Of a stretch of DNA of 39,632 nt, positions 1 to 39,632 are shown one piece after another. This DNA is from Atribacteraceae bacterium (lineage in GTDB: Bacteria; Atribacterota; Atribacteria; Atribacterales; Atribacteraceae): positions 1 through 39,632 of the forward strand of contig DATIKP010000136.1 of NCBI GenBank assembly GCA_035477455.1, given 5' to 3'. Both the position numbers and the translations under genes were made by a program. How positions within the stretch are numbered: position 1 is the stretch's first letter; each line of letters begins with the position of its first letter. The notes under the pieces were generated by a model. That model was given only the letters and a program-made list of their open reading frames with translations. It was not told the origin of the DNA and made no database searches.

Positions 1-1
1 T

Positions 2-193
2 GCCTGTTGCGATGAACTCCCTGATATCACCTTCACGGAAGCCTTGCGATTGGTCTGTGAATTGTTTACCCAGATTCTGCAGGAAGTCTTTCACGTTCCG
101 GCGACTCATCTGAAAAAGTCAATATCCGCATTCTGGAACCAGGTTCCCTCATGGTTGAGGGAGAAACTCATAATTGTGAGGTGCGAAAGTTGA
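2..193 (+). pseudogene. C-terminal fragment of a probable transposase (open at window edge)
   Basis: An open frame enters from the left edge and stops at 191-193 (TGA), giving about 63 residues rich in helix formers and ending WLREKLIIVRCES. I do not recognise a domain. The transposase call rests on context: the last codons run into a sequence (147-195) that recurs as an isolated inverted copy at 31996-32044, as expected when a transposase gene ends inside the terminal repeat of its insertion sequence. Whether the gene is intact cannot be judged because its start lies outside the window. Confidence 0.4.
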
Positions 194-195
194 AT
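147..195 (+). repeat. IS terminal-type repeat, copy A
   Basis: About 49 bases ending GTGCGAAAGTTGAAT match the minus strand of 31996-32044 with only about six differences. The unit contains two short related blocks (CTCATGGTTG and CTCATAATTG), a layout often seen at transposase-binding IS ends. It coincides with the end of the fragment CDS at 2-193, so it is read as the right end of an insertion sequence lying mostly outside the window. Confidence 0.55.
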
Positions 196-347
196 TATCG
201 CATATAGTGTACCGCAACCGGGTTTTGTCTTTCATGATCAGCGAGCGATTGCATTCACTTCCTTCTCTACCTCTGTCGGATACGCCGATTGGTTGGCTCT
301 CTGAAAATAGAACGTAGACAACAATATCCTTTACTCCGGGTGAATTC

Positions 348-1523
348 TCAGACTACGAACGATTCATCGGAGGTTGCCGGAGCACGCCGTTTTTCGAAAA
401 GGGAAAGTTGGCCACTGGCCCGTTTTCCATTGATCAAAAGATAGGAAGCGGCGACACCCGTCCGAACCCCCAGCTTACGCAAAGACTCCGCCTCCCGGAA
501 CGGGGCGAGGCGCTGGGTAGTCAGGATTTTTTTGGCTGAAACCGGACCAATTCCCGGTACCCGCAACAGTTCCTGGTAGGTTGCCCGGTTTATTTCCACC
601 GGGAAAAATTCCGGATGATTGATCGCCCAAACTTTCTTTGGGTCGGTTTTCAGGAAAAGATTCCCTCCCTGGTCGAAAATCAGCTCTTCCGGCTGGAATC
701 CATACTTTCGCAGGAGAAAATCGGCCTGGTATAAGCGATGTTCCCGCCAGGTCGACTCCCCTTGCTTTTCAGCCAAGGGTGTTCTGTCCACCGGTTGAAA
801 AGCGCTGTAATACGCCCTGGCCATCCCGTATTCCCGATAGAGACCGGCAATCGTTTCAATAATTTGCCGGTCGTTCTCCTTACTCCCCCCCACCACCAGT
901 TGGGTGGTAAAGCCGGCCGCCGCTTTCAGTCCTTTTCGTGCGTATTCCCGGAGCAAGACGAATTGACTCCAGATCCGGGCAAAATCCTTCTGGGGGGCTA
1001 TGGACCTAAGATGCTCGGGGGTCGGCGCTTCAATGTTCACTGAAACCCTGGTGGCCAGCCTCAAGGCCTCCTCAATGTAGTCGGAGGGCGATTCCGGGAG
1101 TATCTTCAAATGAATGTAGCCACCGAAGCGATGTTGGCGGCGCAGGAGATCGGCCGTTTTAAGCATCTCCTCCATGGTCCGGTAAGGATTCCGATCCAAG
1201 GCCGAACTTAAAAAAAGGCCCCGCACCCGCTTTTGCTGATGAAGAAGCAGAAAAAGCCTGACCAGTTCTTCGGCGGTGAAACGGCTGCGCACTCCCAGTC
1301 TACCCTCCCGGTTGGAACAATAGTAGCAGTTATGCGAACAATGATTGGATAAAAGGATTTTCAAGAGATTTGCCTTTTTTCCATTGGGGAACACCGCGGG
1401 ATAAATCCATCCCCCACCGGGCTTCCTCCGCCGCGGTTCCTGGGCAAAGCAAGCGCCGCATAGGTCGTATTGAGCTGCCTTACCCAGAACCTCCACCTTT
1501 TCATCGAAGGTCAGGTTTTTCAT
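348..1523 (-). CDS. Radical SAM protein with C-terminal helix-hairpin-helix (putative DNA modification/repair family)
   Basis: About 391 residues. The radical SAM cluster motif CSHNCYYC (CX3CX2C) sits near residue 65. A helix-hairpin-helix motif (VPGIGPVSAKKIL) lies near the C-terminus. This pairing is characteristic of the family annotated as putative DNA modification/repair radical SAM protein, often found next to a uracil-DNA-glycosylase-like gene; the true reaction is unknown. Two further cysteines (LCGACF) lie in the N-terminal 35 residues. ATG at 1523 is chosen; an upstream in-frame TTG at 1541 would add six residues and neither start has a convincing ribosome-binding site. No uracil-DNA-glycosylase partner lies in the window. 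It is divergent from the tRNA gene. Confidence 0.85.
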   Translation of the reverse strand: MKNLTFDEKVEVLGKAAQYDLCGACFAQEPRRRKPGGGWIYPAVFPNGKKANLLKILLSNHCSHNCYYCSNREGRLGVRSRFTAEELVRLFLLLHQQKRVRGLFLSSALDRNPYRTMEEMLKTADLLRRQHRFGGYIHLKILPESPSDYIEEALRLATRVSVNIEAPTPEHLRSIAPQKDFARIWSQFVLLREYARKGLKAAAGFTTQLVVGGSKENDRQIIETIAGLYREYGMARAYYSAFQPVDRTPLAEKQGESTWREHRLYQADFLLRKYGFQPEELIFDQGGNLFLKTDPKKVWAINHPEFFPVEINRATYQELLRVPGIGPVSAKKILTTQRLAPFREAESLRKLGVRTGVAASYLLINGKRASGQLSLFEKRRAPATSDESFVV

Positions 1524-1580
1524 ACCTATTTTGTAGCGCAAATCAGCCTAATTGTCTATCTCGTCCCTACCCGGAAATCC

Positions 1581-1609
1581 TTGAACAGAAGCCGACATTG
1601 TGATACTGT
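1581..1609 (+). promoter_or_regulatory. Possible sigma-A-type promoter of the tRNA gene
   Basis: TTGAAC (1581-1586) and TACTGT (1604-1609) are 17 bases apart, and the predicted start point falls just before the tRNA at 1621. Both hexamers are imperfect, so the call rests on spacing and position. Confidence 0.35.
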
Positions 1610-1620
1610 ATGTGCGGAGT

Positions 1621-1695
1621 GGGTCCATAGCTCAGGGGTAGAGCAGCCGGCTCATAACCGGCCGGTCCCTGGTTCGATCCCAGGTGGACCCACCA
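1621..1695 (+). tRNA. tRNA with CAU anticodon (tRNA-Met elongator or tRNA-Ile2), CCA encoded
   Basis: The cloverleaf can be drawn in full over 75 bases: acceptor GGGTCCA/TGGACCC, D stem GCTC/GAGC, anticodon stem GCCGG/CCGGC around loop CTCATAA, T stem CCTGG/CCAGG with loop TTCGATC, discriminator A and encoded CCA. It is not the initiator: pair 1-72 is G-C and the anticodon stem lacks the three consecutive G-C pairs. The anticodon arm (GGCTCATAACCG) followed by GGTC resembles the Bacillus tRNA-Ile2 whose C34 is converted to lysidine by TilS, so isoleucine identity is a real possibility. The gene runs close to the NIF3-family gene on the same strand. Confidence 0.95.
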
Positions 1696-1719
1696 GAAAA
1701 TCTACGCAGGGAATGGTTC

Positions 1720-2826
1720 ATGGAAGAACTGGAAACCCTCGTTACTTTTTTCGACTCTTTTTGTCCGCCGTCCCTGGCTTTTCCCGAAGATCCCACCGGT
1801 ATTCATATCTCAGGTTCCGGAAAACCAATCGGGAAAGTGCTGGCTGCGTTAGAGCTGAACCCCGCGGTTTTTCAAAAAACCTTGGCGCTTGACGCCGGTT
1901 TTCTCTTCCTTCACCATCCACCGCTTTGGGAACCCCTCAACCGTCTGTCACGGAAAGATCTCTGGACCAATATGCTTTGCGAGCTGTATCATCGGGGGGT
2001 CTGTGTCCTGGCTCACCACACCAACCTGGATTGTCAGAAACCAGGCATGTCCGAGCAATGGATGGAGGGTCTTGCTCTCGCGGGTCCCTCCTCCCCCCTG
2101 TTACCCCGGACGGCCGCTCCTGAATATACGGTGGTCACCTTTACCCCTCCGGGAGCACTGGACAAAATCAGAGACGGCGCTTTCAAGGCGGGAGGGGGAA
2201 CGATCGGCCGCTACCGGGAATGCAGCTTTTCCACCCCGGGGACCGGAACCTACACCCCACAAAGCGGGGCTTTGCCCTACCGGGGAAATGTTGGGCAACG
2301 GGAAACAATTCCGGAAGTCCGACTGGAGATCCACGTCGATTCTTCCCGTCTGGCACGGGTTGTGACTGCGTTACACAACGCGCACCCCTATGAAAATCCG
2401 GTCATCGACGTCTACCCTCTCCCGCCCGCCACTCCGTCCTTGACCGGGTTGGGCCGTCTGATCCACCTGACCGAGGCCATAGATTCAGAAACCCTCTTTA
2501 ACCGGGCTCAGGAGCTTTTTTCCCATCAATGCCGCCTGGATGCTCCATACGGCGAGATTCCTGCCGTTCTCCGAAAAATCGCTCTGTGCCCGGGAAGCGG
2601 CAGTTCCTTACTGCCCGCGGTTTTGGATAGTGACCCCCAAATCTATCTCACCGGTGATCTTTCCCACCACCAAGTGGAAAAACTACGTCTCAACGGGATT
2701 TTCTCCCTCCAGGTGCCCCATGGCCCGGGAGAGCGGTATGCCTTCAGAAAAATCTTTCACAGAATCCGGGAACAGGCCTGCCGGGAGCAACTCAAGGCGG
2801 AACTCGTCTTCGAAGATGAATGTTAG
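1720..2826 (+). CDS. NIF3/YqfO-family dinuclear metal-centre protein
   Basis: 368 residues, the long form with an inserted PII-like domain. The metal-binding pattern is visible: FLHHPPLW near residue 65, HTNLDC near 105, and the C-terminal YLTGDLSHHQ followed by HGPGERYAF. Residues about 130-240 form the inserted domain, including LHNAHPYENPVIDVYPL, typical of the YqfO/CutA-like insert. Family members are hexameric or toroidal metalloproteins annotated as GTP cyclohydrolase I type 2 or Nif3-like; the cellular role is not settled. ATG 1720 is chosen because an AGGGA ribosome-binding site lies upstream. The frame is open back to a GTG at 1684, but that start lies inside the tRNA. The next gene begins 56 bases downstream; NIF3 genes are often followed by this zinc-ribbon family. 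Confidence 0.88.
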   Translation: MEELETLVTFFDSFCPPSLAFPEDPTGIHISGSGKPIGKVLAALELNPAVFQKTLALDAGFLFLHHPPLWEPLNRLSRKDLWTNMLCELYHRGVCVLAHHTNLDCQKPGMSEQWMEGLALAGPSSPLLPRTAAPEYTVVTFTPPGALDKIRDGAFKAGGGTIGRYRECSFSTPGTGTYTPQSGALPYRGNVGQRETIPEVRLEIHVDSSRLARVVTALHNAHPYENPVIDVYPLPPATPSLTGLGRLIHLTEAIDSETLFNRAQELFSHQCRLDAPYGEIPAVLRKIALCPGSGSSLLPAVLDSDPQIYLTGDLSHHQVEKLRLNGIFSLQVPHGPGERYAFRKIFHRIREQACREQLKAELVFEDEC

Positions 2827-2882
2827 CTTTGCGGTAATTGCCATCGGTGCCGGTCCTTTCCGTTACAAGGAGACAAAGTGTT

Positions 2883-3650
2883 GTGTTGACCGTAATCCAA
2901 TCCCTCCTGAATCTACAAATGTTGGACAGCCGTATACGGACTATCCGCAAAAAAATTCAACGAAATGAAGAGGAAAGCGAGCGCTATCTGAGGAAACAGG
3001 AAAACGACCGGAAAAAACTCACCGATCTCAAGCCAATGAAAGAACGGGAAATGCTGGCCCTAGCCAATAAAGAACTGGAACTGAAGGGAGTCGAAGCGAA
3101 GCTGGATGCTCTGAAAAAGAAACTCTACAGTGGAGATATCACCTCATCGAAAGAACTCTCCCAATGGGAAAAGAACATGGAGATCTTCGAAAAATTAAAA
3201 GAACGCCTGGAGGAAGAAATTATCACCCAAATGGTACACGTTGAAACATTCCAGGTTTCTTTTGAAGAGGAAGTAAGCCGGATCAAGCAGCAGGATAGCC
3301 GGGTAGAACACTTTCTTGGCCAGGCTCAGGAAGAGCTGGTTGTGTTGACCGAGGAACTGTCCGGGTTGACCCAGAAACGGGAAAGAGTCACTTCCACGAT
3401 ACCCGCTCCCGTGTACCGGGAATACGACAAGCTTATCCAACGAATAACCGATCCACTCGCCGAACTGGTCGAAGAAACCTGCGGGGGCTGTAGGCTGACC
3501 GTACCCCTTGCTATCGAGAAAGCCGCCCGCAAGGAAGAAGGGTTAATCCGTTGTCCGAACTGCAGCCGGTTTCTTTATTCCAAACCTAAGGATAGCATTT
3601 ATAAGTCCAATCGGTTATACTTAAAAGCGGGTGAGGGGACGTTCGGGTAA
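2883..3650 (+). CDS. Coiled-coil protein with C4-type zinc ribbon (CT398/CdsZ-like family)
   Basis: 255 residues. Residues about 10-185 are a long charged heptad-rich coiled coil (many E, K, R and L). The C-terminus carries a four-cysteine zinc ribbon, CGGC about 25 residues before CPNC. This architecture matches the bacterial zinc-ribbon family that includes chlamydial CT398, proposed to act as a nucleic-acid or protein adaptor; function here is unproven. The start is taken as GTG 2883, ten bases after AAGGAG (2867-2872); TTG 2886 is an alternative. The last seven codons overlap the RNase P RNA gene, and the stop codon lies inside it. Confidence 0.8.
   Translation: MLTVIQSLLNLQMLDSRIRTIRKKIQRNEEESERYLRKQENDRKKLTDLKPMKEREMLALANKELELKGVEAKLDALKKKLYSGDITSSKELSQWEKNMEIFEKLKERLEEEIITQMVHVETFQVSFEEEVSRIKQQDSRVEHFLGQAQEELVVLTEELSGLTQKRERVTSTIPAPVYREYDKLIQRITDPLAELVEETCGGCRLTVPLAIEKAARKEEGLIRCPNCSRFLYSKPKDSIYKSNRLYLKAGEGTFG
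3616..3621 (+). promoter_or_regulatory. Probable -10 element of rnpB inside the preceding CDS
   Basis: TATACT matches the -10 consensus at five of six positions and would start transcription near 3628, at the first base of the RNase P P1 helix. No good -35 is visible (TAGCAT at 17-base spacing). Confidence 0.4.
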
Positions 3651-3996
3651 TCGCGGGTGGAAAACCCACTCGAGGAAAGTCCGAGCTCCACAGAGCAGGG
3701 TACTGGGTAACACCCAGCGGGGGTAACCCCGGGAAAGTGCCACAGAGAGGGAAACCGCCTCCGGTCATGCCGGAGGCAAGGGTGAAAAGGTGAGGTAAAA
3801 GCTCACCGGGCAACGGGTGACCGTTGTGCCAGGTAAACCCTACCCGGAGCAAGGCCAAATAGGAAGGGTTGAGGTTGCTCGCCGACCTTCGGGTTGGCCG
3901 CTTGAGGAACCGGGAAACCGGCTCCCCAGACAGATGGTTACCACCTCCCCCGTTCCGGGGGAGGACAGAACTCGGCTTACAGAATGTCCCCCCACC
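3630..3996 (+). ncRNA. rnpB: RNase P RNA (class A)
   Basis: The catalytic RNA that trims tRNA 5' ends. Conserved region I (GAGGAAAGTCC at 3672-3682) and conserved region V (ACAGAACTCGGCTTACAG near 3965-3982) can form helix P4. The internal GGTAAACCC near 3833 is the L15 loop that pairs with the tRNA CCA end. The termini pair as P1: GGTGAGGGGAC (3630-3640) with GTCCCCCCACC (3986-3996), one mismatch. Length is about 367 bases, normal for the ancestral A type. The ends are set by P1. No clear intrinsic terminator was found in the 243 bases downstream (3997-4239), where I see no gene. Confidence 0.96.
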
Positions 3997-4239
3997 TCTG
4001 TACCTCTAGGTATATTCCACTTACTAGATATTATGTTCTCATTCCTCTTTTCACTGAAAACTGACCGAGCCGTTCAACCGTTTGACTTTCCCGCACCGAG
4101 CAGGATCAGTATCCTGCAGTTACACACCAACCGCGAAGTTTGAGGATCTGTGCGATGTTAACTGAAATTCTTCACCTCCCTTACTTATCATCAAGTCTTT
4201 TAACTATACGTAGAACACGTTACAAAAAAAACCGCCACC

Positions 4240-5337
4240 TCACACCCGTCCCAATTTATCGTATATTCCATATTCTCTGACCGTTTTCAGAAACGTCAAA
4301 AAGTTTTCCACCGGAGTGTCCAACTGCACGTGATGAGTCGGTGAGATGAGAAATCCTCCACCCGGAGCCATTGTCCGCAGCCTTTTTAGTGTTTCCCGTT
4401 TCACGTCGTCTTGATTCCCAAAGGGGAGCGTGTGTTGCTCGTCGATAGTTCCCCAGAACGACAGCCGCTTCCCGTAGCGCTTTTTCAAGTCCTCCGGATC
4501 CATGGCCAAGGGCTGGATCGGATTCAGGACATCGATTCCCACTTCGATCAGTTCGTCAATGATGGGCAGAATATTACCGTCGCTGTGATAGGCAATCTGG
4601 AGATCAGGCTTGAGTGTCTTTAATTCGTGACACAGCGCGGCCATCCGGGGCTTGAGATAGCGCCGCCAAAGTTCCGGTGAGATGAGCATTCCCCGCTGGG
4701 TCCCAACGTCATCGCCCAGCCAGATACCGTCCACCCCCATCTGCACCATTTGTTTGGCCGCTTCCCGGTGGTAATGAAAGGGAATATCCAGGATCTGGTG
4801 GGCCTTTTCCTCATTCAACACCAGGTCCATCAGCAACCGGTCAAGACCCCTGAGATACCAGGCTCCCTCGAATATCGTACACACCGTCACCCCCAGCACA
4901 TACCAATCACGACCGTAGTCCCGGATTAAGCCGGCAAGCGGGCGATACAGTTCTTCCCGGAAAGGGTCGGGGGGCCGGTAATCATCGATCACCGCGTCGT
5001 CGGCCAACGGATGCTGTTCGATTTCCGTGTAACGGCCAGTCCCGAAGCGGGTTTCATAAGGCACCTGTTTCCAGCGAATTCCCCATTCGCAGGTATACCG
5101 GTCATCATCCGAAGCATAATATGAGTTGGCGATACCAATTGAGAACTGAACGAGGTCAAGTCCAAGGGCTTCTTCAAGATCATGAACCACTCCGCCGTGG
5201 GGATTCACCGGGGTAAGGGGAAGGTGGAGCTTCGCACGGAGAAGTTGGGCAAATTCGGGCACAAAGCTGGCGGTGACCGGCACCCGATCGCCTACCTGTC
5301 GGCGCAAGGCGATCTTCACTCTTTCTTTGGCGTTCAT
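4240..5337 (-). CDS. URO-D-fold protein (uroporphyrinogen decarboxylase family, not HemE)
   Basis: 365 residues across the whole URO-D TIM barrel. It starts MNAKERVKIALRRQVGDRVP, the usual opening of the MtaA/CmuA-like side of the family, and lacks the RQAGR substrate motif of true HemE. Near residue 250 it reads YHSDGN where MtaA-type methyltransferases have a His-X-Cys zinc motif, so one expected zinc-ligand cysteine is Asp. The C-terminal GGGFLISPTHHVQLDTPVEN is typical of these catabolic paralogues. Such proteins are usually linked to corrinoid-dependent methyl transfer or to uncharacterised catabolism; no corrinoid protein is present here. AGGAG lies five bases before the ATG. It follows the second URO-D gene after 48 bases, so the two probably form an operon. 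Confidence 0.82.
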   Translation of the reverse strand: MNAKERVKIALRRQVGDRVPVTASFVPEFAQLLRAKLHLPLTPVNPHGGVVHDLEEALGLDLVQFSIGIANSYYASDDDRYTCEWGIRWKQVPYETRFGTGRYTEIEQHPLADDAVIDDYRPPDPFREELYRPLAGLIRDYGRDWYVLGVTVCTIFEGAWYLRGLDRLLMDLVLNEEKAHQILDIPFHYHREAAKQMVQMGVDGIWLGDDVGTQRGMLISPELWRRYLKPRMAALCHELKTLKPDLQIAYHSDGNILPIIDELIEVGIDVLNPIQPLAMDPEDLKKRYGKRLSFWGTIDEQHTLPFGNQDDVKRETLKRLRTMAPGGGFLISPTHHVQLDTPVENFLTFLKTVREYGIYDKLGRV

Positions 5338-5385
5338 CCGTCTCCTCCCAAACCACTTCTTTCAACGCTTCATCGTATGAATCTG

Positions 5386-6507
5386 CTAAACCCCACCACT
5401 CAAACTCTTACCAGTGGCCAGGGAATTCAGAGTCTTCACCTTCGGTTTCCAGGCCTTGTAACCCCGGTACATAGCCAGCGCGCTTTCCACCGGAACCAGT
5501 TCATGAACCTCGCTGTCCGAACCGAAAAAAACCCCTCCCCGGGGTACCATTTCCGATGCCAGATCATATGCTTCCTGTTCGATCTGGGCGGGTGGGACAA
5601 AGGGCAGCGTCTGGCTGCAGCTTATTCCACCCAGCAACAAAAGGTCGGGATACCGCCTCCGTACATCGGTCATGCTCATGCCCGCCGCCTGCTCGACCGG
5701 ATGAAAACCATCGATCTCGACCTCGCTCACCAGAAGTTCCAGGAGAGGGTTAACGTTCCCATCGCTGTGAAAGATACATTGTAGGCCGGCCTTTTTAGCA
5801 GGAGCATAGACTCTTTTCCAGCGAGGAACCATTTTTTCCCGTAAAAAGGCTGGGGGAAAAATCGAACCGGTGGTACTGGCGATATCATCATTCTGTGAAA
5901 AAATCGGGGAGGTCGGCATTTCGGCATGAGCCTCGGAAACCGCTTCCCCATAGACAGTAAACACTTCCAGGAGGTAGTCGACAATTTCCGGAGCGTCGAT
6001 CATCGCTTCAAAGAAAAGGGAAAAATCGGTATACATATAGGCATCCGTCAAGGCCCCCTCCACGGCAGCCACCCAGACCAGGTCAAATTCGCTGAAAACC
6101 TCCTGAACGCTTTTCAACCATTCTTTGTACCAACTTTTAATTCCCTTCCGGTCCGGCATCCCAGGCAGGTTTTTCTCCAGTTCCGCCAGGCTGGTGAAGG
6201 GCCGGCGGTAAAACCAGGCCGTACCTCCGGTTTCTTTAACCTCCCATCGATCAGGATTGATATTGAAAAACCTGGTCCAAAAATCAAGGGTCCCCCACAA
6301 CCAGTGCTTCTCTGGGTTATGAATATACCGGGTCGAATCCAGGCCAATGGCTTTGAAAAGGCGGGCATTACGTACAACCAGATTGCTCTCCGAGCCGCCA
6401 AACGCTTGTAACAGCTTATTGTTATCGATGAAATCAAAGGTGACGGCTTCCTCGACCGGTTCGAATTTAGCGTTACGGGTGAATCGTTCCAGAGTGCCTC
6501 CGGCCAT
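5386..6507 (-). CDS. Second URO-D-fold protein
   Basis: 373 residues, paralogous to the downstream neighbour at 4240-5337 but clearly diverged. It carries the same FHSDGN signature near residue 240, then GFHPVEQAAGMSM and GGISCSQTLPF, matching LNPIQPLAMD and WGTIDEQHTLPF in the neighbour. It also ends with a GGVFFGSDSEVHELVPVES segment. HemE-type residues are absent. ATG 6507 is preferred because AAGGAGG lies seven bases upstream; an in-frame start at 6525 would include that ribosome-binding site. Two adjacent URO-D proteins with the same Asp-containing motif suggest a heteromeric or sequential function; substrate unknown. Confidence 0.8.
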   Translation of the reverse strand: MAGGTLERFTRNAKFEPVEEAVTFDFIDNNKLLQAFGGSESNLVVRNARLFKAIGLDSTRYIHNPEKHWLWGTLDFWTRFFNINPDRWEVKETGGTAWFYRRPFTSLAELEKNLPGMPDRKGIKSWYKEWLKSVQEVFSEFDLVWVAAVEGALTDAYMYTDFSLFFEAMIDAPEIVDYLLEVFTVYGEAVSEAHAEMPTSPIFSQNDDIASTTGSIFPPAFLREKMVPRWKRVYAPAKKAGLQCIFHSDGNVNPLLELLVSEVEIDGFHPVEQAAGMSMTDVRRRYPDLLLLGGISCSQTLPFVPPAQIEQEAYDLASEMVPRGGVFFGSDSEVHELVPVESALAMYRGYKAWKPKVKTLNSLATGKSLSGGV

Positions 6508-6532
6508 AAAATAGCCTCCTTGCAATACCCTG

Positions 6533-6697
6533 TCATTCCTGCCAAACTCGGTTGCTCCTCCCGCTGATATCCAAATCCAAATACATCGACAGCTTGTTCA
6601 CCAGAAGCTCGCCGTAGCTGGTAAAACTATCGGATAAACATTCATTGAAAACCGGTATGATAGGAAGGTAGATTGCCGCATTGTTTTCATCATTTCT
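6533..6697 (-). pseudogene. Coding-like remnant upstream of the URO-D pair
   Basis: An open stretch of 54 codons between stops encodes protein-like sequence (YLPIIPVFNECLSDSF, then YGELLVNKLSMYLDLDISG) but has no ATG or GTG near its beginning, only an internal GTG late in the frame. It ends 25 bases before the URO-D start, like the end of an operon neighbour. It is in a different frame from the small ORF at 6784-6936 and separated from it by a hairpin. It may be the 3' end of a decayed gene. Not recognised. Confidence 0.3.
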
Positions 6698-6712
6698 TTA
6701 CCGCGAACAATC

Positions 6713-6738
6713 CACACCCCGCACCATGGCGGGGTGTG
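6713..6738 (-). terminator. Strong hairpin downstream of the small ORF
   Basis: A perfect ten-base-pair stem (CACACCCCGC / GCGGGGTGTG) closes a six-base loop, 45 bases after the small ORF's stop. No run of T follows on either strand, so it may be a weak terminator or an RNA-stabilising hairpin. Confidence 0.5.
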
Positions 6739-6783
6739 TGCTCATGCTTACCGGTATCGTCATCGCCAACATGGAACAGGCTT

Positions 6784-6936
6784 TTAATCGCCGATTCCCA
6801 GTTCTTCAATCTTCAGATCGAATTCCAGACCGTCCACATAGAGAAGATCAATAAGCTTTTGAAGAATCACCTGCTCCTCTCCCCGGCTTAAGGGATTACC
6901 CTTTCTTCGAAAACTGGTTAATACCACTTTGATCAT
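6784..6936 (-). CDS. Small ORF of 50 residues, unrecognised
   Basis: ATG at 6936 has a consensus AGGAGG (6945-6950) eight bases upstream, the best ribosome-binding site in this neighbourhood. The product starts MIKVVLTSFRRKGNPLSRGE and ends LKIEELGIGD; it is soluble, with a basic N-terminal part and an acidic, probably helical C-terminal half. I do not recognise a family. A ten-pair hairpin follows the stop, consistent with a monocistronic or leading gene upstream of the URO-D pair. It could be a small regulator or chaperone-like subunit, but nothing in the sequence shows this. Confidence 0.6.
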   Translation of the reverse strand: MIKVVLTSFRRKGNPLSRGEEQVILQKLIDLLYVDGLEFDLKIEELGIGD

Positions 6937-7082
6937 GACCGATTCCTCCTGTTTTATCGTGCATAAGCTCTCTCTTAACTTCTGAATACTACCTTCTGAC
7001 CACTGATGAGCGATTTCTGCTCTCCTACTTTAACCTTCGCTGTCCTGTTTCGCAAGGTTCCGTCCGGGGAATGGAGTGCCTT

Positions 7083-8468
7083 TTACCTGGTGAAGAGGCC
7101 GATCGCCTCAAAATGCACAGTTTGCGGAAAGAGGTCTACGAATCCGATCTGGCGGAGATGATACCCATGTTCCCGGAAAAGAGTCGTATCCCGGGCCAGC
7201 GAGGATATGTTACAGGAAACATAAATTATTTTTTCCGGAACCAGCCGGCAGAGTCTTCTGATCACTTTCCGGTTCAACCCACAGCGGGGTGGGTCGACAG
7301 TCACAATCGGGATTTCTTTCACCGGGTAATCGACCAGTTCCTGTTCCACTTTCCCGGTGATGAGGGAGACATTGGCGAGATTATTGGCCAAAGCATTATT
7401 GCGGGCATCCTCGATAGCGTTCGGGTTCTCTTCGACACCCACTACCCGGGATACCGCATCAGCCAGATACAAGCCCAATCCGCCTCCTCCACAATAGAGA
7501 TCGAACAACCAGTCGCCGTCGGTGGGATTGGCCATGCTTTTTGCCCGTTCATAGACCAGGTGGTTGGCCGCCGCATTCACTTGGAAAAAGTTCGCCAGGG
7601 AAACTCGGTAATCGATATGCCCGATATTCTCCGTAAACCAGTCCTCGCCCCAGAGAACTTCAGTTCGGTCATAAACCAGGGCGTCGGCCGGCGATTGACT
7701 GGTGATGTGAACCAGTCCTATCATCTCCGGAATTTCCGACTGCACCCGCGCGACAAGCTCCCGGCGTTCGGGGAGTTCGAAGGGAGTAGTAAACAACCCG
7801 ATCAGCACTGCGTTCTTCTTTGCCGAGTAGCGGACGAGAACGTTACGCAGGATTCCTTCTTTGCGAACCGGATCATACCCGGAAATGGAATGGCGTCTCC
7901 CGTATTCCCGGAAGACGTGCAGGATCCTACCGACCAGGTCCGGCTTCATCAACAGGCAGGTTGTCAAGTCAACCACCTCCCACCAACGGCCACGGGGACG
8001 CAACCCCAGTCTCAGGTCCTTCCCGGAGGAGCCAAAACTGAACTCCATTTTATTTCGGTATTCAATGGATAGCGGGGAAGGGGTAAATCCATCATAAGCA
8101 ATGGCGCCCCAATCGACTTGCCCTATCCGGTGCATGGTTTCCCAGGCATAACGTTCTTTTATCCGAATCTGCTCAGAATAGGCGATTTCCTGCATGCTGC
8201 ATCCGCCGCAACCGCTTCGATAGTGCATACAGGGAGGATCAATCCGGTGGGGGGATGTTCGGAGCAACTCCAGGACCTTTCCCAGGAAAACGTTTTTTTT
8301 CTTTTTGATGACCTCAACCCGAGCGGTCTCTCCAGGGAGTACTCCATCGACAAAGACGATACGGCTATCCCAGTGTATCACTCCATAGGCTTCCGGTAAA
8401 ACAAAACCGATCACGTCACCTTCCAAGACACCCACCGGCTGACCGGATGATCGCTTTTCTCCAGTCAT
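7083..8468 (-). CDS. rlmD: 23S rRNA (uracil-5-)-methyltransferase, RlmD/RlmCD/TrmA family
   Basis: 461 residues. Order: TRAM domain (residues about 12-75), four-cysteine Fe-S site (CX5CGGC in CMHYRSGCGGC plus the later Cys of TTCLLMKPDL), then a class I SAM methyltransferase domain with DLYCGGGGLGLYLA as SAM loop. VDPPRCGL and the nucleophile-containing YVSCNISSLARD follow, with the general base Glu in HFEAIG at the end. All catalytic residues of the m5U family are present. The target may be U1939 or U747 of 23S rRNA; Bacillota often use one enzyme for both. The start at 8468 overlaps the rlmB stop as ATGA, so the two are translationally coupled. Confidence 0.9.
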   Translation of the reverse strand: MTGEKRSSGQPVGVLEGDVIGFVLPEAYGVIHWDSRIVFVDGVLPGETARVEVIKKKKNVFLGKVLELLRTSPHRIDPPCMHYRSGCGGCSMQEIAYSEQIRIKERYAWETMHRIGQVDWGAIAYDGFTPSPLSIEYRNKMEFSFGSSGKDLRLGLRPRGRWWEVVDLTTCLLMKPDLVGRILHVFREYGRRHSISGYDPVRKEGILRNVLVRYSAKKNAVLIGLFTTPFELPERRELVARVQSEIPEMIGLVHITSQSPADALVYDRTEVLWGEDWFTENIGHIDYRVSLANFFQVNAAANHLVYERAKSMANPTDGDWLFDLYCGGGGLGLYLADAVSRVVGVEENPNAIEDARNNALANNLANVSLITGKVEQELVDYPVKEIPIVTVDPPRCGLNRKVIRRLCRLVPEKIIYVSCNISSLARDTTLFREHGYHLRQIGFVDLFPQTVHFEAIGLFTR

Positions 8469-9259
8469 TCCCCAATACCCTGCTGCCGCCTGATCTCGTA
8501 TAGGGCGATCCCCAGCGCAACGGAAGCGTTGAGCGAATGGGAACCTCGCGACAGCGGAATGCGTACGATCCAATCACTCAGGTTCATCACCCGCCGGCGG
8601 ACACCCCGATCTTCCCCGCCGATGACCACACCCAAAGGCCCGGTTCGCAGATGGAGATCCCACAGGACCCGATCCCCCTGTCCATCAAGAGCTGCGATCC
8701 AAAACCCGGTGTCCCGGAACGCCTTGAGAACCGCGGCAAAATTATTGATCTGGAGAACATCGATTTTTTCTATCTCTCCGGACGTTGCCTTGACCCCGTC
8801 TGCTTCCATCGGTGCGGTACGCGCCCGGCTGACAATGACCGCTTCGGCTCCGAAAACGGAAGCATTCCTGATTATAGATCCCAGATTCCGGGTATCCTCC
8901 ACCTGATCAACAAAAACCACGACCGCGCCCGCCAGACAGCGGGTCCTCTCCAATACTCCTTTCCACCGAGGAACCTCCTTTTCCCGGCAGACAAGGACGA
9001 CACCCTGATGAAGCACGTCTTTTCCGAGGAGACGCTCAAGGTCTTTCCGGCTGACAATCGAAAGGGACAGGGAGAGTCGTTTGGCTTCCTGCTTGATTTC
9101 CTGAATACCCTCACCCTGCGCGGAGTCAAGGAGATACAGGCGCTCATAGACACGTTTTCGGGAAAGGAGCGCTTCGCGAACCGGGTGTCGCCCGTACACC
9201 AGGACTGGACCCTGGGATTGAGAATCGTTATTTGGGGTCAAGGGCTCAAAACGATTCAA
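8465..9259 (-). CDS. rlmB: 23S rRNA (guanosine-2'-O-)-methyltransferase, TrmH/RlmB family
   Basis: 264 residues with the N-terminal substrate-binding domain beginning VLVYGRHPVREALLS and a C-terminal SPOUT knot. Motif 1 is DQVEDTRNLGSIIRNA, motif 2 GVVIGGEDRGV, and motif 3 RIPLSRGSHSLNASVALGIA, which holds the Asn and Ser expected in the knotted SAM site. The enzyme methylates the ribose of G2251 in the peptidyl-transferase loop. The start is TTG 9259, which overlaps the end of cysS by 14 bases and has an AAGGG inside cysS upstream. The cysS-rlmB adjacency is a Bacillota hallmark, although mrnC, often between them, is absent. Confidence 0.92.
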   Translation of the reverse strand: MNRFEPLTPNNDSQSQGPVLVYGRHPVREALLSRKRVYERLYLLDSAQGEGIQEIKQEAKRLSLSLSIVSRKDLERLLGKDVLHQGVVLVCREKEVPRWKGVLERTRCLAGAVVVFVDQVEDTRNLGSIIRNASVFGAEAVIVSRARTAPMEADGVKATSGEIEKIDVLQINNFAAVLKAFRDTGFWIAALDGQGDRVLWDLHLRTGPLGVVIGGEDRGVRRRVMNLSDWIVRIPLSRGSHSLNASVALGIALYEIRRQQGIGE

Positions 9260-10691
9260 AGGAAGACCCTTCTACATTACGGTACCAGCGGGGTCCCAAT
9301 GGCGTATCCTCAACAAGGTACCCTCTGACGGTGATTTCCTTTCGTATTTGGTCCGCCTGACTCCATTCTTTTCCCTCTCGCGCTTTCCCACGCTGGGAAA
9401 CCAGGGCAGCAATCTCCTGTTCCTGCCCATCGCCGGGAGTGGGGGGGATTATCCCTAAAATTTCCTGTACCAGGGTGAGGAAATCGCCGATCGCACGAAG
9501 GGAATCGCCGGTCCAGGCCCCTCGTTTCGGCTCGAGATAACTATTGGCCTGCCTCATGAACTCACTGAGAACCCCGAGGGCCTGAGGGGTATTGAAGTCA
9601 TCAGTCAGGGTATCCAGAAAATACCTTTCGAGATGTTCGATACGTTCCCGGAATTGCCGCTCGACATCGTTTGTATCGGTCGTTTCGCGCCCTCGATCGC
9701 GAATAAACTGGAAATTACGCAGGAGATTCTCGAGTTTCACCACGTACCGTTGTGCTGCGGCCAGGACCGACTCGTCGATGTTGATTGGATTCCGATAGTG
9801 GGTCGACAACAAGACCAGGCGCAACGTTTCCGGTTTCCACCGTAATAACAGCTCCCGAACGGTCATGATATTCCCCAGGGATTTAGACATCTTCTCGTTA
9901 GCGATATTCAAATATCCATTGTGGAGCCAGAAACGAACAAAAGGTCTACCACTCGCCGCTTCGCTTTGGACAACCTCGTTTTCGTGGTGAGGAAATAACA
10001 GATCACATCCCCCGGCATGAATATCGAGGGTCTCGCCCAGGTAATAAGCGGCCATAGCCGAACATTCGATATGCCAGCCCGGCCTTCCCTCGCCCCAAGG
10101 GCTTGGCCAGTAAGGTTCCCCCGGTTTAGCCATCTTCCACAGGACAAAATCGGCGGGGTGATTCTTCCGGTAACGGGCTTCGACCCGGGCACCTTCCCGC
10201 AGCTCGGCAGGATTTTTCCGGGAGAGCTTACCATATCCATCCACCCGGCTTGTATCGAATAAAATATCGCCTGCGACACGGTAGGTGAACCCCCTCCCTT
10301 CCAAGCGCCGGATCAGGTCAATAATGTCCACTATGTGTTCGGTGGCCCTGGGATGGTGCGTCGCCCGTTTGATTCCCAAACGGTCGGCATCGATAAAGTA
10401 TTCGACGATATACCTCTCGGCCAAGTCCCGCGGTTCCTCCCCTTTTTGTTGGGCTCGGTCGATGATCTTGTCGTCGATATCGGTAAAATTTTGTACATAC
10501 CTAACCTGAAACCCGATGGTCTCGAAAAAGCGGCGCAGAGCATCAAAGAGTACAAAGACCCGAGCGTTCCCGATATGAATTAGGTCATACACCGTGGGGC
10601 CGCAGACATAAAATCCGACCAGCCCTTCCTGAAGGGGGTAAAACCCTTCAACACAACGGGAAAGTGTATTGTACAAACGGACTTCTCTCAA
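9246..10691 (-). CDS. cysS: Cysteinyl-tRNA synthetase
   Basis: 481 residues, standard length. Class I signatures: FYVCGPTVYDLIHIGNARVF, with the zinc-ligand Cys and the HIGN form of HIGH usual in CysRS; WHIECSAM and HAGGCDLLFPHHENE supply the remaining zinc ligands; KMSKSLGN near residue 268 is the KMSKS loop. The C-terminal helical anticodon-binding region follows from about residue 330. The start is TTG 10691 with GAGGTG five bases upstream, 18 bases after the rlpA-like gene's stop. It charges tRNA-Cys in the cytoplasm and is probably co-transcribed with the ispD-ispF-rlpA genes. Confidence 0.97.
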   Translation of the reverse strand: MREVRLYNTLSRCVEGFYPLQEGLVGFYVCGPTVYDLIHIGNARVFVLFDALRRFFETIGFQVRYVQNFTDIDDKIIDRAQQKGEEPRDLAERYIVEYFIDADRLGIKRATHHPRATEHIVDIIDLIRRLEGRGFTYRVAGDILFDTSRVDGYGKLSRKNPAELREGARVEARYRKNHPADFVLWKMAKPGEPYWPSPWGEGRPGWHIECSAMAAYYLGETLDIHAGGCDLLFPHHENEVVQSEAASGRPFVRFWLHNGYLNIANEKMSKSLGNIMTVRELLLRWKPETLRLVLLSTHYRNPINIDESVLAAAQRYVVKLENLLRNFQFIRDRGRETTDTNDVERQFRERIEHLERYFLDTLTDDFNTPQALGVLSEFMRQANSYLEPKRGAWTGDSLRAIGDFLTLVQEILGIIPPTPGDGQEQEIAALVSQRGKAREGKEWSQADQIRKEITVRGYLVEDTPLGPRWYRNVEGSSFESF

Positions 10692-10709
10692 TCACCCACC
10701 TCTGGCATC

Positions 10710-11426
10710 TTACCTGAGAACCTCGAGGACCACGCTCATGACTCCTTCCTCCTTGATGCCGATTGCCCGCGCCGCGGCCAGGGACAGGTCGATTTCCCGG
10801 GCCTTTTTCTGAGGTCCCCAATCATTGATCCGGATAACCACCCGCCGTCCGTTGACCGGGTTGGTCACTACAACGAGGGTTCCGGGCGGAAAGGAACGGT
10901 GGGCGGCGGTAAAAGCGTAGGGATTGAAGGTTTCGCCGGCGGCGGTGGCGTTCCCATCAAACTCATGTCCATACCAGGATGCCTGGCCGTTGATCTTTTC
11001 TCTGACCCGGCTTCGATAACAGCCCAGCAAATGATAGTATTCCATCTGCAGCCGGTTCAGCCATAACAGGGCCAGATCGATCACACCGGAATTGTTGATG
11101 GCTGCGTCCTCTTTGTACACGGTAAAAATTCTGTGGTCGTTACAATGCCCCTCGACCCGTCCGTTGACCGGGTTGACAAAAAACGTGACTGCCTCCTCCG
11201 GCGGGTTGGAAAAAAAAGTTTCCAGTTCCCGGGTCAACCGCTCCGCCCGGTCCTGAATAGTGGAATACCCTCCCGGGTAACGCAAGCGCAGAAGCAGCCG
11301 CTCCTCGATATACACCGCGTAAGATCCGTCATTCTTTTCCTGGAAATACACCCGGCGCCCGGCCAAGACCTCGACTGGTACGAGACATAGCGCCAAACAT
11401 GCGATACAAACCAATAAAACAGGCAT
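10710..11426 (-). CDS. Exported RlpA-like double-psi beta-barrel protein
   Basis: 238 residues. A signal peptide (MPVLLVCIACLALCLVPVEV then LAG) is followed by an unrecognised region of about 110 residues (25-140). The C-terminal double-psi barrel of the RlpA type begins GQASWYGHEFDGNATAAGET, then TAAHRSFPPGT (catalytic-type His) and VIRINDWGP (catalytic-type Asp; Trp replaces the usual Arg). RlpA proteins bind or cleave denuded peptidoglycan glycans. The start is placed at ATG 11426, overlapping the ispF stop as TAATG with AAGG upstream; longer frames exist inside ispF but would bury the signal peptide. It lies where gltX and cysE are found in Bacillus. Confidence 0.82.
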   Translation of the reverse strand: MPVLLVCIACLALCLVPVEVLAGRRVYFQEKNDGSYAVYIEERLLLRLRYPGGYSTIQDRAERLTRELETFFSNPPEEAVTFFVNPVNGRVEGHCNDHRIFTVYKEDAAINNSGVIDLALLWLNRLQMEYYHLLGCYRSRVREKINGQASWYGHEFDGNATAAGETFNPYAFTAAHRSFPPGTLVVVTNPVNGRRVVIRINDWGPQKKAREIDLSLAAARAIGIKEEGVMSVVLEVLR

Positions 11427-11911
11427 TACAATCCTTTTTGCACAAGGCATACCGCCAAACATGCGATTCCAACACCCCCTCCCAATGAACCGATTCCCTC
11501 ATGAGTCGTCGCCTTGACTCCAATCCGCTCCGGTTCGAGCGCCAAAGCTTCGGCCAGGGCTATGCGTATTGAGTCTCGAAACGGCGCAATCCGGGGAAAC
11601 TCGGCGATGATTGTCGCATCCACGTTAACCACTTCCCAACCCTTTTCCCGGAGCAATTTGGCAACCTGGGACAACAGGAGAGTGCTCCGGATACCCTGGT
11701 ATCGGGCATCGGTATCCGGAAACCAGTGACCGATATCCGGGAGGGATGCCGCACCCAACAAAGCGTCCATGATCGCGTGACATAAAACGTCTCCGTCCGA
11801 GTGGCCGGCCAATCCTTTTTCAAACGGAATCCGTATTCCGCCCAGAACCAGTGAACGCCCGCTTACCAAAGGATGGATATCGTATCCAATACCGCTGCGA
11901 TATTCCATCAT
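11426..11911 (-). CDS. ispF: 2-C-methyl-D-erythritol 2,4-cyclodiphosphate synthase
   Basis: 161 residues, full family length. The metal-site Asp and His of GIGYDIHPL open the protein, HSDGDVLCHAIMDALLG carries the third ligand and substrate loop, and FPDTDARYQG and KATTHEGIGSLG are the other conserved stretches. It makes the cyclodiphosphate in the MEP route to IPP and DMAPP. It overlaps the ispD stop by four bases (ATGA), as in many Bacillota. Confidence 0.97.
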   Translation of the reverse strand: MMEYRSGIGYDIHPLVSGRSLVLGGIRIPFEKGLAGHSDGDVLCHAIMDALLGAASLPDIGHWFPDTDARYQGIRSTLLLSQVAKLLREKGWEVVNVDATIIAEFPRIAPFRDSIRIALAEALALEPERIGVKATTHEGIGSLGGGVGIACLAVCLVQKGL

Positions 11912-12600
11912 GTTGTTTTCCAGCGGATCAATTCTTCCGCCCGTAAAAAATCACCAGCCGTGGTTATTTTAAAATTTTCTTCCGATCCCGGAACCAGGTA
12001 GACCGGCTTTCCCATCCATTCCACCAATGAGGAATCGTCGGTTGCGGTGTATCCCTCAGCAATGGCCTTCCGGAAGGCCTCAAGAATCAAGGAGACCCGA
12101 AATACCTGCGGTGTCTGCGCTCGCCAGACGACTTTCCGATCAAGCGAATGATCAATCGTCTTGCCATCCCGGGTGATTTTGATCGTATCCACGCAGGGCA
12201 ACGCACAGCAGACCGCATTATGAATTTCCACCGCCTTGGCACACCGGTTTAAAATATCTTCGTCCACGAAAGGACGAACACCGTCATGGATAAAAACAAA
12301 TTCATTTTCGACGCAGGTCAGGGCATCGATCCCCTTCCCAACGGACTCCTGTCTGGAGTCACCCCCGTGGACAACACGAAGACGCTTTGAAAAACGGTAT
12401 TTCCCAAGAACGGTTGAGGCAAAGAGTTTTTCATGCCTTGGATTGATTACGACAACGATATCCTGTATCGGAGAAAACCGGTCAAAAGCATACAAAGTAT
12501 ATGCAAGAAGAGGTTTCCCCAGAACAGGTATATATTGCTTGGGCACAATCGAATCCAACCTCTCTCCGGTGCCGGCAGCGACTATTACGGCATGAAACAC
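11908..12600 (-). CDS. ispD: 2-C-methyl-D-erythritol 4-phosphate cytidylyltransferase
   Basis: 230 residues. The nucleotide-binding opening AVIVAAGTGERL, PKQYIPVLGKP, HGGDSRQESV, HDGVRPFVD and RAQTPQVF are all present, so the CTP site and the conserved Arg and Lys look intact. It transfers CMP to MEP in the non-mevalonate pathway. The start is GTG 12600, six bases after AAGGAG (12607-12612); a TTG at 12606 would sit directly on that site and is less likely. It follows the PIN-TRAM gene after 15 bases and overlaps ispF. Confidence 0.97.
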   Translation of the reverse strand: MFHAVIVAAGTGERLDSIVPKQYIPVLGKPLLAYTLYAFDRFSPIQDIVVVINPRHEKLFASTVLGKYRFSKRLRVVHGGDSRQESVGKGIDALTCVENEFVFIHDGVRPFVDEDILNRCAKAVEIHNAVCCALPCVDTIKITRDGKTIDHSLDRKVVWRAQTPQVFRVSLILEAFRKAIAEGYTATDDSSLVEWMGKPVYLVPGSEENFKITTAGDFLRAEELIRWKTT

Positions 12601-12615
12601 TGGCAACTCCTTGAT

Positions 12616-13677
12616 TCAGTTATGGATTGTCTTGCCTCGGGGGCGGACAAAAATCATTCTTCCGGCTGGGGTTTGCAGGACACTGGTCACCACAGTATCC
12701 AATGTGTTGTTGATATGTCTTTTGCCACCTTCCACAACGACCATGGTACCGTCATCCAGATACCCGACACCCTGGTCGGATTCTTTTCCTTCCCTGATGA
12801 TCTGCACCCGGAGTTCTTCTCCTGGAAGAAGGTAGGGCTTCAGGGCATTGGCGAGATCATTGATATTAAGCACCTCAACCCCTTCGAGTTCGGCGATCTT
12901 GTTCAGGTTAAAATCGTTAGTGATGACTGTCCCTCCAATCACCTTGCCTAATTTGATCAGCTTCGCGTCGACATCCCGAATCTCCGGAAAATCACGATCG
13001 GCTATCCGGACATTGACTTTTTTTTCCTTTCTCATTCTATTCAGAATGTCAAGCCCTCTCCGTCCCCGGCTTCTTTTCAGCGGGTCCTGTGAATCGGCCA
13101 CCTGTTGCAGTTCCTTGAGGACAAACCGGGGAACAAGCATATCTCCCTCAATAAAGCCGGTTTTGCAGACATCGGCAATCCGGCCGTCAACAATGGCACT
13201 GGTATCCAGAATTTTAGTACCGGTGGCCTGACCTCGCAATAGCCTCGTTTTCGGCATACCGGTAAATATAGAAACGATATCTTCCCGGCGGCCCATAAAT
13301 ATGGAAAACCCGATTACCCCTCCCATAACGGTGATCAGCATGGGTAACGACGGGTTGTTGACTTGCCATAAAGACACCGGGTAGCTGATCAGGACCCCCA
13401 CGACCAACCCCAATATTAGACCGGTCATCCCGACCAGGATGTCCACCGATGAAAGACGGAAAAAAACGCCGAAGACGTCTTTCACTTTTTCAGAAAGTGA
13501 CCAGGTACTGTATTTTTCCATAAGAAATGTGAGGATTCCGGCGGCAAGGGTGATGACCGCAATCATACCCCAAGCCGTCCTACCCAAAGAGGAAATCGGT
13601 GTACGAAAGGCAAAAAAACTAATGATAAAAGCTAAGAAGAGTACAACGATAATCAAGATAGTTTGTGTTTTGGTCAT
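12616..13677 (-). CDS. Membrane-anchored PIN/TRAM-domain protein (YacL family)
   Basis: 353 residues. Four hydrophobic segments (about 7-24, 36-52, 80-100, 112-128) anchor the protein. A PIN nuclease-like domain follows: LDTSAIVDGRIADV with its acidic residues, then DVDAKLIKLGK and VITNDFNLNK, so the acidic cluster is preserved. The C-terminal 60 residues (LPGEELRVQIIREGKE onwards) form a TRAM domain. This is the YacL protein of the radA-disA-yacL-ispD order in Bacillus; its physiological RNA or DNA target is not known. A strong ribosome-binding site (AAGGGGGTG) precedes the ATG. It probably leads the transcript running through ispD, ispF, rlpA, cysS, rlmB and rlmD. Confidence 0.92.
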   Translation of the reverse strand: MTKTQTILIIVVLFLAFIISFFAFRTPISSLGRTAWGMIAVITLAAGILTFLMEKYSTWSLSEKVKDVFGVFFRLSSVDILVGMTGLILGLVVGVLISYPVSLWQVNNPSLPMLITVMGGVIGFSIFMGRREDIVSIFTGMPKTRLLRGQATGTKILDTSAIVDGRIADVCKTGFIEGDMLVPRFVLKELQQVADSQDPLKRSRGRRGLDILNRMRKEKKVNVRIADRDFPEIRDVDAKLIKLGKVIGGTVITNDFNLNKIAELEGVEVLNINDLANALKPYLLPGEELRVQIIREGKESDQGVGYLDDGTMVVVEGGKRHINNTLDTVVTSVLQTPAGRMIFVRPRGKTIHN

Positions 13678-14031
13678 TGTGCACCCCCTTTACTGCGCAA
13701 TTCCGACTCTTGCTCCATTGACGGTGATGATAGCGTCCCGGCGGTTTCACCTCCCTTATAATTACCCTGCTGATGCAGATTTCCGTTGATATAATTTTAG
13801 GCGCTACTCACCAAACTGGTTCATTTACTTACCTGATGACAGCGGCTCCATCGACCGGTCGATTCTTCAGGATCAAACGGTAAATTCTATAATCCAGAAT
13901 AAATTATATCATTCACTTGATTTTCAAGCATCCGGCCTTATGTCTTAGGGAGGGGGAGACTTTTTGTCAGGCACGTTCGGTCAAAAGAAGGAAAACCGGG
14001 GATCATGGAAGGGACACCGGTGTTGGCTTAA
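13678..14031 (-). other. Gene-free leader region between radA and yacL (354 bases)
   Basis: Bacillus carries disA here, but no frame of useful length is open on either strand. On the minus strand an AT-rich part contains TATAAT (13903-13908) and a TTGAAA only 13 bases before it, so a promoter for the yacL-ispD run may lie here but with poor spacing. A leader of some 200 bases would follow, including an isolated GGGAGGTGAAACC about 90 bases before the yacL start. I could not match it to a known riboswitch or to a T-box. Confidence 0.4.
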
Positions 14032-15402
14032 TTACAGAATATTTTCACCGATCAATGCTTCAACCACGTTTTTATATCTCACGATTTCCAGTGACTGAGG
14101 AAAGGCGGACGCCTGGTTCCCCAAGGAATATTCCGAACAGACCACTCGTTTCACTCCGTTACGAAAGGCTTCCTGGATTCGGCTTCCCAGCATGTAACCA
14201 GGCCGAATTTCGCCACTCAGCCCCACTTCACCGAGATACACCGTCCGGGGGTCCGTTTTTCTTTCCAGGCGGGAAGATGCCAAGCTGAAACACACCGCAA
14301 GATCGGTCACCGTTTCGGTGACCCGCAGTCCTCCAACTACATTCAGATAGATGTCCTGGGCGGCAAACTTCACGCGGGCCCGTTTTTCCAGAACTGCCAC
14401 CAGCAGTTGTAACCGGTTAAGATCGATACCCAGACTGACCCGCCGGGGCACATCAAGATACGACGGATTGACCAACGACTGGACCTCGATGAGCAACGCC
14501 CGCTTACCTTCGACGATCACCGTCCGGGCATTTCCGCTGTCGGAAGCGTGTCCCTCGGCGATAAAATACTGTCCGGGATCCGCCAACTCCACCAAGCCTT
14601 CGTCTTTCATCTCCAGAAGACCGACTTCCTGAGTGGAACCAAAGCGGTTCTTGACACTTCGCAGCATACGAAGAGGAGACTGCGGTTCGCCTTCGAGATA
14701 GAGAACCACGTCGACCAAGTGTTCCAGGGTCCGTGGTCCGGCCACCACCCCTTCCTTGGTGACATGTCCAACCAGGACCACGGCGACGTTTTTTCGCTTG
14801 GCCATTTCCATGAACCGGACACTGAGGTCACGAATCAAAGCCACGCTCCCCGGTAAATAGTCAAGTTCTTCATGAAAGAGGTTTTGGATGGAATCCACAA
14901 CGACGACCTGTGGCGCGGTTGTTTCCGTTGCCTGGGCGATATCACTATAGCGGTCGGTGGACAGGAGAAAGAGGCTTTCGTTCCGTTTTATACGCAGGCG
15001 TTGAATACGAAGCAGAAGTTGATGCAGCGATTCTTCGCTGCTCCCGTACAACACGTTTTTCCCCAATAAAGCAAGTCCTCCAGCCAGGTTTAAAAGCAGA
15101 GTCGATTTGCCGATCCCGGGGTCACCACTCAGAAGAATCAGTGATCCCTCGACAATCCCCCCACCCAACACCCGGTCTACCTCTCCCAATGGGCCGGGAA
15201 TCCGGCGATCCGTTTCCAGTTCCAGTGCGGTTACGTCACTCAGGCGTATGGGTTGCGCAACGGAAGAGGATAATCGCTTCGTTCGGGCGGGAGTCTGAAT
15301 TTTCTCCAAAAAAGTATTCCACTCACCACACTGAGGACATTTTCCCATCCAGCGAGGGGTGGAATACTGGCAATTCCGGCAGACGAAATCAGTTTTCGCC
15401 AT
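14032..15402 (-). CDS. radA: DNA repair protein RadA/Sms
   Basis: 456 residues. Four-cysteine zinc finger at the N-terminus (CRNC and CPQC), RecA-like ATPase with Walker A GDPGIGKST near residue 95 and Walker B VVVVDSIQ, the RadA-specific KNRFG motif (VKNRFGSTQEVG), and a C-terminal Lon-protease-like domain (GGLRVTETVTDLAVCFSLAS). It is a branch-migration helicase acting in recombination. It starts with ATG 15402, 41 bases after the clpC stop, and probably belongs to the same transcript as in Bacillus. Confidence 0.97.
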   Translation of the reverse strand: MAKTDFVCRNCQYSTPRWMGKCPQCGEWNTFLEKIQTPARTKRLSSSVAQPIRLSDVTALELETDRRIPGPLGEVDRVLGGGIVEGSLILLSGDPGIGKSTLLLNLAGGLALLGKNVLYGSSEESLHQLLLRIQRLRIKRNESLFLLSTDRYSDIAQATETTAPQVVVVDSIQNLFHEELDYLPGSVALIRDLSVRFMEMAKRKNVAVVLVGHVTKEGVVAGPRTLEHLVDVVLYLEGEPQSPLRMLRSVKNRFGSTQEVGLLEMKDEGLVELADPGQYFIAEGHASDSGNARTVIVEGKRALLIEVQSLVNPSYLDVPRRVSLGIDLNRLQLLVAVLEKRARVKFAAQDIYLNVVGGLRVTETVTDLAVCFSLASSRLERKTDPRTVYLGEVGLSGEIRPGYMLGSRIQEAFRNGVKRVVCSEYSLGNQASAFPQSLEIVRYKNVVEALIGENIL

Positions 15403-15443
15403 CGTTCACCGCTCAGGAACATCCGGATAAAAATAACTACGCA

Positions 15444-17921
15444 CTATTTCATACGCAGAGGCAATTCCTCCGACAGTTCCACCGGAATCACCCGGGTAAA
15501 ATTCAGGGTATCGTCATCGGCCAGGCCGACCAGGATACGGTCTCCGGCTTGAAAATTGCCCTTCAGGATTCGATCGGAAACCGGGTCTTCCACCAAACGC
15601 TGAATCGTCCGGCGGAGCGGTCGCGCGCCAAAATTCGGATCATAACCTTCCCGGGCTATTTTGGCCTGGGCTTCTTCGGTGAGTTCGATTTCCATACTCT
15701 GTTCCCGCAGACGCCCTTGTGTTTCTTTCATGAGCAGATCGACAATCTTTTCGATTTCTTCCCGGGTCAGCGGCTTGAAAACAATGATTTCTTCAACCCG
15801 ATTGAGAAACTCGGGAGTGAACGCCCGCCTGACTTCTTCCATCACGTTTCGCTTGATATCCTCGTAGGCAATGCTCTTTTCGGATTTCTCGCCGAATCCG
15901 ATGGAAGCCTGGGAGGTGATGGACCGCGCTCCCAGGTTCGAGGTCATGATGATGATCGTATTTTTGAAATCGATCGCGCGTCCCTGGGCATCGGTCAGGC
16001 GACCTTCTTCCAGAATCTGTAAAAGGACATTGAAGATTTCGGGGCTGGCTTTTTCGATTTCGTCAAACAAGACCACGGAATAGGGACGGCGACGGATCTT
16101 TTCAGTGAGTTGTCCACCCTCCTCAAACCCGACATAGCCGGGGGGTGATCCAACCAGCCGGGAAACAGTGAACTTTTCCATGTATTCGGACATGTCCAGG
16201 GTCACTAACGCTTCTTCCTTACCGAACAAAAATTCGGCCAAAGCCTTGGCCAGTTCGGTTTTGCCTACACCGGAAGGCCCCAGGAAAATAAACGAACCGA
16301 CCGGTCGACGGGGATCTTTCAAGCCGGCTTTCGAGCGGCGAATCGTCCGGCTGACAGCCCTGATCGACTCTTCCTGCCCTACCAGCCTTTTGTGGATTTC
16401 TTCCTCCATTCGGACCAACCGTTCCTTTTCCTCCATAGCCAATCGGGATACCGGTATACCTGTCCAACTCGCCACCACCGAGGCAATGTCTTCCTCGGTG
16501 ACCTGGGGACGCACGGTATCCAGTTCATGAATCCACCCCTCCCGTTGATCGCGATAGGCCTTGCGGGATTTATCTTCCAGATCGCGCAACCGGGCGGCTT
16601 CCTCAAAATCCTGCCGTTTGACCGATATTTCTTTACGCTCCCGGATTTCCTCGATTTCCTGCGCGAGGTCTTTCAGGGATTGCGGTAAGACGGTCGCTCG
16701 CAAACGAACCTTACTGGAGGCTTCGTCCATCACGTCAATGGCCTTATCCGGAAGATAGCGGTCGGAAATATAGCGCTGGGAAAGCCGGACCGCCGCTTCC
16801 AGAGCCTGGTTGGAAATTTCCACCCGATGGTGTTCTTCATAACCTTCCTTGATGCCCTGGAGAATTTGAATCGCTGTATCCACTTCCGGTTCCTCGACAA
16901 AAACGGGCTGAAAACGGCGCTCGAGAGCGGAATCCCTCTCTATGTGCTTACGGTATTCGGTGATCGTCGTGGCCCCGATGGCCTGGAGTTCACCGCGGGC
17001 CAGGGCCGGCTTGAGAATGTTGGCGGCATCGATCGCTCCTTCCGCCGCTCCGGCGCCAACCAGGGTATGCACTTCGTCGATGAAGAGAATGATTTCTTTG
17101 GTATTGGTAATTTCGGAAATAATCTTTTTCAGCCGTTTCTCGAATTCGCCACGATACTTGGTCCCGGCGACGATCGCTGCGAGGTCCAGGCTGACCACCC
17201 GTTTATTTTTCAATGACTCATGGACTTCTCCGTTGTTGATCTTCTGGGCGAGACCCTCCACAATCGCCGTTTTTCCGACTCCCGGCTCGCCGATCAGCAC
17301 CGGATTGTTTTTGGTCCGGCGGCTGAGAATCTGAATCACCCGCCCGATTTCCTTCTCCCGGCCGATGACCGGATCGAGTTTTCCTTTGCGGGAGAGATAA
17401 GTGAGATCCCGGCTGAACTCATCAAGAATCGGTGTCCGGCTCTCCTTCTTGGGGGGAGAGGTACCTCCCGCGGGATCATTTTGGACACTCTCGTTCAGAA
17501 TCTGGGAAAGACGCATTCGGACCGTTTCCAGGTCCACTCCCAAACGCTTGAGGATCTGGGCTCCGACGCCCTGCCCTTCCCGCAGGATCCCCAGTAGGAT
17601 ATGTTCGGTTCCCACATAGTTGTGCCCCAATCTGCGGGTTTCATCGAGCGCCAATTCAAGAACTCTTTTGGCCCGGGAGGTGAAGGCGACTTCCGCCGTA
17701 CCCTGGTACTCGTTGTGCTCAATATAACCCTCCAACTCGTTCCGGACGGTCTCTACGGTGATGTCGAAGCTGCCGAGAATCTTGGCCGCAATCCCTTCAC
17801 GTTCCCGAAGGAGGCCCAAGAGCAGGTGTTCGGTCCCGATATAGTTATGCTTTAAACGAACGGCCTCATCCTGAGCCAGGATAATGACCTTTCGTGCTCT
17901 CTCAGTGTATCGTTCAAACAT
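15444..17921 (-). CDS. clpC: AAA+ unfoldase ClpC
   Basis: 825 residues. Two Clp N-terminal repeats (residues 1-145), first AAA domain with Walker [16 protein letters not shown], a UVR-containing middle domain ([16 protein letters not shown]) that marks ClpC, and a second AAA domain with [17 protein letters not shown]. It feeds substrates to ClpP. The two glutamates that bind phosphoarginine in Bacillus ClpC are conserved (E31 and E106, each in GTEH). A VGF tripeptide ([11 protein letters not shown]) in domain two fits the ClpP-docking loop region, though the exact loop assignment needs an alignment. The start overlaps the mcsB-like stop by eight bases, with GGGGAGGA as ribosome-binding site. 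It is the fourth gene of a CtsR-controlled operon. Confidence 0.97.
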
Positions 17922-18945
17922 TACAGAGTTCCTCCCCAGAAATTACTCCGAAAAAATTCAAGAGCTTCACACATTCTTTTCCCAGAGTACGGTTTCTGGT
18001 TACGATATGCTTAACCAGATTTTTCACTTCTGTGATATTCAAACCTCGACTCCGGACAAATATTCCTTGCTGCCGGGCCAGGACCCAAAGAGAGAAGAGA
18101 TTGAATAATTCTCTTTGAGTAAAATCGTCCATTTCACAAATTCTTTTATACCCGTTGAGCACATTTTCCTCCAGTTGTCTTCTCCGGTCAAGAGAACGGG
18201 CAAGACTCCGGCGAACTTGCCGCTCCCATCTCACGAGACCGCTGGCCAGGCTTTTCAGGCTATCAATAATCGTCCGTTCCGTAATTCCAAGGGTAAAGTG
18301 GTTGGTGATTTGAAAAATATGACCTCGTGCCTCATGGTTCCCCATGGTGTTTTGTTCGATAAAAAAACCTTTATCCCGAAAAAGCTGCATGAGGGCATTC
18401 TCCCCATAGAGAAAGGCCAGGGCAGGAAGATGAATTCGGATCTCCGCCCGCATGCCGGTGCCGCATTCCCGGAGATCGGCGGTCAAATACCCCCAAGTCT
18501 TGTGAAAGGCATAATCGAAATGTGATTCGAGAAAATCGTCAATCCGCTGTGAACGCTGGTGACAGTACTCAAGACGCATTCCGGGAGCGACGGAAAAGAT
18601 TCGAAAATGATCCTGGTCGTTGACGAAAAAGCCAGCATTATTCTTGTGGATTAAGATTTTCCCTGTCTGGAAAGAACCGAAATACGAAGCAAAGAGGCCA
18701 CCGGGAAAGTGGGATGCGAGGTGGGAGAGCGCGTTTATGTCCAATGCCTGACAACGGTAAGCGCGGCGTTTTAGTTGTGTACGATAAAGGAACCGGACTC
18801 GCTCTTCGATATCGTCGAGCCAGATTCGGGAAGCATGGGAGGGAAAGGGGACCCCTGTGAGATTCCGCCGGAGAAACACGCCGGAAAAGAGAATCACGCA
18901 ATCGGATTTTCGTTGAAACAATTTTCCTGGAGAGAGGATATTCAT
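17914..18945 (-). CDS. mcsB: McsB-like protein, guanidino-kinase fold with lost active-site residues
   Basis: 343 residues. Fold and position identify Mcs[33 protein letters not shown] and [12 protein letters not shown] align with the protein-arginine kinase of Bacillus. Key residues differ. The catalytic Cys (C167 in Bacillus, in TSCPTNVGTG) is Asp157; NEEDH reads NDQDH (109-113); the Arg and Glu of VRGIYGEGSEA align with Glu197 and Gly202; SSRIRLARN reads FSGVFLRRN. The C-terminal DIRR-type phosphoarginine site is not seen. It is therefore probably not an arginine kinase and may act as an adaptor or CtsR regulator. Its start overlaps the mcsA-like stop as ATGA. Confidence 0.85.
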
Positions 18946-19253
18946 GGGAGAATCGCCACCCTGAGTTTGTACATCATTTTTTTCAAATAGTCGGCCTTTT
19001 CATAGTTCTGTTCAGCCAGACAACGGATATAATCCTTCTCGATCTTCCGCAGGTCACTCTCGATGATCCTCTTTTTCAACCAGCTTACCGGCGCTCTCCC
19101 CCGGTGAACAGATCCCTTCTGGCACTGTTGCGTCTGAGCGTTCAATAAATCGGAGAACGCCGTGTAACAATTGGCACACCCAAAAGCGCCCGCCCCTTTG
19201 AAATCGGGAATGGGAAGACAGCAAAAACCACACTGCTTATCTTGCTTGAACAT
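18942..19253 (-). CDS. mcsA: Short McsA-like zinc-finger/UVR protein
   Basis: 103 residues, against about 180 in Bacillus McsA. One four-cysteine finger is present (CGFC at the N-terminus and CANC about 20 residues later, within FKGAGAFGCANCYTAF, the typical second McsA finger). The C-terminal UVR-like helix reads DYIRCLAEQNYEKADYLKKM. The first zinc finger of Bacillus McsA is missing and no room for it exists upstream of the ribosome-binding site (AGGG, 19260 region). McsA normally activates McsB and stabilises CtsR; here both partners are reduced. It sits between ctsR and the mcsB-like gene. Confidence 0.85.
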   Translation of the reverse strand: MFKQDKQCGFCCLPIPDFKGAGAFGCANCYTAFSDLLNAQTQQCQKGSVHRGRAPVSWLKKRIIESDLRKIEKDYIRCLAEQNYEKADYLKKMMYKLRVAILP

Positions 19254-19338
19254 AAAATTCCCTGCCTGGATTAGGATCGTTCAACTCACAAACCCCGGAT
19301 TGTTGGAATCTTTTCGTATGGATTCACCCGCCACCGAT

Positions 19339-19827
19339 CTATTCCAACATTTCCTCCTTGAGCACTTGCAGGAGCATTTCTTTCAGGATATTCGTCCTGA
19401 CCATGTTCTTGAAGGCAAACGATGCGTGGGTGTTGTACTGAATGCTTCCCAGGGCGCTGATCATGGCCGCCTTCATCAAGAGGCCTTCCCGGGAGGTAAT
19501 GAATCCCTCCCGTTCCAGCCAGTTGACAATCCCTTCCACATCGGTTTCCCTCAGTTCGGTTTCCTGGCTTTCCAGGTATGACAACACCGGCTCCAGTCGG
19601 TCCATAGGAATTCGAATGATCCGGACATACCCGCTACCCCCCCGCCGGCTTTCAACGATAAAGCCCCGAAACACGTTGAAGCGGGTGGAAAGAACGTAAT
19701 TGATCTGGGAAGGAGCGCAATCGAACTCTTCGGCGATACGCCCCCGTTGTATGGTGATCACATGGTTGGGAGAACTTTCGAGTAGTCCGACTAAGTATTT
19801 TTCAATGGAATCGCATAGCGAGAACAT
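19339..19827 (-). CDS. ctsR: Transcriptional repressor CtsR
   Basis: 162 residues. The N-terminal winged helix-turn-helix reads DSIEKYLVGLLESSPNHVIT then IAEEFDCAPSQINYVLSTRF, with the conserved glycine-rich wing RRGGSGYVRIIRI carrying the DNA-contacting Arg. The C-terminal four-helix domain follows from about residue 85. It represses the clp genes until heat or protein stress. ATG 19827 is chosen: it has GTGAGG upstream, and an earlier in-frame ATG at 19857 lies inside the operator and essentially at the predicted transcription start. It is the first gene of ctsR-mcsA-mcsB-clpC and is clearly autoregulated. Confidence 0.93.
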   Translation of the reverse strand: MFSLCDSIEKYLVGLLESSPNHVITIQRGRIAEEFDCAPSQINYVLSTRFNVFRGFIVESRRGGSGYVRIIRIPMDRLEPVLSYLESQETELRETDVEGIVNWLEREGFITSREGLLMKAAMISALGSIQYNTHASFAFKNMVRTNILKEMLLQVLKEEMLE

Positions 19828-19845
19828 GGCCCTCACCGTCCCGGT

Positions 19846-19862
19846 TTTGACTATCATTGACT
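19846..19862 (-). promoter_or_regulatory. CtsR operator
   Basis: On the minus strand AGTCAAT-GAT-AGTCAAA matches the CtsR heptad direct repeat (RGTCAAA, three-base spacer with central A, RGTCAAA) with one mismatch. It covers the predicted transcription start and lies 19 bases before the ctsR start codon. Confidence 0.85.
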
Positions 19863-19865
19863 TTT

Positions 19866-19894
19866 ATAGTACTGGTTTAAAGGCCTTCTGTCAA
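19866..19894 (-). promoter_or_regulatory. Promoter of the ctsR operon
   Basis: A perfect -35 TTGACA (19889-19894) lies 17 bases from TACTAT (19866-19871). The -35 overlaps the lysS stop codon, so the stress operon has its own promoter inside the end of the housekeeping gene. The start point falls near 19859, within the CtsR operator. Confidence 0.75.
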
Positions 19895-21369
19895 TCCGGA
19901 CGGGGTCTGAGAATGGGAAAGAGGATGACCTCCCTGATGGATGATGAATCAGTGAGGATCATGACCAGACGGTCGATGCCGATTCCCATTCCACCGGTGG
20001 GCGGCATGCCGTATTCCAATGCCTCCAGATAATCGGTATCGACAAGATGCGCTTCGTAATCACCCATTTCGCGTTTATAGAGTTGGCTCTCGAACCGCTT
20101 ACGTTGTTCAATGGGATCATTCAGTTCGCTGTACGCGTTTCCTATTTCCTCCTTACCGATGAACAGTTCAAAACGTTCCGCAACCCGGGGATCATTTTTT
20201 TTGGAGCGGGAAAGCGGAGAAATCTCCACCGGGTACTCGAGGACAAAGGTTGGGTTTACGCAGTGAGGCTGAACAAAATGTTCCAAGAGTTCGTTGATCA
20301 TCTTTCCCCGATCCCAGTTTTTTTCAACGTGCATGCCGGCGCGTTCAGCCTTAAAGAACATCACCTCGGAAGAATCCTCGAAAATGTCGATACCCGACGC
20401 GTCAAGAATGCTCTTCCTTAGGTTGATCCGGGTCCAGGGAGGAGTAAAATCGATGTCCAGGCCCTGGTATTTGATGCGAAGACTCTTCAGGATAGTTTGA
20501 ACAACGAAACAGAGCAACTCCTCACAGAGTTCAAGCATGGTCTCGTAATTACCGAAAGCCTGGTAAAGTTCAAGCATGGTAAACTCCGGATTGTGCCGGA
20601 TGGATAGTCCTTCGTTCCGAAAATTCCGGTTGATCTCGTACACTTTCTCCAATCCCCCGACGATCAGACGCTTCAAAAAGAGTTCGGGAGCAATCCGCAG
20701 AAAGAGATCCAGACCAAGGGCGTTATGAAAGGTCTTAAAAGGACGGGCCAGGGCACCGCCTGGCAGGAGTTGCATCATGGGGGTTTCGACTTCCAGAAAG
20801 CCCCGATCATCAAGAAAATTCCGCATAACCCTTAACGCTCTTGAACGAAGATAAAATATTTTCCGGACTTCGAGATTCATGATCATGTCCAGATACCTTC
20901 GCCGGTAACGGGCCTCGACATCCCTGAGGCCGTGCCATTTTTCCGGAAGAGGCTTCAGGCATTTCCCCAATAGGACAAATGTCCCAGCCACCACGGTTAA
21001 TTCCCCGGTACGGGTTTTGAACACCGACCCCGTCACTCCGATCAGATCACCGACATCGGTCGCCCGGGCAATCTCAAACTCTTCCTCCGCGAGATTGTCT
21101 TTCTTGGCGTAGATCTGGATGCGGGCACTGCGATCCTGTAGGTCAGCGAAAAAAGCCTTCCCGTGACGGCGCAGAGCCATCACCCTTCCGCTGACGCTGA
21201 CTTTTTTTCCCGTGTCGAGATAGACTGTCTCGTTTTCGCGGATATCCTCGATCGCGTGGGTTCGTCGGAACGAAGAATCATAGGGGTCTATACCTCGCTC
21301 GCGGTAAAAAGCCAGTCGTTTTACCTGTTCACTAAGACTGTCCGGAAGGGGGACGTTATCAATGGTCAA
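19891..21369 (-). CDS. lysS: Lysyl-tRNA synthetase, class II
   Basis: 492 residues. N-terminal OB-fold anticodon domain (VSVSGRVMALRRHGKAFFADL), then the class II catalytic core: motif 1 around FLDDRGFLEVETPMMQLLPG, motif 2 VYEINRNFRNEGLSIRHNPE, and motif 3 GMGIGIDRLVMILTD. All family signatures are complete. The start is TTG 21369, overlapping the greA stop by four bases (TTGA). A greA-lysS pair upstream of the ctsR operon is common in Bacillota-like genomes. Confidence 0.97.
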   Translation of the reverse strand: MTIDNVPLPDSLSEQVKRLAFYRERGIDPYDSSFRRTHAIEDIRENETVYLDTGKKVSVSGRVMALRRHGKAFFADLQDRSARIQIYAKKDNLAEEEFEIARATDVGDLIGVTGSVFKTRTGELTVVAGTFVLLGKCLKPLPEKWHGLRDVEARYRRRYLDMIMNLEVRKIFYLRSRALRVMRNFLDDRGFLEVETPMMQLLPGGALARPFKTFHNALGLDLFLRIAPELFLKRLIVGGLEKVYEINRNFRNEGLSIRHNPEFTMLELYQAFGNYETMLELCEELLCFVVQTILKSLRIKYQGLDIDFTPPWTRINLRKSILDASGIDIFEDSSEVMFFKAERAGMHVEKNWDRGKMINELLEHFVQPHCVNPTFVLEYPVEISPLSRSKKNDPRVAERFELFIGKEEIGNAYSELNDPIEQRKRFESQLYKREMGDYEAHLVDTDYLEALEYGMPPTGGMGIGIDRLVMILTDSSSIREVILFPILRPRPD

Positions 21370-21878
21370 CCAACCACTGCCTCATCTTTCTTCCTGATTT
21401 CAACGACCCGGTACCTTACAAGTCCAACCGGAATCTTCAGTTCGACCTCTTCACCCGTGGTTTTCCCTAAGAGCGCCTGAGCCAACGGAGATTCGAAAGA
21501 GATTTTACACTGGGAAGGATTCGCTTCGACGGAATCGACAACGGAATACTCCACCACTTTGCCGGTGGAGAGATTTTCCAAAACCATCCGGACACCCAAA
21601 TGAATCTTTTCCGTATTTCCCCCCCCTTCTTCGTTGACTACTTCTGCCTTGCGGAGCTTTTCCTCGAGAACGAGAATACGGCCTTCAATAAAGGCTTGTT
21701 CATTTTTCGCCTCTTCATACTCCGCGTTTTCACTGATATCCCCAAATTCCAGGGCCTGGTTAATCCGTTCTGCGACCTCCTTGCGTTTCACGGTCTTTAA
21801 AAGCTTCAATTCCTCATCAAGCTTGCGGTATCCTTCACTGGTGAGGATAATGCGGGAATCATTTCTCTTGCGTTCCAT
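21366..21878 (-). CDS. greA: Transcript-cleavage factor GreA
   Basis: 170 residues. The N-terminal coiled coil (EGYRKLDEELKLLK then EVAERINQALEFGDISENAE) holds the acidic DISENAEYEEAK tip that reaches the polymerase active site, and the C-terminal FKBP-like domain follows. It rescues backtracked RNA polymerase. ATG 21878 is selected because GGAGGG lies seven bases upstream and the predicted start point (about 21908) excludes the ATG at 21914. The first gene of a greA-lysS operon. Confidence 0.95.
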   Translation of the reverse strand: MERKRNDSRIILTSEGYRKLDEELKLLKTVKRKEVAERINQALEFGDISENAEYEEAKNEQAFIEGRILVLEEKLRKAEVVNEEGGGNTEKIHLGVRMVLENLSTGKVVEYSVVDSVEANPSQCKISFESPLAQALLGKTTGEEVELKIPVGLVRYRVVEIRKKDEAVVG

Positions 21879-21914
21879 CCACTGTCCCTCCATAACCATT
21901 ATAGCCTTCCACAT

Positions 21915-21943
21915 ACCATAAAGAATGTTTTATGCATTGTCAA
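21915..21943 (-). promoter_or_regulatory. greA-lysS promoter
   Basis: A perfect TTGACA (21938-21943) is 17 bases from TATGGT (21915-21920). The predicted start near 21908 leaves a 30-base leader to the greA start. Confidence 0.6.
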
Positions 21944-22066
21944 GAAAAAGGAAAAGGTGTTTGTTTTTATTCTGTGAAAATCGGGTTTCTCTCATTTTCA
22001 GGAGCTTCCCCAAGCACCCACTACAGCGATATCCCTAATGATTTCCACAAAAAGGCCTAAAGATTT

Positions 22067-22095
22067 TTGACTTTCTGCCGATTTATATATATCAT
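22067..22095 (+). promoter_or_regulatory. Promoter of the secreted-protein/prepilin cluster
   Basis: TTGACT (22067-22072) and TATCAT (22090-22095) each match the consensus at five of six positions with 17-base spacing. The predicted start near 22102 gives a leader of about 87 bases before the first gene; I recognise no riboswitch in it. Confidence 0.7.
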
Positions 22096-22188
22096 AGAAA
22101 GTAGATGCCGCTCGTATGGTCTAGCGCATGTGCCACGTATTTACCGCTTGCTCTGAATGGTAGATTTCTTTACAGGGAGGCCTGCGAA

Positions 22189-22545
22189 ATGTTGGTTTCA
22201 AAACATATCCAAAAGAAAAATTTCTTCACTATAGCTATCCTTCTCAGCACTGTATTCCTGTTCACAACGGTTCTTGCTCTCGGAGCGGAAACCACCGTCA
22301 TCTCAGGTATTCTGGAGGAAGACCTCATCATCAGTGAAAATACCCAGATTTTAGGAATCGTCGATGGGAAAGTCACAGTTCCAGGTCCTCTCACCCTCAT
22401 CCTTGACGGGATTGTCGTAGGTGAACTGATTCTCGAATCGGGTGCTACAGTCTACCTGAACGGCATTGTATGGGGCCGGGTAACGAATAACGGAGGAACT
22501 TTATTCCTCGAGGGAATCATCGAAGAAAAACCAAGCGGAATATAG
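22189..22545 (+). CDS. Secreted bactofilin-like beta-repeat protein
   Basis: 118 residues. A signal peptide (basic start, hydrophobic core FTIAILLSTVFLFTTVLAL, cleavage near LGA/ETT) precedes about 85 residues of short beta-strand repeats spaced by Gly or Asn, for example ILDGIVVGELILESGATVYL and GRVTNNGGTLFLEG. The pattern resembles the right-handed beta-helix of polymer-forming bactofilins, but bactofilins are cytoplasmic and this one looks exported. ATG 22189 has GGGAGG eight bases upstream. It is the first gene after a good promoter and precedes the PilX-like gene by about 40 bases, so it may provide an extracellular or periplasmic scaffold with it. Confidence 0.65.
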   Translation: MLVSKHIQKKNFFTIAILLSTVFLFTTVLALGAETTVISGILEEDLIISENTQILGIVDGKVTVPGPLTLILDGIVVGELILESGATVYLNGIVWGRVTNNGGTLFLEGIIEEKPSGI

Positions 22546-22585
22546 CTATAGTGCATGATGCTCCCTAAGGCGGGTGGGGGAACCC

Positions 22586-23959
22586 ATGTTAAAAAAGAGC
22601 CATATCAGGAAAGGCGAACAGGGGGCTGCCTATATATTCATCATCGTGATGATGGGTGCTCTGGTGGCCTTCCTTGTTCCCGCTTTTTCGACATTCAGTT
22701 TAAGTGATCTGCGATCGGCGGAACGGCAGAAATACCGTACCCAAGCCTACTTTGTCGCTCGGGCTGGAGCGGAGGCGTTGTCTCAATTTATCATCAACAC
22801 TCCTCTCCGGGCTAGCGAGATAATCGATAAGGGGGTTTCTGCTCCAGTCTATTTTGGAGAGGGTCATTTTCAAGTCCAGGCTTTCCGCCAGGAAGAAAAC
22901 GACCGAACCCGAATTATTGTTCACTCGGAAGGTAACGTCAAGGAAGTCATCCAATCTACAAGGGTGGTTTTGGTAGAACAGGAGCAACCTACCTCACTAC
23001 CCGGTCCTCTTCCCGAGTTTGACTTGGCCGTCTTTTCCAACAGTAATTTTAATCTCGGGGGCAGTTCCCAGATAGTGGGCTCAGCAGGCACCAACTCAGT
23101 TGTGGATAATAGTGTCGTCTTTGGATGGTCCACGCAAGTAGAAGGGAATTTTTACGTTGGGCCAGGTGCCTTGTTTGCTAATGTCATATCTAAACCACGG
23201 CATCGGAATATCGGAAATATCATAACTGGATCGCGGGGAAACCTCGCAGCTATTCGTAACTACTCTATGCCTGTATTTCCAGAGTTTCCTGATTTGCCTG
23301 GACGAGTTGACTTCGTTACCGACTGGGTTCCGGGAGAAAACTATAGTATCGATCAGGATGGTTCTTATGAGTTAATCCGGGTTACCGGAAACCGAAGGTT
23401 AAGAGTCGATGTGGGTGATGGAGACCGAAGGTTAAGAGTCAGAAATTTGGATATTTCGCAAGGCCACATAGAACTTATTGGGAAAGGAAAGTTATTCCTC
23501 TATGTCGAAGAGAGTTTCAACCTGGGAGGAGACAGCACGGTCAATCACACCGGGGTGCCAGGTGATGTAATCATGTTTTACCGGGGTTCGGCCAGATTGC
23601 GCCCCGCCGGTAATACCAGGTTTGTTGGTTCGATCTTTGCAGAAAAAGCAAATATCGATATTAGGGGTTCGGCGGGCATCACCGGGCATATTATTACCGG
23701 AGGCTCGGAGGTGACGGTGACTGGTGATGTAACGGCTAATGTCCGGGTACTTTATGCCCCCCAAGCTACTGTTTCCCTGACTGGCAGCGCAATGGTCAGG
23801 GGAGCGATTGTATCGAATATTTTTAACGCTACAGGCGCTGCCAGTGTCATCTACGATCAATCGATTGCAAGCTCGTTCCCGGAATTAGTCGATGAATTGG
23901 GTGAAAAAGAAATATCCTATCACGTAGAGATGTGGATGGCCGGAACATTAAGAGAATGA
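22586..23959 (+). CDS. PilX-like membrane-anchored protein with beta-repeat domain (DUF7305-like)
   Basis: 457 residues. The N-terminus carries one hydrophobic segment (GAAYIFIIVMMGALVAFLVP), then SAERQKYRTQAYFVARAGAE, the PilX/minor-pilin-type opening found in exported pilus-associated proteins. The C-terminal half (about 290-430) repeats short strands ending in Gly, such as FNLGGDSTVNHTGVPGDV and VTGDVTANVRVLYAPQATV, like the DUF7305 polymer-forming type. An 11-residue unit (RRLRVDVGDGD then RRLRV) is duplicated near residue 275. ATG 22586 follows GGTGGGGG. The stop overlaps the next gene as ATGA. Confidence 0.65.
   Translation: MLKKSHIRKGEQGAAYIFIIVMMGALVAFLVPAFSTFSLSDLRSAERQKYRTQAYFVARAGAEALSQFIINTPLRASEIIDKGVSAPVYFGEGHFQVQAFRQEENDRTRIIVHSEGNVKEVIQSTRVVLVEQEQPTSLPGPLPEFDLAVFSNSNFNLGGSSQIVGSAGTNSVVDNSVVFGWSTQVEGNFYVGPGALFANVISKPRHRNIGNIITGSRGNLAAIRNYSMPVFPEFPDLPGRVDFVTDWVPGENYSIDQDGSYELIRVTGNRRLRVDVGDGDRRLRVRNLDISQGHIELIGKGKLFLYVEESFNLGGDSTVNHTGVPGDVIMFYRGSARLRPAGNTRFVGSIFAEKANIDIRGSAGITGHIITGGSEVTVTGDVTANVRVLYAPQATVSLTGSAMVRGAIVSNIFNATGAASVIYDQSIASSFPELVDELGEKEISYHVEMWMAGTLRE
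23391..23440 (+). repeat. 33-base in-frame tandem duplication
   Basis: The 17-mer ACCGAAGGTTAAGAGTC occurs at 23391-23407 and 23424-23440, exactly 33 bases apart, adding one 11-residue unit. It lies within the beta-repeat domain. Confidence 0.75.
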
Positions 23960-24372
23960 ACAAATTTCCTTTATTGACCGATTCAAAACAAGGTAGCGGT
24001 TTCGTCCTCCTGGAGGTCGTTATGGCTCTGGCTTTCCTCGGCTTAGCCATGCTAACGATCTCTTCCCTGTTTATCCGGAATTACCGTACCGTTGCCACGG
24101 CCGGTGCTATGAGTGAAGTCCTTTTTACGGCACGTAAACAGATGGAAATGGAAATCAGTAACCCCCCTACCGATCCTCCGCCAACCATTTTACCTATTAC
24201 CTTTGGTCAAGGTGTGAATGAGGTCAGTATCGAGGTCAAGGGTAACCTCCTCACCGTTCAGGAAAGTACGAATATTTATCATCGCAGAAAAGATACCGGA
24301 GGCGCTGGTAGCACTGAGGGGTTTCCCACGCGGGAAATCAAATTGAAAACCTTTATTTATTCCGGTCCATAG
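23956..24372 (+). CDS. Prepilin-like protein (type IV pilin/pseudopilin N-terminus)
   Basis: 138 residues. The prepilin-peptidase motif is visible: GSG/FVLLEVVMALAFLGLAML, with Glu at mature position 5 followed by an apolar helix. The remaining 100 residues have no conserved cysteines and no recognisable pilin head. It overlaps the preceding stop as ATGA. The context of a PilX-like protein upstream and a second prepilin downstream suggests minor pseudopilins. No assembly ATPase, secretin or prepilin peptidase is in the window, so the machinery must be encoded elsewhere. Confidence 0.75.
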   Translation: MNKFPLLTDSKQGSGFVLLEVVMALAFLGLAMLTISSLFIRNYRTVATAGAMSEVLFTARKQMEMEISNPPTDPPPTILPITFGQGVNEVSIEVKGNLLTVQESTNIYHRRKDTGGAGSTEGFPTREIKLKTFIYSGP

Positions 24373-24380
24373 GAGTAGGT

Positions 24381-24905
24381 ATGAAGATCTTGTCCCGGGG
24401 GAAATCGGCCAGCGATTATGGTTTTACGCTCATCGAATTGTTGCTTGCCCTCACTCTTCTCGTCTTTTTCTTGGGGGGCGCTTTTGCTTTCAACCTGTTC
24501 GGATTGCGCACCTTCGCCGCCGGTGAAATGCAGACTGACGTTCATCAGGTTCTACGCCGAACAGCGGAAAGGATCACCAATGAATTACGCTATGCCACTC
24601 ATATCGAACTACATAGTCAAGTTGCCACCGTACCTGATGGTTATCTCATTATTGATAGCTCTTCGCTGGCTAACCATTCCAACAACTTGAGCTTCTCGTT
24701 TGTATTTCCCCCCGGCGAAAACCAAGTTATGGAATTTACCATCAAAGCCGAAAACATTTCTACCGCAGCAAGAATACAAACCAGAGTTTACGAAATCTCG
24801 TCTTCCGTTTTTCTAAACAACAACCCGGCAGTAGTAAAACACAATTGTAACGGAGCCCTGGGCCCCTGCACCGTCGTTGGCTATTTACTTCCTCCAACAC
24901 TGTAA
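24381..24905 (+). CDS. Prepilin-like protein with C-terminal cysteines
   Basis: 174 residues. The prepilin motif YG/FTLIELLLALTLLVFF, with Glu at mature position 5, is a textbook type III signal. The head domain is about 120 residues and ends with a short Cys pair (NCNGALGPC). TAGGAG lies just before the ATG. It is the last gene of the plus-strand run; a bidirectional hairpin terminator follows at 25012-25033. Confidence 0.78.
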   Translation: MKILSRGKSASDYGFTLIELLLALTLLVFFLGGAFAFNLFGLRTFAAGEMQTDVHQVLRRTAERITNELRYATHIELHSQVATVPDGYLIIDSSSLANHSNNLSFSFVFPPGENQVMEFTIKAENISTAARIQTRVYEISSSVFLNNNPAVVKHNCNGALGPCTVVGYLLPPTL

Positions 24906-24932
24906 ATAAAACTGATTCTACTGCAATAAGTA

Positions 24933-25140
24933 ATTTTGCTGCAAAAGAACGAAGGAAGCCTGGGACTAAGCTGCCTAAATCAGCCGCCGAAATCACCGCA
25001 TTTTCGCAGCAAAAAGGCCAAGGATGGCCTTTTCAGTAGCACTGTAACCAGACGTGGTCATTGATGCGTGCCAGAAAATGCCAGATGAGGCGGGGCTAAG
25101 GGCAACGGGGCCTTGCTGAAATGAGTTTTTGCAGCAAAAT
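24933..25140. repeat. 14-base inverted repeat flanking a 208-base unit
   Basis: ATTTTGCTGCAAAA (24933-24946) and its exact reverse complement (25127-25140) flank a segment with no gene; a third near-copy (TTTTCGCAGCAAAA) lies at 25001-25014. The segment contains the terminator. It could be a miniature inverted-repeat element or simply a hairpin-rich spacer; no target duplication is obvious. Confidence 0.4.
25012..25033. terminator. Bidirectional intrinsic terminator
   Basis: AAAAGGCC (25012-25019) pairs with GGCCTTTT (25026-25033) around AAGGAT, with A and T runs on both sides. It separates the plus-strand prepilin cluster from the converging minus-strand lacI-type gene. Confidence 0.7.
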
Positions 25141-25174
25141 CAAAATTGTGATCGGTGATCATCGTTCTCTTCTT

Positions 25175-26194
25175 TCAGGTTGTGTTTCTGAGCACCAAAT
25201 TTGGCTTGCTAATTCTCACTTTGTTTTCATCCGACATTTTGCCGTTTTTTCTCGTATATTCTATATGGTCAAATAGTATGCTGGTAGCCATTTTCCCCAT
25301 GTTTATTTTCTCAAAGCTCACAGTCGTTAGTCCAACGATTTTTGACAATCTCGTGTTATCACAACCAACGACCGCCATCTCTTGCGGTATCTTGATGCCC
25401 AATTCCTGTATCGCCTCGATAACTCCAAAGGCGACAAAATCCGAATAAGCAAAAATAGCCGTAACGTCCTTTGTCATATTTAAAAGGTCCAACGTTGCCT
25501 TTTTTCCTTCCTCAAGCATGCTATTTGTGTAAAAAATAAGAGTGGGATCGACCGGAATGCCACTGCGTTCCAGGGCTTTATTGTAGCCTTCCAGTCGATC
25601 CTCGGTACATGAAGTCCCTGGTGAACCGGCTATATGGGCAATCTTCTTATGCCCTTTTTTCACTAAGTGTGATGTGGCCATATATCCAGCATGATAGTCA
25701 TCAAAAATAACTCTGCTGCCTCCGTAGGTTTTAAGGTATCGGGCTAAAAAAGTGATAGGTATACCGGCGCTTTTGATGATGTCAATATTCAGATCGCTTT
25801 TTTCGACAGGGATGACAATCATACCGGCAATTCTTTGTTCCATCAACAAGAACATGGCTCTTTTTTCTTCTTCATGATTTTCATGGCTGTTGCAAAAGAT
25901 AACGCTGTAGTGGTTCTCCCGGCATGCAACCTCTATTCCCTTGAGTGCTTCAGCGTAAAAAGGGTTTTCGATATCGGAAAATATTACTCCGATAACGTTT
26001 GAATATCGCCTTTTCAGGCTTGAGGCAAGGGAGTTCTTTGAATATGAACAAGTGTTTAAATAGGAAACTATTGCCTTCCGCGCTTTTAGACTGACCTTCC
26101 CTTTATTGTTGATTACTCTCCATACCGTCGTCCGGGAAACACCGGTCATGCTGGCTATTTGTTCCATGGTTAAATGATTAGTCGGTATATTCAT
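25175..26194 (-). CDS. LacI-family transcriptional regulator
   Basis: 339 residues. The N-terminal helix-turn-helix reads LTMEQIASMTGVSRTTVWRV, and the hinge region holds LASSLKRR with the minor-groove Leu. The rest is a periplasmic-binding-protein-type sensor (VIGVIFSDIENPFYAEALKG, then TSHLVKKGHKKIAHIAGSPG). It should bind a sugar or related ligand. It is the last gene of the catabolic cluster and may control the operator at 33236-33253. ATG 26194 has GGAG six bases upstream; 26206 is a weaker alternative. A palindromic TTTCGAAA at 26217-26224 lies just upstream and could be an autoregulatory site. Confidence 0.92.
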   Translation of the reverse strand: MNIPTNHLTMEQIASMTGVSRTTVWRVINNKGKVSLKARKAIVSYLNTCSYSKNSLASSLKRRYSNVIGVIFSDIENPFYAEALKGIEVACRENHYSVIFCNSHENHEEEKRAMFLLMEQRIAGMIVIPVEKSDLNIDIIKSAGIPITFLARYLKTYGGSRVIFDDYHAGYMATSHLVKKGHKKIAHIAGSPGTSCTEDRLEGYNKALERSGIPVDPTLIFYTNSMLEEGKKATLDLLNMTKDVTAIFAYSDFVAFGVIEAIQELGIKIPQEMAVVGCDNTRLSKIVGLTTVSFEKINMGKMATSILFDHIEYTRKNGKMSDENKVRISKPNLVLRNTT

Positions 26195-26258
26195 AGCGAA
26201 CTCCATGCTTGGAATGTTTCGAAAACGATAGCCAAAAAGGTAACTATGCTACGCTACT

Positions 26259-26288
26259 TTTATACCTCAGAATTATAGCCGGAGACAA
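26259..26288 (-). promoter_or_regulatory. Possible promoter of the lacI-type gene
   Basis: TTGTCT (26283-26288) and TATAAA (26259-26264) lie 18 bases apart in the 153-base gap after the dehydrogenase gene. Moderate matches only. Confidence 0.35.
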
Positions 26289-26347
26289 TAGCTTTCCCGG
26301 TATTTTTTACCTATACCGTTTTCCTGTATGGCTGAGTTCGTTCTTTA

Positions 26348-27400
26348 TTAATCGTTTGGAGTAAACACCACCTTGAGCGTTTTGCTGGCGTCAAAGAGTT
26401 GGAAAGCCTCACCGACAGCTTTTTCCTCCAGTGGGTAACGGTGAGACACGATGCCTTCGGCCAGATCGTTGCCTACCTTGTCCACGATAAAACTTGCGAT
26501 ATCTTCCCATTCTGCCAAATTAAAATACCAGGACCCGACGTAGCTCAGTTTCTTCCGAATGAGTTGTTCGCTGGGGTTGATGGCAATCATTCGTTGGCCA
26601 GGTTCACCAATCTGGGAAACAATACCATGTCGGCGAGTTATGTCCAAAAGGTTGTTAATGGCCTTTTCCGACGCAGAGCAATCAACACTCTTATCTACCC
26701 CCCCCGGAAAGGTATTTTTGACAAACTCAAGCGGGTCAGTCGTGTTTGGGTTGAGAGTGTATTGTGCCCCTAACTCTTTCGCCTTAGCCAACCTCTCTTC
26801 AACGGGATCAATCGCCAATACTGTTGCGCCCATTCCCACCGCCGATAAGACACCGCTCAGTCCCATAGGACCTAAGCCAGCGATGGCGACAACGTCGTCT
26901 CCGCAAACATTCATCGCCTTCATTGTTGAGTAGAGATTGCCGATCGCATCGGTAGCCACAGCTCCGGTGACAAAGCTCATTCTTTCAGGCATGAGTAGAC
27001 AAGACCGCTCGGCGATGAGGATGTAGTCTGCGTCACCACCGTGCATGGTAAAACCCAATACTTCCATATCTTTTACACAGAGATTTGGCTCTCCCCCTCT
27101 ACAGTAGCGGCAATAACCACACCCCACGAAAGCGATCATGGCCACCCTGTCACCCTCTTTCAGGTTTTTAACGCAAGGTCCCACTTTGGACACGACCCCA
27201 CACGGTTCGTGTCCAACAATAAATGTCCCCGGCGGATATCCCGGGATCAACGGGTTTCCGTGATAGATGCTCAAATCGCTTGCACACAGCGCTGAGGCTT
27301 TGACCTGAACAAGCACCTCGTCTGCCTTGGGATCGGGAATATCCCATTCCTTGATGTGCGCTTCTTTATTGCCTGGTAGATAAATGCCTGTTATCTTCAT
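26348..27400 (-). CDS. Zinc-dependent medium-chain dehydrogenase (sorbitol/threonine dehydrogenase type)
   Basis: 350 residues. Catalytic-zinc residues lie in ALCASDLSIYHG and GHEPCGVV; the structural-zinc cysteines lie in CGYCRYCRGGEPNLC. The Rossmann fold has GLGPMGLSGVLSAVGMGA. It probably oxidises a sugar alcohol or hydroxyl of a sugar-derived intermediate with NAD(P). It lies 31 bases after the YhfX-like gene. A rare feature is the neighbouring PLP enzyme and isomerase, which suggests oxidation to a keto intermediate within one pathway; the substrate is not known. Confidence 0.92.
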   Translation of the reverse strand: MKITGIYLPGNKEAHIKEWDIPDPKADEVLVQVKASALCASDLSIYHGNPLIPGYPPGTFIVGHEPCGVVSKVGPCVKNLKEGDRVAMIAFVGCGYCRYCRGGEPNLCVKDMEVLGFTMHGGDADYILIAERSCLLMPERMSFVTGAVATDAIGNLYSTMKAMNVCGDDVVAIAGLGPMGLSGVLSAVGMGATVLAIDPVEERLAKAKELGAQYTLNPNTTDPLEFVKNTFPGGVDKSVDCSASEKAINNLLDITRRHGIVSQIGEPGQRMIAINPSEQLIRKKLSYVGSWYFNLAEWEDIASFIVDKVGNDLAEGIVSHRYPLEEKAVGEAFQLFDASKTLKVVFTPND

Positions 27401-27431
27401 GTAAACCCTCCTTTTTTATAGAATGTCAATC

Positions 27432-28646
27432 CTAAGGTAATAAATTACCCATTCGATCATACGCGCCCGATAACCTCGGCACACCGTTATGTATCCCCTC
27501 TATGACCGCGATATTCGCCCGCGAGGCAAAAACCTGGTTTCGAAAACCGTATATCACGGTGTTTCCCACTGCCACTTTATCCCCTTGTCCTAAAACAAGA
27601 GATCCGTAATAATCAATAAAACCGGCTGGTTCAGCAAGAATTTGTTGGTGAAGAATGGTATCCGGATCATCGCCCACGAGAGCATACATATAGTGACGGT
27701 GATACATGGGTGTCCAAAAACCAAGAGGAGCGTCTGCTCCCATGAGACCCCCACCGTAGGCGTATGCTTTACTTCCGAATATATGAGATACCTCACTGAC
27801 ATAGACCCAGGCCGGTAATTCAGGTAAGTCATCAAAGGCATGCCCTGGTGTTGTCCCGGTAAATCCATGGCCGGGTTCCCCATGGGTTGCGCCCATGTCC
27901 GCCAATGTCTGGAATAAAGTCGTGGAAGTATCTCCTGGTGTATTGATCTGCTCAATATTTAGATTGAACTCATTACGCAATCGAGATGCAACCCGTTGCA
28001 GGGTGGATAGATTCGGGGTCGGTTCGTCTTTCCTGGATTGAATATTAAAGCGAAAGCAGGGAAAAGAAGTCAAGCCAACCACATGAACGTTTTTCAGGTT
28101 GGCAAGAGTGCGCGTTGTTTCCGAAATGTCTGATTCCAATATTCCTCCTTCCTGGAAGGGATAGAAAAAATCCCCCTGGCCAACAACCCGAACCAGTATT
28201 TTCTGAGTAACACCCAACCTCCGGGCTTCTTGGTCTATCTCTTGAGCCTTCGCTATACTGAAAACAGTGATGATTTCTGGTTTAACCTCACGGAGGATAT
28301 AACCTATTTCATGCTTAGGCACTTGCACGAGGTGACCGACATGCCCAACCGGAATGTCGTTCCGATGTAAGCATCGCGCATCTTCCATGTCCACTGCAAC
28401 GGCACTTTTAAAACCCGCCTTCATTATTGCTCGACAGACCAAAGGGTTACGACCGAACTGTTTGGTCATGAAATAGTTTTCCAGACCAAGCCGGTCGGCC
28501 TCTTTCTTCATGAGCCGGGCATTATCGGTGAGCGTGTCCAAATCGATGACCGTCGTATTCGCCTTGATCAAACCCAATTGGTGAAATTCAGCCGCGATCT
28601 GAATAAGTTTAGGATTCCGCCGAATATGTAGCGCAAGAAAGTCCAC
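27432..28646 (-). CDS. YhfX-family PLP-dependent enzyme (alanine-racemase-like fold)
   Basis: 404 residues from GTG 28646, which has AGGAGG six bases upstream; a longer frame exists to 28685. The N-terminal PLP-binding barrel resembles alanine racemase and D-threonine aldolase: IDLDTLTDNARLMKKEADR, then MTKQFGRNPLVCRAIMKAGF with the candidate PLP lysine in TKQ, and NTPGDTSTTLFQT for the phosphate. The C-terminal beta domain includes HIFGSKAYAYGGGLMG. The family's reaction is unestablished. Here it is in an ABC uptake and catabolism operon, so a nitrogen-containing or hydroxy-amino substrate is plausible, by inference only. Confidence 0.8.
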   Translation of the reverse strand: MDFLALHIRRNPKLIQIAAEFHQLGLIKANTTVIDLDTLTDNARLMKKEADRLGLENYFMTKQFGRNPLVCRAIMKAGFKSAVAVDMEDARCLHRNDIPVGHVGHLVQVPKHEIGYILREVKPEIITVFSIAKAQEIDQEARRLGVTQKILVRVVGQGDFFYPFQEGGILESDISETTRTLANLKNVHVVGLTSFPCFRFNIQSRKDEPTPNLSTLQRVASRLRNEFNLNIEQINTPGDTSTTLFQTLADMGATHGEPGHGFTGTTPGHAFDDLPELPAWVYVSEVSHIFGSKAYAYGGGLMGADAPLGFWTPMYHRHYMYALVGDDPDTILHQQILAEPAGFIDYYGSLVLGQGDKVAVGNTVIYGFRNQVFASRANIAVIEGIHNGVPRLSGAYDRMGNLLP

Positions 28647-28704
28647 AACCCACCTCCTCACTTCGTAAGCAAATCTACCCCCCACAAGAGGAGATGTGGC
28701 TTCC

Positions 28705-29658
28705 TCAACTCCCCTGTCCTCGTGACTGAAAAGCCCTCACAGACAAGGCCGCAAGCAGAATGAGACCCATAAATATGTCTCTATAGGCCGGTTCCAACCC
28801 CAATAGGGTTACCCCGTTGGTTATGACTACCAGGACAAAGCAAGCCAAGGTAGTCCGGTATACCGAACCGGTGCCTCCGGTCAGCAATGCCCCTCCCAGT
28901 ATCGGTGCCGCTATGGCGGGCATGAAATACCCTTGGCCCATGAAAGGTCTGGCAGAGAGAGCCCGGCCGGCCAAGATCAATCCGGCAAGCCCGGCCAAGA
29001 TACTACACAGACAAAAAAGTATTAATTTAACTCTTTTGGTTGGGATGCCCAGCAGTCGGGCGGCCCGCTCGTTCCCTCCCGTAGCGTAAATCCACCGTCC
29101 AAACTTGGTCATGCTGGCCGTGATCGCCGCAACCGCCACCACCAGGATCATCCAATACGCTGAAGAAGATACCCCTCCCAGCAGGCGGCCATAAAATAGC
29201 TGGGGCAGCAAACTATCCTGGAGTAAGACAGCCCGGTAATTACAGATGATCAAGACCAGTCCCTGCACCCCCGACATCGTAGCGAGAGTGACCAGGAATG
29301 AGGGAATGCCAATTCTGGTTACAAATAACCCGTTGACCAGGCCCACCCCCCAGGTGGCCAGTAAACTAAAAAAAATCAAATAAAAGGGGTTCGCGGGACT
29401 GCTGACCGCGGCAACGGCGGCCGCCAGTTCCAATACGGAAACAAAGGAAATGTCTATTTCACCGGCGACCAGGAGAAAGTGGACCCCCACGGCGATAATG
29501 GTCAGGATGGCCATGGTTTCGACCAGAACCCGGAAATTGGAGGTGGTGAGAAAATGAGGAGTCAAATAATTAAAAAGAATGATTAAACCTATGGTCGCTA
29601 TAAATAAAACCAGGGTATCGATATGAAAAATCGCCTGTTTGATCGAACGCTTGTCCAA
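28705..29658 (-). CDS. ABC sugar transporter permease (RbsC/BPD_transp_2 family)
   Basis: 317 residues with about eight to ten hydrophobic segments. The conserved LLVAGEIDISFVSVLELAAAV loop marks this family, and GNERAARLLGIPTKRVKL is the ATPase-coupling helix. It should form a homodimer in the inner membrane. The start is TTG 29658, 27 bases after the ATPase gene; AGGGGG lies upstream at a rather long spacing. It is followed by the YhfX-like gene. Substrate is unknown; the family moves ribose, xylose, galactose and similar compounds. Confidence 0.9.
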   Translation of the reverse strand: MDKRSIKQAIFHIDTLVLFIATIGLIILFNYLTPHFLTTSNFRVLVETMAILTIIAVGVHFLLVAGEIDISFVSVLELAAAVAAVSSPANPFYLIFFSLLATWGVGLVNGLFVTRIGIPSFLVTLATMSGVQGLVLIICNYRAVLLQDSLLPQLFYGRLLGGVSSSAYWMILVVAVAAITASMTKFGRWIYATGGNERAARLLGIPTKRVKLILFCLCSILAGLAGLILAGRALSARPFMGQGYFMPAIAAPILGGALLTGGTGSVYRTTLACFVLVVITNGVTLLGLEPAYRDIFMGLILLAALSVRAFQSRGQGS

Positions 29659-29685
29659 TGGATGCCTGCCCCCTCTCCCTGCCTC

Positions 29686-30405
29686 CTACATATAGGTAAT
29701 GAGTTCATCCCGATCAATGCCTTGCCCCACTTTGGTTTCAAAAGTAACCTCTCCGTGCTTGATGACGATGATCCGGTCACACAGCCTGAGGGTGTCATCC
29801 AGATCGTGGGTCACGAAGATCATAGGATAGTTATGCTTGGAACGCCTCAAAATTTCAAAAAAGACATCGATCGCCTTTTCCGATAGGGCTGAAGTCGGTT
29901 CGTCCAAAAGAATAAGCTTTGGTTTGAAATGCATCGCTCTGGTTATGGCCACCGCTTGTCGCTGTCCCCCGGAAAAGTTTGAAATCAGTTCTCTCACGTC
30001 AAGGTCAAACCCCAATTCCTTCAGAGATACCCTGCTTTCTTCCCACATTTTCCGATAATCGACAAATCTAAAAAGGCCTCCCCACACCGGCCGGACCGGT
30101 TCCTGGCCCAAGAAGAAGTTTTCGGCCATGGTGAGCTGTTCTACCGAAGTCGATTCCTGGTAAACACAAGCAACTCCGGCTTCGGTAGCCTCACGGGGGC
30201 TTTCAAAGATTACTTCACGACCCTCTAAGTAGATCTTCCCACTGGAAGGCTTCACGGCCCCCCTGATGATTTTTATCAGAGTGGATTTTCCCGCCCCATT
30301 GTCCCCCGCTATACCCAATATTTCCTTTTTTCTCAATTGAAAAGAAATATCATTCAAGGCCCGAACACGGCCATAACTTTTTGCCACATGAGAGCATTCA
30401 AGCAT
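29686..30405 (-). CDS. ABC transporter ATPase (single-domain, FrcA/sugar type)
   Basis: 239 residues from ATG 30405, five bases after AAGGGG; an in-frame GTG at 30474 would add 23 residues. Walker A is GDNGAGKST, signature FSGGQRQAVAI, Walker B LILLDEPTSALS, H-loop VTHD. Only one ATPase domain is present, whereas RbsA-type partners are tandem; single-domain versions pair as a homodimer with BPD_transp_2 permeases. It lies between the binding-protein gene and the permease gene. Confidence 0.92.
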   Translation of the reverse strand: MLECSHVAKSYGRVRALNDISFQLRKKEILGIAGDNGAGKSTLIKIIRGAVKPSSGKIYLEGREVIFESPREATEAGVACVYQESTSVEQLTMAENFFLGQEPVRPVWGGLFRFVDYRKMWEESRVSLKELGFDLDVRELISNFSGGQRQAVAITRAMHFKPKLILLDEPTSALSEKAIDVFFEILRRSKHNYPMIFVTHDLDDTLRLCDRIIVIKHGEVTFETKVGQGIDRDELITYM

Positions 30406-30664
30406 GACTGCCCCTTGAGAAGTCTCTTCCGCCGCAGGTTCATCTACCCTGTGAGTTGCCACGCCGTTCACCACCTCTTATTTGGCAATTCGTTCGAGCA
30501 ACAATTATTTTTCCCCTTCGGAAAAAACAACACAAAAAAACTCTCTGAAGGTTTTCATATTTGCCTCGCTGAGCAGAAAGGTCTCAACTCTCCACCCAAA
30601 AACAACCTTGAGGGGTTTATAGATCAGGATCCGATATTATGACTATTTTACGAATGAGTATTAA

Positions 30665-30692
30665 TGAAGGGGGATGGATCCATCCCCCTTCA
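30665..30692. terminator. 28-base perfect palindrome after the binding-protein gene
   Basis: TGAAGGGGGATGGATC continues to a perfect mirror through 30692, giving a 12-pair or longer stem. It lies 12 bases after the binding-protein stop (minus strand) with no T run. Such stems usually reduce expression of the following permease and ATPase genes or protect the binding-protein mRNA. Confidence 0.6.
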
Positions 30693-30704
30693 CCGTCATT
30701 TACA

Positions 30705-31904
30705 TTATTTGTCTAAAAGATCAAAAACGTCCTGGGGAAGTTCGCCCGAAGCGCCACGCGTCGCTTTTTCGAATCCATCAACGACATTCGCCCGGACTAT
30801 AGGGTAGACATTGCTGACAAAATACCCATTGCGTACCTCATCTGCCCGGCCCAGCAACCATTTTACAGCCGCTCGAATGGAGTTTTCACCCATTTCTATG
30901 CAATCAGCTTCTCCGGCTCCGATAATCGGATGATCTGGATCAGCAATGAACCGGGCACCGGTAATTCCCCCTAGATCTGGTGCAGCGACAATAACCTCGT
31001 CTTGCCTCCCCACCGCAATAACCGCTTCTGCCGCACCAGTTGCCGGACCCATCATCCAGGTTGCCCAGATAGCGTCTATCTCTGGATTCGCCCCTAGCAT
31101 TCCTACCGCCAAATCATAGCTTTGGGCCGGATCAGTGAATCCCGCTTCGGCCACCACTTGAATACCCGGGTATTTTGCAAAGGTTTCCAGGGCCCCCCGT
31201 AGACGCATAACATTTGTCCATTGCTCGAGCGCAAAGTATATAATTCCCACCTGACCCTCATAATTCATCGCGTATGCAAGAATTTCCGCCGCGGCCATCC
31301 CCTGGCCATACCCATCGGCATCTACTAAACCAATGTAATTATCTTCCCCAAACAATCCACTCGGGGTGGTCCAGTTATGTACTTGCGGCACTCCAGCTTC
31401 TCCAAGGGCAACAAAAGAAGGGCCCAAAGTTACAGCTTCCCAAGCCTGGGCGACAACAAAACTTATGGCCTCGGCCTTTCCACTCAAAACAGCGACCTGG
31501 TCCATCTGTTCGGAAATAGAAGCAGAACCCATAAAAGCTATCGGTTCTTTGCCCAACTCGGCCAATACTTTGTCCATTCCGAATTTATTCAATATTTCTG
31601 TTTCGTCGAGACTTGCCGCTATAAAAAAGTACTCGCCAAACTCCAACTGCCTTGCTTCTTCAATCTCTTCCGGGGTCAATTTCAGGACCTCAGCGCCCAT
31701 TACGGTCTCACCGTTAGGACCATGTGGTGTAAAAATAGTGGTGGCCAGCTTTTCCTCCAATTCGGTGATCCATTCCAGAGGTATCTCCCGAAACTTCCCT
31801 TCATGAGATGCTCCCCAGGCGAATGTGACAAAGAAACCCACAGTTAAAACCACAAAAACCAGCGCTATCCCGATCGCTTGGAAAAAAGACTTACTGTTTT
31901 TCAT
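30705..31904 (-). CDS. Periplasmic substrate-binding protein of the sugar ABC transporter
   Basis: 399 residues. Signal peptide with long hydrophobic core (IGIALVFVVLTVGFFVTF) and cleavage near AWGA; no lipobox. The mature protein shows a Peripla_BP_4-like arrangement, with NYIGLVDADGYGQGMAAAEI and GMLGANPEIDAIWATW as typical turns. An N-terminal 80-residue extension (IPLEWITELEEKLATTIFTP) is longer than usual. It precedes ATPase and permease genes. ATG has AAAGGGG upstream. The ligand is unknown, but the operon's isomerase and dehydrogenase suggest a sugar or polyol. Confidence 0.88.
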   Translation of the reverse strand: MKNSKSFFQAIGIALVFVVLTVGFFVTFAWGASHEGKFREIPLEWITELEEKLATTIFTPHGPNGETVMGAEVLKLTPEEIEEARQLEFGEYFFIAASLDETEILNKFGMDKVLAELGKEPIAFMGSASISEQMDQVAVLSGKAEAISFVVAQAWEAVTLGPSFVALGEAGVPQVHNWTTPSGLFGEDNYIGLVDADGYGQGMAAAEILAYAMNYEGQVGIIYFALEQWTNVMRLRGALETFAKYPGIQVVAEAGFTDPAQSYDLAVGMLGANPEIDAIWATWMMGPATGAAEAVIAVGRQDEVIVAAPDLGGITGARFIADPDHPIIGAGEADCIEMGENSIRAAVKWLLGRADEVRNGYFVSNVYPIVRANVVDGFEKATRGASGELPQDVFDLLDK

Positions 31905-31995
31905 TTAGAAAACCCCTTTCTTTTAGAGTTTGAGAATACACCACTCCTGTCAATCGATTTACCTCTCCAATCATCCCCCCTCTCTAAGGATATTT

Positions 31996-32044
31996 ACTCA
32001 ACTTTCGCACATCACAATCATGAGTTTTTCCCTCAATCATGAGG
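31996..32044 (-). repeat. IS terminal-type repeat, copy B (isolated)
   Basis: The minus strand reads CCTCATGATTGAGGGAAAAA and ends GTGCGAAAGTTGAGT, about 88 percent identical to copy A at 147-195. No transposase frame lies beside it, so it is a solo end or the scar of a lost insertion. It sits in the 258-base gap upstream of the binding-protein gene; the rest of that gap holds no gene I can support. Confidence 0.55.
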
Positions 32045-32162
32045 ACACAAGCCTTCAGAACACTGATATTGAATTCTCCATGAAACACTCAGGCATATAA
32101 AATACTGCGGAGAGGATCTGGGCGAACAATTCTCACGTCAAGCGCAAGGCCCCCATGAATCA

Positions 32163-32984
32163 CTATCCTTTGATAAAAAGCTTATCTAAATATTGTCTGC
32201 TCTTCTGGGCCGAGGCCTGGGGATCACCCGGATACCCATCGGTCTCGACGGTAATCCATCCGTCATAACCGATTTCCTGGAGCGCTTGAACTATTGGAAA
32301 GAAGTCGAGTTGACCTTCTCCCAACGGGACAAAGCCAAAAGGGTTGGCAAGGTAGTCTTTCAAGTGCACATATTTGATGCGGTCGGCATAAGTCTGGATG
32401 ATGGTTCGGTTATCCGAGCCACCGGCGGCCAGATGGGCGGTATCCGGACACAGATTGATCCGGGTGCATTTCATGGCATTTACGACTTGGTCGGCTAACT
32501 CAACACAGGTTCCAAGGTGGGGATGAAAACTCGGGATCAAACCGTATCCTCCGGCAACCTCGCCAACCCTGTCGAGTCCTTGACCGAGCAAGACATAATC
32601 ATGGTCAGTATTGCCATTCACTCGTTTCGCCCCTCCTCCGACCACCAGGTGTTCGGCTCCAAGTTCTGCCGCCATCTTAGCAGCCCGCTCGATCCGCCAA
32701 AGCTCCTCATCGAGGATCTCCGGAAAAATAAAATTTGCCCCAGAGTAAACGGCAATTAAGGCGATCCGAAGTTCGGCAAGGAGATTTTTTAGCGCATGCG
32801 CTCCACCGGGAAATTCAAGAAGATTTCCATCAAAGAGCTCGACGCCTGAGTAGCCGGCTGAAGCGACTTCCCGAATGGCCAACTCGGTGTCGCCGTTTGC
32901 CACATAAAAAAGATCCTTAATGCTGGTAACACCAACGGGATGCCCAACCACTCCGCGAGAATTGGTTGCGTGACCAAACTTCAT
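32163..32984 (-). CDS. TIM-barrel sugar isomerase/epimerase (AP endonuclease 2 family)
   Basis: 273 residues from ATG 32984, which follows GGAGGG at six bases. Metal-ligand pattern of xylose-isomerase-like barrels is visible: GYSGVELFDG near the start, then HPHLGTC, PDTAHLAAGG, YVHLKDY and a C-terminal VETDGYPGDP. Members include sugar epimerases, inosose isomerases and hydroxypyruvate isomerases. It is the first gene after the operator-controlled promoter. A frame open to a GTG at 33119 adds 45 residues that look coding-like but lack a ribosome-binding site; see findings. Confidence 0.88.
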   Translation of the reverse strand: MKFGHATNSRGVVGHPVGVTSIKDLFYVANGDTELAIREVASAGYSGVELFDGNLLEFPGGAHALKNLLAELRIALIAVYSGANFIFPEILDEELWRIERAAKMAAELGAEHLVVGGGAKRVNGNTDHDYVLLGQGLDRVGEVAGGYGLIPSFHPHLGTCVELADQVVNAMKCTRINLCPDTAHLAAGGSDNRTIIQTYADRIKYVHLKDYLANPFGFVPLGEGQLDFFPIVQALQEIGYDGWITVETDGYPGDPQASAQKSRQYLDKLFIKG

Positions 32985-33230
32985 TTTATTCCCTCCAATC
33001 CCTTCTCTCATTTTATGGCTTTCCAACCCAGACTCCCATGATTGTTCCACATCCATCAGGATGTTGATCCCTCCAGGGATAGCAGCCGCCAGCTCATTGA
33101 GTTTGGTCCTCTCAGCCACTCCCCGGACGGACAGTATAGGACCTTGCGTACTTAAGGCAAGAAGAACGGTAAGAACAGCAAGTATACCGGTTATGACGGG
33201 GGCCGCGTGTTTACACTATTAATCTTCCCC

Positions 33231-33259
33231 ATGTTAGTGTGAACGATCACACTTGTCAA
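33231..33259 (-). promoter_or_regulatory. Promoter of the sugar-catabolic cluster
   Basis: A perfect TTGACA (33254-33259) is 17 bases from TAACAT (33231-33236). The predicted start near 33224 leaves a leader of about 240 bases before the isomerase ATG. Confidence 0.65.
33236..33253. promoter_or_regulatory. LacI-type operator
   Basis: AGTGTGAACGATCACACT has seven-base inverted arms around a central CG, the usual LacI-family form. It fills the -35 to -10 spacer of the cluster's promoter, so a bound repressor would block RNA polymerase. The lacI-type gene at the far end of the cluster is the obvious candidate. Confidence 0.75.
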
Positions 33260-33489
33260 GCCCCCCAATTAACTGGGCCAAAGACACTACCATCCTTGGT
33301 TCTCGGTGGGTCATTGTCTCCTAAACCTTGATTAATGAATTATCAGAGGTTATTGCCATTGTGCTTAGTAAATTGACGATAGATTCTCGCTCCCCGCTTG
33401 GCCCCTATGATAGAATGTCGAAAGAATTATTCGTCGCCGGAAGCAATGATCCCTGTATGCCTAAATATCTTTCGTAAAAGGGTTATCCG

Positions 33490-36297
33490 ATGAAAAACCG
33501 CCTTCTTGCTTATCTCACGGTGATACTACCGGCAGCCGTGTTCTGGGTAGTCGACGCCTTGGTTGGATCGTTGTTTTTCGTCCCTGGCGCCTTGGTCGAA
33601 CGCCTCTTTCTTCAGATTCCGCCTGAAGCCATTTTCACCCGGTTGCTGGGTCTGTCTGGCATCGTTTTGATAAGTTTTTTTCTTACTCGGTCGTTCATGC
33701 ACCAGCGGGATCTCCGGGAGAAATTACGGAAAAACGAAGAGGGAAAAACGACTCTTTTGGACAGCCTGGACGAGAAGGTCATTTATTTGGATAAAGATCA
33801 GCACATTCTGTGGATGAACCGAGCCGCCCGGGAACATGCTTCCGGCCTTCTGCCCGGTGACCGCCTGGGACAATGTCATGAATTTTGGCCTCGTCACCAG
33901 GAACCCTGTCTCCCCTGTCCGGCTCGGCGGGTTTTTGAAAGCGGCCAACCTCAGACAGACGTAGTGACCACACCGGACGGGAAAATTTGGTCGGTGAGTG
34001 GATTTCCTATACTCAAGGAAAAAGGAATCCTGTCCGGTGTCCTGGAAATCTTCACCGAGATCGCCCGGAACAAACAGATGGAAGAGAAACACTTTCTCTC
34101 CGAACACCGGTATCGGACCCTGTTCGAAACCATGCCCCTAGGTGTGGTTTGCCAGGACCCCGACGGCCGGTTTATCGCTACTAACCCAGCCGCAGAAAGC
34201 ATCCTCGGATTGACCCTGGATCAAATGGAAGACCTGAACACCCTAGAGAAATTCTGGAAAGCGGTTCAAGAAAACGGTGCGGAATTCCCCGTTGATGGAC
34301 ACCCATCCACGCAGGCCTTAAGAACCGGCAAGCCGATAAAATACTTCCTCATGGGAGCCAACGGTCATTTGGAAGACCGACGCCGCTGGCTTTTCGCCAT
34401 TGCCGTCTCACAGTCACTGCCAAACGGGGATAAATCCAGCCAGATCTTCACGATCTTTCACGACCTGACCGAAATCCGGGAGAGAGAAGAACAAATCCGG
34501 AAAAGTGAAGAGCGGTTCCGCTCACTGATCCAGAATGCAAATGACTTGATTTTTGCACTTGACGGCAAAGGATTCACTCTGTCGGTCAGTCCCGCCGCGC
34601 AAAGAATCCTGGGGTTTCTCCCCGAAGAATTGACCGGGATTTCCTTTTTTTCTCTGCTCCACCCGGAAGATGCTCCGTTATTCAGGGAAGTGTTTTTCCA
34701 AAAAATCCGGCTACCTCGGGCGATTTCATCCCTGCCGCCTTACCGCTTCCGCCGGAAAGACGGTGCCTGGGTTTTTCTCGAGACCTTGGTGAATAACCTC
34801 CTGACTGAACCCTCTGTCCAGGGAGTCGTGCTCAATTCCCGCGACGTTTCCGACCGGAAGTCCATGGAAGAAGTCTTGCGAAAATCGGAACGGGACAAGG
34901 AAACGATCCTGAGCGGCATGTCGGAACTACTTTCGTTCCAGGATCGCGAATTGACCGTCCAGTGGGTGAACCGGGCGACAAGTGAAACCTTGGGCATTCC
35001 CGAAAAAGATTTGGTCGGAATGAAATGTTACCGGATGTGGCCCGGCCAGGATGATATCTGTCAGGGCTGTCCGATGATCAAAGCCATCGCCTGCGGTGAA
35101 ACCTGTGAAGGAGAAGTGACGACCGCCGACGGGAAAACCTGGTATGTCCGGGGAAATCCAGTGTTTGGTGACGATGGCCGGGTTTCCGGAGTGGTGGAAT
35201 TGCGGCTCGATATCACCGAACGCAAGGAACAAGAGGAAAAGATCCGGTACCTGACCTTCCACGACACCTTGACTGGTCTATATAACCGTCTTTTTTTCGA
35301 AGCGGAGCTTTCCCGTCTCGATACCCCCCGTCAACTGCCCATGACGGTGATCATCGGAGATATCAACGGATTGAAGCTGGTCAATGACGCGTTCGGACAC
35401 GCCGAGGGAGACCGATTGCTTCTGCGGATCTCGGACATCCTCAAACAATCCTGCCGAAGGGAAGACATCCTGGCCCGGTGGGGTGGAGACGAGTTCATCA
35501 TGCTCCTATCCCAGACCAGCACCACCATCGCCCGGAATATCGTCGAACGAATTCGCGAATCCTGCCGGCATTCGGATCATTTTCCCATCCCGGTCAGTAT
35601 CGCACTGGGAACGGCAACGAAAAAAACACCGGAAGAATCTATAAAAAAAATCCTGATGCTGGCTGAAGACCGTATGTACAAAAATAAACGGACAGAAAGT
35701 CGGAAAACCAGAAAACTCATTTTCAAAGCCTTGGAAAAGACCCTCCGGGAACTCACCCGGGAAAGCGAAGCCTTCGTTCAGCCCCTCCTCTCGATCACAC
35801 TCGCTCTCGGCCGGACCCTGCAGCTTTCCCAGAAAGAAATGGAAGCATTGGAGTTGCTGGTCTCCTTTCGGAACCTGGGGAAAATCGCCCTTCCACGGGA
35901 GACCATGGAAAAGACCACCCCCCTGACCGATAACGAACAGGAAAACCTTCGCAACCATCCGGATATTGGCTATCGTATCGCCCAGTCTATGCCCGAACTC
36001 GCTCCCATTGCCGAAGAGATTCTCTCCCACCACGAGTGCTACGACGGAACAGGATACCCGCAAGGACTCAAAGGGGAAGACATTCCCCTGCTTTCCCGTA
36101 TCATCAAAGTATGCGAAACCTATATCAAACTCCGGTTGGGAATATACAAAGAACCACCGGTGAGCCGGGAGGATGCCCTGGCCGCCATCCAGCAGCGATC
36201 GGGCCTTAGCTTTGACCCGTCCATCGTTGACGCTCTTTCCTGGACTCTCGCACAAGGGGATTTTGATCCAGCCGGAGAAAAACGAGAGAGGGAATAA
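33490..36297 (+). CDS. Membrane sensor with four PAS domains, GGDEF and degenerate HD-GYP
   Basis: 935 residues. Two N-terminal membrane segments (about 7-32 and 50-65), PAS domains near 85-190, 195-330, 335-455 and 460-575, GGDEF near 580-740 and HD-GYP near 745-925. PAS1 (CLPCP near 140) and PAS4 (CQGCP near 524) carry a CXXCP motif plus an earlier Cys, suggesting metal or redox binding. The cyclase motif RWGGDEF and its RRED inhibitory site are intact, so diguanylate cyclase activity is likely. HD-GYP keeps [11 protein letters not shown], but HD reads RN (FRNLGK) and the following ADAFDA-type Asp is lost, so phosphodiesterase activity is unlikely. It precedes the rubredoxin fusion by 17 bases. 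Confidence 0.9.
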
Positions 36298-36314
36298 CCA
36301 TGGAGGTGTCTGTC

Positions 36315-37001
36315 ATGAATCTCGATGCGCTCTATACGTTGAACTGTGGTATGTATATCCTCTCTTCGGCCGACAGAGAGAAGAAAAACGGGTTGATCGT
36401 GAATGCCTTAGTCCAGGTCACCGCTTTTCCCAACCAGGTCGTCGCCAGCGTGAACAAGGAAAGCCTCACTCACGAATTAATCGACCGGAGTGGCTTCTTC
36501 ACCGTCTCGGCATTGGAAAAGGAAACGCCTCTTCAGTTGATCGGCGCCTTCGGGTTTTTTTCGGGACGGGATAAGGACAAGTTCGCTTCCGTGCAACATT
36601 TCATGGGCAAGACCGGGTTTCCGGTAGTCAGTGAACACACCGTCAGCTATTTGGAGGCGAAGGTCACCGGAAGGTTCGATTCCGGCAGCCACTTCCTTTA
36701 TCTGGGAGAAATCCTGGAAACTGAATTTCTGAATATCACCCTCGAACCGATGCTTTATACCTATTACCGGGACGTCAAGGGCGGCAAAGTCCCGCGCACT
36801 GCCGCCACCTATCGCCCCGAACCGGGAGAAGAAAAACCTGCCGCCCAGCGGTATCGCTGCCTCGTCTGTGGATACATCTATGACGAGCGCTACGGGGATC
36901 CGGATTCCGGAATTACCGCCGGTACCGCCTTTGACGATATTCCGGAAGACTGGACCTGCCCGATCTGTGGGGTGGGAAAGGACCAGTTCAGCAAGCTGTA
37001 G
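36315..37001 (+). CDS. hrb: Flavin reductase-rubredoxin fusion (high-molecular-weight rubredoxin type)
   Basis: 228 residues. The N-terminal FMN-binding flavin reductase domain ([18 protein letters not shown]) is followed by a C-terminal rubredoxin with both CXXC pairs: [19 protein letters not shown] and [16 protein letters not shown]. Such fusions supply electrons from NAD(P)H to a flavodiiron oxygen or NO reductase in anaerobes. ATG 36315 is chosen because GGAGGTG lies seven bases upstream; 36300 is an alternative. It runs close behind the PAS-GGDEF gene, suggesting a shared redox or oxygen-stress theme. It converges with copA after 16 bases and no clear terminator was found. Confidence 0.9.
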
Positions 37002-37017
37002 TTTCGGAATATCCCGG

Positions 37018-39489
37018 TTACAGTTTCATCTTCTTCAGCCGGAGCGAATTGGTCACAACATTCACAGAGCTCGCGGCCATGGCTATCTCGGCGATCAGGG
37101 GATGGAGCATGCCCAGAAAGGCTATGGGCAGGGCTACGGTATTGTAGAAAAAGGCCCAGAAGAGGTTCTGCTTTATTTTCCTGAACATCATCTCTGAAAT
37201 TCGGAAGGCCTCGACTAATGCCCCAAGCGTCGGCCGGATGAGAACCACGTCTCCCGCTTCCTTGGCAATGTCTGTTCCCGACCCCATGGCGATCCCGACG
37301 TTGGCCTGCTTCAGGGCCGGCGCGTCGTTGATGCCGTCACCGACCATGGCGACCACATGTCCCGCCGCCTGGTATTTTTTCACGATTCTCATTTTATCCT
37401 GGGGCAGGAGTTCGGCCTCGATTTCATCTACGCCCAGCGCATCCCCGATGATGTGGGCTACTATCTGGTGGTCACCGGTCAACAGCACGGTTCTCCGGCC
37501 AGACTTCCGGAGATCGGCGATTCCCTGTCGGCTTTCCGGTTTGACGGTATCGCTGAGGGCGAAAACACCGTAGACCCCCTGTTGGTCAAACACCAGGACC
37601 GGGGTCGCCGCTTTTTGCCCGGCATCTTCTAAGGCTTTCCGCAGTGAATCTTCGATGGGAACCCCCATCTCCCCCACCCACAAGTGGCTTCCCGCATAAT
37701 AGGTACGTTCACCGACGCTGCCCTTGACTCCTTTTCCCGGAACGACCTGAAAATCGCGAACAGGTTGTTCGGTGACTCCTGCGGATCGGGCATATTGAAG
37801 AATAGCCCGGCTCAGGGGATGTTCCGAATATTTTTCGAGGGCGTAGGCTATATCCAGGACCTTCTCCCGGGACATTTTACTATCGGTAACCAGCGTGTTC
37901 ACCTGGGGAGTTCCGCTGGTAATGGTTCCGGTCTTATCCAACAGGACGACATCGACGTCCTTCATGGTCTGCACCGCTTCGCCACTACGGAAAAGAATGC
38001 CCCGTTTGGCGGACATGCCGGTTCCCACCATCAACGCAGTGGGAGTGGCCAATCCGAGGGCGCACGGGCAGGCGATCACCAGGGTCGCAATCCCAGCGGT
38101 CAAGGCCAGGGAAAGAGGCGATAAATCCAGTTGGATCCAAGGCAGGAACTGTGCTCCCCACTGTAAAACCGGATGAAGCGATGCGTTGAGAAAGTACCAG
38201 GTAACAAATGAAAGACCGGCGGTCAGGATGACGAGCGGGGTAAAGATCGAGCTCACCCGGTCGGCGAACGCCTGGATGGGAACTTTGGTTCCCTGCGCGT
38301 TTTCGACCATACGAATGATTTGAGACAGGAAACTCTCCTCACCGATCCTATCCACCCGGACTTTGATAAACCCATCCAGGTTGATAGTCGCCCCGGTGAC
38401 TGGATCGGCCAGTTTTTTCACTACCGGGAGGGGTTCTCCGGAAATCATCGACTCATCGATGGTGGTCGTTCCTTCCAGTATGGTTCCATCCTGCGGGACC
38501 TTTTCACCGGGCTTTATATGCATGATATCCCCCGGAACCAGGCCATCAACGTCGATTTCTACAATGTCCCCACCCTTTTCCACCCGGGCTTTTCGAACGC
38601 CAAGCTCTAAAAGCCGGGCAATCTCCCGGGTCGCCCGACTGCGGGCTCCCGCCTCGAGGTAACGCCCGGTGAGATGAAAAGCCATAATCATAGCCCCGAT
38701 GGCGGCATAGTTTTCAATGGCTACACCACCCCACTTGAGTAGTCCTGAAGCATACGAAGCGAGTGTTCCAAAGGCGATGAGGGTGTCCATACCCGTTTGG
38801 AGTTTGACCAGTTGGAGAAAGGCCATCCTAAGCGTGGTGTATCCGGCTACGAAAATGACCGGAAAACTGAGAAGGAGTTGCAGGTACATGTGGACTGGGC
38901 TATGGTAACCGAGCATATGGATGATCATCACTACCCCGACCGGAGCCGCCAAGCCCCAGGCCAGGACCAGTTTTCTCTGGGCATCCCGGAGTTCCCGGTC
39001 GGAATAGGCGTCGCTGTTCCGGGACCGCTCGATCAAGCTCATACCATATCCCAACTTTTCCACCCGCGCAATCAGCTCGTCGGTCCCGACCCTAAAAGAG
39101 TCGAAGCGGACATGCGCCCGTCGTTCGGCGAAATTCACCGTCGCCTCGGCAACTCCTTCGATCTTGCGTAAAGCCTTTTCAATCGCCGCCGAACAGGCCG
39201 TGCAAGTCATGCCCGAAATATTGAAGTGTACTTCCTTCACCGGCTTTGTTTCTTCCCTGTTGACCGGTGTCCCCTGATAGCCCAAATGGTTTATGATAGC
39301 GAGGAGGTCCGGAAGGTCAACCCGTTCCTCGACCAGCAGCCGGGCCGTCTTTAACGGGAAATTCACCGTCGCTTCTTTCACTCCGGGGTGCCGCCCCAGC
39401 ACTTTTTCGATATTCGCGGCACAACTCCCGCAGGTCATGCCTTCAATCCGCACTGTATATTCACGAATGGTGGTCTTTCCTTCGGTCAT
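37018..39489 (-). CDS. copA: Copper-exporting P1B-type ATPase
   Basis: 823 residues. Two N-terminal heavy-metal domains (MTCGSCAANIEKVL and MTCTACSAAIEKAL), eight membrane segments, the CPC ion site in IACPCALGLATPTALMVGTG, phosphorylation site DKTGT, the SEHPLSRAI motif and the hinge VGDGINDAPALKQANVG. Class 1B-1 residues fit Cu(I) export: the CPC, then YNTVALPIAFLG and MAASSVNVVTNSLRLKK near the end. It has GGGAGGG eight bases before ATG 39489 and a CsoR-like operator upstream. Confidence 0.96.
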   Translation of the reverse strand: MTEGKTTIREYTVRIEGMTCGSCAANIEKVLGRHPGVKEATVNFPLKTARLLVEERVDLPDLLAIINHLGYQGTPVNREETKPVKEVHFNISGMTCTACSAAIEKALRKIEGVAEATVNFAERRAHVRFDSFRVGTDELIARVEKLGYGMSLIERSRNSDAYSDRELRDAQRKLVLAWGLAAPVGVVMIIHMLGYHSPVHMYLQLLLSFPVIFVAGYTTLRMAFLQLVKLQTGMDTLIAFGTLASYASGLLKWGGVAIENYAAIGAMIMAFHLTGRYLEAGARSRATREIARLLELGVRKARVEKGGDIVEIDVDGLVPGDIMHIKPGEKVPQDGTILEGTTTIDESMISGEPLPVVKKLADPVTGATINLDGFIKVRVDRIGEESFLSQIIRMVENAQGTKVPIQAFADRVSSIFTPLVILTAGLSFVTWYFLNASLHPVLQWGAQFLPWIQLDLSPLSLALTAGIATLVIACPCALGLATPTALMVGTGMSAKRGILFRSGEAVQTMKDVDVVLLDKTGTITSGTPQVNTLVTDSKMSREKVLDIAYALEKYSEHPLSRAILQYARSAGVTEQPVRDFQVVPGKGVKGSVGERTYYAGSHLWVGEMGVPIEDSLRKALEDAGQKAATPVLVFDQQGVYGVFALSDTVKPESRQGIADLRKSGRRTVLLTGDHQIVAHIIGDALGVDEIEAELLPQDKMRIVKKYQAAGHVVAMVGDGINDAPALKQANVGIAMGSGTDIAKEAGDVVLIRPTLGALVEAFRISEMMFRKIKQNLFWAFFYNTVALPIAFLGMLHPLIAEIAMAASSVNVVTNSLRLKKMKL

Positions 39490-39496
39490 GATCGTA

Positions 39497-39513
39497 ACCC
39501 TCCCTATGGGGGT
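39497..39513. promoter_or_regulatory. Second CsoR-like half-palindrome over the ribosome-binding site
   Basis: ACCCTCCCTATGGGGGT repeats the core CCCTATGGGGG of the main operator and covers the copA ribosome-binding site (39498-39504). Confidence 0.45.
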
Positions 39514-39524
39514 ATATTTTCTTC

Positions 39525-39554
39525 ATAATACCCCCCTATGGGGGGTCCTGTCAA
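39525..39554 (-). promoter_or_regulatory. copA promoter
   Basis: A perfect TTGACA (39549-39554) and TATTAT (39525-39530) are 18 bases apart. The spacer is filled by a G/C palindrome. Confidence 0.75.
39530..39546. promoter_or_regulatory. CsoR-type copper operator
   Basis: ACCCCCCTATGGGGGGT is a near-perfect inverted repeat of seven-base arms around TAT, like CsoR operators of C-runs and G-runs. It occupies the -35 to -10 spacer, so a Cu(I)-released repressor is expected. No csoR gene is in the window. Confidence 0.7.
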
Positions 39555-39632
39555 GCCCTCCTCACCGTTCCTTACTTTCCCGGCTTGGACTCAGGAGCCC
39601 CCCCCTGCCCAGAAAATCTCCAAAAATGACCT

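Follow-up and report, generated by a model that had tools for sequence, protein, structure and literature searches.

A probable McsB pseudokinase retained in the ctsR operon of an order of Atribacterota

The mcsB-like gene and its operon

The 39,632 bp stretch of Atribacteraceae DNA analysed here (the window) encodes a homologue of the protein arginine kinase McsB, a stress enzyme that in other bacteria tags damaged proteins for degradation. A preliminary description of this stretch had claimed that the protein has lost its active site while its gene is kept in an operon. The locus raises the question of whether such a McsB could still phosphorylate arginine and, if not, what it would be kept for. 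The comparison covered 25 genomes of the window's own order of uncultured bacteria, Candidatus Atribacteria/Caldatribacterium (Atribacterota), 24 of them with a McsB, and 20 genomes with a live McsB from a second lineage of Atribacterota (families f5 and f7, presumably JS1), called the sister lineage below.

The mcsB-like gene, located at positions 17914–18945 on the minus strand as first described, is a real gene of 343 codons, recognised by profile match, alignment and an AlphaFold2 model. The protein matched the PF00217 profile at 1.8e-33 and the full-length McsB models of NCBIfam at 1.7e-44 to 2e-25. These models covered much of the protein with scores of 90–152 bits, for cut-offs of 381–679, and the equivalog cut-offs were missed (152 bits versus 385; 133 versus 500). 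Among PDB sequences, the solved McsB structures were the best matches.

The gene order in the window is lysS-ctsR-mcsA-mcsB-clpC, which bears out the assignment of mcsB to a ctsR-mcsA-mcsB-clpC operon. All of the operon genes are on the minus strand. The ctsR repressor gene, as called, covers 19339–19857 (PF05848, 4.8e-31, and PF17727) and clpC covers 15444–17921. The mcsA-like gene at 18942–19253 encodes 103 aa and was recognised by alignment and by a match to positions 75–166 of the 182 of the NCBIfam McsA profile. In its product, the C-terminal zinc finger (CxxC..CxxC) and a UVR-like tail are still present, and the N-terminal zinc finger is missing. This finger is also lost in genus g2, L039 and L043, and most other members of the order have both fingers.

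Loss of the active site residues

The window McsB was aligned directly to the solved McsB structures 6fh1, 6tv6 and 8wtb, and in a multiple alignment with more than 60 homologues. The equivalence of positions rests on this family alignment and on what is established for phosphagen kinases. The alignment to structures and relatives proposed as a check in the preliminary description upheld every loss listed there. In the numbering of Bacillus subtilis McsB, the catalytic C167 corresponds to D157 (codon at 18475–18477, minus strand). The motif NEEDH reads NDQDH, with Q111 in place of the second Glu of NEED. In VRGIYGEGSEA, R207 is replaced by E197 and the lid Glu of GEG by G202, and SSRIRLARN reads FSGVFLRRN, with R29 replaced by G22 and R31 by F24. 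Three arginines absent from the first description are retained: R34 (R27 in the window McsB), R125 (R115) and R176 (R166). The C-terminal segment carrying R337 and D338 has no counterpart.

The window McsB is consequently devoid of the catalytic Cys, of both guanidinium-binding Glu, of three of the five phosphate-binding Arg and of the C-terminal phosphoarginine (pArg) receptor. It retains two of the eight residues of the catalytic set, defined as the Cys, the two Glu and the five phosphate-binding Arg. In B. subtilis McsB, each of the substitutions R29K, R31K, R34K, R125K, R176K, R207K and R337K abolishes kinase activity in vitro, and the C167S protein is kinase-inactive (PMC7235348). Five of these residues (R29, R31, R207, R337 and C167) are gone from the window McsB. 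In a transition-state model of Limulus arginine kinase the guanidinium group is held by Glu225, Glu314 and Cys271 (PMC11075012), and the equivalents of all three are missing. Judged from its sequence, the window McsB is very likely a pseudokinase.

Distribution of the degenerate form in the order

The losses extend to the whole order. The 24 McsBs keep 0 to 4 of the eight catalytic residues, as compared with eight in every full-length sister copy. The catalytic Cys, the second Arg of SSRxR, the lid Glu and R337 are each absent from all 24 proteins, the Cys being present in all 20 sister McsBs. The C-terminal pArg receptor motif RDxxRA is also absent in 24 out of 24. The PF00217 scores form two disjoint ranges, 85–130 bits in 24 of the 25 genomes of the order versus 204–242 bits in the 20 sister genomes. 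An error in one genome or an artefact of metagenome assembly was rejected, as 24 genomes agree and two of them (G005 and G012) consist of a single contig, which counts against misassembly.

The McsBs of the order form one clade in the McsB tree, with a support of 99. This is most simply explained by a single loss followed by long retention, so that the pseudokinase, on the sequence evidence, would most simply have a single origin in the common ancestor of these bacteria. The catalytic residues are lost and the gene is intact and constrained across this clade of 24 genomes. The window McsB fails the defining tests of a protein arginine kinase and should not be annotated as such. Genomes annotated with a "protein arginine kinase" may be without arginine phosphorylation. 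In the literature searched, which left out subscription papers, no description of McsB pseudokinases was found.

The order McsB might alternatively still be an enzyme, a divergent guanidino kinase or another phosphotransferase using different residues. The PF00217 fold is intact, and in the window two arginines of the phosphate site, Arg115 and Arg166, are kept. Three histidines (His113, His172 and His209) are invariant in the family. In addition, R176 is present in five members, the NEED Glu in three and R125 in eight, and L055 retains four of the eight catalytic residues. Some of these proteins possibly have a residual nucleotide binding. However, no conserved acidic or thiol residue takes the place of those lost at the guanidinium site, and arginines that are each essential in B. 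subtilis have given way to residues such as G, F, E, K and S. Together with the absence of a YwlE-type phosphatase, described below, this makes a surviving enzymatic activity improbable. Profile searches returned one PF00217 match per genome in the order and no second guanidino kinase; on the same ground, we rejected the idea that the genome of the window encodes another, live guanidino kinase.

Absence of the arginine phosphatase

Low-molecular-weight (LMW) phosphatases (PF01451) were found in all 20 sister genomes with a live McsB versus one of the 24 genomes with the degenerate form. The P-loop of the YwlE type, CTGNTCRS or CAGNTCRS, was present in 18 of the 20 sister genomes and in none of the 24. 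We take the Thr position of this loop to be the site that gives YwlE its preference for pArg. A single residue is known to determine the YwlE-type preference (PMC5506225). The two remaining sister genomes, G032 and G046, have an LMW phosphatase of the arsenate-reductase type only. In the genome of the window (G000) the profile search found no LMW phosphatase. The single candidate of the order, in G023, was rejected as a YwlE because it is a fragment at a contig edge and reads as the arsenate-reductase type. The GTEH motifs of the ClpC N-domain, which are pArg sites, are retained in both lineages and are accordingly uninformative on the use of pArg.

The reading of a McsB pseudokinase kept in an operon was supported, and more strongly than first claimed, by an order-wide distribution, the absence of a YwlE-type phosphatase and, as shown below, purifying selection.

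CtsR, its operator and the coupling to clpC

CtsR (PF05848) was found in 24 of the 25 genomes of the order, exactly those with a degenerate McsB, and in none of 25 other genomes of the phylum; this correlation, like that with YwlE, stems from one evolutionary split and counts as one event and not as 24 independent ones. The ctsR-mcsA-mcsB-clpC operon was present in every locus of the order long enough to show the gene order, and the sister lineage has mcsA-mcsB-clpC without ctsR. The RGGSGY loop of CtsR is nearly invariant across the order. In G006, ctsR is split by a frameshift into two PF05848 pieces with an ambiguous base (L032:2870-3376), probably an assembly error.

A predicted CtsR operator, AGTCAATGATAGTCAAA, is located at 19846–19862 (minus strand). 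It is a direct repeat of a heptad with a 3-base spacer, and lies just downstream of a predicted promoter, read from the sequence as TTGACA, 17 bases and TACTAT (19866–19894, minus strand). Equivalents of the operator were seen upstream of ctsR in nearly all members with sequence reaching there, and in most members a TTGACA/TATAAT-type pair precedes it. The called ctsR frame begins ten codons early, and the operator falls in the stretch 19827–19857. The true start is probably at position 19827 (MFSLCD...), as suggested by its conservation across the order.

The AGTCAATGATAGTCAAA pattern had a single perfect match in the genome of the window, at the operon's own site, and the reversed control pattern had none. 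With a CtsR protein and a heptad operator ahead of it, the operon has the sequence features of a CtsR regulon member. The genome-wide search for the regulon gave, besides this site, three sites with one mismatch. One of them (L136:1501-1517) is situated where a lon-like gene ends, approximately 90 bases upstream of grpE-dnaK, and is only a lead to a possible second member.

The clpC frame starts before mcsB ends, with an overlap of 8 bases between start and stop (ATGTTTGA, 17914–17921, minus strand). The ribosome site of clpC, GGAGG, is located within mcsB, and the arrangement indicates translational coupling. The overlap was exactly 8 bases in 23 out of 23 loci of the order, and it sets the conserved C-terminal Val of these McsBs. 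In the sister lineage the two genes are mostly apart and the fixed overlap was not seen. ClpP was found in all genomes of the order. This close link to clpC could indicate that the pseudokinase is mainly a ClpC partner or a chaperone adaptor similar to MecA, delivering misfolded proteins without pArg tags, with CtsR as a passenger of the operon. The ClpC-side features just described, including the retained GTEH sites, agree with such a role. So do the partial adaptor function of the kinase-inactive C167S protein in B. subtilis (PMC7235348) and the persistence, in other lineages, of degenerate McsBs without CtsR. Nevertheless we consider it unlikely, as within the phylum the distribution of CtsR is exactly that of the degenerate McsB, and the loss of the pArg receptor takes away one of the routes to tagged substrates.

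Constraint and predicted fold

The reading frame is open in all 24 members. The dN/dS ratio had a median of 0.14 (range 0.066–0.511; 30 pairs, both gene ends trimmed). The dN/dS comparison proposed in the preliminary description shows purifying selection. The ratio was 0.085 for the sister McsBs, and the dN of McsB relative to that of ClpC was 4.8 in the order versus 1.7 in the sister lineage. The constraint on the order McsB is strong, yet about threefold looser than that on the live kinase. The 23 invariant columns are distributed over the whole protein. The McsA-docking loop YA[FY]xxxxG[YF]L is conserved, and the GTG and HLPAL core is retained as in the McsB arginine kinases.

The AlphaFold2 model of the window McsB had a pLDDT of 81 and a pTM of 0.79. 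In Foldseek its best match was McsB 6fh1 (TM 0.73 over 340 columns), which suggests that both McsB domains persist in spite of the loss of the pArg receptor. This predicted structure, together with the PF00217 match, agrees with the earlier remark that the landmarks of the fold are kept.

These results bear on whether mcsB is decaying, or retained only because its end drives the translation of clpC. The location of the clpC ribosome site within mcsB, the C-terminal Val fixed by the overlap and an evolution faster than in the sister lineage are what one would expect in such a case. The open frames, the low dN/dS obtained with both ends removed, the spread of the invariant residues and the full-length McsB fold of the model argue the other way, and we regard decay as very improbable.

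A model for a non-catalytic McsA-McsB module

In B. subtilis under thiol stress, oxidation of the second zinc finger of McsA releases McsB, which then inactivates or removes CtsR while its kinase is off (PMC5506225; PMC7235348). In Staphylococcus aureus the C-terminal zinc finger of McsA contacts McsB at the loop that immediately precedes the catalytic Cys (PMC12467219). The order McsB shares with the McsB arginine kinases of B. subtilis, Geobacillus stearothermophilus and S. aureus (PDB 6fh1, 6tv6 and 8gqd; NCBIfam NF053707/NF002194) the full-length fold, the ctsR-mcsA-mcsB-clpC order and the McsA-docking loop. It differs from them by the absence of the catalytic Cys and Glu, of the RDxxRA receptor and of a YwlE-type partner. 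The resemblance to the kinase-independent roles of Bacillus McsB (CtsR release and C167S adaptor function) lies in the proposed binding of the partners McsA, CtsR and a Clp ATPase. In Bacillus these roles accompany an active kinase, whereas here they would be the sole function.

The sequence itself shows the lost residues, the selection, the gene content and the operator, and the fold is a prediction. The best reading would be that the order lost McsB/YwlE arginine phosphorylation and has retained McsA and McsB as a module without catalysis, linked to CtsR and to ClpC. From the retention of the McsA zinc finger, the docking loop, CtsR with its operator and the coupling to ClpC, we infer a module acting by binding only and controlling CtsR, which may deliver CtsR to ClpCP. 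We think it rather likely that the module is linked to CtsR. The role of pure adaptor or CtsR partner put forward in the preliminary description would fit, by analogy, the co-occurrence with CtsR, the intact operator and the kinase-independent roles in Bacillus (PMC7235348, PMC5506225).

In the model that we propose, McsB would not phosphorylate arginine, McsA and McsB would still form a complex, and the module would work through binding. In the unstressed cell, McsA would hold McsB. Oxidation or heat disruption of the McsA zinc finger would free McsB, which would take CtsR off its operator or hold it off. McsB would then pass CtsR to the co-translated ClpC, and degradation by ClpCP would derepress the module's own operon.

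Several observations fit this CtsR-linked module less well. Bacillus McsB reportedly requires its kinase activity for the ClpC adaptor function (PMC5506225), and the constraint in the order is looser than in the sister lineage. Some members keep R176, the NEED Glu or R125, and the degenerate McsBs of another phylum, described below, occur without CtsR and with LMW phosphatases. In Bacillus the kinase and the CtsR or adaptor roles are hard to separate because one protein does both. An order possessing only the non-catalytic part, in which CtsR and the operator are intact and the phosphatase is missing, amounts to a natural separation-of-function experiment. Bacterial protein pseudokinases of other folds, such as serine/threonine pseudokinases (PMC12599244), likewise combine catalytic loss with a retained fold and conservation, but their fold (Hanks type) is unrelated to the phosphagen kinase fold of the order McsB.

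Degenerate McsBs outside the order

In the phylum of G052 (L137–L152, 17 genomes), three families have McsBs without the Cys, NEED and SSRxR, as in the order, and family f41 keeps all eight catalytic residues. The mcsA gene adjoins mcsB in these relatives as well. Unlike in the order, CtsR was not found in the 17 genomes, LMW phosphatases are still present, and the proteins, an independent set, have a separate place in the McsB tree. CtsR binding is hence not the general reason for keeping a degenerate McsB. A Chlamydiae metagenome-assembled genome (L085:2-1030, JAJFMB010000277.1) encodes a McsB with none of the eight residues (ANPKMCGT, NVQNH). Chlamydial McsB has been described as an arginine kinase (PMC11708050); this sequence suggests that it may not be one.

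We tentatively propose that the two ancestral jobs of McsB were split between the sister lineages, one having the live kinase and the phosphatase without CtsR, and the other CtsR and a kinase-dead, redox- or heat-gated anti-repressor that acts purely by protein binding, without the phosphatase. At least one other phylum, and possibly the Chlamydiae, would have McsB pseudokinases of separate origin. If such separate origins are true, the presence of McsB cannot be read as the presence of arginine phosphorylation.

In four McsBs of other lineages, L033, L029, L042 and L038, Ser replaces the catalytic Cys. These proteins are divergent, yet they retain most of the catalytic Arg and Glu, with 7, 7, 5 and 7 of the eight residues kept, respectively.

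Follow-up and report, generated by a model that had tools for sequence, protein, structure and literature searches.

A minor-pilin operon in Atribacterota encodes a predicted bactofilin-fold protein whose place is taken by a beta-propeller in relatives

Organization of the locus

The window, by which we mean the whole stretch of DNA analysed, comprises 39632 bases of contig C136 from a genome of 2.16 Mb (174 contigs, 96% complete). Positions 22189–24905 hold an operon of four genes, all present as open reading frames on the plus strand as the original prediction described them, with intergenic gaps of 40, -4, and 8 bases in operon order (Table 1). The open reading frame of the first gene, hereafter g1, is listed from 22105; position 22189 was taken as its start, because a Shine-Dalgarno–like AGGGAGG precedes it and the alignment of homologues fits. 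In a related genome (G012), an operon of the propeller type described below likewise lies close to greA and lysS, gene names there having been assigned by inspection.

The four genes had been placed behind one good promoter. A sigma-70–like match is present upstream of g1, but 6 kb of sequence contained 8 promoter-like sites against 7.8 +/- 3.0 in shuffled sequence, showing no excess; the match is no better than chance, and the promoter was rejected as evidence.

Table 1 Features of the operon and its neighbourhood in the window.
Feature	Position	Strand	Basis or remark
Possible operon promoter, sigma-70–like match TTGACT-17-TATCAT	22067-22095	+	10/12 matches
g1: putatively exported protein with predicted bactofilin-fold beta-solenoid, 118 aa	22189-22545	+	ORF, homologue alignment, model
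PilX/GspK-like minor pilin without Glu5, C-terminal DUF7305 beta-repeat domain, 457 aa	22586-23959	+	
PilV/GspI-like prepilin (GFVLLE), 138 aa	23956-24372	+	
PilW/GspJ-like prepilin (GFTLIE, N_methyl), 174 aa	24381-24905	+	
greA, divergent neighbour	21366-21914	-	Then lysS, ctsR, mcsA-like, mcsB, clpC

Pilin proteins of the operon

The second gene had been described as PilX-like with a C-terminal beta-repeat, which agrees with its match to DUF7305 (PF23981; 72.1 bits, cut-off 27), a domain found in one protein only of this genome. Its N-terminus is closest to GspK (NF037980; 19.4 bits, far under the cut-off of 130) and gave no match to PilX_N (PF14341) at E <= 1, and one PilX relative (L029) reached 20.0 bits with PF14341, under the cut-off of 25.5. 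The protein lacks Glu5 (motif region G-AAYIF), as do all 15 PilX-like proteins of the set, read by eye. Its structure model (pLDDT 37.6) is too poor for the topology to be read. The two remaining genes are prepilins, as predicted, each with a cleavage motif and Glu5: the first (GFVLLE) showed weak ComGE, PilV, and GspI matches, and the second (GFTLIE) scored above the N_methyl cut-off and has a homologue resembling GspJ.

Predicted export and fold of g1

The N-terminus of g1 begins with a basic n-region and a hydrophobic stretch and has cleavage sites of small residues, and a simple heuristic recognized a signal-peptide–like start in all 8 homologues. Members of the family, kept at 36-44% identity, share an 18-residue repeat (G-N-V-T-V-x-x-G-x-T-L-x-L-x-G-I-V), with one extra rung in the homologues of G016, G019, G020, and G024.

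An AlphaFold2 model of g1 built with 5 sequences is a beta-solenoid with a mean pLDDT of 82, rising to 93-96 in the solenoid blocks (residues 41 to 110). Structural realignment of this model against 112 chains ranked bactofilins first: the Thermus thermophilus bactofilin 6ria (Z 10.9, rmsd 1.8 A, 74 aligned of 90 residues), 6rib (Z 10.3), and 2n3d (BacA; Z 8.6), followed by a protease and a tapirin (Z 8.2). Foldseek alone gave nothing at E <= 0.001 with the same model; among its weak matches, ice-binding proteins came first and the T. thermophilus bactofilin stood at rank 30. The window protein scored 13.5 bits with Pfam Bactofilin (PF04519; cut-off 27.9), and four homologues scanned against the same profile gave 15.9, 23.3, and 22.4 bits and one no match; a PDB sequence search with g1 returned 0 matches at E <= 1. 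The predicted fold bears out the description of the first gene as bactofilin-like, and the model indicates a bactofilin-type beta-solenoid. A separate, ordinary bactofilin is encoded on contig C65 of the same genome (56.7 bits).

Pilus machinery elsewhere in the genome

A search of the genome for a pilus ATPase and a prepilin peptidase revealed both, plus a secretin. Contig C112 carries two T2SSE ATPases, labelled by their size and location as a PilT type beside the PilB-type assembly ATPase, along with T2SSF, a prepilin peptidase, a GspH-type pilin, a pilA-like gene, and a further prepilin. The one secretin locus found in the genome is on C84, where it follows genes identified by inspection as PilM/N/O-like. 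Since PilB, PilT, PilC, PilD, PilQ, and other pilins are all encoded in this genome, the window operon is the minor-pilin (priming/tip) operon of its type IV pilus.

Conservation of g1 with the pilins

Members of the g1 family occur in 8 of 50 Atribacterota genomes, always in this operon, and a search of 386 genomes overall (E <= 1e-8; up to 11 candidates scored per genome) recovered the same 8. The four genes lie on one contig in 6 of these; in the other two the operon is split by contig ends, yet consistent, with pilX on a different contig from the rest in G020 and cut by contig ends in G003. Neighbourhood conservation, proposed at the outset as a check, was therefore found in every genome having g1. 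The gene order is usually g1-V-W-X, compared with g1-X-V-W in the window and V-W-X-g1 in G003. The operon of G019 sits between secretin genes and a prepilin peptidase, and that of G024 adjoins genes resembling pilC and pilT (by inspection). A pattern derived from six g1 sequences, scanned against genome contigs, identified 4 loci, all in metagenome genomes of Candidatus Atribacteria, the closest named relatives reached with this family, which places the genome in Atribacterota; 63 pattern matches in viral contigs included no relative of g1.

A beta-propeller as the proposed alternative partner

Analysis of the DUF7305 loci revealed a point beyond the original prediction, namely that g1 and a beta-propeller stand in for each other among related genomes. 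DUF7305 is present in 15 of the 50 phylum genomes (12 over the cut-off), all within the 25 genomes of the window's order, and in 6 of these 15 a gene for a secreted YncE-like beta-propeller (YncE/YVTN family, PF21783) directly follows pilX. The propeller members are 38-55% identical to the first one, and a genome-wide search for the family (E <= 1e-15) returned exactly these 6 of the 50 genomes. When 18 loci and the window were scanned with both profiles, each profile matched loci of its own kind only; among the 15 DUF7305 genomes, 8 carry g1, 6 the propeller, none both, and one (G021) neither. The probability of zero overlap under independent placement among the 15 is 7/5005 = 0.0014, a value that ignores phylogeny, all 15 belonging to one order.

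Within each of two genera, the switch between g1 and the propeller is seen at a single chromosomal site. In genus g5, G016 carries g1 at the site where G017 and G023 have the propeller; G016 and G017 share 81% and 86% identity in two flanking genes, compared with 26-29% in the pilins, and the cassette is inverted between genomes, as read from the locus layouts. In genus g8, flanking genes of G020 (g1) and G013 (propeller) are 72-77% identical and the prepilins 43-48%, and the PilX proteins share 27% identity over 220 residues only.

PilX types and their pairing with g1

The PilX tree comprised 15 rows; the G003 protein, cut by contig ends, was left out, and the G025 protein, under the DUF7305 threshold, was left out of all trees. 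Six PilX proteins from g1 operons form one clade (100/99), and those from propeller operons group weakly (bootstrap 73-74). The window PilX represents a third type (100/100), which also includes the PilX of G021 and an additional, lone copy from G015, and the two fragments of the G003 PilX are nearest to this type. Since only two of these four cases have g1 (the window and G003, but neither G021 nor the lone G015 copy), g1 is not strictly tied to the third type.

In G020, PilX belongs to the g1 clade (100/99), whereas both of its prepilins cluster with propeller-operon prepilins, its congener's included. The PilX placement holds on columns filled in >= 85% of rows, and the alternative, G020 PilX with the propeller type, gave an AU p of 0.028 (a comparison selected once the tree was known, for an operon lying on two contigs). 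The prepilin trees (15 rows each) served solely to place G020, because the window branches are long (2.9-4.1 changes per column) and few forks are supported. We read the G020 pattern as a probable joint exchange of g1 and PilX around native prepilins, which would make the two proteins partners.

The beta-repeats of the first two genes had been called similar. Both are indeed beta-repeat proteins, but the sequence similarity is not significant: BLASTP gave no match between g1 and PilX, and hhalign probabilities were 0.4, 6, and 22 for the window-type, propeller-type, and g1-type PilX, respectively. Direct sequence homology of the two repeats was accordingly rejected. The strongest of these weak signals, that with the g1-type PilX, fell in a stretch overlapping columns unique to that type.

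Relation to described systems

The original prediction knew of no described system of this composition. Minor pilins with a secreted tip protein are, however, familiar from PilY1, and ComZ is an example of a minor pilin bearing a beta-solenoid, so that the composition is not wholly new. The FimU-PilV-PilW-PilX-PilY1 operons of Myxococcus xanthus and Pseudomonas likewise encode, next to PilV- and PilW-like pilins and a PilX-like pilin without Glu5, a non-pilin partner with a signal peptide, and a GspH-type pilin is found here too, elsewhere in the genome. Passages of PMC7541494 report that Glu5 is absent from PilX and GspK, that M. xanthus PilX, without Glu5, tops the minor-pilin complex and contacts PilY1, and that PilY1 has a signal peptide and a propeller domain of modified form. 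The partner here differs, being a 118-aa protein with a predicted bactofilin-fold solenoid, or a YncE-like propeller in relatives, whereas PilY1 carries a C-terminal modified beta-propeller (PF05567). PF05567 matched 0 of the 50 phylum genomes, but control genomes were equally silent, so this absence was not used.

Bactofilins (BacA, BacM, and the T. thermophilus protein; PF04519) share with g1 short beta-solenoid repeats and, by prediction, the fold (Z 10.9 and 8.6), from which g1 differs in its export-signal–like N-terminus, its score under the Pfam cut-off, and its location among pilin genes. The YncE/YVTN beta-propellers (PF21783; PDB 1l0q, a surface layer protein) are the family of the alternative partner in six sister operons; they are absent from the window and their fold is unrelated to that of g1. 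In Saccharibacteria, PilX2 combines a tip-type pilin with a seven-bladed propeller proposed as an adhesin, but there, according to the passages of PMC12206443 that describe it, the propeller is fused as a domain of PilX rather than encoded by a separate, exchangeable gene.

Our statements on novelty in print reach only as far as the literature searches: no paper naming DUF7305 was found, titles and abstract starts yielded none on pili of this phylum and no system of bactofilin export, and the word "pili" is absent from the main texts of PMC7736352 and PMC11227167.

Proposed role of g1 and alternatives

We consider it somewhat probable that g1 is a non-pilin tip protein docked on PilX, in the place held by the secreted YncE-like propeller in sister genomes and by PilY1 in Myxococcus and Pseudomonas; that is, we infer that g1 fills a PilY1-like slot on PilX. 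The PilV-, PilW-, and PilX-like proteins would initiate the pilus as its priming complex and remain at its tip, with the Glu5-less PilX as the outermost pilin and its beta-repeat domain pointing outward. The signal peptide would export g1, which would then fold as a small bactofilin-type beta-solenoid. As to the contact, passages of PMC6561018 show that a GspK-like tip pilin (ComZ) can carry a beta-solenoid, and passages of PMC4372379 argue for end-to-end polymerization of BacM via hydrophobic rung stacking; together with the PilX-PilY1 contact of M. xanthus, these precedents lead us to propose that g1 may cap or extend the PilX solenoid at the tip by end-on stacking of rungs. Its likely role would be adhesion to a surface or substrate, along with priming of assembly. 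The earlier proposal of a joint pilus-tip assembly thus survives the tests run, given the conservation of g1 with the pilins and the ATPase, peptidase, and secretin elsewhere, but can no longer draw on the promoter or on repeat similarity.

A bolder version, in which g1 would polymerize from the PilX solenoid into a second, extracellular beta-solenoid filament at the tip that sister species swap for a propeller head, appears to us quite doubtful. If it were true, a type IV pilus would carry and retract a bactofilin tip fibre, with its length set by rung number and stacking.

Among the rival explanations, a competence function is unlikely but fares best. The tip would then be a DNA receptor, as ComZ-PilA2 is in Thermus, with PilX binding DNA and g1 as an accessory. 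ComZ (6qvi) was the top PDB match of a 13-member PilX profile, and passages of PMC6561018 describe it as a GspK-like pilin, argued to be placed at the tip and DNA-binding, whose pilin domain has a beta-solenoid as an insertion between its two final strands; the weak ComGE match of the first prepilin points the same way. The ComZ match is weak, however (E 0.029); ComZ was not among the two chance-level matches of the window PilX alone or the three matches of the first, 9-member profile, and the partner described for ComZ is a pilin, PilA2, rather than a bactofilin-like protein, with no g1-like partner in those same passages.

Less probable still is a periplasmic scaffold, in which g1, periplasmic or membrane-anchored, would polymerize around the pilus machine and position it. 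The predicted fold is that of polymerizing bactofilins, some of which have transmembrane helices according to passages of PMC12448750, and the hydrophobic N-terminus of g1 could stay as an anchor; but this stretch ends in cleavable-looking sites in the homologues, and a tip location is favoured both by the exchange of g1 for a secreted propeller gene in the same operon and by its association with a PilX type. A type II secretion–like system, with the pilins as pseudopilus and g1 or the propeller as substrate pushed through the secretin, seems very improbable: the pilins show weak GspK-, GspI-, and GspJ-like matches and passages of PMC7541494 liken PilY1 to a type II substrate, against which stand the PilT-type ATPase, the pilA-like gene, and the single secretin locus. 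We give next to no credence to g1 as a passenger, a small secreted protein riding a mobile minor-pilin cassette with no pilus role, because although the cassette has been swapped and inverted where it sits, and g1 can stand first in the operon or, as in G003, last, g1 is found nowhere else in the 386 genomes, keeps its sequence identity, and never occurs together with the propeller.

Type IV pili are widespread, and to our knowledge few groups have an identified tip protein, in most cases PilY1. If g1 and the propeller are tip proteins as we favour, these operons amount to a natural swap experiment, in which one operon with two unrelated secreted folds, apparently for one slot, is exchanged between close relatives; the swap makes tip-adhesin specificity testable and suggests that pili change tips by cassette exchange, and g1 points to use of the bactofilin fold outside the cytoplasm. 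Tapirins of Caldicellulosiruptor, beta-helix adhesins linked to pili, resemble g1 in the alignment of its model noted above, but are large proteins; a PilX relative scored 16.8 with the NCBIfam tapirin model, against a cut-off of 600.

Genes related to or neighboring the pilin operons

The nearest relative found for the PilX-like protein of the window is encoded by a second DUF7305 gene of another genome of the phylum, G015; this gene is separate from the propeller operon of G015 and stands alone, with no adjoining prepilin genes. The genome of the window itself contains an ordinary-looking bactofilin, which lacks a signal peptide.

Within one genus, the minor-pilin cassette occupies the same site in opposite orientations (locus L031 versus L076/L077), between a pair of FGGY-kinase-like and HlyC-like genes (kinase and HlyC names assigned by inspection) on one side and a SAM hydroxide adenosyltransferase gene on the other. 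In genus g8, the operon is followed by a gene for a signal-peptide-like protein whichever partner, g1 or the propeller, is present; the two proteins are 73% identical, and the one from L081 had no Pfam match at E <= 0.01.

In the window, the pilin operon is followed by a gene group on the opposite strand, and a flavin reductase-rubredoxin gene lies directly after the PAS/GGDEF/HD gene.

Additional genes in the window and in other loci
Feature	Location	Strand	Remarks
Second PilX-like DUF7305 gene of G015	L029 9784-11169 (C74)
Ordinary-looking bactofilin	L056 2542-3003 (window's own genome, C65)		PF04519, 56.7 bits
Signal-peptide-like protein after operon (g8)	L081 1731-2306; L035 10499-11083		191-194 aa
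LacI-type regulator, alcohol dehydrogenase-like, amino-acid racemase-like and ribose-type ABC transporter genes	window 25175-31904	-	names by inspection
Protein combining multiple PAS domains with GGDEF and HD domains	window 33490-36297	+	935 aa
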